Source of the DNA: Pseudobacteriovorax antillogorgiicola
Lineage (GTDB): Bacteria; Bdellovibrionota_B; Oligoflexia; Oligoflexales; RGVZ01
Assembly: GCA_945865565.1 (NCBI GenBank)
Contig: CAMBEK010000012.1
Location: forward strand, 1-46,602
Length of the DNA stretch: 46,602 nt
Direction: 5' to 3'
Part shown: in pieces, positions 1-46,602 of the stretch
Position numbering within the stretch: the first letter of the stretch is position 1
Layout of the letters: each line of letters begins with the position of its first letter
Position numbers and translations under genes: made by a program
Notes under the pieces: model-generated
What the model was told of the DNA's origin: nothing
The model's database searches: none
What the model saw: the letters and a program-made list of their open reading frames with translations, nothing else

Positions 1-2
1 GG

Positions 3-3000
3 GCTTCGTCGATATTTATTCGAGACACTACATTCCCAAGTGTCGCCAGTGGCTTTGCTTGGACCGGTGATGCAGCAGATCTGTTTATCAAGGATTCGGA
101 AAAAACAGGAGCGACAGCGCTGCTGACAGATTCCGTATCGAGTGAGACGACGACAAAAACATATTCCGTGGTTGCTGCCGCCGGAGCTTGCGACGTAAGC
201 CTTACCTACGGCGGATCGCTGCCGACCGCCAGCCATGCTGCCTTTAGCGCCGACGGTGATTACAAAGCCTGCGTGAAAATGTTGGATACTGCCGGAAATA
301 TTGCCTACGTCGCTGGAGCTTCGAATGTGACCCGGGACATCATCGCTCCGTCGGCGACCATGAGCCTGATTAATGCAGCGTCCGACGGCCTGATCAACGC
401 ATCGGAGCGTGCTTCAAACACCAGCGCCATGGGTGCTGCGCCCTCGGGCAGCGCAGACTTGGCATCATCCACCTATAAATTGATTCCGTCTGGGACAAGC
501 TGTGCCGGGGCGCTGGTATTTGGCGCGTCAATTCCCGCAGCCAATAGCTCTGACTTTACGGCAGACGGCACGTATTCGATTTGCATGCGTCTTGTGGACA
601 CAGCTGGCAATATTGCTTTCGCATCATCGGGCAGCATAACGCTAGACGTCGCATCTCCTACTCTTACTGCAGCAGGCCTGGCAAACGAAGCTGCCAATGA
701 ATTTATCAACGACTCCGAAAAAACCGGGACCGGAGCTCTGATATCTGCAGCGACGACCTCGGAGTCTTCGACCGTCACCTACGCCCTTGCAGCATCCAGT
801 GCGACGTGTAGTAGCGTTTCTGGGTACGCTTCAGGGATTCCAGCGACGAGCGATAGCGGACTATCGTCTGATGGCACCTACATGATCTGCGTGAAAATGG
901 TCGACGCGTCCGGAAACATCGGCTATGGGTCTTCACTTACGTTTATTCGAGATACAGTTTCCCCGACGTTGAGCTCCGGTCTTTCTCTCACGGGCGATGC
1001 CACCGACGCCTACCTTAATAGTGCAGAGCGGAGCGGGACCTCTGCCTTGGTTACGACTGCTGTGCCCAACGAAGCATCTACCTATCGTTACGTTGTTGTT
1101 TCCACCTCTGCTTCATGCTCATCCGCAACGGGGTACGCTTCCGGAATTCCGTTTGGAAATAACGCCGGGTTTACTGCGGATAGCAGTTACAAGGTCTGCG
1201 TTGAATTAACGGATTCGGCTGGAAACAAGGGTTATTCAGACTCTTCTGCGGTTCAGGTTGATACGACTTCGCCCACGGCCACCACAAGTTTGATAAATGC
1301 GGCTTCGGACTCGGTGATAAGTGGATCTGAACTCGCGTCTAATGCTCTTGCGATGGCCGCAGCGGCCACAGGCAGTGAGACTCTTTCTGCATCTGTTTAT
1401 AAGCTGATGTTGTTAAGCGAAACGTGTGGGGCATCGGCTGTTTTTGCATCCGCGATTCCTGCGGCAAACAGCGCCGATTTTGGATCTGATGGCAATTACA
1501 AGATTTGCATGAAGGTTACTGATTCTGCAGGCAACGTCGGCTATTCCGTTTCGGCAACGATTTCGCTGGATACGACGGCACCGACATTCTCTGTGTCCGT
1601 CGCTCTCGCAAACGATGCGTCTGATGGTTACATCAACATCTCCGAAAAAGATGCTGTAAATAATTTGATTTCGGCTGTGTCGTCAGTTGGCGCGACTGCA
1701 ACAAATTATCTTGTGGTTGCAAACTCAGCGACATGCTCATCCGCATCTGGTTATGGCTCTACGATTCCGAAATCTAACGATGCTGCAATGACGTCGGACG
1801 GGTCATGGAAGGTGTGCGTCAGGCTTTCAGATAATGCTGGAAACACTGCATTTAGCGCCTCTCCGGTGGTTGTTCGGGACGTTGTTACTCCAGTTTTGGC
1901 AGGGGGATTGGCGCTTCAAGTTCCTGCTGCTGACGCATACTTGAATTCATACGACCGGATTTCCTCTAATCCGTTGGTGTCTGCCGCGACGATTAATGAG
2001 AGCGGATCTGTTGAATATACGGTTTCCTCTGGGTCTTGTTCTTCAGCGTCAGGCTATGGTGCGTCTGTCCCTGTAGCCAATACGAACGGAATTACCGGAG
2101 ACGGGTCTTGGAAGGTCTGCGTAAAGATGACGGACAGTGCTGGAAATTTTGCATATGGCAATTCGAGTGAATTTTCGGTTGATACTTCTGGCCCTTCGTT
2201 CACTTCACTTGGTTTGGCTAATGCGGCATCAAACGGGTATATAACTGCGATTGAGATTGCGGGTTCGACAGATCTCGCCGACTCGCTCGTGGCGAGCGGT
2301 TACGTGACCGTCGATTATAAGGTTGTTTCAGCTTCGACCACTTGCGGATCGCCGTTGATATTTGGCGTGATGCCAAAATCAGATAGTTCGGATTTTAGTG
2401 GTGATGGATCTTACAAGGTTTGTGCAAGATTGGTGGATTCGGCCGGAAATATGAGTTTTGGAGCAACCAGTTTATTCATCTTAGATACCGTGGCTCCATC
2501 ATTCACTTCACTGGCTTTGTCTAACACTGCATTGGATGGTTATCTGAATGCGTCGGATCGGTCAGCTGCTACGGGGATTACTGGGACGCTGATTGCATCA
2601 GGTCAGGATTCCACTACGTATAAAGTTGCGTTGGCCTCTGTATCGTGTTCTTCGTTGACAGGTTGGAGCGTGTCTCCGCCTTTGGCTGATGATTCGGGTT
2701 TTTCTTCAGACAATACGTGGAAGGTTTGTGTTCTGTTATCTGATACAGCAGGAAATACTACTTATGGCGCTTCTGCTCAATTCGTCGTTGATATAACTTC
2801 TCCATCGCTATCTTCTTCATTATCGTTAGCCGGGGTTGCCTCTGACGGAAATGTTGGGTCGAACGAAATTTCCAACACGGCGGCAGTCATGGCATCGCCA
2901 AGTTTTAACGAGTCCTCGACTGCGACTTATATTTTGGCGATATCATCAAGTGTGTGCTCATCTGGGTCTGGTTGGAATTCCGCAATTCCTTTGGCAAGTT

Positions 3001-3742
3001 CGTTTTCAGCCTGGCCGTTCAATGTCGACGGCACATACAAAGTATGTGTGAGGGCTGAGGATGCAGCGGGTAATACCTCTTATTTTAGCAGTCCGACGAT
3101 CACACGTGACACATCCGGTCCCACATTTGTGTCAATTGCTTTGGCCAATGCTGCGGCGGACGGATATTTGAACGCGACAGATAGAACTTTGGCGACGGCC
3201 GTGGCCGATACTCTTGATGCAGAGGTTGGAGCGGCAGCGACGTATTCGTCTGTTTCGTCGGTGACGGTCTGTAATTCAAGTTTGGGATATTCGTCCAGCA
3301 TCCAGCTTGCAAATGACGGCGCATTTGCGGCAGACGGAACCTACAAAGTTTGTGTCAGGCTGATGGATGCAGCAGGCAACGTGAGTTACGGGACTAGTTC
3401 CACGTTTATAGTTGATACGGTTAGCGCAAGCTTCAACTCGGTGGCTCTGGCGAACATCGCAGTGGATTCTTATCTCTCTGTGGCGGATCGGCTCAGTGGA
3501 CTTGCACTGGTTGGTGATGCAAGTTCGAGTGGCTCCGACGCAAATTATTATTCAGTGGTCACTTCTGCGGCAACTTGCAATGCGACGGCAACGTTTGGTG
3601 GTGCAGGGGTAAAGCCGGCAGGTAACTCAGCATCGGTTACCTCAGATGGTGTATGGAAAGTCTGCGTGAAGGTGACGGACAACGCTGGGAATACGCCAGG
3701 GTATGGGTCATCTGCGTCATTTACAGTGGATACGTCTTTGCC
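3..3742 (+). repeat. Twelve tandem Ig-like protein repeats (~306 nt period)
   Basis: The D-x-A-G-N motif recurs at about nucleotides 286, 598, 903, 1212, 1521, 1830, 2136, 2436, 2742, 3060, 3366 and 3678, a period of 300-318 nt. Identity is clear in protein but not in DNA: codons for the motif differ from copy to copy. The array is therefore old or under purifying selection rather than freshly amplified. The first copy visible starts at the window edge, so the total number is unknown. Confidence 0.85.
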
Positions 3743-5249
3743 ATCATCGACATTTACCTCGTCAGGCACACTGTCGACTTCATCGACCAGTGGTTCGGCG
3801 ACGATATTAGAGGGGGCTGTCTCTGATTCATCTCCATCTTCTGGGATTAGTTCCGTGTCGGTTTCTCTTCAGGACCCAATTGGCAGTTGTCTGAATAATT
3901 CAAAAACTGCATTCAATGCCTCGTGTCCAAATTGGTTGAATGGCAGTGCTGGCTCAGCAACATGGAGTCTCGCTGTTGAGGATTCGATGTTCCTCAAGGG
4001 AGCATCCTACAGCGTAAGTGTTAAGGCGTTGGATCTTGCGGGTAACGAGCAAAATAGTGTTTCAAGTGGATCTTTCTCATGGTCGGCCTCCGAAGGGAGT
4101 GACCTGTGGAATAAGAATGTGACGTTTGATGGGTCAAATGCCGCCCAGGCGTTGGCGAGCGCTGTTGACAGCCAAGGACGCCTGGTTGTGGTTGGTTTTG
4201 ACACCAATGGGGCTACGCGCGGAAGGGTCAAGCGGTATACGAGGCACGGTGTGGAAGACGCGGCCATTGACATCACGATAGGAGACAATTCGAATAACGT
4301 TGTTGCCTATGCGGTTGCTATTGGAAGTTCGGACAGCATTTTCGTGGTTGGCTCAAGATACAACGGATCTAACAATGACTGGTTTGTGAAGAAGTATTCA
4401 TCAAGCGGCGTCGAAGATACATCGGCCTGGAATAAAACCTACAACGGATCTCGCGGGGATGATGATGTGGCATATGCCATCGCCACCGCGACGGATGGCA
4501 GTGTTGTGGTTGGGGGGTATTCGAGACGGGGGCTGGCCACCAACTCGGGGGATGATTGGCGGATTGCCAGGTTTGCTTCCGACGGGTCTCTGACATGTTC
4601 TCAGGATGTCGATGTCAGCAGCGGGTTATCGGATGATAGGATTCGAAGTCTTGTAATCCGAAATGCCACGTCGCGCATCTATGTTGCCGGATATTCCGAT
4701 TCCCTTGGTTCATCCCGGGGATGGGGGATCGGGGAGTTTGATCTTGCCAACTGCAGCCTCTCCAACAGCACGGTGATTAGTCGCGGTGCCAGTGACGAGG
4801 CCTATAGCATTGCGATGGACTCAACAGGGCAACTTATTGTGGCAGGTAAAACCTCTGAGTTTATTGGAACGTCACCTGACCCATGGATTTCGGTCATGAA
4901 TACGTCGTTTGCAAGTGTTTGCGAGATTCGTCCGGATGTTCTGGCTGTATCTCAGGCATTGGCCGTTGCAGTGGACAGTCTCGATAACATTTATGTCGGC
5001 GGATATAAAACAGCCGCGAATGAAAACTGGTGGTTACGGAAGTTTTCATCATCATGCGCAGAGGATACGTCAAGCTGGAGCAAGGTAGTCAATGGAAGTG
5101 GCAACGGTGCTGACCGGATTCAGTCGATCAGTATTTCATCTGGCACAAACGATACTGACAATGTTTATGCTGTTGGATGGGGTTACGGAGCTGTTTCTGG
5201 GTCGGGGAACAATGACTGGTGGGTGAAGAAGTACTCAGGGACCCCATGA
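3..5249 (+). CDS. Giant exported Ig-like repeat protein with C-terminal beta-propeller (5' end outside window)
   Basis: The frame is open from base 3 with repeat sequence already running, so the gene begins upstream; about 1748 residues are visible. Twelve repeats of roughly 102 residues follow one another. Each has a D-(A/G)-Y-(L/I)-N-x-(S/A)-(E/D)-(R/K) segment, a mid-repeat Cys, a G-(T/S)-(Y/W)-K-(V/I)-C-V-(K/R) strand, a D-x-A-G-N-x-x-(Y/F) motif and a closing D-T-x-x-P. The two Cys per repeat could form one disulphide per domain, which implies export. A divergent Ig-like domain (about 3743-4100) follows, then seven repeats ending in (V/A)-x-G-(Y/W) and D-W-x-(V/I)-(K/R)-(K/R)-(Y/F), read as a seven-bladed propeller closing the chain. 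Likely a surface or secreted adhesin-like protein. Signal peptide and anchor cannot be judged. Specific family not recognised. Confidence 0.85.
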   Translation, partial: ASSIFIRDTTFPSVASGFAWTGDAADLFIKDSEKTGATALLTDSVSSETTTKTYSVVAAAGACDVSLTYGGSLPTASHAAFSADGDYKACVKMLDTAGNIAYVAGASNVTRDIIAPSATMSLINAASDGLINASERASNTSAMGAAPSGSADLASSTYKLIPSGTSCAGALVFGASIPAANSSDFTADGTYSICMRLVDTAGNIAFASSGSITLDVASPTLTAAGLANEAANEFINDSEKTGTGALISAATTSESSTVTYALAASSATCSSVSGYASGIPATSDSGLSSDGTYMICVKMVDASGNIGYGSSLTFIRDTVSPTLSSGLSLTGDATDAYLNSAERSGTSALVTTAVPNEASTYRYVVVSTSASCSSATGYASGIPFGNNAGFTADSSYKVCVELTDSAGNKGYSDSSAVQVDTTSPTATTSLINAASDSVISGSELASNALAMAAAATGSETLSASVYKLMLLSETCGASAVFASAIPAANSADFGSDGNYKICMKVTDSAGNVGYSVSATISLDTTAPTFSVSVALANDASDGYINISEKDAVNNLISAVSSVGATATNYLVVANSATCSSASGYGSTIPKSNDAAMTSDGSWKVCVRLSDNAGNTAFSASPVVVRDVVTPVLAGGLALQVPAADAYLNSYDRISSNPLVSAATINESGSVEYTVSSGSCSSASGYGASVPVANTNGITGDGSWKVCVKMTDSAGNFAYGNSSEFSVDTSGPSFTSLGLANAASNGYITAIEIAGSTDLADSLVASGYVTVDYKVVSASTTCGSPLIFGVMPKSDSSDFSGDGSYKVCARLVDSAGNMSFGATSLFILDTVAPSFTSLALSNTALDGYLNASDRSAATGITGTLIASGQDSTTYKVALASVSCSSLTGWSVSPPLADDSGFSSDNTWKVCVLLSDTAGNTTYGASAQFVVDITSPSLSSSLSLAGVASDGNVGSNEISNTAAVMASPSFNESSTATYILAISSSVCSSGSGWNSAIPLASSFSAWPFNVDGTYKVCVRAEDAAGNTSYFSSPTITRDTSGPTFVSIALANAAADGYLNATDRTLATAVADTLDAEVGAAATYSSVSSVTVCNSSLGYSSSIQLANDGAFAADGTYKVCVRLMDAAGNVSYGTSSTFIVDTVSASFNSVALANIAVDSYLSVADRLSGLALVGDASSSGSDANYYSVVTSAATCNATATFGGAGVKPAGNSASVTSDGVWKVCVKVTDNAGNTPGYGSSASFTVDTSLPSSTFTSSGTLSTSSTSGSATILEGAVSDSSPSSGISSVSVSLQDPIGSCLNNSKTAFNASCPNWLNGSAGSATWSLAVEDSMFLKGASYSVSVKALDLAGNEQNSVSSGSFSWSASEGSDLWNKNVTFDGSNAAQALASAVDSQGRLVVVGFDTNGATRGRVKRYTRHGVEDAAIDITIGDNSNNVVAYAVAIGSSDSIFVVGSRYNGSNNDWFVKKYSSSGVEDTSAWNKTYNGSRGDDDVAYAIATATDGSVVVGGYSRRGLATNSGDDWRIARFASDGSLTCSQDVDVSSGLSDDRIRSLVIRNATSRIYVAGYSDSLGSSRGWGIGEFDLANCSLSNSTVISRGASDEAYSIAMDSTGQLIVAGKTSEFIGTSPDPWISVMNTSFASVCEIRPDVLAVSQALAVAVDSLDNIYVGGYKTAANENWWLRKFSSSCAEDTSSWSKVVNGSGNGADRIQSISISSGTNDTDNVYAVGWGYGAVSGSGNNDWWVKKYSGTP

Positions 5250-5256
5250 TTATCCC

Positions 5257-5625
5257 TTATTTTTGCAATAGATCCGTTTCCAATGTTTCAAGATCCTCTG
5301 CAATCAAGGCTGATGCAAAAATGGCCGTGTACAGGGCAGAGAAGAGTGATCCCAGGATCATCATGCCCATGGATAACCATTTTCCCGTCGTTGTCGAAGT
5401 CGTCACATCGCCATAACCAACGGTTGTGGCTGTCGCGATGGCCCAATATACCGCGTCGGTAAAGCTGATTGGTTTTGGGTTGACGTTATGCTCGACGAGA
5501 TAAAAAAATGTTGCGCCTGAAATGACGACAGTATGAACAAAGATTGTCAGCCACCAGAAGAGTGGTCTCTTGAATAGCCAGATCAGGCGGTGGGTCAGGG
5601 TTATTGGTGTGCGGCGAAAACTCAT
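5257..5625 (-). CDS. Two-TM potassium channel (ion channel family, pore only)
   Basis: A 122-residue membrane protein. TM1 is at about residues 22-45, a pore helix at 55-67, the K+ selectivity filter T-V-G-Y-G-D at 68-73 and TM2 at 82-107, ending in a short acidic tail. This is the KcsA-like/Ion_trans_2 architecture, expected to form a tetrameric inner-membrane K+ pore. There is no RCK/TrkA-N domain, so any gating by ligand or partner must come from elsewhere. It converges with the giant repeat gene (7 bp between stop codons, no clear hairpin terminator) and lies downstream of the tRNA on the same strand. The ATG has only a weak Shine-Dalgarno match. Confidence 0.85.
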   Translation of the reverse strand: MSFRRTPITLTHRLIWLFKRPLFWWLTIFVHTVVISGATFFYLVEHNVNPKPISFTDAVYWAIATATTVGYGDVTTSTTTGKWLSMGMMILGSLFSALYTAIFASALIAEDLETLETDLLQK

Positions 5626-5662
5626 TTTAGAAAAGAACCCATGCGAGAAGCAGCGAGGGGAG

Positions 5663-5736
5663 TGGGGCCACCTGGACTTGAACCAGGGACCTACCGGTTA
5701 TGAGCCGGCTGCTCTAACCGACTGAGCTATGGCCCC
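5663..5736 (-). tRNA. tRNA with CAU anticodon (tRNA-Ile2 or elongator tRNA-Met)
   Basis: Read on the minus strand, the 74 nt fold as a standard cloverleaf: acceptor GGGGCCA pairs with TGGCCCC, the D arm has GCTC/GAGC, the anticodon stem is GCCGG/CCGGT with loop CTCATAA (anticodon CAT, genome positions 5700-5702), and the T arm holds GGTTCAAGTCC. The discriminator is A and CCA is not encoded. A CAU anticodon may be elongator Met or the lysidine-modified Ile2. It is not the initiator: the first pair G1-C72 is matched and the anticodon stem lacks the three G-C pairs. Position behind rpoD and acceptor/T-arm pattern make me lean to Ile2, but this is not decisive. Confidence 0.93.
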
Positions 5737-5777
5737 ACAGTTTTCGCCGCTAGAGAGTTTCTTATTTGATTCAACCC

Positions 5778-8114
5778 TCAAGATTCAATGAACGCACGGA
5801 GCTTCTTGCTGCGTGACGGGTGACGCAACTTGCGAAGGGCTTTTGCCTCGATCTGACGGATCCGTTCGCGGGTCACATCAAAATTCTGGCCGACTTCCTC
5901 TAATGTATGGTCGCTGCGCTCGCCAATTCCAAAGCGCATGCGGAGAACTTTCTCCTCGCGCGGGGTCAGGGTCGCCAGAGCTTTTTTGGTCTGCTCGGAC
6001 AATGCGCCTGCCGTTACCGATTCTGAGGGTGACATCTGCGACTTGTCTTCCAGGAAATCACCAATATGATTGTCTTCCTCTTCACCAATCGGTGTTTCGA
6101 GGGAGATCGGCTCGACGGCAATTTTCAGAACCTTGCGAACCTTGTCAATCGACAGGTCCATGCGGGCCGCAATTTCTTCCGGAGTCGGCTCGCGCCCCAT
6201 TTCCTGTACAAGGTAACGGCTTGTTCGAATCAGCTTGTTGATGGTTTCGATCATGTGCACAGGAATCCGGATCGTGCGCGCCTGGTCAGCGATCGCACGA
6301 GTGATGGCCTGGCGGATCCACCATGTAGCGTAGGTCGAGAATTTATAACCGCGACGGTATTCGAATTTCTCAACGGCCTTCATCAGGCCAATATTGCCTT
6401 CTTGAATCAGGTCAAGAAACTGCAGGCCGCGGTTCGTGTATTTCTTGGCGATGGAAACGACGAGGCGCAAGTTGGCTTCAACCAGTTCGCGCTTTGCCAG
6501 TTCTGCGCGACGCTGCATTTCTGCAAGTTCTGCGTAGGTTGCGACAAGCACTTCAGGGGCTAAATTACAGGCTGCACTAGCCTGCTGGATGACATCCTGA
6601 GCCGCGGTCAGGTTGCGCAGGACTCGTTGCCATTCGCGGTCTGTCATGCTCGGGAACGGAGCTTGAGTTGCTGCCCTGGAGACTATTTGCTCAAGGTCAG
6701 CTGGGTTTGTGCCGAGGCGACGGGCGTAATATTCGACGTCTTGACGCGCCTCGCGGATCGCATTGGCATGGTTTGCAAGTTCGGCAATCGTATTGGCGAG
6801 GAGCTTGCGGTTGATGTTCAGCTCTTTTAGCTGCTCAAACATTTTGACGAGCAGCGCGTCCGCCTTGTCCTTTTCTTTTGACTTGGCGGTTGCCGGAATC
6901 TTTTGGCGGACTAGAGCGTATTCGTCATAGACGAGGAGAAACTTGGCAGTGACTTCTCTCAGTTTGTCCGCGTGAACTTGCTCGTTGTTGGATGCTTCGT
7001 CATCGTCGAAACCTTTGATGAAGCCTTTCATCCGGATTTCGTTCGCAACGAACTTCCGGGCGGTGCTGATGATGTTGTGCATTCCCATATCAAGCCGCAA
7101 GAGTCGTTCGAGGATGCGGTTTTCTTCGTTTTCGATTTTTTTTGCGATGACGACTTCGCCTTCGCGGGACAAAAGGGCAACGCTGCCCATTTTCCGAAGG
7201 TAGATGCGAACCGGGTCGTTTGATTTGCCGAGGGACGCATCACTCGTGTCGGCCTGTGGCTTCACGCGCTCTGTTGGGCCATCAGCATCACCATCAGCCG
7301 ACTCGGTATCGGAAGACTCATTCTCGGAGTCTCCGCCGCCTTCCTCATCGTCAGACATGAACTCGTCATCGGAATTACTGCTGTTTTTGCCATCTTTTCC
7401 AGTACGGCCGCGTGTGGGGCTGGCGTCTACCAGTTCAATGCCCTTGTCATTGAGTGCCATGATGATTTCATCTATGGTTTCCGGATTTGCATTGGCCTTT
7501 GGGACCGCTGCGTCGATGTCTTTGTAGCTGAGTGATCCGTGCTTTTTGGAAAGTTTCACTAGCCCGTCGACAACCCGGTAAATCTCAAAGGTCTCGTTTC
7601 CTTTTGCCTTTAAAGCTTTTTCTGCTTTCCCGGCTTTTTCTGCTTTTGCGGGTTTTGTCTCAGGGGCCTTTAACGAGGTTTCTTTCTGTGCGGCGATTTT
7701 AATGTCCGGGGTCTTAACTGGTTTTTGTCCCGGCTTGATCGTTGTTTTTCCGACAGCAACCTTTGATGCAGGAGCCTTTGTCACGGGTTTCGACGGCGCT
7801 TTCCCGACGATGGTCCGGGTTGGAGCCTTGGTCACGGCAGGTTTTGCTGGCCGTACTGCTTTTGGTTGCATGTCCGCGATCCGTTCCGGAATTTTCTTGG
7901 GAACGGGAAGCTTCCTGGGTTCCGGCTTGGTGCCCTTGGTCACAGCTTTCGGAGCGGCGACCGTTTTACGCAGGTTGATCGTGCCGCCAGCCTTGGATGC
8001 CGGTTTGGTCGGACGACCTGATGCGAGCGATGTGGGCTTGCTTGCCTTGGGCTTGGTGGCCTTTGGCTTGGTGGCCCTGCTGACATCGCGAACGGTTTTC
8101 TTTGCTTTAGCCAT
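5778..8114 (-). CDS. rpoD: RNA polymerase primary sigma factor RpoD (sigma-70)
   Basis: A 778-residue group 1 sigma factor. Residues 1-172 are an unusual Lys/Ala/Pro/Thr-rich basic extension; 175-235 match region 1.1; 247-280 are a Ser/Asp/Glu-rich acidic linker; region 1.2 starts near 300 ([11 protein letters not shown]). Region 2 carries the core-binding and -10 recognition helices ([12 protein letters not shown] and [10 protein letters not shown]). Region 4 at the C-terminus holds the -35 helix-turn-helix ([14 protein letters not shown]). The E. coli protein has 613 residues, so the extension is real extra length. The ATG sits 9 nt after a GAGGG. Last gene of the rpsU-dnaG-rpoD block, 88 bp behind dnaG. 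Confidence 0.98.
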
Positions 8115-8202
8115 GAAACGTGACCCTCAATAAGCTTCCCGCGATACGCGGAATTCCTGTTTCAAAAAAGAAGCCAAATCTAATCCGAAAAAGCCCGACA
8201 GA

Positions 8203-10062
8203 TCAAGGGATTGATGGGGCTTCAAGGCGCTTTAATTCAATGGTGAGGTCGGCAATGGATCCCAGTAATTCCCGACATTCCTCAGCAGAGTCTGTGCTTC
8301 GTGCTGCTGTTGCAACCTGCATGCGCAGGGATTGGATGGTTTTTCGGAGGCTTCTGATTCGTATGTCGCCTAATATTTTCGCAACCGCAATGCGGCGGTC
8401 AGGGACGGCAAATGCGTTGGGTATTTTTCTTGATTTCTCTATGAAAACAGACACTTCATGTGATTGTGCGAGAAAGGTTTCAGCAGGCAAACTGGACGGT
8501 TTTTCGCCGGCATCAAGGCTATTGAAAATGGCCTGTGCCAGTTCCGTCCAAATGTTGTCCCACTGGGCTTCCTGCAGAATATACCGGCGCAGTTCAGTCC
8601 AGTCGGATTCTCCCGGCGTTGCAAAATAAAGATGCCTGAGCAGTTCAAAATCAATTTGGTCCAGTGGCGCTGCCGGTGCCTTCGGGGCGACTGACGCATT
8701 GGCTTTTTGTATTTGAGGCCGGTTGGGCAACACGGTATTGCCCCCTCGTCCAATGGCGGCGTTTCGCATATGTGTTCGCAATTCAGACTCAATCATCTCC
8801 TGGGGCAGGCCGCTGATCTGCGCGATGCGCGATAGGATGAATCCCTTTTGGATGCGGTCGCCGATGCGCGCAAGCCAGGGGATGAACTCTTGAGAGACAA
8901 GCGAGGGGATTTGGGCTTGTCCAGCCCCTTTGAGGCGAGCGGAAATAGCGAAATCGAGAAGGTCTTTAGCTTGGGAGACAAGGTTTTCAAGGCCTTCCGG
9001 GCCTTTTTCCTGGATGAAATCGTCGGGATCTTTCCCATCGGGAAGGGTGATAACTTTTAGTTTCATCTCTGGGACTTGGAGGTTTGCTTCCAGCGCAACG
9101 AGGGATGCCTTCTGTCCCGCCGAGTCTCCGTCAAAGAGTAAATAGGCAGTGGGCGACGCGGCCTTGAGCAGGTTCAGGTGGCGCACGGTCAATGCAGTGC
9201 CCATGCATGCTGCTGTTTCGGTAAATCCCTTGGTCCAGAGTTGCAGGACGTCCATGTAGCCTTCGACGATAAAGGCCCTTTGCTTCAGGCGAATCGTCTG
9301 GCGGGCCCTGTCAAAGCCAAATAAAAGCGAGGACTTGTCAAACAGTTTGGTTTCCCTGCTGTTGATGTATTTGGCCGGATGGTCTCCGAGGGTCCGTCCA
9401 CCGAACCCCACGAGTCGGCCTTGGCTGTCTCGGATCGGAATCATTACCCTGTTGTCGCGGAAAAAATCGTAGAGTCTTCCGGTCTTTTCGGATGTCGTGC
9501 CAAGGGAGCATGCCTTGATGTCGCGCTCATGGAATCCGAGGCTTCTCAGCTTGCTGACAAGGCCCCAGGGTTCAGTTGGAGTCAGGCCGAATCCAAAATC
9601 CTCGATTTGTTCTGGTGTGAAACCGCGAGCGGCGAGGTAAGCACGGGCCGGTTCTCCGGCGGCGGACTTCAAATTAGCCCGGAATTCATCTGCGGCAGCC
9701 ATCAGGAGCTTGATCTGAGTTGCTTCTTCCTGGCGGTCGGCGGAGTTCAGGCGCGAAGATTCAAGTTCCGGGGCTTCAATGCCGTATTTTGTGGTCAGGT
9801 ATTTAAGTGCTTCGATAAACGCCATGCCTTTGGTCTGGCGGACGAAATCAATGATGTCGCCTTTGGCTTTGCATCCGAAACAGTAATAGCGGTCGGCAAA
9901 AACATGGAAACTTGGAGTTTTTTCAGCGTGGAACGGACAAAGCCCCACGTGGCGACCAGAGCGCTTTTGCAGCGCCATGAATTCACCAGCGAGGCTCTCA
10001 AGTGATGCCCTTGTAAGGATCCGCTTTTTTAGATCATCAATAGAGCCGGATCCAGCTTGCAT
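8203..10062 (-). CDS. dnaG: DNA primase DnaG
   Basis: A 619-residue primase that makes RNA primers at the replication fork. The N-terminal zinc-ribbon has the C-H-C-C set at residues 42, 45, 61 and 64. The TOPRIM catalytic domain follows, with F-I-V-E-G-Y-M-D-V (acidic metal ligand), L-L-F-D-G-D-x-A-G and L-P-D-G-K-D-P-D-D-F; the remainder is the DnaB-helicase interaction domain. I start at the ATG at 10062; an in-frame TTG ten codons upstream overlaps the end of rpsU and lacks a better ribosome site. The gap to rpsU is 26 bp, consistent with co-transcription. Confidence 0.97.
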   Translation of the reverse strand: MQAGSGSIDDLKKRILTRASLESLAGEFMALQKRSGRHVGLCPFHAEKTPSFHVFADRYYCFGCKAKGDIIDFVRQTKGMAFIEALKYLTTKYGIEAPELESSRLNSADRQEEATQIKLLMAAADEFRANLKSAAGEPARAYLAARGFTPEQIEDFGFGLTPTEPWGLVSKLRSLGFHERDIKACSLGTTSEKTGRLYDFFRDNRVMIPIRDSQGRLVGFGGRTLGDHPAKYINSRETKLFDKSSLLFGFDRARQTIRLKQRAFIVEGYMDVLQLWTKGFTETAACMGTALTVRHLNLLKAASPTAYLLFDGDSAGQKASLVALEANLQVPEMKLKVITLPDGKDPDDFIQEKGPEGLENLVSQAKDLLDFAISARLKGAGQAQIPSLVSQEFIPWLARIGDRIQKGFILSRIAQISGLPQEMIESELRTHMRNAAIGRGGNTVLPNRPQIQKANASVAPKAPAAPLDQIDFELLRHLYFATPGESDWTELRRYILQEAQWDNIWTELAQAIFNSLDAGEKPSSLPAETFLAQSHEVSVFIEKSRKIPNAFAVPDRRIAVAKILGDIRIRSLRKTIQSLRMQVATAARSTDSAEECRELLGSIADLTIELKRLEAPSIP

Positions 10063-10088
10063 GTTTAAAGGCCCGGTCAAAGATGGTC

Positions 10089-10283
10089 TCAAACCATCTT
10101 GCGAAGCTTCTTCAGAACACGTTTGCGGGCGGCGATGGCTTTTTTCTTGCGACGAACCGAAGGCTTTTCGTAGTGCTCACGTTTGCGAACATCAGAAAGA
10201 ACACCCGATTTTTCACATTGCTTCTTGAAGCGGCGCATGGCGCCCTCGAAAGCTTCTCCGTCTCTGAGGCGAATGCCTGGCAT
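10089..10283 (-). CDS. rpsU: 30S ribosomal protein S21
   Basis: A 64-residue, strongly basic protein with the S21 signature: an acidic-then-basic N-terminal helix with F-E-x-A-x-R-R-F-K-K, then the H-Y-E-K-P-S-x-x-R-K-K-K segment and an Arg/Lys-rich tail. It is part of the small-subunit platform near the anti-Shine-Dalgarno region. The ATG is preceded by AGGGAG at good spacing. First gene of the conserved rpsU-dnaG-rpoD order. Only 38 bp separate it from the secreted-protein gene upstream on the same strand, so it may share that transcript or have a promoter inside that gene. Confidence 0.97.
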
Positions 10284-10321
10284 TGCAACTCCCTAAAAAA
10301 GAAACAAGATCAGTCTCGCCG

Positions 10322-11470
10322 CTACTTTTCAGCCGTTAGTCTGACAGCAAGGCGATCTCCGTATTCGCACAAATTTTTGACGTTCGCTACAACTAAATAT
10401 CGGGGCTTTGCTGGATTGTCCTTCGCCGCCTGGACGATTCCTACCAAAGAATTGGGGCGGGGATCCTTGCAGACGTTACGGGGATCCTTCTCATCGTCGA
10501 ATTCGACGAAGTCGGTGTTCGCGACAAAAGCCGTGGTGTCGTTCTTGATGATCGCATGGTATCCGCTGCCGCCGGCGTTCAATGTGTCGATTAATTTTGT
10601 GACCAGATCCTTGGTGGTCAGGTCTTTAAAGTTGGGTCGGAAATGGGCGATCCCAAAGTATGGGGTAACTTCGGCGCTCGCTTTGTCGATCAGATAGAAG
10701 GCACTCAGACCCGAAAATGCTTTTCCAAGCTGTCCGTCGAAGTCGCAAGCTGCAGCTGGAAAGAACACCGTTGCCTTTGACCCGTCTAGCCCGCCAAAAA
10801 TCCTGCCAAATCGAGGGGTTCCAACGCCTTTTTTGCTATCCGCCTTGGTCACATCTTCCATCTGAAGGGCTTTGCCAAGATCCTGTGCAGAAAGTGGGCT
10901 GAGGGTCTTGAAGACCTTGGGGTGGTTCCCAAACAAGATGTACTGGGACTCAAGGGGGTTGAGAATGGCCTTATTAAGGCGATCGCAGTCGAAGTTGGGT
11001 GGGTCTAGAGTGGCTGCCGACTGCATCTTGTTCATTCCGATGCCGCCGAAAAAAAGTTGATTGTCGCTCACAAAAAACGGTACGGGTTGCTCACGGTCAA
11101 AAGATGCTGCCACCAGAAGTTTTTTGCAGGCAACCAGGGCGCCGGAAGGGTCTTTTCTTGTGGTCGCCGCGGCTTCGATTGCCTGGCGCTTGCACTGGCT
11201 GTAGAGGCTGATGGCCGGAAAGCGTTCGCGGCAGGCCTCGACGGCGGCAGAGAATTTTACCTGATTGATCAGCTTGGAATTCAAGGCAGTGATTGCTGCC
11301 TGCTGACATTCCTTGTAATTGGCATTGGCGGTTTTGATACGCTTTACCGCGGCAGGGTTCAGTCCCGCGATGGGCGCAGCCAGGGCGTTAAGAGGGCTGA
11401 CGGTGCACAACGCCGCAATAGCGGCGGCGGTCAGGACGGCTCGGGCGATATTCGGGTGCAAAGTATTCAT
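10322..11470 (-). CDS. Secreted protein of unknown function
   Basis: 382 residues with a clear Sec signal peptide: N-terminal Arg10, a hydrophobic Ala/Leu core and an A-L-A cleavage site near residue 31. The mature part begins with Cys-containing helical segments (Y-K-E-C-Q-Q-A-A and Y-S-Q-C-K-R-Q-A) that look like an internal duplication. A mixed alpha/beta region follows with further Cys, of the kind that could form disulphides in the periplasm. No catalytic motif or family is recognisable. It lies 38 bp upstream of rpsU on the same strand and diverges from yajQ across 82 bp. Confidence 0.8.
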   Translation of the reverse strand: MNTLHPNIARAVLTAAAIAALCTVSPLNALAAPIAGLNPAAVKRIKTANANYKECQQAAITALNSKLINQVKFSAAVEACRERFPAISLYSQCKRQAIEAAATTRKDPSGALVACKKLLVAASFDREQPVPFFVSDNQLFFGGIGMNKMQSAATLDPPNFDCDRLNKAILNPLESQYILFGNHPKVFKTLSPLSAQDLGKALQMEDVTKADSKKGVGTPRFGRIFGGLDGSKATVFFPAAACDFDGQLGKAFSGLSAFYLIDKASAEVTPYFGIAHFRPNFKDLTTKDLVTKLIDTLNAGGSGYHAIIKNDTTAFVANTDFVEFDDEKDPRNVCKDPRPNSLVGIVQAAKDNPAKPRYLVVANVKNLCEYGDRLAVRLTAEK

Positions 11471-11552
11471 GTATCCAATTTAAGGTAACCGCGGGTAATT
11501 TCAAAGTTTTGAATCAGTGATCCTGTCTTTGTGGGAATCTGGGGAGAGTAAA

Positions 11553-12044
11553 ATGCCTTCTTTTGACATCGTCAGCGAAATCGACATGATGGAAGTGGAA
11601 AATGCCATCAACCAGGCCCAGAAGGAGATCGCACAGCGGTTTGACTTCCGTGGCGGGAAAAGCTCCATTGAACTGGACAAGGCTGGCAAGAAGATCAAGA
11701 TCATCGCGGACGATGAGCTGAAACTTCGGTCGATCCACCAAATCATATCGGCCAAAATGGCAAAACGTGACCTGGACCTGCGGGCCTTGAAGTACGGCAA
11801 GGAAGAAGCAGCAACAGGCAACGCCATCCGGCAGACGCTCGACATCAAGGCGGGAATGGAAAAAGAAGAGGCCAAGGAAGTCACCAAGGCTATAAAAGAT
11901 TCGAAATTGAAGGTTCAGGTAGAGATTCAGGGCGAGCAGGTCCGCGTCACGGCAAAGAGCATTGATGAACTTCAGGGTGCCATTGCCATGCTCCGGGGCA
12001 AGGAACTCAAGTTCCCCCTGCAATTCATCAACATGCGTAGCTAA
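11553..12044 (+). CDS. yajQ: YajQ family nucleotide-binding protein
   Basis: 163 residues, the usual YajQ length, starting M-P-S-F-D-I-V-S-E-I-D. It contains the family's R-F-D-F-R-G segment, K-x-I-x-I-x-A-D-D-E and a C-terminal V-R-V-T-A-K-S-I-D-E-L-Q. The family has two ferredoxin-like halves; members bind nucleic acid and, in Xanthomonas, cyclic di-GMP. It is probably cytoplasmic. I start at the ATG at 11553, seven bases after GGGGAG; an upstream in-frame ATG at 11517 has no such site and would add residues absent from the family. Confidence 0.95.
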   Translation: MPSFDIVSEIDMMEVENAINQAQKEIAQRFDFRGGKSSIELDKAGKKIKIIADDELKLRSIHQIISAKMAKRDLDLRALKYGKEEAATGNAIRQTLDIKAGMEKEEAKEVTKAIKDSKLKVQVEIQGEQVRVTAKSIDELQGAIAMLRGKELKFPLQFINMRS

Positions 12045-12072
12045 TTTACTTTTTTTCAGACGGGTATCACAC

Positions 12073-13191
12073 ATGGGTTTCAATTGCGGGATCGTCGGAC
12101 TTCCTAACGTCGGCAAATCCACCATCTTCAACGCGCTCACTGCTGCCGGTGCCGCATCGGCGAATTATCCATTTTGTACGATTGAACCAAATGTGGGCCG
12201 GGTGGATGTTCCTGATCCACGCCTTCAAGTTATTGCTGATTTGGTTAAAACTAAGGTGCTCATTCCGACCAGCATGGAGTTTGTGGACATCGCCGGTCTT
12301 GTTCGCGGGGCTTCCAGGGGCGAGGGTCTTGGGAACCAGTTCCTCGGTCACATCCGCGCAACCGATGCCATTGCCCATGTTGTGCGCTGCTTTGAGTCAA
12401 CAGATATCATTCATGTCGAAGGCTCTGTCGGCCCGACCCGTGACATTGAGACCATTCAGACGGAACTTGTCTATGCCGACGTAAGCACTGTTGAGGCGGG
12501 TTTGGAAAGATACCGTCGCCTTGCGAAGAGTGGTCAAAAGAAGATCACTGCCATTTTGAGCATGCTGGAGGCACTGAATGCGCACTTGCAGCTGCTTCAT
12601 CCAGCCAGGACCTTCAGTGTCGAGCCGTTTGTGGGCGACATTTTGGAAGTGCGCGATGCGTTCAATGAACTGCATCTTTTGACTTCAAAGCGTGTTCTCT
12701 ACGTGTGCAATGTGGATGAAGACATGGCCGCCGGTGATGCGGACAACAATCTCACCCTTGAAGTTAAAGAGTACGCGAAAAAAGAAGGCGCACAGGTTGT
12801 CATCATCTGCGGCAAGATTGAAGAAGAGTTGGGCCAACTTGATGCGGATTCGCGCAAGGAACTGATTGAGTCTCTGGGGATGAAAGAGCCAGGCTTGAAC
12901 CGTATGATCCGTGCGGGTTATGAGACGTTGAGCCTGCAAACCTATTTTACCGCCGGCGAGAAGGAAGTCCATGCCTGGACGATCCATTTAGGAGACAAGG
13001 CCCCGCGCGCAGCTGGTTGTATTCACTCCGACTTCGAACGCGGGTTCATTTGTGCTGAAGTATATTCCGTTGATGATTTGGTCAAAGTCGGATCCCGGCC
13101 CAAGCTCAAGGAGATGGGGCTGATGCGAATTGAGGGCAAGGAATACGTGGTCAAGGATGGCGACGTGATGGATTTCCGTTTCAACGTTTAG
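12073..13191 (+). CDS. ychF: Ribosome-associated ATPase YchF (Obg family)
   Basis: 372 residues. The P-loop G-L-P-N-V-G-K-S is at residues 8-15, the switch II-like D-I-A-G-L-V at about 73-78, and the G4 position reads N-V-D-E rather than N-K-x-D, the change that gives YchF/OLA1 proteins ATP preference. A TGS domain ends the chain (F-T-A-G-E-K-E-V-H-A-W-T, then F-I-C-A-E-V) and the terminus F-x-F-N-V is that of full-length YchF. A longer open frame reaches upstream into yajQ, but homology starts at the ATG at 12073. The stop codon is the last three bases before the insertion sequence. Involved in translation and stress response. Confidence 0.97.
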   Translation: MGFNCGIVGLPNVGKSTIFNALTAAGAASANYPFCTIEPNVGRVDVPDPRLQVIADLVKTKVLIPTSMEFVDIAGLVRGASRGEGLGNQFLGHIRATDAIAHVVRCFESTDIIHVEGSVGPTRDIETIQTELVYADVSTVEAGLERYRRLAKSGQKKITAILSMLEALNAHLQLLHPARTFSVEPFVGDILEVRDAFNELHLLTSKRVLYVCNVDEDMAAGDADNNLTLEVKEYAKKEGAQVVIICGKIEEELGQLDADSRKELIESLGMKEPGLNRMIRAGYETLSLQTYFTAGEKEVHAWTIHLGDKAPRAAGCIHSDFERGFICAEVYSVDDLVKVGSRPKLKEMGLMRIEGKEYVVKDGDVMDFRFNV

Positions 13192-13216
13192 AAACTGCTC
13201 TACATCGCTGCGCCTG
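13192..13216. repeat. Left terminal inverted repeat of the IS
   Basis: Begins AAACTGCTCTAC immediately after the ychF stop codon and matches the reverse complement of 14199-14223 at 24 of 25 bases, the single mismatch being C/G at base 15. Confidence 0.93.
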
Positions 13217-14132
13217 GTGGGGCCACCGCCAGCACACCAAGCGGCCAGACCTTCTGCGCCCCTCGACCTTGGTGCTTCAAATCAATCATCGCATTATGCG
13301 CGCCGACGTAAAGATCCAGGCGGCACTGCAGCCGGTCCACACGTTTGGTCGTGCACCACGTCCGGCGCGACAGGCATTTCACGTTGTCACGCACCATGGC
13401 GCAGGTGTGGTTCAGGGAAAACAGCGGATCCCGACCGCCGGCTTTCAGCTCGCCTTGGCCGACGACGCACCCTCTGCGCCCCTTGAAGGTCTTGTGTTCT
13501 GCGCCGGGCAGGTGTTTTCGCACAAGTTTGGGATAGCGCGGACATTGATCGGACTTCACAAGGAGGTCCGCAGAGGCCACGTGCGAGATCGTCGCCAAAG
13601 CCATACCCAGAGCATGTTTCCGGCGATCAACTCGTTTGCCATAGCGACGCCGCGAGATGGCGGCACGGCGCCCCTTGGCGGGCATGCTGGCCGCAGTGGC
13701 CGACAAGATGATGCGGCTGCCCTCTTCGACGGCCACGGCGATGGCAACGGGCTTGCACTTGCTGTGTTCAAAAGCCTCCATTTCGTCAAAAACAGCAGCT
13801 TTTACAGATTTTCTCATCCCGGCCAGGCGCGCGGCGTGGGCCGCCTGCGAGAATTTCGCCATGCGCACCAGCTTGCGTGCCACGGTGATTTGCGTCGTCG
13901 AACACAGTTTTGCAGCGCGGCGCTGGGAAACTCCCGAAATCAGAAGCATGAAAATTGGATGGTGTAAATCAGGCCGTTTTTGGCCCTCGTCGAGGGAGCC
14001 AGATGTCTGGGAAAACTGGGACTTACAGGACTTGCAGAGGAACCTCTGACGCTTTTCAGTAGGCGTATTTTTTCGCTGAAAATATCCCTTTTTGATGACT
14101 GAAAGTGATGTCTCGCAACGTGGGCAGCGCAT
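13200..14132 (-). CDS. IS1-like transposase
   Basis: 310 residues. An N-terminal zinc ribbon (C-P-R-C then C-K-S-C) is followed by a helix-turn-helix (S-Q-R-R-A-A-K-L-C-S-T-T-Q-I-T-V). The catalytic part has F-D-E-M-E-A-F-E (first acidic residues), then K-S-D-Q-C-P-R-Y-P (second Asp), then a basic segment with L-N-H-T-C-A-M-V-R-D-N and L-S-R-R-T-W corresponding to the IS1 InsB C-terminus. At the place of the third IS1 acidic residue I see Asn/His, with Asp/Glu nearby, so the exact triad is uncertain. The ATG at 14132 follows AAAGGAGG by five bases; GTG codons upstream are poorer. One continuous frame, no programmed frameshift needed. Confidence 0.87.
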   Translation of the reverse strand: MRCPRCETSLSVIKKGYFQRKNTPTEKRQRFLCKSCKSQFSQTSGSLDEGQKRPDLHHPIFMLLISGVSQRRAAKLCSTTQITVARKLVRMAKFSQAAHAARLAGMRKSVKAAVFDEMEAFEHSKCKPVAIAVAVEEGSRIILSATAASMPAKGRRAAISRRRYGKRVDRRKHALGMALATISHVASADLLVKSDQCPRYPKLVRKHLPGAEHKTFKGRRGCVVGQGELKAGGRDPLFSLNHTCAMVRDNVKCLSRRTWCTTKRVDRLQCRLDLYVGAHNAMIDLKHQGRGAQKVWPLGVLAVAPPGAAM

Positions 14133-14198
14133 GTGCACCTCCTTTATGGAGGGCACTGTGAATGCGCGGGGGGCGTGGCTTGAAGTGGCTTTTGATGT

Positions 14199-14223
14199 CA
14201 GGCGCAGCCATGTAGAGCAGTTT
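14199..14223. repeat. Right terminal inverted repeat of the IS
   Basis: Reads CAGGCGCAGCCATGTAGAGC then AGTTT; inverse of the left end with one mismatch. It ends one base before the stop codon of the crotonase-family gene on the minus strand. Confidence 0.93.
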
Positions 14224-14224
14224 A

Positions 14225-15025
14225 TTAAAATGTAGCCAGAAAATTCTTATGTGACGGGTTCATCCATATTTTTCCGAACAACTCGAGTTCTGCGCTATAC
14301 GCAGCCCCGGGATGCGCATCCGTTGCAATCCGGAACATCTCTTTCTGTGCTGCAATGGCCCGTGGCTCCAAATTGATGATTTCGCGCGTGGTCTGGGCTA
14401 TCAAATCTGCAAGCTGTTTTTCGTCGGCAACAACATTGTGCAGCAGTCCGAGTCGCAAGCATTCGTCTGCCAAAATATCACCGCCAAGATAAATCAAACG
14501 CTGCGCATTGGCTTTTCCAATCAAGTCGACCAGCCTTTTTGTTCCACCGTATCCTGTGGCAAGTCCGACGCGGAGTTGGCGAAATTCAAATCGTGTCATC
14601 TTGGTACCAAATCGCAGGTCTGCCGCCAGTGCCAGTTCTGCTCCGCCCCCGATGGCTGCTCCGTGGATCGAGGCAATTACTGGAATCGGCAGTTCCTCAA
14701 GGCACCGGCAAAAACGATTGAGCATCGCAGCATAATTGCGGCCCTGGCCTTCGCCAGTCAGTGTCGCTAATTCTTTCATGTCCCCGCCCGCAATCCAGAC
14801 TGGCGATCGGCCCCGACGTGAAGGTTCCGCGTGGAGCACGAGGGCGCGGACTGGTAACACGTTGGATGCAGGCGCAGCCTGCCAATCCACGAGACGCCGG
14901 TGCAGGTCATCAACACATTCGTTCAATTCGCGGGCCAAGGTTGTGCCCAGAGCATTAAAACGTTCTGGACGATTTATGGTCCAAGTCTCAACGCGCCCTG
15001 ATTCCGATACCTGCACGAATGACAT
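14225..15025 (-). CDS. Enoyl-CoA hydratase/isomerase (crotonase) family protein
   Basis: 266 residues. The oxyanion-hole segments are present: W-I-A-G-G-D-M-K-E-L and H-G-A-A-I-G-G-G-A-E-L. The Glu of G-G-G-A-E-L aligns with catalytic Glu144 of rat mitochondrial hydratase, but the place of Glu164 (F-x-x-x-E before the V-G-L segment) holds Gln (F-R-Q-L-R-V-G-L). Simple hydratase activity is therefore doubtful; another crotonase reaction (isomerase, thioesterase or hydrolase type) is possible. The ATG at 15025 follows AGGGAG. The gene ends F-L-A-T-F and TAA right beside the insertion sequence, so its last few residues may have been altered by the insertion. Confidence 0.88.
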   Translation of the reverse strand: MSFVQVSESGRVETWTINRPERFNALGTTLARELNECVDDLHRRLVDWQAAPASNVLPVRALVLHAEPSRRGRSPVWIAGGDMKELATLTGEGQGRNYAAMLNRFCRCLEELPIPVIASIHGAAIGGGAELALAADLRFGTKMTRFEFRQLRVGLATGYGGTKRLVDLIGKANAQRLIYLGGDILADECLRLGLLHNVVADEKQLADLIAQTTREIINLEPRAIAAQKEMFRIATDAHPGAAYSAELELFGKIWMNPSHKNFLATF

Positions 15026-15064
15026 CACATTCTCCCTTAACGGCCCGTGAAGACTCCGGATGAT

Positions 15065-15092
15065 CCCATTTTTTATCCGAATATAAAATGGG
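15065..15092. promoter_or_regulatory. Perfect 8-bp inverted repeat in the divergent crotonase/aroK promoter region
   Basis: CCCATTTT at 15065-15072 is repeated inverted as AAAATGGG at 15085-15092, with a 12-base AT-rich centre. It lies in the 163-bp gap between two divergent genes, where an operator would be expected. A transcribed hairpin is the alternative. No regulator is identified. A TAGAAT at 15152-15157 could be the aroK -10 box, without a convincing -35. Confidence 0.4.
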
Positions 15093-15188
15093 CCGAGATC
15101 AGGGGCGGCTCCAATCGTGGTCCCATCCTGCTCTTTTTATGCAATCTGGGCTAGAATGAAATGACCAAATAGATCGAGAGGTTAGGTC

Positions 15189-15818
15189 TTGGAATTGCCT
15201 CAAGAAAAGTCATACGCAAACATCATCCTTGTCGGCGTGATGGGCAGTGGAAAATCCGCTGTTGGACCTCTTTTGGCGCACATGCTTGGGTTCGGTTTTC
15301 TCGACACGGATGCTGAAGTGGAGCGCATGACCAGAAAACCGGTTGCCCGGATTTTCATGGAGCAAGGTGAAGCCGGTTTTCGTGATCTTGAACGTAAGGT
15401 TGTTGCGCGGGTGGCAAATGCGCGCCGCCATGTGATTGCGACTGGTGGTGGAGCAGTGGGCGATGAAGGTTCTTGGCAAGAGCTGACGAAGCACGGCCTT
15501 GTCGTTTGGTTGAATCCGCCGGTGGACGAAATTGTTCGCAGGATGGCCCCCGGGCCAAAGGCCCTGCAGGGGCTGATAAGGCGCCCGTTCTTGGATGATC
15601 TCGCCGACATATCGGGTTTACCGCCGGGGACCAAAGGACCCGCCCTTCAGCAATTCATGGAAGAGAAACGCAAGCGTCTCGCAGACAGGATCAAGGCTTT
15701 GCTGGGTCAGCGTCTTGAGCGTTACCGTCAGGCGTCGATTGTTGTGGAGCCTGAGTTTGAATTGCCTGAGACAACCGCGCGAAATATCGCAGCGCAGTTT
15801 GCCCTGTTGGAGTCTTGA
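15189..15818 (+). CDS. aroK: Shikimate kinase
   Basis: 209 residues. Phosphorylates shikimate at the 3-hydroxyl with ATP, fifth step of the chorismate pathway, in the cytosol. The Walker A G-V-M-G-S-G-K-S is at 16-23, the shikimate-binding D-T-D at 39-41, F-R-D-L-E with Arg65, and G-G-G at 86-88. The lid region (R-R-P-F-L-D-D onward) has an extra stretch, making the protein longer than the ~173 residues of E. coli AroK. The start is TTG at 15189, behind GAGAGG; there is no in-frame ATG before the P-loop. The stop overlaps the gspC start (TGATG), so it heads the secretion operon. Confidence 0.94.
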   Translation: MELPQEKSYANIILVGVMGSGKSAVGPLLAHMLGFGFLDTDAEVERMTRKPVARIFMEQGEAGFRDLERKVVARVANARRHVIATGGGAVGDEGSWQELTKHGLVVWLNPPVDEIVRRMAPGPKALQGLIRRPFLDDLADISGLPPGTKGPALQQFMEEKRKRLADRIKALLGQRLERYRQASIVVEPEFELPETTARNIAAQFALLES

Positions 15819-16783
15819 TGGATATCGAGACCATAGCAAAAAGGCTTGCTCCCTTGCCTTGGCGGAAAATAGCCATTGCATTGGGTGCGTCTTTTCTTGG
15901 TGCAACGGTGGTGTCGACAATTGTGGCTTATGTTCTCGCTCCGACTGACCCGAAGAAGCTCCTTGGTGCGGAAAACCAGCAGGCCTCTGTGACAGTGCCG
16001 GAGCCATCAGTGACATTGGCCCAGGCTGTGGTTGATGAAATTCTTAAACGCAATATTTTCAATTCCGAGGGCAAGCTGGATGACGAAAAAGGTCGCGCGA
16101 AAACGGGTGAGGATTTGGCATTAACTGACCTGCCGATTCATGTCATCGGGATCATCTACGGAGGCGATCCATACACTGGAATCGCGTTGGTTGAGAATAC
16201 AACCAAGAAGAGTGCGAACAGTTTCTTGGTGGGTGATCAAGTCGAATCGGATGCGACACTCGACAGGATTGAAATTGACCGGATCATTCTTTTGCGTGCA
16301 GACGGACGCAAGGAAATCGCGGTTTTGGATCGTCAGGATATTATCCGGTCCTCTCGAAAAAAAGGCAGGATTCGCGCCAAGGGCGAGGCAGGCGGAGAAC
16401 GTGGCTTTGCGACCGAGGCACCTGGAGAGTCATTCAAGGAGCCAGGATTTGATCGCAAGGGTGGAAATATCGAGATGTCGGTGGATTATAAAAACAAGCT
16501 TCTATCGACAGATTTCGCTCAGGTTTTACAGGATGCAAAGGCATCACCCAACGTGGTCGATGGTGAGTTGAAAGGCTTTAAATTAGACCGGATCCGGAGC
16601 GATTCAATTTATCAGAAGGCAGGATTGCAGAACGGTGATGTGGTGGAGGAGATCAACGGGATTCCACTGACAGACACATCCCAGGCAATCAAGTTGCTGC
16701 AATCATTGCGCAACGAGGGTGACATCGAAGTCAGATTTTCGCGAAGCGGTGCCAAACAGAACCTGAACATGAAAGTGAAGTGA
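15818..16783 (+). CDS. gspC: Type II secretion protein GspC, first copy
   Basis: 321 residues. A short cytoplasmic N-terminus, one TM helix (about 22-42), a linker, the R-N-I-F-N-S motif that opens the homology region, the HR domain (L-P-I-H-V-I-G-I-I-Y-G-G) and a C-terminal PDZ domain (K-A-G-L-Q-N-G-D-V-V-E-E-I-N-G). GspC spans the inner membrane and links the platform to the secretin: the HR domain touches GspD N0 and the PDZ is implicated in substrate selection. The ATG at 15818 overlaps the aroK stop, so translation is probably coupled. A second GspC-like gene follows directly. Confidence 0.9.
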   Translation: MDIETIAKRLAPLPWRKIAIALGASFLGATVVSTIVAYVLAPTDPKKLLGAENQQASVTVPEPSVTLAQAVVDEILKRNIFNSEGKLDDEKGRAKTGEDLALTDLPIHVIGIIYGGDPYTGIALVENTTKKSANSFLVGDQVESDATLDRIEIDRIILLRADGRKEIAVLDRQDIIRSSRKKGRIRAKGEAGGERGFATEAPGESFKEPGFDRKGGNIEMSVDYKNKLLSTDFAQVLQDAKASPNVVDGELKGFKLDRIRSDSIYQKAGLQNGDVVEEINGIPLTDTSQAIKLLQSLRNEGDIEVRFSRSGAKQNLNMKVK

Positions 16784-16784
16784 G

Positions 16785-17780
16785 TTGAGATTGTATTTGC
16801 CCAGCCGCGATGTCCTGCTGGAAGAGCTCCAGCAACTGCCACAGCGAAAGTGGTGGCCGGATGCCGTGCGCCTTGCGCTTCGGGCATCAATGGCGGTTTT
16901 TGCAGCTTATATTATTGCCACCACGTTTTTGACCATCGTTGCCGTGGGTCCTTTGGTTGATCTGGCCACCGGCTTGCTGAACAGGCCAAAGGTCAGTGGC
17001 GGTGGGGCAGGACTGGGCATTGCATCGGTCAATTATAGGGACTTCAAGAAGTCCATCACGGATCGTAATCTTTTCAATTCATCCGGGGAGTATCCAAAAG
17101 AAGAGTTGGAACGCCGTGGTGGGGGCGATGGTCAGCCCGTTTTTGACATCAATGCACCATGCCAGCCAGGGACACTGAACCTGGAATTGATTGGGACCAT
17201 TTACCTCGGCAACCGCGATAAATCCTTTGCTTCGGTACGCGAAAAGGGTCAGGCAGACGCCGATATTTACAGGGTTGGTGAGGGGATCATTGGCAACGAG
17301 GAGGCGTTGGTTGCCGGTGTGGATCGAAATGAGGTCATAATAAACAACAAGGGAGTCAAGGAATGTCTGAGCCTTGTCTCTGATCTGGAGAAGCAGCTAG
17401 CTGCCGGGGATCTTGGTGGGGGCATTTCGGCTGGAGCAGGGTCGGGGGACCAGTTGCCGCCAGTTTTAGTCGATGGTTCTTATGTCGAGTCTGAACTTGG
17501 CGCAGGATTTGGTAAAATCATCAATGCGGCAAGGCTGGTCCCAAATACAGTTGATAACCAGATCAACGGATTCAAAATTTTCGCGATTGATCCCAGCAGT
17601 CTTTTTGCAAAAGTCGGTTTACAGAATGGTGATGTCATCACGCAGGTCAACGATGCGAGTTTAAAGAACCCTGATCAGGGGTTTGCCTTGTATGAGTCTT
17701 TTCGTAACGAACGTGAAGTACGAATCAGTGTTTTGCGCAATGGAACCACGCCTCAGATGATCACGGTCCGGATCAAGTAA
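16785..17780 (+). CDS. Type II secretion protein GspC-like, second copy
   Basis: 331 residues with the same plan as the preceding gene: TM helix (about 32-55), D-R-N-L-F-N-S motif, HR domain (L-N-L-E-L-I-G-T-I-Y-L-G), Gly-rich linker and PDZ domain (K-V-G-L-Q-N-G-D-V-I-T-Q-V-N-D). Both proteins share the block G-L-Q-N-G-D-V and similar strands throughout, but are widely diverged elsewhere, so the duplication is old. Two Cys (in N-A-P-C-Q-P-G and V-K-E-C-L) flank the HR domain and have no counterpart in the first copy; they could form a disulphide. The start is TTG at 16785, one base after the first copy's stop. Role relative to copy one is unknown. Confidence 0.85.
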   Translation: MRLYLPSRDVLLEELQQLPQRKWWPDAVRLALRASMAVFAAYIIATTFLTIVAVGPLVDLATGLLNRPKVSGGGAGLGIASVNYRDFKKSITDRNLFNSSGEYPKEELERRGGGDGQPVFDINAPCQPGTLNLELIGTIYLGNRDKSFASVREKGQADADIYRVGEGIIGNEEALVAGVDRNEVIINNKGVKECLSLVSDLEKQLAAGDLGGGISAGAGSGDQLPPVLVDGSYVESELGAGFGKIINAARLVPNTVDNQINGFKIFAIDPSSLFAKVGLQNGDVITQVNDASLKNPDQGFALYESFRNEREVRISVLRNGTTPQMITVRIK

Positions 17781-17804
17781 CGCCCGGGCAAGATGGAGCC
17801 TCAA

Positions 17805-20594
17805 ATGACCAAGGTGCAGGCAAGACAAGTCAAAAAAATGATGGTGCAAGCTGGAGCCTTGTTTGGGCTCCTTTTTGGAATCCATGGTGGGCAGATTTTG
17901 GCCCAGGGCACTCCGACCCTGCCACCACCGCCGCCCCCTGCGGTTGATTCTGCTGCGCCAGCAGAACCACCAGTTGCGGTTCTGCCACCCGCCGATGCGC
18001 CAGCACCTGCTGCTGTGCCTCCTGCCACCGTTGATGCTGCAGTGGCGCCGCAACCAACACCTGCGCCGCTCACTCCTGACGCGCCGGCTGTCGTCAGCAC
18101 GCCCCAACCCGCGGCTCCCGTGGAAGGGCAGCCGGGAAAGCCAGTGAAATCAAAACCGGCAAGGAAAACCCCAGGCGGAAAGTCGTTCAAGGACAGGGCC
18201 AAGACAGAGCCTTTCATCCCGGCGGGTGAACCGACTGATTCTGCCAGTTCAGGCATGCCAGCCGAATCACCGGAGGCGGCTGCAAAGGTCGAGGTTCAAG
18301 CCAACAAGAGTGAAGGCAAAAGAGGTTCATCAACGATCCCGTCAGGCCAGGAACTTATCAATATCGATTTTCCGGAGCCGACTGAAATCAAGGACATCAT
18401 CAAGGCGGTTGCCTTGTGGACGAACAAGAACGTTATTCTTGATCGTAACGTCAGTGGCAAAGTCCAAATCATCTCGCCCCGCAAGGTGACCAAGGAAGAA
18501 GCCTACCAGGCGTTCTTGTCCGCCCTGAACTTGCTGGGGATGACCACGGTAGAGACTGGAAAAGTCATCAAGATCATGCCGGTCCGCACTGCCGTAAAAG
18601 ATAATCTCAAAACCTTTCTTGGTTCAAAATGGACTCTTTTAACGGATGAAATCATCACTCAGATCGTTCCTTTGAAGTACATCGAGGCGAAGGAAATTCA
18701 GAACACCCTTTCACGCATTGTTTCGTCGAACTCGATGATCGCCTACGAAAAAACCAACACACTGATCATCAGTGACAGTGGTTACAAGGTTCGTCGAATT
18801 TTGGACATTCTGGAATTACTCGATGTGCAGGGGCAGCAGCCGCAGGTCTCGATTGTCCCGATTCGCTATGCGGACGCGAAGGGCATTGTTGAAAAGATTA
18901 ACGAACTGATGAAGGCTGGCGCCGGACGCGGAACCCCAGCGTATAAATTACTTACAGATGAGCGTTCAAATGCGGTCATCATTTTTGGACCTCCGCGGAC
19001 GATTTCTGATGTCAAGGCTCTGGTGAAAAAATTTGACACGGCGCTTGACGATCCAACCAAGCAGGCCACTATCCATGTCCGTCCGTTGGACTATGCGGAT
19101 GCAAAAAAACTGTCTTCGACCCTCTCAAATCTGGCCCAGGGCAAAGGTTCCGGTGGGGGAGGAGGTCGTCGCATGACGCCGCTTCGCCCTTCGGCGGGTC
19201 CAAATGGGCAGATGATTCCGGGCGGCGAGGCGGTCGTTGCGGAGCTCGATGAGGGGACTAAAATTACTGCCGATGAGCAGTCCAACTCGCTATTGATCAC
19301 CGGAAGCCGCGCGGCCTACAACGCCATCAATGCCATTGTGCGCAAGCTCGATATCCGTCGCAGTCAGGTTTTTGTCGAAGCCGACATTCTTGATATTAAC
19401 GTAGATAACAGATTCAAGTTCGGCACCAGCATCTTCGGGGGGCGCGGAGGGCAAGGGAATTCCAATATCATCACGACATGGGAGGCAAGTAAGATCGCTC
19501 CACTGGTTGCCGCGCAAGCAGCCGGAACAACCGCAAGCTCAGCGGCCGCTGTGGAAAAGGTTGCGGGAGCGTTTGCCGAGGACATGACGATCGGTATTCT
19601 TGCTGGAAACTCTGTGGAGGTGCCGGGGCTTGGCAAATTTACTCCCGGAGCATTGATCAAGCTGATCAAAACCGACTCCAATACGCGCGTCTTATCCTCG
19701 CCTCACATTCTCACTGCCAACAATGAAGAAGCCAAGATAACCGTGGGTGAGAAGATTTTCTTCAAGTCGGCTGAATTCAACGCCCAGACCGGGGTTGCGA
19801 TTCCAAAGATTGAAAAGGAAGACGTCGATTTGACTCTGAGCCTCAAGCCCAACATCAGTAATGCGAACTTTGTGACGATGAAAGTTGATCTTGAATCAAG
19901 TACACCACAGGTTGATTCCCAGACCGGCCTGCCAAAAATCAACAAGCGAAAGACGTCACAAACGTTGACTGTCAAGAACCAGCAGACGGTAGTGGTTTCA
20001 GGTCTGGTACAGTCGACCGAGTATGAAACGTTCCAGAAGATTCCACTGCTCGGTGACATTCCCATCATCGGATGGCTGTTCCGCAACTCTACAACCGGAA
20101 GCGTTAGAAACAATCTCGTGATCTTCCTGACCCCGCATATCATTCATGGTGCTGACGATCTTGCGGCGGTTTATCAGGCGAAAATCAAGGAACGTGATGA
20201 CTTCATGCAGCAGGTATACGGCTCGCGTTTCAAGAAGGATGATTTTTATGCACTGCTGCCTAAGGCTGCGGACGGCGAGCACAAGCCCAATGAATCAGAG
20301 ATTCAAGAGAAGCAACTGCGTGAGCAGTCGATGCGCGAGCCGCTTTCGGCCAATGAAAATCAAAACTCAAGTGAAAATGCCAATGACGCTGGGGATGGCA
20401 ACGAAACGCTGGAATCGGAAACAGTTCCTGTGCCGTTTATCGGCGGTGGGTCCAGTTCTGGTGGTGGCGAAGGCGCGGGTGGATCTCCTCTTCCCCCGCC
20501 GCCCCCGCCGCCGGCGCCTCAGGGTGGCTTTGGTGGTGACGGCGGATCCTTCGATGCGCCTCCGCCTGTCGAGCCGCCTCCGCCAATGGAGTGA
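17805..20594 (+). CDS. gspD: Type II secretion secretin GspD
   Basis: 929 residues, well above the usual 650-700. A signal peptide ends near I-L-A-Q-G, then comes a Pro/Ala-rich segment (about residues 36-110) before N0 (I-N-I-D-F-P-E-P-T-E-I-K-D-I-I-K). N1-N3 domains follow, with a Gly-rich loop in N3, then the secretin core with V-S-G-L-V-Q-S, I-P-L-L-G-D-I-P-I-I-G-W-L-F and the closing N-L-V-I-F-L-T-P-H-I-I. A long acidic tail and a Pro/Gly-rich terminus end the protein. It forms the outer-membrane multimeric pore. I prefer ATG 17805 (GGAG six bases upstream) to ATG 17793. No lipoprotein box is seen. Confidence 0.96.
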   Translation: MTKVQARQVKKMMVQAGALFGLLFGIHGGQILAQGTPTLPPPPPPAVDSAAPAEPPVAVLPPADAPAPAAVPPATVDAAVAPQPTPAPLTPDAPAVVSTPQPAAPVEGQPGKPVKSKPARKTPGGKSFKDRAKTEPFIPAGEPTDSASSGMPAESPEAAAKVEVQANKSEGKRGSSTIPSGQELINIDFPEPTEIKDIIKAVALWTNKNVILDRNVSGKVQIISPRKVTKEEAYQAFLSALNLLGMTTVETGKVIKIMPVRTAVKDNLKTFLGSKWTLLTDEIITQIVPLKYIEAKEIQNTLSRIVSSNSMIAYEKTNTLIISDSGYKVRRILDILELLDVQGQQPQVSIVPIRYADAKGIVEKINELMKAGAGRGTPAYKLLTDERSNAVIIFGPPRTISDVKALVKKFDTALDDPTKQATIHVRPLDYADAKKLSSTLSNLAQGKGSGGGGGRRMTPLRPSAGPNGQMIPGGEAVVAELDEGTKITADEQSNSLLITGSRAAYNAINAIVRKLDIRRSQVFVEADILDINVDNRFKFGTSIFGGRGGQGNSNIITTWEASKIAPLVAAQAAGTTASSAAAVEKVAGAFAEDMTIGILAGNSVEVPGLGKFTPGALIKLIKTDSNTRVLSSPHILTANNEEAKITVGEKIFFKSAEFNAQTGVAIPKIEKEDVDLTLSLKPNISNANFVTMKVDLESSTPQVDSQTGLPKINKRKTSQTLTVKNQQTVVVSGLVQSTEYETFQKIPLLGDIPIIGWLFRNSTTGSVRNNLVIFLTPHIIHGADDLAAVYQAKIKERDDFMQQVYGSRFKKDDFYALLPKAADGEHKPNESEIQEKQLREQSMREPLSANENQNSSENANDAGDGNETLESETVPVPFIGGGSSSGGGEGAGGSPLPPPPPPPAPQGGFGGDGGSFDAPPPVEPPPPME

Positions 20595-20618
20595 TTTGGG
20601 ATCCAATGGGAGTGTTCA

Positions 20619-22523
20619 ATGATTGACGACATAGAAAATTTCGATTTCCCTGGTTCGGACGCTTATGGTGATGGCACCGGCGACGGCGTTCGTCCCTTGC
20701 CCGATTCTGAGTCGTCGGGGACAGAGGGCGGCGCGGGAGCGGATGGTCCAAAGTGGGCTAATCTTCCCGTTGCGGATGCTGGGATTCCAGGTGCGCGGAA
20801 GCGAAAAAAATCCCTTGGGGAGATTTTGGTCGAGACGTCGGTGATCAGTCGTGCGCAGCTGGACGAGGCACTTCAGGCGCAGCAGGCTGCCGGTAAGGGG
20901 CAGAAATTAGGTCAAATTCTGCTTGAAAAGAATTTGATCAGTGAAGAGGACATGCTGCGGGCCTTGGCGGCTCAGCTCGATTTGCCCTATTACACCCGAC
21001 TTCCAATTAATGACATCGACCCTGCGCTGGTTGAGAATATTCCGATCGCTTTTTGTCGTGACAACAAGTTGCTTCCCGTTGCGCGCGATGATTTTAATGT
21101 AACGGTCGCTGTTGCGGATCCACTTAATATTTTTCCATTGGACGATTTGCGTCTGATTCTTTCGACCAACATCAATATCGTGGTCAGTCCTCCATCCATT
21201 ATCGAAGCCAGCATCAACCGCGTCTTTGAACGGTCAAATGACAATTCGAAGAAGGTCATCGACGAACTCAATGTCCCTGAAATTGGCATGGATGAAGACC
21301 TTGAGGAAACTCGGGATCTCCTTGAGTCGACCGACGATGAAAAGCCGATCATTCGCCTGGTTAATGGCCTGCTGACCCGCGCTGTAAAGGAAAAGGCATC
21401 TGATATTCATATCGAGCCGTACGATGCAGAAATCGTCGTGCGGTTTCGAATTGACGGCGCCCTGCATGACAAGATGCAGATTCCGAAACGCCACGGGAAC
21501 TCTCTCGCTTCCCGTGTCAAGATCCTGGGTAAATTGAATATCGCTGAAAAGCGCGTGCCACAGGACGGCCGGATCAATATCAAGGTGGCTGGCCGCGACA
21601 TTGACGTTCGCTTGTCGGTTTTGCCGACGGCACACGGCGAGCGTATCGTTATGCGACTTTTAGATAAAACGTCCGGCGCGAAGCGTCTCGATCAAATGGG
21701 CATGGAAGAAGACCTCTTTAAGGTTTGGACAAATTTAATCGAACAAAAACACGGTATGGTTCTGGTGACCGGACCAACGGGCTCGGGTAAGTCCAGTATG
21801 CTTTACGCATCGCTGATGCACATCAACTCCACGGACATCAACATCCTGACGATTGAAGATCCAGTTGAGTACCAGTTGCCCGGGGTTGGGCAGATCGAAG
21901 TCAAAGACAAGATCGGAATGGGTTTTGCGGAGGGATTGCGTTCAATCCTTCGTCAGGATCCAGACGTCATCATGATCGGTGAAATCCGTGATGCTACAAC
22001 GGCGACCATTGCGATGCAGTCTTCCATGACAGGGCACTTGGTATTCTCAACGTTACATACCAATGACTCTGCCGCGACGGTCACGCGTTTGATGGACTTC
22101 AATATTCAGTCGTTTCAGATTTCTTCCGCCGTTCTTGGGGTCGCAGCGGTCCGGTTGGTTCGCAAATTGTGTCAGACGTGCCGTGAAGCCTATGATCCCA
22201 GTGATCGTGAGCTCCAGATCGTGGGAATCACGCGAGAGAAATTGGCGGGTAAGAAGATCTACCGGGCCGGCCAAGGGTGCGACCGGTGTCAGAATCAGGC
22301 ATACACGGGCCGTGTTGGTATTTATGAGCTGATGGTCTTTGATGATCATATTCGTGAAACGATCATCAAGTCCCCGGACGCCAAGGCCATCAAACGTGTT
22401 GCTATTGAACGTGGCATGAAGACATTGCGTGAATCAGCGATGTCGAAGGTAGTGGATGGCCTGACCTCGATTGATGAAGCGGTACAGAAAACGCAGACCG
22501 ATGATCTTGATTTGGGACTATGA
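20619..22523 (+). CDS. gspE: Type II secretion ATPase GspE
   Basis: 634 residues. An acidic, Gly-rich lead of about 60 residues precedes the GspE/MshE N-terminal domain (K-S-L-G-E-I-L-V-E, then L-G-Q-I-L-L-E-K). The RecA-like motor has Walker A G-P-T-G-S-G-K-S near 387-394, the Asp box, Walker B (D-P-D-V-I-M-I-G-E-I-R-D) and His box (S-T-L-H-T-N-D-S). A zinc-binding C-x2-C...C-x2-C lies near 518-556, as in GspE/PilB. A cytoplasmic hexamer that powers pseudopilus assembly through GspL and GspF. The ATG at 20619 follows GGGAG. Confidence 0.96.
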   Translation: MIDDIENFDFPGSDAYGDGTGDGVRPLPDSESSGTEGGAGADGPKWANLPVADAGIPGARKRKKSLGEILVETSVISRAQLDEALQAQQAAGKGQKLGQILLEKNLISEEDMLRALAAQLDLPYYTRLPINDIDPALVENIPIAFCRDNKLLPVARDDFNVTVAVADPLNIFPLDDLRLILSTNINIVVSPPSIIEASINRVFERSNDNSKKVIDELNVPEIGMDEDLEETRDLLESTDDEKPIIRLVNGLLTRAVKEKASDIHIEPYDAEIVVRFRIDGALHDKMQIPKRHGNSLASRVKILGKLNIAEKRVPQDGRINIKVAGRDIDVRLSVLPTAHGERIVMRLLDKTSGAKRLDQMGMEEDLFKVWTNLIEQKHGMVLVTGPTGSGKSSMLYASLMHINSTDINILTIEDPVEYQLPGVGQIEVKDKIGMGFAEGLRSILRQDPDVIMIGEIRDATTATIAMQSSMTGHLVFSTLHTNDSAATVTRLMDFNIQSFQISSAVLGVAAVRLVRKLCQTCREAYDPSDRELQIVGITREKLAGKKIYRAGQGCDRCQNQAYTGRVGIYELMVFDDHIRETIIKSPDAKAIKRVAIERGMKTLRESAMSKVVDGLTSIDEAVQKTQTDDLDLGL

Positions 22524-22527
22524 TGCC

Positions 22528-22548
22528 AGGCCACCGTTGAACTGGCCT
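22528..22548 (+). other. Intercistronic hairpin between gspE and gspF
   Basis: AGGCCA (22528-22533) pairs with TGGCCT (22543-22548) across a nine-base loop. The structure sits directly before the GGGGAG of gspF and has no U-run, so it is not a classical terminator. It could modulate gspF translation or mRNA decay. Confidence 0.4.
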
Positions 22549-22561
22549 TGGGGAGATTGAA

Positions 22562-23782
22562 TTGCCACAGTATTCCTACAAAGGACTTGATGCAGCAACG
22601 GGTGCCCATAAAAAAGGCAAGGTTGAAGCCGAGTCGGTGAAAGCTGCGCGGCAGAAGTTGCGCCAGCGCGACGGAATCATGGTATCTGAAATTAGCGAAG
22701 AAGCTGCGACGGCTCAGGCCAAGACAAAGTCCCGATTTTCTGCATCAAGGGTTTCACCGCAGGACGTTGCGATCATGACCAGGCAGTTTGCGACCTTGCA
22801 GACAGCGTCGGTGCCCCTTGATGAGTCCCTGCGTGCACTGACTCAACAGGTCGAAAACCATGTTTTGAAGAACGCTCTGGGTTCGGTCAAGGATCAGATT
22901 TCCGAGGGTAAATCCCTGGCAGAGGCGATGGGTTCATTCCCCGGCGTCTTTGATCGTTTGTATGTCAACATGGTTCGCGCCGGCGAATCATCGGGAAATA
23001 TGGCCCAGGTTCTTGAGCGTTTGGCTGATTTCATTGAGTATCAGGTAAAAATCAGGGGTCAGATTGTCACTGCAATGACCTACCCTGCAGTGATGATCTT
23101 GGCTAGTTCAAGTATTGTTGTTTTTCTCTTTGTCAGCGTCGTCCCCAAACTCCAAAAGGTATTTGTCAGTCTAAAAGTTCAACTGCCCTGGTACACGGAA
23201 TTGCTGATCAAGATTTCGGAATTTCTGCAAAACTATTGGTGGCTGGTTGGTGCGTTTGGCGTATTTGCCTGGTTTGCCGCAAAGTACTGGGTATCAACGG
23301 ATGCCGGTCGGCGTAAGTTTGATGAGATCGCCCTGAAACTTCCGGTGTTCGGACCGATTATCTTGCGGCTGAACGTGTCCCGCTTCACGCGCACTCTTTC
23401 AACGCTCCTCAATTCCGGGGTTCCGATCATCCAGGCCCTCGAGATTACCAGGAATGTGATCCCGAACTCGGTTCTGGCGAGCGTTCTAGACGAGGCCAAG
23501 GTTGCTGTCCAGGAGGGCAAAAGCCTCAGCAGCACGATTGACAAGAGTGGTGAATTTCCGCCTCTTGTGGTCCACATGATTATGACTGGCGAGAAAACGG
23601 GAAAGCTTGAAGAAATGCTCGGGCATGTCGCCACAGCGTATGATGCAGAAGTCGAGCGGAAGGTCAGCGCAATGATCTCGCTGATCGAGCCGGCGATGGT
23701 TATTTTGATGTCGGGGGGTGCCGGGGGCATTTTGGCGGCTTTGATGATCCCAATGCTGAGTGTGATGAATCGACTGCGGTGA
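22562..23782 (+). CDS. gspF: Type II secretion inner-membrane platform protein GspF
   Basis: 406 residues, the standard length. It begins P-Q-Y-S-Y-K-G-L-D, as GspF/PilC proteins do, has two T2SSF domains (about 70-195 and 270-395, the latter with L-L-N-S-G-V-P-I-I-Q-A-L) and three TM helices (about 170-190, 220-240, 375-400). Forms the core of the inner-membrane assembly platform and contacts GspE. The start is TTG at 22562, seven bases after GGGGAG; the only nearby ATG frame ends at once in TGA. Confidence 0.94.
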   Translation: MPQYSYKGLDAATGAHKKGKVEAESVKAARQKLRQRDGIMVSEISEEAATAQAKTKSRFSASRVSPQDVAIMTRQFATLQTASVPLDESLRALTQQVENHVLKNALGSVKDQISEGKSLAEAMGSFPGVFDRLYVNMVRAGESSGNMAQVLERLADFIEYQVKIRGQIVTAMTYPAVMILASSSIVVFLFVSVVPKLQKVFVSLKVQLPWYTELLIKISEFLQNYWWLVGAFGVFAWFAAKYWVSTDAGRRKFDEIALKLPVFGPIILRLNVSRFTRTLSTLLNSGVPIIQALEITRNVIPNSVLASVLDEAKVAVQEGKSLSSTIDKSGEFPPLVVHMIMTGEKTGKLEEMLGHVATAYDAEVERKVSAMISLIEPAMVILMSGGAGGILAALMIPMLSVMNRLR

Positions 23783-23817
23783 TTTTTGGGAAGTTTTAAA
23801 GTACGATATTATCCGTG

Positions 23818-23835
23818 TCGGGCGCTGAGCCGACG
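23818..23835 (+). other. Hairpin upstream of gspG
   Basis: GTCGG and CCGAC form a 5-bp stem with an eight-base loop in the 77-bp gap before gspG, the largest gap in the operon up to gspK. No U-run follows. A 5'-stabilising element for the highly translated major pseudopilin message is conceivable, but this is inference. Confidence 0.3.
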
Positions 23836-23859
23836 CCATTGCATATCAAGGAGCAGATG

Positions 23860-24330
23860 ATGAGTTTGTTGCGCAGAATCAGTGTGATGTTGAAGAAGCC
23901 GTTCTCCAAGGCAGCGAAGTCAGGCATGACGCTGATTGAGATCATCATTGTGGTCGCTCTGATGGGAACCCTGATGGCCTATCTTGTCCGGAACCTTGTC
24001 GGTCAGCAGGAAGAGGCGAAGAAGGATCAGACGAGACTGGGTATGGGAGTGCTGGAACAAAGCCTTCAGTTGTACCGTGTCCATAATTCACGTTATCCAA
24101 GCACCGAGCAGGGATTGGATGCAATGATCGCGGCTCCGTCCGATGTCAAAACCTGGCGTGGACCCTACACCGAAAATAACAAGCTGAATGATCCTTGGGG
24201 CAATAAGTTCCAGTTTGAATCTGATGGTCGCAACTTCAAGATCATCAGCGGAGGTCCGGATGGTTCCGTCGGCAATGCTGATGACATTGTGTATCCTGAG
24301 CAACCTGCAGGCGGCGGAACGACTCCTTAG
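23860..24330 (+). CDS. gspG: Type II secretion major pseudopilin GspG
   Basis: 156 residues. A 22-residue basic leader ends at K-S-G, cleaved before M-T-L-I-E-I-I-I-V-V-A-L; Glu is at +5 as needed, while +1 is Met rather than the usual Phe. The globular part has the GspG block (Y-P-S-T-E-Q-G-L-D-A, then W-R-G-P-Y, then D-P-W-G-N) and the Ca-binding C-terminal loop (G-P-D-G-S-V-G-N-A-D-D-I). Polymerises into the periplasmic pseudopilus. Of two adjacent ATGs I choose 23860, six bases after AAGGAG. Confidence 0.95.
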   Translation: MSLLRRISVMLKKPFSKAAKSGMTLIEIIIVVALMGTLMAYLVRNLVGQQEEAKKDQTRLGMGVLEQSLQLYRVHNSRYPSTEQGLDAMIAAPSDVKTWRGPYTENNKLNDPWGNKFQFESDGRNFKIISGGPDGSVGNADDIVYPEQPAGGGTTP

Positions 24331-24344
24331 TTTAAGGGGTGAGT

Positions 24345-25097
24345 ATGCCGTCGGCTAACCGTGGCTTCACACTTTTCGAAGTTGTTGTGGTCATCGCGTT
24401 GGTTGCTTTCGTTTATTCCATTGCGATACCGCAGTTCAGTTTAAAGTCAGGGGCCGAGGCGGCCACCAAGGTCGGACGTCTCGCTGAAGACGTCCGCAGT
24501 GCATTTGATTTATCTGTGCTGACGGGCAAGCCCTACCGCCTTGTTTTTGAACTCAATGGCGGCCGTTATTGGTTGGAGACGACCGACCGCCCGGAATTTC
24601 TTCTCGGTGACCAGAAGGCCCAGAGCGATCCCACTGAGGAGGAAGAGCGCGATTTAGACAGCGCCACCGAATCCGCATTCTTGGAATACGAATCTCTCGC
24701 AGGTGAGCCGATTATCGACCCCGACACCCGGACCGAATTCAAGCCGGTATCCCCTGTGGTTCTTGCGAAATCCAAGCTGATGCGTCCCAAATGGACCCGG
24801 GTTTCGAACCTTGAATGGCGGGAAAGGACGATTGGACCTTACCTGATGATCAAGGAGATGCAAGCAGAGCACCACGCAACAAAACAGTCTGTGATGGACC
24901 TGTCAGAGAATGGTCGGGCCTTTTTGTATTTTTTGCCCGGTGGCTACGTTGAAAAGGCATGGATGATTGTGTCTTATAAAAAAGACGAGCGTCAGCCAGA
25001 CGATTCTATTACCCCTTACACGATGAAAACTAATCCTTATTCCGGAACGCTTGAGACGATTGGTACGGGCGAGGAAAGCACGGTGACATTTGATTGA
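24345..25097 (+). CDS. gspH: Type II secretion minor pseudopilin GspH
   Basis: 250 residues. A very short leader (P-S-A-N-R-G) precedes F-T-L-F-E-V-V-V-V-I-A-L, with Gly at -1 and Glu at +5. The chain is longer than most GspH proteins because of an acidic insertion (E-E-E-E-R-D-L-D region, about residues 88-110). C-terminal strands have the L-S-E-N-G-R-A and L-P-G-G-Y-V-E segments of the GspH/FimT fold. The ATG at 24345 lies five bases after AAGGGG; a GTG two codons upstream is embedded in that site. Confidence 0.88.
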   Translation: MPSANRGFTLFEVVVVIALVAFVYSIAIPQFSLKSGAEAATKVGRLAEDVRSAFDLSVLTGKPYRLVFELNGGRYWLETTDRPEFLLGDQKAQSDPTEEEERDLDSATESAFLEYESLAGEPIIDPDTRTEFKPVSPVVLAKSKLMRPKWTRVSNLEWRERTIGPYLMIKEMQAEHHATKQSVMDLSENGRAFLYFLPGGYVEKAWMIVSYKKDERQPDDSITPYTMKTNPYSGTLETIGTGEESTVTFD

Positions 25098-25815
25098 CGT
25101 AGATCAACAGGCCAAGCAGACGCACGTCGGGCCGCCTTTGAGGCGACTTTCCGGTGAGCGCAGTTTTACCTTGGTCGAGACCGTCATAGCATTGAGTTTG
25201 ATTGCATTTCTCATTGTCGAAATGGGCGGAGTCCAGGGCAATGCGATCTCTTTTGCGGAATACGGCCGGCGGGTAACGGAAGCCTCTTGGCTTGCAAAAC
25301 GCATCATGGGTGAGGTCGAGTATCAATCATCCTTCAGGCCGTTCAAGGAACTGACGACTTCGATCAAGGACCAGAAGTTTGAAGATGCTCCAGACTATTC
25401 TTACGACCTGGAAATTCAGGATTGGAAGTTAAACCTTTCGAGCATCCTTGCGGGAATTCTCTCTGCCCGGAAGGGTGCAGATGGAGAGCCCTCGGCTGCA
25501 GCCGGCATGGGTGAAATCGTCAAAATTGCCTTGGAGCAGGCAATCGGTGATGATTCCTTCAAGATGGCGAAAGTGACTGTGTCATGGCCTGAGGGTGCGA
25601 CAAGAAACAGCACCAGCCTTGGCATGATTCTTACCAATCAAGAGAAAATGGATAGTTCGCTTGCTGGATTGAAAGGTGCCTGGGATACATTACAAAAACA
25701 AGAATCTGCGGCTCCCGGGTCCAATCCCGGATCAAATCAGCCCGGAGCTCCTCCAGTTGCGCCTCCGGTAGCACCCCAAACGCCCCCAACGCCAGGCGGA
25801 GGTGCGGCACCATGA
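25090..25815 (+). CDS. gspI: Type II secretion minor pseudopilin GspI
   Basis: 241 residues beginning with TTG inside the end of gspH; GAGGAAAG lies 11 bases upstream. The hydrophobic helix F-T-L-V-E-T-V-I-A-L-S-L has Glu at +5, but the residue before Phe is Ser (G-E-R-S), not the Gly required by most prepilin peptidases. The C-terminal third is Pro/Ala/Gly-rich (P-P-V-A-P-P-V-A-P). Position between gspH and gspJ and the helix identify it as GspI, which nucleates the pseudopilus tip with GspJ and GspK. The sequence away from the helix is poorly conserved, so confidence in the letter rests on order. Confidence 0.83.
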   Translation: MIDVDQQAKQTHVGPPLRRLSGERSFTLVETVIALSLIAFLIVEMGGVQGNAISFAEYGRRVTEASWLAKRIMGEVEYQSSFRPFKELTTSIKDQKFEDAPDYSYDLEIQDWKLNLSSILAGILSARKGADGEPSAAAGMGEIVKIALEQAIGDDSFKMAKVTVSWPEGATRNSTSLGMILTNQEKMDSSLAGLKGAWDTLQKQESAAPGSNPGSNQPGAPPVAPPVAPQTPPTPGGGAAP

Positions 25816-26591
25816 GTAAATTCCACGATCGTAACGGGCGAGCGGGTTTTACGCTCATCGAAATAATGATCTCGATCAGCATCTTATTGTCGCTCACTGT
25901 GGCAGTCGTCGTGATGATGCGCTCAAGTATCGATGTCCGGCAGGCCTTATCGATCCAGTCGCGATCTGTTCGGCAGCTCAACTACGCAATGGAAATGATT
26001 TCTCGTGACATTGAACATGCATTTGTCCTCAGCACCACAGATCAGATCCGCATGCCCATCGAGCGAAATTTCAAGACAATCTTCCGGGTTGATCCGGCGG
26101 GTGATAGTGACAAATTGTCCTTGACCACGATGGCCAACCAGCCCGTCGTTGCCAACCTGATGGAGGGTGATCAGGGCTACGTCGTCTACGAATTAAAGGA
26201 TGCTGAGGGGCGACCCGGCGAGAAAGACTTACACCGTGCCACGGCTAGCATGGCAACCGCAAATTTTCGCGAGGACCCAACGTCGAACATGATTTTACAA
26301 AACGTGAAATCATTTAAGGTTATTGCCTGGCGAGGAGACGACTGGTTGCGCGACCGCTGGGATTCAAGCCGCAGCGACACCCGCAACAAGCTTCCCAAAA
26401 TGGTTCGAATCGAAATCGCAGCCTTTGTTGATACCGCTGGCACCCCTTTTGGTATTCCCGTCGATCAAGGCAGTGGAAGTGATTCCACTCAGAAGGCCGC
26501 TACGTTTGAATTGAAAACAATCGTCGTCCCCGCCCTTTCCTCAGGGATGGCAGAGCTCAAACAGCCTGTCAGCAGTATCAGGTGGTACTGA
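25812..26591 (+). CDS. gspJ: Type II secretion minor pseudopilin GspJ
   Basis: 259 residues. Leader M-S-K-F-H-D-R-N-G-R-A-G then F-T-L-I-E-I-M-I-S-I-S-I, Gly at -1 and Glu at +5. The N-terminal globular part has the R-Q-L-N-Y-A-M-E-M-I-S-R-D-I-E segment typical of GspJ (a helix of Arg/Asp before the first strands). Forms the tip complex with GspI and GspK. The ATG overlaps the gspI stop by four bases (ATGA), so translation is likely coupled. Confidence 0.9.
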   Translation: MSKFHDRNGRAGFTLIEIMISISILLSLTVAVVVMMRSSIDVRQALSIQSRSVRQLNYAMEMISRDIEHAFVLSTTDQIRMPIERNFKTIFRVDPAGDSDKLSLTTMANQPVVANLMEGDQGYVVYELKDAEGRPGEKDLHRATASMATANFREDPTSNMILQNVKSFKVIAWRGDDWLRDRWDSSRSDTRNKLPKMVRIEIAAFVDTAGTPFGIPVDQGSGSDSTQKAATFELKTIVVPALSSGMAELKQPVSSIRWY

Positions 26592-26593
26592 AC

Positions 26594-27877
26594 GTGAGTT
26601 GGAATTCCATTAAATTACGATTTACGTTACCCGCAGTTGAGTGGGGTTTTCCTGTAGCTCCGCAGCACACAAATGGTGAACGGAAGTCGCGGGGTGTGGC
26701 ACTTCTGATGGCGGTCATGCTGATCGCATTGATGATGCTTTTCGCTGCGGATTCAATCGTTACATCGCAGGTCGACTTGCAGCTCGCTGTGACACACAGG
26801 GACCGGATTCGTGCTGAATTTGCGGCCAAGTCCGGTTTCAATCTGGCGACTTTTCTACTTTCAGCAGATCTGGCAAAAGACCTGACCATCGGTTCAACTC
26901 CTGGCCTGCAGAAACTCGGCCTTGGCGACACCAATATTCGTTTGTGGGACCTGCTGAATCAATTGCCGCCGATCGGTGGAGCCGATTCAGAGATGATCCA
27001 GATTTTGGCGCAGAGCTTTGGGTTAAATAGTGTGCTGGACTCATCTGTTCTGGATCAGCTCAAAGCCATCGAGGGATCGTTCGAGATCAAGGTTTCTGAC
27101 GAGCAGCAAAAAATCGACGTGAACTACTGCTCTAGCGGGGCCAGGGAACCTTGTGCGGCTGTTCGTGCAATGCTTACAGCACTGTTCAGTTGTCCGGCAG
27201 AAAAGGCTTTTTTGGCAAAAAAACGCCTGACCCCAATGGAGCTTTCGGCGCGCATTCAGGATTGGGTGGATCCCGATTCGCGGACGGAATCTGAATCAGG
27301 ATTTTCAGACGAATCAGACCCTTACCAGAAACGTAAAAAACCATTCAAATCCAAAAACGGGCCGCTTGATTCCATTGATGAACTCAAAATGATTGAGGGG
27401 TGGGATGAAGAGGTCCATACGGTTTTTGCTCCTTATCTCACGGCGTATCCGATCTGGAAAAAGCGCGAAGATCGGGCCCGGATCAATCTGAATTCTGCGC
27501 CTCGTGAATTGCTGCAGTGCTTGTTCCAGGACGCGGGTCCAGACCGGTTTAGAAAGCTCGCGCAGATGCTCCGATTGCGCGAAACAGATTTCAAAGACAT
27601 TGCCGGAAAAGACAAACCCATGGATCAAGTGATCGCGGACCTGTTTGGATACAACAAAAACGACGCCGGATCGGCCAACCAGGCGGATCCAACCAATAAA
27701 TCGTCGTGGTTTGGTAAAATGTCCCAAACCTATCGAATTTCCATCAAGGCTACGTCGGGGGACACAGTTCGAACCCTGGACGCGGTGGTTGAAAGGGTGG
27801 TCCCCGACGGGACGGCCGCTGGTGCCAACCTTTCGAGCCGGGCGGCGTACCGTATTCTCTACTGGCGGTTCCTCTGA
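26594..27877 (+). CDS. gspK: Type II secretion minor pseudopilin GspK
   Basis: About 427 residues. The processing site K-S-R-G is followed by V-A-L-L-M-A-V-M-L-I-A-L with no Glu at +5, as is normal for GspK. The large globular part contains G-x-x-D/E Ca-type loops, W-V-D-P-D-S-R-T-E-S and R-I-N-L-N-S-A-P, the conserved GspK helix-hairpin element. GspK caps the pseudopilus tip. The start is probably GTG at 26594, eight bases after AGGTGG; GTG 26582 is an alternative. The ~33-residue leader is long for this protein. Confidence 0.92.
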   Translation: MSWNSIKLRFTLPAVEWGFPVAPQHTNGERKSRGVALLMAVMLIALMMLFAADSIVTSQVDLQLAVTHRDRIRAEFAAKSGFNLATFLLSADLAKDLTIGSTPGLQKLGLGDTNIRLWDLLNQLPPIGGADSEMIQILAQSFGLNSVLDSSVLDQLKAIEGSFEIKVSDEQQKIDVNYCSSGAREPCAAVRAMLTALFSCPAEKAFLAKKRLTPMELSARIQDWVDPDSRTESESGFSDESDPYQKRKKPFKSKNGPLDSIDELKMIEGWDEEVHTVFAPYLTAYPIWKKREDRARINLNSAPRELLQCLFQDAGPDRFRKLAQMLRLRETDFKDIAGKDKPMDQVIADLFGYNKNDAGSANQADPTNKSSWFGKMSQTYRISIKATSGDTVRTLDAVVERVVPDGTAAGANLSSRAAYRILYWRFL

Positions 27878-27880
27878 TCA

Positions 27881-27910
27881 TTGACACGGGAAAACCCGGC
27901 GAGCGACAAT
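27881..27910 (+). promoter_or_regulatory. Possible internal sigma-70 promoter before gspL
   Basis: TTGACA at 27881-27886 is separated by 18 bases from GACAAT at 27905-27910, with the gspL start 50 bases farther on, in one of the larger gaps of the operon (82 bp). The -35 is perfect and the -10 matches four of six. The spacer contains a small CGGG/CCCG repeat. Confidence 0.45.
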
Positions 27911-27959
27911 AGAATCTGACTGCAATTTCGCCGGGATAGCCTTTTCGGGATATTTGTTG

Positions 27960-29702
27960 ATGCAAAAGATAATCGGGCTCGACATTGGCAGCTATTCCAT
28001 CAAGGCCGTTGAGATCATCAACACCTTCAAGTCGTACGAGATTGCCAACTTTTACGAGACCATCATTCCCATTCGTGAAGATGTCGATCCCGACATTGTT
28101 GTTCCATCTTGCATGGAGCAGTTGTTCCGCGAAAATGCTCTTGATGCCGATCGCATCATTACCGCAATGCCGGGGCAGTACATATCAAGCCGTATTTTGT
28201 CGTTCAATTTTTCGGATCCTCGCAAAATTCAGGCGGCCGTCTTTTCAGAAGTAGAAGATGTTGTCCCGTTTAATCTCGATGAAATGATCATTGACCATCA
28301 GATCCTTGGCACCGCAGATTCAAAAACGCTGGCGCTGATTGTCCTGACCAAAAAGATTTTCCTCAAAACATTTTTGGAGCATCTTCAGAAAATTCACATT
28401 GATCCAAAGTTGGTCGATGTGGACAGCCTTTCCTTCTATAACCTTGGTCCACATTTAAAGCTGGATCCAAATGAGGTGGTTGGGCTGGTCGATATTGGAC
28501 ACGAAAAAACCAGTGTGTGCTTGATCCAAGGCGACGTCTTGCGGATGTTCCGTTCGATCAACATGGGTGGCAAGTTCCTGACAGAATTCCTCGCGCGAGA
28601 TCTTGAGATTCCCTATGTGCAGGCTCAAGACCTCAAACATGCAACCGGGCGTCTTGATTTTGAAGCTGACCCTGCGACCGGCCTGACTGGTCTTGAGCGG
28701 CGTGCAGCAGAGCGCATGACGCTGGGAATCAATTCGCTCGTCAAGGAACTTGGGCGTACCCTATACGCATTCAAGACTTACGAAAAGTCGCCGGTTGCGC
28801 GGCTGATGATCTCCGGTGGCACATCCAGAATCAGCAATCTGGATAAATATCTCGCCAACAGGCTCGAGATGGATGTTTCCCGGCTTGATCTCGGTGCCAC
28901 AACCCTTCGGATGAATCCAAACCTGCAGAGTCACGCTGCAATCATTCCCCAGGCTGTGGCCATAGGTTTGCGTTCTGTCGGGACTTCCAAGAAGCTGAGT
29001 ACGATCAATTTGCGGCGCGGCGAGTTCGCGTACGTCCAAAACTACGAGTCGTTGATCAAAGCTGCAGGGCTTGCCAGCAAGGCAGTCGCCTTTGCGGTGC
29101 TGCTTTTGCTCGGCAGTTTCGGCATAAAATCGGTTTTCTACAACCGCCAGATCAGCCAGTTGCAGCAACTTTATACCAAAGAGATCGCGGCCCAGTTTCC
29201 GGATCTCAAAAGGAAGTTGAAGACTGAAGGTGTTTTATTTTCAAAGGTGCGGACGGATTTTAAAAATCTTGCCAAGAAAGAAACTTTGGCCCGCCGCAAC
29301 GCCGTCGATTCTTTTGTTCGGGAGAACTCGACAACGCCTGCTCTGATGGTCCTCAGGTTGTTGAGCGAGAGGATTCCAAAGAGCGTGAAGGTCGATGTAA
29401 CCACCTTTGACTTTGTGCTCAGCCCAGACGGTGGTGGGAAACTGAGGCTCAAGGGCGAAACCGATGGTTATGCATCTGTGGCAACCGTCATTGAGTCGCT
29501 CAAGACCGTTCCGGCCTTTCGGGATATCGAGGAAAAGCAAAGCGGACCAAAGCCGGGTACCGATGGGAAAGTGATCGAATTCATGATTGGGCTAAATTAT
29601 TCAGGAGAAGGTGCCTCGTCGCAGACGGCAAGCAAGGACCAAAAAACGCCAGGTTCTTCCGGCTCGCCGAAACCATCAAGCCCTCAGGACAAGCCACTAT
29701 GA
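27960..29702 (+). CDS. gspL: Type II secretion protein GspL (PilM-like plus PilN-like)
   Basis: 580 residues. The N-terminal half is an actin-like PilM/GspL cytoplasmic domain (I-G-L-D-I-G-S-Y-S-I-K-A-V-E near the start; G-L-V-D-I-G-H-E-K-T; M-I-S-G-G-T-S-R). A TM helix at about 370-394 leads to a periplasmic coiled segment and a ferredoxin-like PilN/GspL domain, ending in a Ser/Pro/Lys-rich tail. This join of PilM-like and PilN-like parts is the normal GspL design; it recruits GspE and binds GspM. I start at ATG 27960, ignoring two TTG codons just upstream. Confidence 0.9.
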   Translation: MQKIIGLDIGSYSIKAVEIINTFKSYEIANFYETIIPIREDVDPDIVVPSCMEQLFRENALDADRIITAMPGQYISSRILSFNFSDPRKIQAAVFSEVEDVVPFNLDEMIIDHQILGTADSKTLALIVLTKKIFLKTFLEHLQKIHIDPKLVDVDSLSFYNLGPHLKLDPNEVVGLVDIGHEKTSVCLIQGDVLRMFRSINMGGKFLTEFLARDLEIPYVQAQDLKHATGRLDFEADPATGLTGLERRAAERMTLGINSLVKELGRTLYAFKTYEKSPVARLMISGGTSRISNLDKYLANRLEMDVSRLDLGATTLRMNPNLQSHAAIIPQAVAIGLRSVGTSKKLSTINLRRGEFAYVQNYESLIKAAGLASKAVAFAVLLLLGSFGIKSVFYNRQISQLQQLYTKEIAAQFPDLKRKLKTEGVLFSKVRTDFKNLAKKETLARRNAVDSFVRENSTTPALMVLRLLSERIPKSVKVDVTTFDFVLSPDGGGKLRLKGETDGYASVATVIESLKTVPAFRDIEEKQSGPKPGTDGKVIEFMIGLNYSGEGASSQTASKDQKTPGSSGSPKPSSPQDKPL

Positions 29703-30358
29703 ATGAACTTCGGCAGTTTCTTGAGCAACTGAGGGAGCGTCTGAACCAACTGTTGGATCAGATTCGGATCCGCGCATTCGGTGCCAATAATGAACGCCTC
29801 GATTTCTTGATGGACAGCTTTTATAAGCTGGAACCAAAAGAGCGGGTTGGGGTTCTTGCTGGGGTTGCGGGCGGCATTGGCTTTGTCATCATTGTTGCCT
29901 TTGGGATTTATTTTTCCCAGGTCAACCGTTTGAAGGCTGAATTGAACGATGCCTTTGCAGCCTTGCATGAACTTCAGGAATTAAAGGCTGATTATTCTAT
30001 TGAAGATGCCCGCTTTCAAAGGGTCATCGAGCAGGTTCAAAAGAAAACGGGAGATCTTCAGGTAAAGCCTTTTTTTGAGAAGATCGCGCGTGACACTCTG
30101 GTGCAGATTGAAGGCCTCAACGTTCAAAAAAATCCCCTGGACGCCGATAATCCACTTGGTTCAAAAATGCAGGAGGTTAAGGTCAAGGATCTGCGAATCA
30201 ACAACACCTCGATTCCCAAGGTTCTCAACTTTTTGATCGAAATAGAGAAGGCGAATAATTATATCCGGGTCCAAGATATAGAGATTCGTGGGCGGTTCGG
30301 AACCCGCCTGTACTTTGATACGAAACTGACCGCTCGCGGTTATATGGTCGGCGGTTGA
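29699..30358 (+). CDS. gspM: Type II secretion protein GspM-like
   Basis: 219 residues. An amphipathic charged N-terminus of ~48 residues, one TM helix (about 50-72), a coiled coil (F-S-Q-V-N-R-L-K-A-E-L-N-D, continuing) and a periplasmic ferredoxin-like domain. The same layout is shared by GspM and PilO. The ATG overlaps the gspL stop (ATGA). Position after gspL and before gspN supports GspM. The cytoplasmic arm is longer than in enteric GspM. Confidence 0.85.
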   Translation: MNELRQFLEQLRERLNQLLDQIRIRAFGANNERLDFLMDSFYKLEPKERVGVLAGVAGGIGFVIIVAFGIYFSQVNRLKAELNDAFAALHELQELKADYSIEDARFQRVIEQVQKKTGDLQVKPFFEKIARDTLVQIEGLNVQKNPLDADNPLGSKMQEVKVKDLRINNTSIPKVLNFLIEIEKANNYIRVQDIEIRGRFGTRLYFDTKLTARGYMVGG

Positions 30359-30359
30359 A

Positions 30360-31313
30360 ATGACGGACTGGCTCACCAAACTCAATGGCAGGACCGGCGT
30401 TGGCGTCATTTTTGCTGTGAGTTTTGTTTTTTTTCTTATGGTCACTTTTCCCTATGAGATCCTCAAGGAATCGATTTCAAATGGGCTTTCCAGGGTGACT
30501 GGACTTTCGATCACGATGGATGATTTCGGGGCCAAGCTGCCGATCGGGATGCAGGCAAGCGGATTGTCGGTCTCCAGCCAAGGGCAGAAGGCGAAGACAA
30601 TAAAGCTCAATCGGCTCTCTGCGCGTATCAATCCCCTGTATGTTCTGGCCGGAAAATTGGCAGTGAAGGTCTACATCGAGAATCCCGACCAATCGGCCAT
30701 GGGCGTTTTTATTGTAATTCCCTTGAGCGCGGTGTTGGGTGGTGGAAACATCATTCCCAGTCGGATTGAGCTTGATTCACAAAATTTTCGTGTCGACGAC
30801 CTCGCCGCTTTTGCCTTATCGGCAATGGCGTCTGGTAGTGACGTAAATCCGTTGCTTGGTCCAGTGCTCCAGGGGATCGGCTTCTCTGGAAAACTTGATG
30901 GTGCCATCGATCTTTCAATCGATACCTCTGCACCACAGCAATCCGCCGGAACCATCAAAATCAAATTCAAGGATGCAGTTTTAAAGCTGAGCGATCCTTC
31001 CCTTGGCCTTCCAGACCAGCAGTTTTCGAAGGCTGGGATTCAAGCAGCGCTCAACAATGGGGTGTTGGTCATCGACAAGGGGGCGGGTTTTGAGTCTGAT
31101 GAATTGACACTGTCGGCCGGTGGCTCAGTGGCCGTCAAGTCGCCGCTCTCCGGGAGTCAACTTCAGCTAGAAATTTTGGTAAAACTGCAAAAATCACTGG
31201 CCGAAAAGTTTGGATTTCTTTTGGATGCATTTTCTGGCGGAGCAGCGCAAAATGGTGAGTTGCGCCTGCAGGTCAAAGGACCCCTTTCTCAACCATCGAC
31301 CCAACCAATTTGA
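30360..31313 (+). CDS. gspN: Type II secretion protein GspN
   Basis: 317 residues. A TM helix (about 12-32) is followed by V-T-F-P-Y-E-I-L-K, the GspN opening, and repetitive beta-strands of an AsmA/lipid-transfer-like periplasmic domain (L-S-A-R-I-N-P-L, then G-K-L-D-G-A-I-D-L). GspN is an accessory inner-membrane part of some type II systems and is the last gene here. The start is one base after the gspM stop; a hairpin and a new promoter follow, so the operon likely ends here. Confidence 0.88.
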   Translation: MTDWLTKLNGRTGVGVIFAVSFVFFLMVTFPYEILKESISNGLSRVTGLSITMDDFGAKLPIGMQASGLSVSSQGQKAKTIKLNRLSARINPLYVLAGKLAVKVYIENPDQSAMGVFIVIPLSAVLGGGNIIPSRIELDSQNFRVDDLAAFALSAMASGSDVNPLLGPVLQGIGFSGKLDGAIDLSIDTSAPQQSAGTIKIKFKDAVLKLSDPSLGLPDQQFSKAGIQAALNNGVLVIDKGAGFESDELTLSAGGSVAVKSPLSGSQLQLEILVKLQKSLAEKFGFLLDAFSGGAAQNGELRLQVKGPLSQPSTQPI

Positions 31314-31328
31314 TTTCTCAAAAGCAAA

Positions 31329-31354
31329 CTGGGAGAGTCTTTTCCCAGAATTTT
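31329..31354 (+). terminator. Weak intrinsic terminator after gspN
   Basis: CTGGGA (31329-31334) pairs with TCCCAG (31343-31348), followed by AATTTT. The stem is only 6 bp and the T-run short, so termination would be partial. It separates the secretion operon from the next promoter, whose -35 starts inside the T-run. Confidence 0.5.
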
Positions 31355-31382
31355 GACACGACCGGCCGCAGGTGCGTAAAAT
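31353..31382 (+). promoter_or_regulatory. Strong sigma-70 promoter giving a nearly leaderless transcript
   Basis: TTGACA at 31353-31358, an 18-base spacer, then TAAAAT at 31377-31382. Transcription should begin near 31389, and the next gene's ATG is at 31391, so the 5' leader would be about two bases. Confidence 0.65.
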
Positions 31383-31390
31383 CATAAGAT

Positions 31391-31792
31391 ATGAAGCCGG
31401 AAGATTACACGGATCAATCATCCAGTCCGCTTGCCGAGGCAGCTCTGCATGCGCTCTCGGTATACGTCAGTCTTGGCGACAAGGCGATTGAGATGCTCGG
31501 TAATGGTCTGTTTGATGAGGCTACAGCAGTATTGGAGCGTCGTAAGGCGGTCCTCCATAACTTCCGGGTTCTCGATGCCCGGATGCTGCGCCAGGGCTAT
31601 TCCGCAGAAGGTCTCGCACAGGTCGAGCGCCTTGGAATGGCTGCCATTTCGATTGACGGTGCGGTCCATGATGCCTTGATGCGAGAGCATGCCATCCTTT
31701 GTGTTTCCATGAACGATGTGGCGAGTCGGAAGAAAATAGCTAAATACAGGTCGGGGCAACCAGACCGTCCTGTCGTCGAGCATGGAATTTGA
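31391..31792 (+). CDS. Small helical protein of unknown function (FliT/FlgN-like in outline)
   Basis: 133 residues, predicted nearly all helical. The central part (I-E-M-L-G-N-G-L-F-D-E-A-T-A-V-L-E-R-R-K) has the shape of FliT/FlgN-type export chaperones, in which a short hydrophobic helix precedes a low-G helix with an E-R-R-x-x-L element, but the similarity is too weak to name. The ATG lies eight bases after a good -10 box with no Shine-Dalgarno. First of three genes in a row (next at 31850 and 33745), probably co-transcribed. A cytoplasmic adaptor or chaperone is possible. Confidence 0.65.
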   Translation: MKPEDYTDQSSSPLAEAALHALSVYVSLGDKAIEMLGNGLFDEATAVLERRKAVLHNFRVLDARMLRQGYSAEGLAQVERLGMAAISIDGAVHDALMREHAILCVSMNDVASRKKIAKYRSGQPDRPVVEHGI

Positions 31793-31849
31793 ACGCGGTC
31801 GTTTGAGTCGAGAAAAGAATGGTTTCTGCCATTTGAAGGAGACCCAGGC

Positions 31850-33733
31850 ATGAATTCCCAGAACAGCAGTCGTCCGAAATTAGCATTGGTGTACGGTAAC
31901 CTGCCAACAGTCGAGGAAATTGACCAGTTCAGGCTCCTCCGTGACCAGTTTGATATAAAGGTCGTCGCATCAGAATCCATTTGTGGATACTTGACGCAGA
32001 CGAGTTGGTTTCAGGATCTTGAATGCATTGCGCTCAAGGACTACGACGATAATCCGGGATACCTTCCGGGACTCGAAAATGTGTTGGTCAATTTTGACGT
32101 TGTGGTCATCAAGGAGCGTCTTGGTCTTTATGCTTTCCAGGCAGTAAAAGCCAAATTACGCAAGCGCTTCCACCTTGTTGCTTGGGTGGATAACCTGGTT
32201 CCATTCCCGGGTGCTGATGTGCACCAGATTCGCGCCATTCGCCACGAAGTGGTTAGTGTTGCCGATGCTTTCATAGTGCAAACGGCCGCTGCAAGGCAGG
32301 CATTGTTGCTCGAAGGCGTCGAAGACGCGCGAATCTTCTCGATGCGTCCCTGGGTTGAGGCGCACATTGAGCGTTCACCGAAAGCTCGCGCTGAAGCCCT
32401 CAGCCGCCTCGGATTGGCGGAAAGTGAATATATAATCGCCCATCTTGGACAGGTCGAGTGGGAAGAAGGTCTTTATGATCTGGCGCATGCTGTGCGCATC
32501 GCAATTGACGTTGATCCAAGTCTGGCCCGGCGCCTGCGCCTTGTGTTTTGCGGTATCGGCAGTTTCGCTACGGAATTGCGCCATCGCATGGTTCAATTGG
32601 GTATCGATCAACGGGCCATATATGTCGCTCCGGAACGCGACACCATCAGCACTGTGCTTCAGGCGGCCGATGCTCTTTTCATCTCTACAATTTCCAACAG
32701 GGATCGCCTTGAAGGTGATCCGTACCGGCTTATGACGGCCATGACGCTCGGAATTCCGGTCATTGCGAGCCGGTCTCCGATGGTTGAAGAGTATGTTGGC
32801 AAGCACCGCATCGACTTTTGCTCAGGCTCGCCCTTCAGTCTGGCTGAGGCGATCCAGAAGTCGTCGTCCGCCCGTGCCATCACCAATGACATCGTGAAAA
32901 AGAACCAGGATGTTGCGAATAGAATTCACGGCATCGACAAGGTGACCGATGAGATGACCAGGGTGTTTAAAGACATCACGAATATTTCGCGGGTGGTCCG
33001 GAAAGATTCAATCGATTCGCAAGTCGAAGAGATCGAAACGAAGGTTCAGTCCAAGCAGTATCTGGTTGCCATCGGATTGATCGAAGAAATGTTGCGGAAG
33101 CAAGACGTTCCGACCCATCATGAAGCGACACTCCATCGCCTGATCGGGGATTCCTTTACCAAGCTCGGTGATGGTGAGTCCGGCAAGGCAGCTTACATCA
33201 AGGCCACGATGCTTGATCCATTCTGCGCCAAAGGCTTTATTGGCCTTGGAACGGTCGCCTTGCTCAAAAACAGCTACGATTTGGCGGTCATCAATTTCCA
33301 GAAGGCAGTCAGTTTGTCGCCAGACGACGAGATGCCAAATCTTGGGCTCGGACTTGCGTTTCATGGCATGGGTGAGTTGAAGGAAGCCTCCAATTGGATG
33401 GTGAAGGCCCTCGAGCTCAATCCGGATAACACCGCGGCGATCTTCTCCCTGATCAAAGTTTCATACGAACGAAATGAATTCGTTCAGGTTGAAGCCGCTC
33501 TTAACCGGTATTTGGAACTACATCCTCTGGATCTGAATATGCTATTTGCACTGGCTGGCGCTTACTTCAAAGGCGGGAAGTCAAAGCAGGCAATGGAGGC
33601 TCTGCGCAGAATTCTGCTAGTCAATCCTCAGGATGAACGGGCTATTGCCCTGGCTGCTGAAGTGACAAATATCGAAGCCGGGCAGCATGTTGGTGAAGTA
33701 AAATCTCGCGCGGTCAATTTCACGCGGAAGTAG
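31850..33733 (+). CDS. Glycosyltransferase (GT-B/GT4-like) fused to TPR repeats
   Basis: 627 residues. Residues 1-360 look like a two-lobed GT-B glycosyltransferase: an N-terminal lobe with V-V-V-I-K-E-R-L, then A-H-L-G-Q-V-E-W-E-E-G-L, F-C-G-I-G, A-A-D-A-L-F-I-S and M-T-L-G-I-P-V-I-A-S, the donor-binding lobe of GT4 enzymes. From about 394 to the end there are five to six TPRs (A-x-x-G-L-G-x-x-A-L, G-L-G-L-A-F-H-G-M-G-E-L-K-E-A), usually used to hold protein partners or acceptors. There is no signal peptide, so it acts in the cytosol. AAGGAG precedes the ATG. The acceptor is unknown; protein glycosylation is a reasonable guess. Confidence 0.82.
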   Translation: MNSQNSSRPKLALVYGNLPTVEEIDQFRLLRDQFDIKVVASESICGYLTQTSWFQDLECIALKDYDDNPGYLPGLENVLVNFDVVVIKERLGLYAFQAVKAKLRKRFHLVAWVDNLVPFPGADVHQIRAIRHEVVSVADAFIVQTAAARQALLLEGVEDARIFSMRPWVEAHIERSPKARAEALSRLGLAESEYIIAHLGQVEWEEGLYDLAHAVRIAIDVDPSLARRLRLVFCGIGSFATELRHRMVQLGIDQRAIYVAPERDTISTVLQAADALFISTISNRDRLEGDPYRLMTAMTLGIPVIASRSPMVEEYVGKHRIDFCSGSPFSLAEAIQKSSSARAITNDIVKKNQDVANRIHGIDKVTDEMTRVFKDITNISRVVRKDSIDSQVEEIETKVQSKQYLVAIGLIEEMLRKQDVPTHHEATLHRLIGDSFTKLGDGESGKAAYIKATMLDPFCAKGFIGLGTVALLKNSYDLAVINFQKAVSLSPDDEMPNLGLGLAFHGMGELKEASNWMVKALELNPDNTAAIFSLIKVSYERNEFVQVEAALNRYLELHPLDLNMLFALAGAYFKGGKSKQAMEALRRILLVNPQDERAIALAAEVTNIEAGQHVGEVKSRAVNFTRK

Positions 33734-33744
33734 GTCGGCGTTCG

Positions 33745-34461
33745 ATGTTAAAAAAAATCTTGCTCAACAACCGCCTTGTGCCGGTTCCTGTGCCGGTACG
33801 GACCCTGTCTCAAGCTTTGGCCTGGGTCGAGGCCAATTTGGTTCCGGGCGGCAGTTTGGTTACCCGGGTGGTGCTGGATCGCGACGTGATCGATTATGAT
33901 AACGCAGCACTTGCGCCAAAGAAGGGCCAGATTGAGTTGACTGAGAAGTCCCGGCTCGAGATTCAGATGGACTCACCCGCTACTCTGGCTACGCAGACCC
34001 TCGATACCGTTCACTCCCTGTGCTCTGCCATCCTCGGCACGCTGAAGGGTATTGCCGTTCATGCCTGGCAATCGAAGGCATCGGAAAAAATTCCAGATTT
34101 GTATTCGTTACATAATGACATAACGCTGATTGTCGATTTGATCGGACACGCCCAAGGCCTGTTGCAGTCAGCCACGGCGGCGAAATTGGTGGACCCGGCG
34201 CCAGTGGCCGGCATCGGGCGATTGCTTGAACAAAGCCTCAGCAGTTTCAGTATGGCCCGCAGCCAGTCAGACTGGAAAGCGTGTGCCAAGGTCATGTTGA
34301 ACAGGTTTGAGCCTCTCTTGAAGGATTTGCTGATGGAATCAGAGACCCTTCAGATCAGAGTCCTTGGCATCCAACCCCAGCTCTCCCTACCGATTTGTTC
34401 GGGCGGATATGGTACGATGGGCGACGTCACGCCCATAAAGCGTGCTGATCCTTATCGTTGA
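33745..34461 (+). CDS. Protein of unknown function following the glycosyltransferase-TPR gene
   Basis: 238 residues. A short N-terminal beta part with V-P-V-P-V-P-V and two repeats of D-R-D-V-I-D-Y-like charged sequence leads to a helical body (A-T-L-A-T-Q-T-L-D-T-V-H-S-L) and a long C-terminal helix pair. No motif is recognised. The ATG is 11 bp after the previous stop, so it is in the same operon, and its product may work with the glycosyltransferase. The start of the lytic transglycosylase follows within 14 bp. Confidence 0.75.
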   Translation: MLKKILLNNRLVPVPVPVRTLSQALAWVEANLVPGGSLVTRVVLDRDVIDYDNAALAPKKGQIELTEKSRLEIQMDSPATLATQTLDTVHSLCSAILGTLKGIAVHAWQSKASEKIPDLYSLHNDITLIVDLIGHAQGLLQSATAAKLVDPAPVAGIGRLLEQSLSSFSMARSQSDWKACAKVMLNRFEPLLKDLLMESETLQIRVLGIQPQLSLPICSGGYGTMGDVTPIKRADPYR

Positions 34462-34475
34462 CCGGGAGTGGATTC

Positions 34476-36836
34476 GTGCAAGTCAAAACGGCCCTTTGGC
34501 CGGCGGCCGCCCTATTGTGCATCACAACGTCGCTGACCTCGGTCGGAGCCGTCCTTCCCGAGCATTATCCGCCTCAGCAAGATGCGCGACTTGGACCCCA
34601 GGTCGATCCGGATTTGAAGCGTTGGTTTGCCGAGCATGTCGATCAATTGCCAATCGCCGTACTTGAAGATCAAAAGTACCAGAAGCTGCTCCACGGTTCT
34701 GATCGTTTTACCAGGGTATATATTGAGTCCTTGCGCGGTATGCCGTTACTGCGCGGTGACAAATTGAAAGAATTGACTGAGGCCTTGAACTCAGAAATCA
34801 GCCTTGCAAAGAAAGAGTCTCGTTCGCCCCATCCGTTGACGCCTTACATGATGCAAGCAATCTTAAGTCGTGGTGGCTTGGCTGATGTTGAGGCGGCAGA
34901 CATCGAGGAATCGATGCTGAAAGTCGCTCCGCGTAGTTGCCCGGCGCGCAAGGTTTTTCTCAAGTCAATTTCAAAGGATCGTCTTGAACGGATTCCCGAC
35001 GATGCCCTTGTTGAATTGTTTGGTTCTATCAAGGATTACCGGTCGCAGCCATTCCGCAAGCAATCGTACGATATCTTTTTTTCAAATCTTTCGGTGAACC
35101 GCCGATCCCTTCTTAAAACACCAGTGACCTCAATCGTCCCCGATATTGAAGGACTGGTTGGCAAGCATTCCTGGATCGCAGGTCTTCTCGATGGAGTCGC
35201 TGGCGGAAAATCCCTGAAGCCTCTTTCGAGATCAAGAGAAGAGAGCAAGTCTGGAAATTGCAAGGACGCAGAAAAATTCTTGATTGAAGGCTTGGACGTT
35301 GAGGGTGGGCTCTTTGGTGGCAAAAAATCTGGGGCGATGCTCGATGACATGATTTTGACCGGCAACATGGTAGGCCGCTGCCTGCGCCGGAGAGGCGTTG
35401 GTCAGGCTCTTTCCTTTTGGACGGGGGTCATGCCAAGGTTTGAGAATGTTTTCGGTTTTCCCGGCAAAGCTGCTGTCTTGAACCGGATGGCATCATTGCT
35501 CTGGAACGCGGATCAGATCGAAGGCGCCAAGGTGTTTGCTCGCCAAATGCTCGTTGAGGCAAAGGCGGCCAAGGCAGATGACATCATATTGCGGGCAGAG
35601 TTTCTTCTTGCGCGAATTCTGGACGATAACAAGGAACGCAAGGAGGCAAAAGAACTCTTCGCTGATTTCGTCGCCCGCAATCCAGGCGACGAGAACTTTG
35701 AAGTTGCATTAACCAATCTTGTTCTAAGTCAGTTTGAGGATCGCGAATATACACCTGCACTTGAATCCCTTGGTGCAGCTATTGCTTACCAAGACAAACA
35801 GGCGCCGGAAAAAAGATCTTCTGCGATTAGTAGCTTTGCATTGTTCTGGCAGGGAAGGGTACACGCTGCGACCAAACGCCAGGACCTGGCGATAAACTCG
35901 TGGCGTCGTCTTGCCACGGAATATTACTCGACGTATTACGGAGTATTGGGGCATGTCCTCTATGAGAAGGCCACGGGCAAGAAAATTGTTCTGGAGCCAT
36001 CCAGAGTTCCTCGTTTCTCCCCGGATTTTTTAACTGCACCATATTCCGGCGATGACCAGTCCGGCATGGCCCGTGTTTCGGCCTTGTTCCGATTGGGCAT
36101 GCCTGCAGACGCCACATGTGAGTTGCGTGAGGTGACTCAGGACACATCTGACAGAGATCAGGTCGCTGCCCGTTCACTGGCTCTATATGCCGGAAAGGAA
36201 TGGTTGGATGCGATTCGTTTAATGGACTCGTTGCCTCGAGCGTATCGCAACTCACTGCCCCTCGGGTTTGAACGGATCTTCTTTCCGCGGGAGCATGAAA
36301 ATCTTGTTTTTGACTATGCAAAGAGATTAGGCTTGGATCCCGATTTCATTTTTGCCCTGATCCGCCAGGAGAGCGTTTTCAATCCGAAGGCCCAATCACC
36401 AGTTGGCGCATCCGGGCTGATGCAATTGATGCCGGCGACCGCCCGTGTTGAATTTTCAAAGCTGTCCAAAGGCTATATTGGCAGCGAAAAACGAGCGAAA
36501 TTCAGCCGTGCCATGCAAGACCGGTCAAACCTGTTGGACCCCGAGCTTAACGTTGCCCTCGGAATCCATCATGTTTTTCGATTGCTCTCGATATACAAAA
36601 GCCCGGTTTTCATGTTGGCCGCGTACAACGCGAGTCCCACGGCAGCCGAAAAATGGTCACGTCAGATTTCATTTGATGATCCGTTGATCGGAGTCGAACG
36701 GATTCCTTATCAGGAAACGCGAAGTTACGTGAAACTGATCATGCGTAATTATTTCTATTACAAGCGGTGGTATGTTGGGGGGCAGCCGCAAATGCCCCAT
36801 CTGGAATACCTGCTCAGCAAGGTCGAAAAAAAATAA
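34476..36836 (+). CDS. Soluble lytic murein transglycosylase (Slt family)
   Basis: 786 residues. A signal peptide (M-Q-V-K then A-L-W-P-A-A-A-L-L-C) leads to a long superhelical alpha domain of TPR-like repeats, as in Slt70, and the C-terminal SLT domain. Catalytic Glu is in R-Q-E-S-x-F-N-P (Glu632), followed by G-A-S-G-L-M-Q-L-M-P-A-T-A and A-Y-N-A-S-P, the canonical lysozyme-like motifs. It cleaves the MurNAc-GlcNAc bond, forming 1,6-anhydro ends, in the periplasm. I start at GTG 34476, seven bases after GGGAG; it could be transcribed with the three genes before it, whose last stop lies 14 bp upstream. Confidence 0.92.
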   Translation: MQVKTALWPAAALLCITTSLTSVGAVLPEHYPPQQDARLGPQVDPDLKRWFAEHVDQLPIAVLEDQKYQKLLHGSDRFTRVYIESLRGMPLLRGDKLKELTEALNSEISLAKKESRSPHPLTPYMMQAILSRGGLADVEAADIEESMLKVAPRSCPARKVFLKSISKDRLERIPDDALVELFGSIKDYRSQPFRKQSYDIFFSNLSVNRRSLLKTPVTSIVPDIEGLVGKHSWIAGLLDGVAGGKSLKPLSRSREESKSGNCKDAEKFLIEGLDVEGGLFGGKKSGAMLDDMILTGNMVGRCLRRRGVGQALSFWTGVMPRFENVFGFPGKAAVLNRMASLLWNADQIEGAKVFARQMLVEAKAAKADDIILRAEFLLARILDDNKERKEAKELFADFVARNPGDENFEVALTNLVLSQFEDREYTPALESLGAAIAYQDKQAPEKRSSAISSFALFWQGRVHAATKRQDLAINSWRRLATEYYSTYYGVLGHVLYEKATGKKIVLEPSRVPRFSPDFLTAPYSGDDQSGMARVSALFRLGMPADATCELREVTQDTSDRDQVAARSLALYAGKEWLDAIRLMDSLPRAYRNSLPLGFERIFFPREHENLVFDYAKRLGLDPDFIFALIRQESVFNPKAQSPVGASGLMQLMPATARVEFSKLSKGYIGSEKRAKFSRAMQDRSNLLDPELNVALGIHHVFRLLSIYKSPVFMLAAYNASPTAAEKWSRQISFDDPLIGVERIPYQETRSYVKLIMRNYFYYKRWYVGGQPQMPHLEYLLSKVEKK

Positions 36837-36849
36837 ACTTCGGAAACGC

Positions 36850-37512
36850 TCACGCCAAAAGTTGTGCTCCAGGCTGTCTGTCCGGATGGGCAGCTTTGCA
36901 TTCCGGCAGAGCAAGGCCCCTCTCGCCAATGCCGTGAAGTAACGGCCATTGACGAGAATCAACGTTAAAGCGCAAGGCATTGTAGATCTGGGGTATCAAA
37001 CATAGATCTGCCATCGTGATCGAATCGCCAAAACTGAATTTCCCTGGTTTCCCATGCTGCAGCAGCTTTTCATATCCGGCCAATCCCGCGCTGATCCAAT
37101 GGTGTGCCCATTTTGCTTGTTCAGCCTTGTCCTGGCTGTGCATGCGCATGACGGAAAGGTTCTGGATGGGTTGCGTGTTGCATGCGATCTGAAGCATCAA
37201 TTGCCTTACATATAGGCGATCCAGAGGATCTTTTGGCAACAGTGCCGGAGTGGGGTTGGTTTCTTCCAGCCATTCCAAAATCGCCAATGACTCTCCAAAG
37301 CACCTTCCGGCGATTTCAATGGCGGGGACAAAACCAACAGGGTTGACCTTCAAGTAGTCCGGGGATTTTTGAGCATCGGCCAACAGGTTGACGGGGACGT
37401 CATGATAAGAAATGCCTTTGATTTTCATGGCCCAACGAACACGCCACGAACTCGATGAACGCCAATAGTGATAGAGCGTCATGGATTTATTCGCATCATT
37501 GGTTTGTGTCAT
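36850..37512 (-). CDS. maiA: Zeta-class glutathione S-transferase, maleylacetoacetate isomerase-like
   Basis: 220 residues. The thioredoxin-like N-domain carries R-S-S-S-S-W-R-V-R, the zeta-class motif that in human GSTZ1 reads S-S-C-S-W-R-V-R; the Cys is Ser here. N-P-V-G-F-V-P-A-I (glutathione-binding cis-Pro) and E-S-L-A-I-L-E-W-L-E-E follow, then the all-helical C-domain. Members isomerise maleylacetoacetate in tyrosine breakdown, but no other gene of that pathway is here, so the exact substrate is open. ATG preceded by GGGAG. Last in a minus-strand group; converges with the transglycosylase gene, 13 bp apart. Confidence 0.82.
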   Translation of the reverse strand: MTQTNDANKSMTLYHYWRSSSSWRVRWAMKIKGISYHDVPVNLLADAQKSPDYLKVNPVGFVPAIEIAGRCFGESLAILEWLEETNPTPALLPKDPLDRLYVRQLMLQIACNTQPIQNLSVMRMHSQDKAEQAKWAHHWISAGLAGYEKLLQHGKPGKFSFGDSITMADLCLIPQIYNALRFNVDSRQWPLLHGIGERGLALPECKAAHPDRQPGAQLLA

Positions 37513-37524
37513 CCCATGCTCCCA

Positions 37525-38277
37525 TCAGTCCAGTTGGACATTTAATTCAGAACCGATACCAGCGTGCGTCAGTGTGTTCAGGGTGCGCCACGCCATCAAT
37601 TCGACGCCGCAAGCAGCAGCCTCACGTAAAGCCTTCGCATATTTTGGATCAATTTCGTGAGCCGCTCGAAATATTTCGCCATCCGGACGGTTCACAAGAA
37701 AAAACATGACACATCGCACGCCTTCTGAGGCTAGCCGCGAGAGCTCATGGAGATGCTTGAGGCCCCGTGAAGTGACCGCGTCAGGAAATGCGATTGCGTG
37801 TTCCAACTTCATGGTGGCATTTTTGACTTCGATGACACAGATGTCTTTGCCGCTGCCATCCCGGTCCAGCCCAATATCGCAGCGTGATTCGCTGCTAATC
37901 GGAACTTCGCGCTTTAGACTGGAATAGCCTTTGAGGGATGGAATTTGTCCGGATGAAATCGCCTCGGCCACGATTGCGTTGGGCCGGGCCGTGTTGACCC
38001 CGATAAGACCACCGTCAGGGGATTCAGTCAGCTCCCATGTGAAGTGAAGTTTCCTCTTTGGGTCGGGATTCCATGATAGATAGACAATGCTGCCCGGATC
38101 TCCGCAGGTCTTCATGGTGCCAGTATTTGCGCAGTGGGCTACGACAACCGGGGGTTCTGCATCGATGGCGGAATTTGGCACGCCAGGATGACTGTCGATC
38201 AATTCAACATCCGCAAAAAAGCGCTTGTACCTGCGGATGAGTCGCCCCTTAATCAAGGGACTTGAAAAACTTGGCAT
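37525..38277 (-). CDS. sfsA: SfsA family protein
   Basis: 250 residues. It shows the SfsA signature: R-L-I-R-R-Y-K-R-F-F-A-D-V at the start (nucleic-acid-binding OB-like part), V-A-H-C-A-N-T-G-T-M, G-V-N-T-A-R-P-N and, in the C-terminal half, a PD-(D/E)xK-like core D-R-D-G, C-V-I-E-V-K-N-A-T. First known as sugar fermentation stimulation factor in E. coli, its fold suggests a nuclease. The ATG at 38277 lies eight bases after GGAG and overlaps the end of the patatin gene by 29 bp; a TTG six codons upstream is less likely. Confidence 0.92.
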   Translation of the reverse strand: MPSFSSPLIKGRLIRRYKRFFADVELIDSHPGVPNSAIDAEPPVVVAHCANTGTMKTCGDPGSIVYLSWNPDPKRKLHFTWELTESPDGGLIGVNTARPNAIVAEAISSGQIPSLKGYSSLKREVPISSESRCDIGLDRDGSGKDICVIEVKNATMKLEHAIAFPDAVTSRGLKHLHELSRLASEGVRCVMFFLVNRPDGEIFRAAHEIDPKYAKALREAAACGVELMAWRTLNTLTHAGIGSELNVQLD

Positions 38278-39853
38278 CGTCCCGCTCCAATTCAAGCAGC
38301 TTCATCACCGGCAATAGCTTAAATCCGTATTTTGCAAGTTTGGCCTCGTAAACCTGATGGCGTTCCCGAAGCTGGCGCATTGTATGTTCGTAGGCAAGTT
38401 TGACCAATTTGGTCCGGATCCGGTAACGCATTGGGGAACCCGACATCAGTTCAGCGCATTCTTCGTCAGGCTGAAACACGATAAAATCTACATCCGGATA
38501 GCGCTCGGTCAGATGCATCAGCGTGACATGAAAGCGGGTCGATACCAATGCTTTGATTGCCTGGATGGTCGAGTAGATTCCTCCCAATTTATCTACGGAT
38601 CCTGGCACAAGGGTTCCATATGGCTTCAGGGGATCCACGATAAAAACGAGTTTGCAGCCCCGTTCAATCAATAATTCGACGTTGCATGATTTGGTTATCT
38701 GGCCGTCGACAAACCAGCGATTTTTTAGTTTTGTCGGCATGAAGAATGGCGGAAGGGCGCACGATGCCCTTAGCGCGTCTGAGATACTGACATCATCCCA
38801 CGGTGGTTTTCCGAAGGTGACATGCTCAAACGAGTCTTGGTCCGTTGCACCGATGTAGAGTTCAAGATTTTCGTTCGCAAGGAAAGAGTCCTTGAAGTCA
38901 AAAGCCTCAATGGCAGCCTTGAAATATTTTTTTAAAGCCTCGCCCTTGAAAAATCCGGTAGGGAACGCGCGGAATATCTTGTTTACCCACTTTTGCGGAT
39001 CAAGTCCTGACCAGGACAGTGATTCAAAACCGATCCTCTTTGCGATGTCCACGCCCGCGACGTCAAACAAGATTTTGCTGCTCAATGGCGGCAGCTTGTC
39101 GGATTTTCCATACAGTGCCTTGATGACTTCCGCGATGGGAACGCCGCCTGCGGTCATGGCTGCCATGATGGAGCCACTGCTGACTCCAGAATAGACGCCA
39201 GCGTCACACAGTTCGCGACCGTTTTTGCCATCCAGCGCACGCTCTAAAGCATAGACGCAACCAATCTGAAACAAAAAGCCTTCTAATCCGCCGCCGCTAA
39301 AGGCGATTCCGGTCCGTGGTTTTTCGTTTAATTTAGCTTTGCCTTGAATGTCAGTACGACGCGATTCAATGACGCGAAATATCCAGCGCAGGAGTTGGGC
39401 TGTGGCGGGAGGATCAATGATGACATCACGCACCTGGACGCGGCCTAATTCCAGGCTTCGCGCCACATCGGACTTGTTGTTGCTGCGGAGGATGGCCACA
39501 ACCCGGCTCATGGGAAAAAGGAAGTCCGGACCCCACAGTTCTGCGAACATCGCCACATCATCCCTGATTTTTCCGATGGCAGCTCGAGCTTCGATCGCTG
39601 GCTCATCGCCGACGGGGCGTTCATCGTAGATCAAGAGGTCGACTGGAAAGTGCCTGAGGTGTGGTGTTACGCCGTCAAGGTCTGTGAGCAACGTAACTTC
39701 CAGCAGGCGCCCTTGCAGCATCGGATGGTCGATTTCCCAAGTCGGTGCCCGGGAAAAAGCCGACTCGACCTGCGTCGCATCCAGCCGGCTTAGGGACTTC
39801 TTGACGGCTTCAACCTGGGGAGCCGTTCCGACATACAGCAGGAAATATTTCAC
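38249..39853 (-). CDS. Patatin-like phospholipase with extra N-terminal domain
   Basis: 534 residues. The C-terminal two thirds are a patatin domain: oxyanion-hole G-G-G-L-E-G-F (187-193), nucleophile elbow G-V-S-S-G with Ser225, and catalytic Asp383 in F-V-D-G-Q. Such enzymes are Ser-Asp dyad acyl hydrolases of lipids. Residues 1-170 are an alpha/beta region resembling a degenerate receiver-like fold (D-L-L-I-Y-D-E-R, later V-V-A-I-L-R-S-N-N-K-S), which I cannot assign. No signal peptide, so it is probably cytosolic or peripheral. The start is GTG overlapping the dsbD stop by four bases, with AGGGA upstream. Confidence 0.88.
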   Translation of the reverse strand: MKYFLLYVGTAPQVEAVKKSLSRLDATQVESAFSRAPTWEIDHPMLQGRLLEVTLLTDLDGVTPHLRHFPVDLLIYDERPVGDEPAIEARAAIGKIRDDVAMFAELWGPDFLFPMSRVVAILRSNNKSDVARSLELGRVQVRDVIIDPPATAQLLRWIFRVIESRRTDIQGKAKLNEKPRTGIAFSGGGLEGFLFQIGCVYALERALDGKNGRELCDAGVYSGVSSGSIMAAMTAGGVPIAEVIKALYGKSDKLPPLSSKILFDVAGVDIAKRIGFESLSWSGLDPQKWVNKIFRAFPTGFFKGEALKKYFKAAIEAFDFKDSFLANENLELYIGATDQDSFEHVTFGKPPWDDVSISDALRASCALPPFFMPTKLKNRWFVDGQITKSCNVELLIERGCKLVFIVDPLKPYGTLVPGSVDKLGGIYSTIQAIKALVSTRFHVTLMHLTERYPDVDFIVFQPDEECAELMSGSPMRYRIRTKLVKLAYEHTMRQLRERHQVYEAKLAKYGFKLLPVMKLLELERDDAKFFKSLD

Positions 39854-41700
39854 TGGTTTTTCCCTGTGCCCCCGGAATTTTTCGAAAATTCGCTCATCCG
39901 ACCCAGCAAGGTGTCGGCTGGTGTGTAGCCCATAACAGCGTCTTTTCCAGCCAGGTCTCCAGAGGACGGGATCATGGTCAGCGTCGGCAGGCTTTGCAGA
40001 TTGTATTTATCTTGCAAGGCATCGTTGGCATCAGATCCCTCGGTCAAATCCAGTTTCAGGAGTATCCAATTTTTATTCAACTCCGCGATCACGCGCGGAT
40101 CCTCAAAAGTTGTGACGTCCATTTTTTTGCATGCATCGCACCATTCGGCCCAGGCGTCGATCAGGATAGGCTTATTTGCGGCCTTGGCTGCGGCGTAGGC
40201 CGCGGCTTCATCTTTCATCCAAGGAAGGGATTCTGGCATTGTCGTACCGTTTTCAGCGTTGTAGTCGGCTCTGCTCGACGGGGAAAAATAAAGTTGGCTG
40301 CTGGAAAATATTCCGACGGCCAGAACCAAGGCTGGTGCCAAACTCATCGCCTTGCTGTTGTGCAGGAACGGAACTGCGATCCAAACGAGAAGCATTGCCA
40401 ACCCGAGCGGTGCGAATATTCCCGACAGTATGCTGAAGTGGGGTTTCAGTTGTTGTAGCAATCCGTAAGCGGGAACACGAAGGTAGTAAAGGGCAAGGGC
40501 AAACATGATGGATGCAAAGACGAGTTTCGTTGCGATTTGCACCCGGTAGTTGACTTTGATTTTGCTGACCTTCGCTGCGGCTCCACCAAGAAAGACATAG
40601 GGGAGTGAAAATCCCAGGCTGTAAGTTGCAATCAGTGCAACGGACTCAGCAAAAGAAGCTGATTTGGCACTATACGCCAACAAGGCGGCCAGAATGGGGC
40701 CGGTGCAAGGGGACGCGACGAGGCCGGCACCCGCGCCCATCAGAAAAACGTTGAGGATCGATGGTTTTCCAGATCCGAACTTCATGCCGAGGTTTTGTAG
40801 TGAGGAAAAATTGCCGTACCCGAGCATGGTCAGGCCAAGCAAAGCCATCACGGCGGCAAAAAATAGATTGAACTTTGAGTTGGCAAGGATGCTGCCGAAC
40901 AGGCCGCCGCTCAGTCCGGCCGCGACGCCGGCAATGGTGTACGTCACCAAAATTCCAGCAGCATAGAGGCTCGCATTGCGCAAACCGTGGCCTCCACGCC
41001 CACTCAGAACCCGAATCGTTATCGGAATCATCGGGGCAACACATGGAGTGAGGTTGGTCAGGAGCCCGCCAATAAAGACGACTAGTAACAGCGCCCAAAT
41101 GGACAGCGTCCCGGATTCGAGTTTACGGGCCAATCCGGATTCAAAATCCACTTGCTCTTTTGGTGCTCCAGCTTTGCCCTGAGTTGAGGCTGCGGCCGTA
41201 AGAGCCGGGACGTCGCCCGCTGGTTGAATATCAAGTCGTGCATCGACCAATGCGACGCTAAGTTTCTCGGTGAAGGGAAACAGGCAAACGCCTTCGGCGC
41301 AGGCGGTGTAAGTCACCGAAACCGGGATGTTACTCCCCAAAGTGGCAACGGGGCCTGAGAACCGGATGATGAATTCTCCGCCGTCGATGAGTTGGGTTGG
41401 TTGCCCTGAAATCGGGTCGGGCTTGAGTGTGCCCGCCGGTGCGGATTTTGCGCTTTCGCTGAAGCCAAAGGGGGGCGCGAATTTAATTCGATCCTCGTAC
41501 AGGGCGAAGCCTCTGTCTGTGGATAGGCGCAAAGAGACTTCAACTGTGTTTCCGTCAACGGTCGTGGCGCCGGCCGAAGTCCAATGGACCACTTCGTGGG
41601 GGGCTACGGTTAAAGCGGCTGGACCGGATGCAATTGCAGGGGTCCCAATAAGGGTATAAAGGGGGATCAAGCTCGAGAGGGCGATCAGCAGGGATTTCAT
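39850..41700 (-). CDS. dsbD: Thiol:disulfide interchange protein DsbD
   Basis: 616 residues. A signal peptide leads to the alpha domain with the C-x4-C pair (Cys134, Cys139), then eight TM helices with Cys220 (L-T-P-C-V-A-P) and Cys332 (A-S-P-C-T-G-P), then a periplasmic thioredoxin-like gamma domain with W-C-D-A-C (521, 524). All six functional cysteines are present. It carries electrons from cytosolic thioredoxin to periplasmic disulphide isomerases and cytochrome c maturation factors. The ATG at 41700 (M-K-S-L-L-I) makes a good signal peptide; ATG 41709 is too close to the GGAG. First gene of a minus-strand operon. Confidence 0.94.
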   Translation of the reverse strand: MKSLLIALSSLIPLYTLIGTPAIASGPAALTVAPHEVVHWTSAGATTVDGNTVEVSLRLSTDRGFALYEDRIKFAPPFGFSESAKSAPAGTLKPDPISGQPTQLIDGGEFIIRFSGPVATLGSNIPVSVTYTACAEGVCLFPFTEKLSVALVDARLDIQPAGDVPALTAAASTQGKAGAPKEQVDFESGLARKLESGTLSIWALLLVVFIGGLLTNLTPCVAPMIPITIRVLSGRGGHGLRNASLYAAGILVTYTIAGVAAGLSGGLFGSILANSKFNLFFAAVMALLGLTMLGYGNFSSLQNLGMKFGSGKPSILNVFLMGAGAGLVASPCTGPILAALLAYSAKSASFAESVALIATYSLGFSLPYVFLGGAAAKVSKIKVNYRVQIATKLVFASIMFALALYYLRVPAYGLLQQLKPHFSILSGIFAPLGLAMLLVWIAVPFLHNSKAMSLAPALVLAVGIFSSSQLYFSPSSRADYNAENGTTMPESLPWMKDEAAAYAAAKAANKPILIDAWAEWCDACKKMDVTTFEDPRVIAELNKNWILLKLDLTEGSDANDALQDKYNLQSLPTLTMIPSSGDLAGKDAVMGYTPADTLLGRMSEFSKNSGGTGKNQ

Positions 41701-41783
41701 CCGATCCATTCTCCAAAGAAAATAGCGAGTTGGAGAGACCCTAGCAGATTCCGCGAACTGCCGTCACGAAGTAATGAACGTGC

Positions 41784-41812
41784 TTGACGCAGGGATGTCT
41801 TTCGCATAAATA
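41784..41812 (+). promoter_or_regulatory. Sigma-70 promoter of rplX
   Basis: TTGACG (41784-41789), 17-base spacer, TAAATA (41807-41812), 36 bases before the rplX ATG. Five of six bases match the consensus at -35 and four of six at -10, and the spacing is ideal. Confidence 0.65.
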
Positions 41813-41848
41813 CCCGGTTCCATTTATGAACGTACCGGAAGTTTAACC

Positions 41849-42187
41849 ATGACCGATTTGACCAAACACGAAGTGAAGTGCCGCCTGAAGAAGGGCGACG
41901 AAGTTGTAGTCCTTTCGGGGCGTTGCGCCGGCCAAAAGGGCAAAATTGACCGCATCGACCGGAAACACGACAAGGTTTTCGTTGCGGGCGTCAACTTAGT
42001 GAAGCGCCACACCAAGCCGTCTGTATCAGACCAAGAAGGCGGGATCGTGGACAAGGCTTCTCCGCTGCATGTCAGCAAGGTTGCCTTGGTTGACCCAAAG
42101 ACCAAAAAAGCCACGCGCATCGGTTACAAAATTGAAGACGGCAAGAAGGTCCGTTTTGCCAAAGCATCTGGCACCATCCTCGCGTAA
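41849..42187 (+). CDS. rplX: 50S ribosomal protein L24
   Basis: 112 residues. An N-terminal KOW domain (L-K-K-G-D-E-V-V-V-L-S-G) is followed by G-V-N-L-V-K-R-H-T-K-P-S and Q-E-G-G-I-V-D-K-A-S-P-L-H-V-S, the hallmark of bacterial L24, which starts 50S assembly on 23S rRNA. Zinc Cys pairs seen in some L24 are absent. The gene stands alone, with its own promoter and terminator; normally it lies in the spc operon between rplN and rplE. None of those genes is near. Confidence 0.95.
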   Translation: MTDLTKHEVKCRLKKGDEVVVLSGRCAGQKGKIDRIDRKHDKVFVAGVNLVKRHTKPSVSDQEGGIVDKASPLHVSKVALVDPKTKKATRIGYKIEDGKKVRFAKASGTILA

Positions 42188-42220
42188 GTTTTAGCTCTGT
42201 CGGACTCCGGCAGATACAAA

Positions 42221-42257
42221 GCCAGCGATTCCTTGATTGGGATCGCTGGCTTTTTTT
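42221..42257. terminator. Bidirectional intrinsic terminator between rplX and the stress protein gene
   Basis: GCCAGCGATTCC (42221-42232) pairs with GGGATCGCTGGC (42239-42250), a 12-bp stem with a six-base loop and one G-T pair, followed by seven T. Two to three A stand before the stem, so it could also act on the minus strand, where the stress-protein stop codon overlaps the T-run. Confidence 0.9.
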
Positions 42258-43173
42258 ATCTTTTCGTTGTCTGGGGCTGGGAAGCCTCATTGCCCCTCAA
42301 GATCAACACAGAATGGGGCCCGTTGATCGCCTGCGGATAACTCACACTTCCTAGCATCGCCCGGCCAAAGAAACCGTGTCCGTGCGCGCCAAGGATCAGC
42401 AGATCGGCATTGTGCTCACGCATGGTGTTGGCAATGGCCTTGTGCACCGGCTCATGGGTCACAATCGAATCGGTGACCACTGGGCCCAGATCTGCGATTT
42501 TTCGCATCAGCGATTCATTTTTTTCAATCAATTGCTGTTCAACCCAGGGTCTGATGTTGACCGCCATATCGGGCATTAGCTGCCCGAGGGTGCTGGCCAG
42601 CCTGTGTGGAAAGGCTGACAAGATCGTAAGGCTGCCTATCCCTGCGGGGTGCCAGCTAATAAATCGTTGAATGCATTCGTTCATGTATGGGGAATGATCT
42701 GTTGCCAGCACACAACTTACTGGCTTGTCTTCATGTGAATGCTTGGCCAGTAGAATGCTTTGCTTCGCATGGACGACGACGCTTCTTGCCACGCTTCCCG
42801 CAAGAAGTCCCTCGACCGGACCGTGTTTTTCCCAGCCGAGCGCAATCAAATCAGCCTTGACCGAGTCGGAGTAGGTGCAAATGGCAGAGCCAGGAAATCC
42901 TCCCAAGACTTCCCTGCGGAGCGCTCGCATTCCCAGGTTTTCCAGTCGAGCTGCGGCGTCGCGCAATTCAGTTTCAGCCCCTTCTTGCTCCATGGCTTCA
43001 ATCCGCGCCGCGACATCGCCTGATCCGGGAGGCAGGCCAAAATATTCCGGGCCAGTCAGCCGGTCGATTGCATGGACTGCGTGGATTTCCGATTTCGGAA
43101 ATCGAAGAGCAGCCAAGAGTTGCATGGCATGCACATGATTTTCTGGCGAGCTGACCCCAAGGACAATGCGCAT
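42256..43173 (-). CDS. Tandem universal stress protein (two UspA domains)
   Basis: 305 residues with two Usp domains in a row. The second has the ATP-binding loop L-I-L-G-A-H-G-H-G-F-F-G-R-A-M-L-G-S-V-S close to the G-2x-G-9x-G-S/T pattern; the first has a degenerate version (L-I-A-L-G-W-E-K-H-G then G-L-L-A-G-S-V-A). Cytosolic; stress survival. The ATG at 43173 follows AAGGAG by six bases, so an upstream in-frame start at 43218 is not used. Shares the terminator with rplX. Confidence 0.88.
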   Translation of the reverse strand: MRIVLGVSSPENHVHAMQLLAALRFPKSEIHAVHAIDRLTGPEYFGLPPGSGDVAARIEAMEQEGAETELRDAAARLENLGMRALRREVLGGFPGSAICTYSDSVKADLIALGWEKHGPVEGLLAGSVARSVVVHAKQSILLAKHSHEDKPVSCVLATDHSPYMNECIQRFISWHPAGIGSLTILSAFPHRLASTLGQLMPDMAVNIRPWVEQQLIEKNESLMRKIADLGPVVTDSIVTHEPVHKAIANTMREHNADLLILGAHGHGFFGRAMLGSVSYPQAINGPHSVLILRGNEASQPQTTKR

Positions 43174-43241
43174 GATGATCTCCTTCTGGCCGTCTGGGCC
43201 CGATAAGCCAGAAAGCAAGAAGTGTGAAAAAGGGCTCGAGG

Positions 43242-44744
43242 CTATTGCCTGCTGAGATCGCGCGCGGGCGAGGTGAGTGATTCAAGGAAGGCCTTGAGGG
43301 CGGCTTTTTCTTCAGCAGACAAATCAAGTGGACGCAGGCTTTCTTCGCGATGTCCGATGACGGGCTCGGCCTTCAGCTGGTCATAATGCTGCAGAACTTC
43401 GTCTATGGTCGCAGCGCGGCCATCGTGAAAATACGGCGCGGTCATGGCGACATTGCGCAGGGGCGGTGTTTTAAAGGCTCCGACACTTTCAAAACTTTCC
43501 AGATCAAGAAATTCCTGCTCGCGGCAGGACTCGGATTGTCTTGTGGCATTGAGGTCGCCGGCGTTCTGCCAGACGCGACTTTGGCAGTTGAACTCGGATT
43601 GACCGACATCAAACTGACCCTTGGCCCGCCCGGCGACGTCCTCCACCCATGACTGGATTGGCAAATCCCTCTGGCGCGGGGTATCTCCCAGCCCGATATT
43701 ATGAAATTGTTGGTCTGAAAGCAGGGCGCCCCGATGGCACAGGCTGCAGTTGCCCCTGCCTGTAAAAATCCGCAGGCCTGCCAAGGCCATGCCGCTGAAG
43801 TCGCTTTCGTTGGTCAGGGATTGGAGCGAGCTTTTGGGATTTTCGGCGACCCTTTTTAGGTACCCGTCGAACGCCGATTGATTAGCGATCTGTAGTCGCT
43901 CCCATGTTGCCAAGGCAGTTCCAACATTGGCGGCGACTTCAGTCGCCCTGACATCTGAGTCTACTTGCTGGCCTCGAAACAAAAATTCTGCAATCAGGGA
44001 CGAAGGTTGCAGGCCTTTGTCGCTTGCAAGCTTAAGAACGCCAGTCAGTCGCTGATAAGGCCCAATGGAAGCCAGAGTATAAGCCGCAAGTTTCTTCGGA
44101 CTCGCATTCGTTGGCCCGGTCTCGACTCCCGCCTGTGTCGGATGAATCTTTTTCAGATTTCCAAACAATTGAGCGTATTCATCCCGATAATGCAGCTCAA
44201 TGAGTGCCGCAAGGGAACTTCTGGTAAGGCCGTGTTCGCTTTGGGTTTCGAGAGGACCGACCGCCTGTGCGGCCAAGGAATCGGCGCGCCCATCCCAAAA
44301 AAACCAGTGCGCCATGCCGCTATTCAGAATCGTGGGGGTATTCCGGTTTGTGGTTCCCGTGCCTCGTGCGGTCGGGAGGCTATCGGTAAAAAATTTATCC
44401 GACTGGTGACAGGTTGCGCAGGCGACCTTGCCGTTCGACGACAGTCGCGTGTCAAAAAATAATTTTTTTCCAAAGGACGCGAGCCGCTCTTCTCTGGATC
44501 CGGGTATGGGTGCAACGGGGTCGGTTAGAACCATCGATAAAAGAGCCGCCCTGAGTTCGCTGTCTCCCAACGCTTTCCGCGTGGATGGCTTGGGATCAAG
44601 GACTCCCTGGCGAGTGATGAAAAAAGCAGCAACGACTCCCGAAGCGAGAATGAGTCGCAACATCGCGCCAGTCAGAGGCTTATTCCTAGACCTCTCCTTG
44701 GACTTTTTCTTGCGAAAAGGCTTCAGGGAGTTTATCTCTTTCAT
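43242..44744 (-). CDS. Di-haem cytochrome c peroxidase (CCP/MauG family)
   Basis: 500 residues. An N-terminal Lys/Arg-rich cytosolic stretch and one hydrophobic segment (about 28-44) form an uncleaved anchor or signal. Haem sites are C-A-T-C-H (Cys109, Cys112, His113) and C-S-L-C-H (Cys333, Cys336, His337); F-F-W-D-G-R and [12 protein letters not shown] are CCP landmarks. It reduces hydrogen peroxide with electrons from cytochrome c in the periplasm. Between the two domains there is about 70 residues more than in typical CCP. It diverges from the YtkA-like/ctaC operon. Start ATG 44744; GTG 44768 has no ribosome site. Confidence 0.88.
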
Positions 44745-44797
44745 GGTACTCTTGTCAGGCGTTTCCACGGCTTAGCTGAATTTCCTTTTGTCGTTTC

Positions 44798-45247
44798 ATG
44801 CGGAGACTTCAGTCGTTGAGAAAGCTTCTAACACTTTTAATGTTCCTAGTTGCGTCTAGCGCGATCGGGTTCGCTGCGCAAGTGCTCCCGAGCCATCCAG
44901 TGGCGGGCACTCCTGTTTTTTTGACCTATACGATCAAGGGCGCTGATTCCTTCAATCCAGACCGGGTCCAGGAACTGTCCGTGAAATTGATCGACAAGGA
45001 TGGCAAAGCCGCTCCCTTAGAATTCGAACTCAATGGGTTCGAGGCCCTCATGCCGGAACACAATCATGGCATGCTAACCAAAGCAGTCATTCAAAAAAAA
45101 TCAGGTGCTGAGTTTACCGTTGGTGGGGTGAAATTACACATGCCCGGCAAGTGGGTCCTTGAGTTCAAGGTTTTAGACAAGGCACCAAAAGTTTCGGGCG
45201 CGGTTCAAGTCATCGTTCCAGTCAAGGTTCCAGTCGAGATTAAATGA
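44798..45247 (+). CDS. YtkA-like periplasmic protein, probable oxidase assembly or copper partner
   Basis: 149 residues with a signal peptide (R-R-L-Q-S-L-R-K then a hydrophobic core, ending near A-I-G-F-A-A) and a single immunoglobulin-like YtkA/FixH-type domain. It has M-P-E-H-N-H-G and K-L-H-M-P-G-K-W, Met/His-rich strands of the kind that bind copper in related proteins. The stop overlaps a possible ctaC start. Position directly before ctaC suggests a role in copper delivery or assembly of the oxidase. Copper binding is inference. Confidence 0.72.
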   Translation: MRRLQSLRKLLTLLMFLVASSAIGFAAQVLPSHPVAGTPVFLTYTIKGADSFNPDRVQELSVKLIDKDGKAAPLEFELNGFEALMPEHNHGMLTKAVIQKKSGAEFTVGGVKLHMPGKWVLEFKVLDKAPKVSGAVQVIVPVKVPVEIK

Positions 45248-45285
45248 GTGACGAGCGTTCAAGCAACCGTTTCAGGGAAGTGAAC

Positions 45286-46419
45286 ATGAGAAGAAAAACC
45301 GGAATCGCACCTTCGCCGTTGATGAGCCTGCTGTTCATGATGCGCATGTGGGGCATTGGTGCCGCTTCGTGGCTTGCATCAGGCGCAGCTTGGGCTCAAA
45401 AGTCTTTCGACAACATGCCGTACAAGTTGGATGGTGGTTTTGACAATCCCATGACAACGATCTCAGGCATCACCGAGTTGTCACGCGATATCAACCACCT
45501 TTACTTGACCACGACCATCATTGTGGTTGGCGTCTTTTTTGCTGTCGCAATTCCGTTGATTTACACCCTATATCGCTTCCGGGCAAAAGAGGGTGATGAT
45601 ACCCCACCCAAGCAGTTTCATGGCAACGCCATCCTCGAATTCATGTGGACGGTAATCCCAGTTGTTTTGTTGATTTTCATTGCGATTCCAACATGGAAAA
45701 CGATTTTTAAACACGATGGTTTGGCTGCGCGTCCCGATGCGGTCAAGGTCCACGTGATCGGCCATCAGTGGTGGTGGGAATTTCAGTACCCGGATTACGG
45801 AATCAAGACGGCCTTTGAACTTCATTTACCGGAAAACACGCCAGTCGATCTTTCGATCACATCTGCGGACGTGTCACATGCATTCTGGATTCCAAAATTC
45901 GGCGGTAAAACTTCTGCCATCAACGGAAACATCAACCGTCTGTCCTGGGTGACCCCTCTTGCGAACATGCCGGAAGTGGCTGGTGGCGATTACTATCAGG
46001 GCCAGTGTGCAGAACTCTGCGGGTCTTCCCATGCTCTGATGCGTCACGTCGGGGTCGTCCACACAAAAGAAGGTTTCGAGCGGTGGGTCAAGGCCCACAA
46101 TCAGGCGCCAAAGGTTGAAACCGCTTCCCAGCGTGAGGGTGAGCAGCTTTTCGGTCGCTGTATTGCGTGCCATGCCATTGAAGGCACGCCGAGCGCTGCG
46201 ATCCCCGGAGACAAGATCGGTCCAAACCTTTCGAGCTTTGGATCGCGCTCTCACCTTGCAGCCGGTATTCGCAAGAACAACGAAGAAAATTTGGCGATCT
46301 GGTTGCGTAACCCGGCTGACTTGAAGCCTGGCGCGCTGATGCCGAACCTTGGTTTGACGGAACCAGAAATCAAGTCCCTGACGTCATACTTGCGCCAATC
46401 GACTTACAAGAATTACTAA
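45286..46419 (+). CDS. ctaC: Cytochrome c oxidase subunit II with fused cytochrome c domain (caa3 type)
   Basis: 377 residues. After a signal peptide (ends A-A-W-A) come two TM helices, then the CuA domain with His198 (D-V-S-H-A-F-W), Cys241, Glu243, Cys245, His249 and Met252, all CuA ligands present. W-W-W-E-F-Q-Y is the usual electron-entry aromatic patch. A C-terminal cytochrome c domain has C-I-A-C-H (292-296), which makes it caa3-type. Start chosen at ATG 45286, five bases after AGGGAAG; ATG 45244, overlapping the previous stop, would add 14 residues. ctaD follows in 22 bp. Confidence 0.95.
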   Translation: MRRKTGIAPSPLMSLLFMMRMWGIGAASWLASGAAWAQKSFDNMPYKLDGGFDNPMTTISGITELSRDINHLYLTTTIIVVGVFFAVAIPLIYTLYRFRAKEGDDTPPKQFHGNAILEFMWTVIPVVLLIFIAIPTWKTIFKHDGLAARPDAVKVHVIGHQWWWEFQYPDYGIKTAFELHLPENTPVDLSITSADVSHAFWIPKFGGKTSAINGNINRLSWVTPLANMPEVAGGDYYQGQCAELCGSSHALMRHVGVVHTKEGFERWVKAHNQAPKVETASQREGEQLFGRCIACHAIEGTPSAAIPGDKIGPNLSSFGSRSHLAAGIRKNNEENLAIWLRNPADLKPGALMPNLGLTEPEIKSLTSYLRQSTYKNY

Positions 46420-46441
46420 GCTTCGCGAAGGAAGATGAATC

Positions 46442-46602
46442 ATGTCAGCAAGCACACATAGCGCGGGCTATTCAAAAACCGGAATCTGGAGCTGGATCAC
46501 CACCGTGGATCACAAACGGATCGGCATCCTTTATGCTGTTTCTGCCTTGCTGTTCATGGTCATCGCGGGAATCGACGCCCTCCTGATGCGGACCCAGTTG
46601 GC
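46442..46602 (+). CDS. ctaD: Cytochrome c oxidase subunit I, 5' part only
   Basis: 53 residues seen, running off the window. The start M-S-A-S-T is followed by [16 protein letters not shown], the conserved N-terminus of haem-copper oxidase subunit I, then the first TM helix ending in L-L-M-R-T-Q-L. AAGGAAG stands seven bases before the ATG. Haem and CuB ligands lie beyond the window. Confidence 0.95.

What the first reader, a model, noticed from the sequence alone, without database searches (positions are those of the whole stretch)
15818..17780. Two adjacent gspC-like genes in one secretion operon
Both encode TM helix, R/D-N-(I/L)-F-N-S, HR and PDZ domains and meet with one base between them. 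GspC is normally single and connects platform and secretin while helping choose substrates. The second copy has two extra Cys around the HR domain. Two connectors could form a hetero-ring or serve different cargo.
Basis: partly seen in the sequence, partly recalled or inferred. Interest (0 to 1): 0.55.

Follow-up and report, generated by a model that had tools for sequence, protein, structure and literature searches.

The report
Conserved twin GspC secretion linkers
A group of environmental bacteria builds its protein-export machine with two different copies of a linker protein that well-studied bacteria make only once, and both copies have been kept side by side across the group, offering a natural way to find out how these linkers are arranged.

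Summary
Window 15818-16783 and 16785-17780 encode two complete GspC proteins (TM helix, RN(I/L)FN motif, HR domain, PDZ domain) one base apart, heading a full type II secretion operon. Both predicted HR domains match the solved GspC HR (3OSS: Z 11.6 and 10.4). The pair is not a local duplication: C1 and C2 lie adjacent in 57 of 58 genomes held for the phylum (all one class; Oligoflexales plus a second order); in the 58th the contig ends inside gspD. C2 rows form one clade, so the split most likely predates the class. Both copies are under strong purifying selection (dN/dS 0.037-0.059 in the 6 of 12 pairs that could be computed). The two cysteines around the C2 HR domain are invariant (50 of 50). 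One N0-type secretin was found in the draft genome, and the operon has single gspL, gspM and gspN, so two GspCs appear to serve one machine. My best reading: C1 and C2 are the two non-identical halves of the GspC linker layer, which in Klebsiella was measured as two GspC per GspE/L/M. A new variant of a known system, inferred from sequence; no interaction was tested. Other phyla could not be sampled, so how far the pair extends is unknown.

The parts
15818..16783 (+). gspC1 (321 aa), canonical-type GspC
   Evidence: T2SSC 47.7 bits, PDZ_6 31.6 bits; model m4a08d8290a75
15860..15937 (+). C1 transmembrane helix (residues 15-40) with small residues four apart
   Evidence: DSSP on model; column counts
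16049..16063 (+). C1 RNIFN motif (residues 78-82)
   Evidence: R, N, F each 51 of 51 rows
16121..16330 (+). C1 HR domain (residues 102-171)
   Evidence: 3oss_C Z 11.6, rmsd 1.2, 64 aligned
16481..16777 (+). C1 PDZ domain (residues 222-320)
   Evidence: 2i4s Z 9.2, rmsd 3.6, 103 aligned
16785..17780 (+). gspC2 (331 aa, TTG start), divergent GspC
   Evidence: T2SSC 32.8 bits; model m614cf4ddb5e5
16854..16979 (+). C2 long membrane helix (residues 24-65)
   Evidence: DSSP on model; column counts
17064..17078 (+). C2 RNLFN motif (residues 94-98)
   Evidence: R 50, N 48, F 49 of 50 rows
17160..17162 (+). C2 Cys126, just before HR strand 1
   Evidence: 50 of 50 rows
17166..17378 (+). C2 HR domain (residues 128-198)
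   Evidence: 3oss_C Z 10.4, rmsd 1.3, 65 aligned
17364..17366 (+). C2 Cys194 in the last HR strand
   Evidence: 50 of 50 rows
17475..17774 (+). C2 PDZ domain (residues 231-330)
   Evidence: PDZ_2 24.6 bits, under its cut-off of 27; 2i4s Z 8.8, rmsd 4.2, 99 aligned
17793..20594 (+). gspD secretin
   Evidence: TIGR02517 442.5 bits, over cut-off
18381..18575 (+). N0 domain of GspD, the HR docking domain; the only N0 match found in this draft genome
20619..22523 (+). gspE ATPase
   Evidence: TIGR02533 631.7 bits, over cut-off
22562..23782 (+). gspF
   Evidence: TIGR02120 440.1 bits, over cut-off
23815..24330 (+). gspG major pseudopilin
   Evidence: TIGR01710 95.9 bits, over cut-off
24339..25097 (+). 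gspH-like pseudopilin
   Evidence: TIGR01708 30.8 bits, under its cut-off of 80
25090..25815 (+). gspI by position, weak N_methyl match
   Evidence: 16.1 bits, under its cut-off
25812..26591 (+). gspJ
   Evidence: T2SSJ 36.2 bits, over cut-off 28
26582..27877 (+). gspK
   Evidence: T2SSK_1st 50.5 bits, over cut-off; NCBIfam GspK 97.7, under 130
27954..29702 (+). gspL with PilM-like domain
   Evidence: PilM_2 86.9 bits; NCBIfam GspL only 16.8 bits against 65
29699..30358 (+). gspM by position (weak GspM match, E 0.15)
30360..31313 (+). gspN
   Evidence: TIGR04411 102.4 bits, cut-off 50

Best explanation
C1 and C2 are two non-interchangeable forms of the GspC linker of one type II secretion machine. 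Each sits in the inner membrane by its own TM helix, joins the GspL/GspM platform through its TM and the RN(I/L)FN segment, and sends an HR domain up to the base of the single secretin and a PDZ domain into the periplasm. Most likely they are used together, about one C1 and one C2 per GspL/M unit, so that the linker layer that Klebsiella builds from two copies of one PulC is built here from two specialised subunits. C1 keeps the canonical N0-binding surface. C2 has a disulfide-stapled HR domain with a more polar contact patch and probably binds elsewhere on the secretin base or beside C1. Shown: two intact genes, predicted folds, conserved adjacency, selection, invariant Cys and motif, one N0 secretin found. 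Inferred: hetero-pairing, 1:1 use, the disulfide, the binding sites.
For: Adjacent C1-C2 in 57 of 58 held genomes; gap of -14 to +43 bases in 45 of the 49 loci where both ORFs have 260 aa or more. C2 is one clade (43 rows, SH-aLRT 95), apart from C1 plus C3, with both orders of the class on each side. dN/dS 0.037-0.059 in 6 of 12 pairs; in the other 6 synonymous sites were saturated. Both keep RN-F (C1 51 of 51 at each; C2 50, 48 and 49 of 50) and small residues four apart in the TM (C1 45, 49 and 46 of 51; C2 46 and 48 of 50). One N0 secretin match in the genome; single L, M, N in the operon. Precedents: PulC:E:L:M:N = 2:1:1:1:1; [quoted passage not shown] C1 HR is nearer the solved GspC HRs (E 1.3e-9 to 3.1e-5) than C2 HR (3.4e-5 to 0.17); the site equivalent to ETEC Val141 is hydrophobic in 47 of 51 C1 and Thr or Ser in 40 of 50 C2.
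Against: No interaction, stoichiometry or phenotype was tested and no complex was modelled. The 2:1 ratio is a densitometry result; PMC11981180 says GspC dimers in the platform are not experimentally confirmed. In Dickeya the periplasmic part of OutC did not self-interact, though TM segments did. That RN(I/L)FN binds L/M is my inference, not shown in any passage I read. The other known contact site (ETEC Ala133) is hydrophobic in all rows of both copies, so C2 may still bind N0 in the usual way. Conservation of two genes also fits two alternative, not simultaneous, linkers. The genome is a draft (about 90% complete), so a second secretin could be missing.
Confidence: 0.48

Rival explanations
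1. C2 is a scaffold or assembly factor that works like GspB/OutB: its HR domain holds the secretin N0 ring during assembly, while C1 alone is the working linker.
For: [quoted passage not shown] C2 HR is the diverged one and has an invariant Cys pair.
Against: C2 keeps a conserved PDZ region and the RN-F motif. OutB is described with a peptidoglycan-attaching C-terminal region. C2 aligns with C1 as a full-length GspC. The GspB HR entry 4wfw was listed for the C1 model (Z 7.3) and not among the 50 rows for C2, which does not favour C2 as the GspB-like one.
Confidence: 0.22
2. C1 and C2 are alternative linkers whose PDZ domains choose different cargo, giving mixed or exchangeable machines.
For: The 2P/PDZ region is assumed by some to bind cargo (passages); the two PDZ domains carry different conserved signatures.
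Against: Each signature is conserved over 27 rows that span the class, which suits a fixed partner better than varied cargo; both genes stand side by side in 57 of 58 genomes.
Confidence: 0.2
3. A simple gene-dose duplication with redundant copies.
For: Tandem layout and common ancestry.
Against: C1 and C2 are far diverged (BLAST sees only 33% identity over 99 PDZ residues), split before the class and keep different invariant residues.
Confidence: 0.04

Closest known systems
GspC (PulC, OutC, EpsC, LspC) of type II secretion systems
   Same: TM, HR and PDZ order, position before gspD, HR fold (3oss Z 11.6 and 10.4), PDZ fold (2i4s Z 9.2 and 8.8)
   Different: Two full-length, long-diverged copies in tandem where one is usual; C2 has an invariant Cys pair and mostly Thr/Ser at one known N0 contact site
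GspB/OutB plus GspC/OutC of Dickeya
   Same: Two membrane proteins with HR domains in one T2SS, both reported to interact with N0 (passages)
   Different: GspB has a peptidoglycan-attaching C-terminal region; here both proteins are full GspCs with PDZ domains
PilP of type IVa pili
   Same: HR-like fold (3jc8 Z 8.5 and 2lc4 Z 8.1, rmsd 5.0 each, for C1)
   Different: PilP is a lipoprotein without PDZ (no PDZ is recalled); C1 and C2 sit in a gspC-N operon with an N0-type GspD

Membership tests
GspC (T2SS linker), C1 | T2SSC profile over curated cut-off | tested here: met
   47.7 bits against 27
GspC (T2SS linker), C2 | T2SSC profile over curated cut-off | tested here: met
   32.8 bits against 27
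NCBIfam GspC_delta equivalog, C1 and C2 | score over the model's cut-off (150 bits) | tested here: not met
   139.9 and 133.5 bits. This withholds the narrow NCBIfam name only; membership of the broader GspC family rests on the other rows.
GspC (T2SS linker), C1 and C2 | HR-domain fold | tested here: met
   3oss_C Z 11.6 and 10.4, rmsd 1.2 and 1.3, on predicted models
GspC (T2SS linker), C1 and C2 | PDZ or other 2P domain at the C-terminus | tested here: met
   C1 over the PDZ_6 cut-off; C2 under Pfam PDZ cut-offs but 2i4s, PDZ of EpsC, is the top Foldseek match of both models
GspC (T2SS linker), C1 and C2 | N-terminal TM helix | tested here: met
   hydrophobic helix 15-40 and 24-65 in the models; no dedicated TM predictor was run
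GspC (T2SS linker), C1 and C2 | HR binds N0 of the cognate GspD | not testable with these tools
   no co-folding available; contact-site residues compared only
GspB/OutB, C2 | TM plus HR with a peptidoglycan-attaching C-terminal region instead of PDZ | tested here: not met
   C2 ends in a PDZ-fold domain
Complete type II secretion system | D, E, F, G, J, K and N in one operon, each over a curated cut-off of Pfam or NCBIfam | tested here: met
   H, I, L and M rest on position or sub-cut-off or PilM-type scores

The most novel reading that the evidence does not exclude
In this class the GspC layer is an obligate hetero-assembly: each platform unit carries one C1 and one C2 (C1:C2:L:M about 1:1:1:1), with C1 docking on N0 and the disulfide-stapled C2 filling a second, distinct site. 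The two GspC positions, indistinguishable in model systems, would be genetically separated here, so tagging each could settle the disputed 12-against-15 linker arrangement.
Probability: 0.38. Interest if true: 0.75.

Novelty: new variant of a known kind. Interest (0 to 1): 0.55.

Why it matters
How GspC links a sixfold platform to a fifteenfold secretin, and whether two GspC per unit are really built in, is open: PMC6882859 infers 12 PulC from densitometry, PMC11981180 models six and calls the dimer unconfirmed. A machine in which the two copies are different genes lets each be tagged, deleted or mutated on its own. It also warns annotators that a second gspC in this class is not a duplicate or an error.

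Tried and rejected
Pfam T2SSC alone suggested that the second order (family code f12) has one gspC or none. Reading the loci showed both copies there too; the Pfam model misses one. First impression withdrawn.

I first took the Cys pair in C1 of L072-L081 as the same disulfide as in C2 (it stands so in my notebook). Against the shared G-x-K-E motif the second Cys is three residues off (E-2 against E+1), so it may be an independent gain; I do not claim that the pair is ancestral.

G013 looked like a genome without the pair. Its gspD match starts at residue 253 of the query and runs to base 13508, which is the end of that contig, so it is uninformative.

Two separate T2SSs sharing the window operon: rejected for this genome, where one N0-type secretin was found. 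The second GspF-type match on contig C1 is likely a pilus platform protein (not checked).

Sampling other phyla failed: the genome search takes only G handles as a centre, and the phylum search reached 58 genomes, all of one class. P0002 against plasmids gave two E. coli records with gspC at 24%.

Paper searches with no report of paired gspC genes, judged from listings. PMC6668835 (passages only) mentions gspC twice, not as paralogs. The library is open-access papers only, so this does not show that none exists.

Foldseek did not list 3oss among the 50 rows shown for C1; VIA-align did.

Full report
What is there. The window lies on a 2.5 Mb draft genome of 44 contigs. Gene order from 15189 is shikimate kinase, gspC1, gspC2, gspD, gspE, gspF, gspG, gspH-like, gspI by position, gspJ, gspK, gspL with a PilM-like domain, gspM by position, gspN. 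gspC1 starts on the last base of the kinase stop codon and gspC2 starts one base after the gspC1 stop. Both proteins are GspC by Pfam and both fall 10 to 17 bits short of the NCBIfam GspC_delta cut-off.

Architecture. AlphaFold models from 25-row alignments (mean pLDDT 74.5 for C1, 73.2 for C2; pTM only 0.38 and 0.34, so domain placement means nothing) show a TM helix, a short helix ahead of or at RN(I/L)FN, a low-confidence linker, an HR beta-sandwich, a low-confidence linker and a PDZ domain. VIA-align puts both HR domains on ETEC GspC HR (3oss_C: C1 Z 11.6, rmsd 1.2, 64 aligned; C2 Z 10.4, rmsd 1.3, 65 aligned). Profile comparison aligns C1 and C2 through TM, motif, HR and PDZ (289 columns, E 5e-50), while plain BLAST sees only the PDZ (33% over 99 residues): a full-length but old duplication.

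Distribution. I read 51 loci from relatives (L012; L032-L081). With the window, all 52 show a C1-type gene next to a C2-type gene; for L046 the C2 piece at the contig end is seen. In five of the 52 one copy is cut by a contig end (L045, L046, L047, L061, L067). Adjacent matches in G046, G047, G051 and G056, G057 bring this to 57 of 58 held genomes; in G013 the contig ends inside gspD. The query was C2 itself and the loci overlap the 58, so they are not extra counts. The other order (f12) is not named by any search; Silvanigrellales is my recollection.

Age and selection. In a tree of 98 rows (quick method, E. coli K-12 GspC as a very long outgroup) all 43 C2 form one clade (SH-aLRT 95). C1 with a third type, C3, lies on the other side (support 86), with C3 nested among C1 rows and both orders of the class on each side. 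The split therefore most likely predates the class; the long outgroup makes the root less certain. Within the genus, dN/dS of both copies is 0.037-0.059 in the 6 of 12 pairs where dS could be computed, with dS of 0.6 to 2.5; gspD gave 0.049 in the one of 6 pairs that could be computed.

Differences between the copies. C2 carries Cys126 and Cys194 around the HR domain in 50 of 50 rows. C1 has no Cys pair at that spacing in 41 of 41 rows of the window's order but has one in 10 of 10 rows of the other order and f13; there the second Cys lies three residues from the C2 position, so it may have arisen separately. That both cysteines come or go together supports a disulfide (inference). C1 HR is closer to the solved GspC HR domains than C2 HR (best E 1.3e-9 against 3.4e-5). 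Korotkov et al. (PMC3169554, passages) name Ala133 and Val141 of ETEC GspC as buried contacts to N0. By the alignments the Val141 site is hydrophobic in 47 of 51 C1 and Thr or Ser in 40 of 50 C2, while the Ala133 site is hydrophobic in all rows of both. C2 also has an invariant D160 and Y162 in HR strand 3 (50 of 50); the Tyr has an aromatic equivalent in C1 and in 3OSS, the Asp does not.

Shared membrane features. RN-F is kept in both. Both TM helices have small residues four apart: C1 45, 49 and 46 of 51; C2 46 and 48 of 50. [quoted passage not shown]

How it most likely works. Chernyatina and Low (PMC6882859, passages) found PulC:E:L:M:N of 2:1:1:1:1 and propose 12 PulC reaching a 15-fold secretin, each HR on one N0. 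PMC11981180 (passages) models six GspCLM units and notes that GspC dimers are unconfirmed and that extra GspC monomers might sit on free N0 domains. PMC9239104 (passages) reports that two HR proteins, OutB and OutC, meet one secretin. In this draft genome two GspCs share one N0 secretin and single gspL, gspM and gspN genes in the operon. I infer that C1 and C2 fill the two GspC places, C1 as the canonical N0 linker and C2 as a stapled partner with its own site. The GspB-like and cargo-choice readings remain open.

Limits. No complex could be modelled, nothing outside this phylum could be sampled except single E. coli sequences, and most genomes are drafts. The novelty statement rests on open-access full-text searches judged from listings.

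Noticed in passing
L051, L055, L057, L060, L063, L066, L069 (family code f11): Two adjacent gspD-type genes follow gspC1-gspC2 in 7 of the 8 f11 loci; the eighth, L071, shows two shorter pieces. The six f11 ORFs scanned (first copy in L055, L057, L060, L066; second in L057, L060) all have N0, Secretin_N and Secretin matches. The first copy sits on long branches (2.3 to 6.3) against 0.3 to 1.7 for the second (the tree warns that the place of such rows is unsure): an extra secretin evolving very fast.
   Followed up: partly
L108-L119, for example L108:5904-6677 and L112:6042-6731: A third GspC-like protein (C3): HR-like and PDZ regions, no RNxF motif in 12 of 12, several with what looks like a signal peptide by eye, on other contigs or far from the T2SS operon in most genomes. 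It nests with C1. Matches in 45 of 58 genomes by reading; none seen in the window's genome. Neighbours were compared by ORF size only; L112 and L114 look alike, others do not.
   Followed up: partly
17793-18380: GspD has 196 residues, largely Pro- and Ala-rich, ahead of its N0 domain, and a Pro/Gly-rich C-terminal tail.
   Followed up: no
L072-L081 C1 genes: C1 of the second order and f13 also has a Cys pair around the HR domain (10 of 10), its second Cys three residues from the C2 position.
   Followed up: partly
15189-15818: A shikimate kinase gene overlaps the gspC1 start; a kinase match lies upstream of the pair in 40 of 42 loci of the order (not seen in L051 and L067) and in none of the 10 loci L072-L081.
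   Followed up: no
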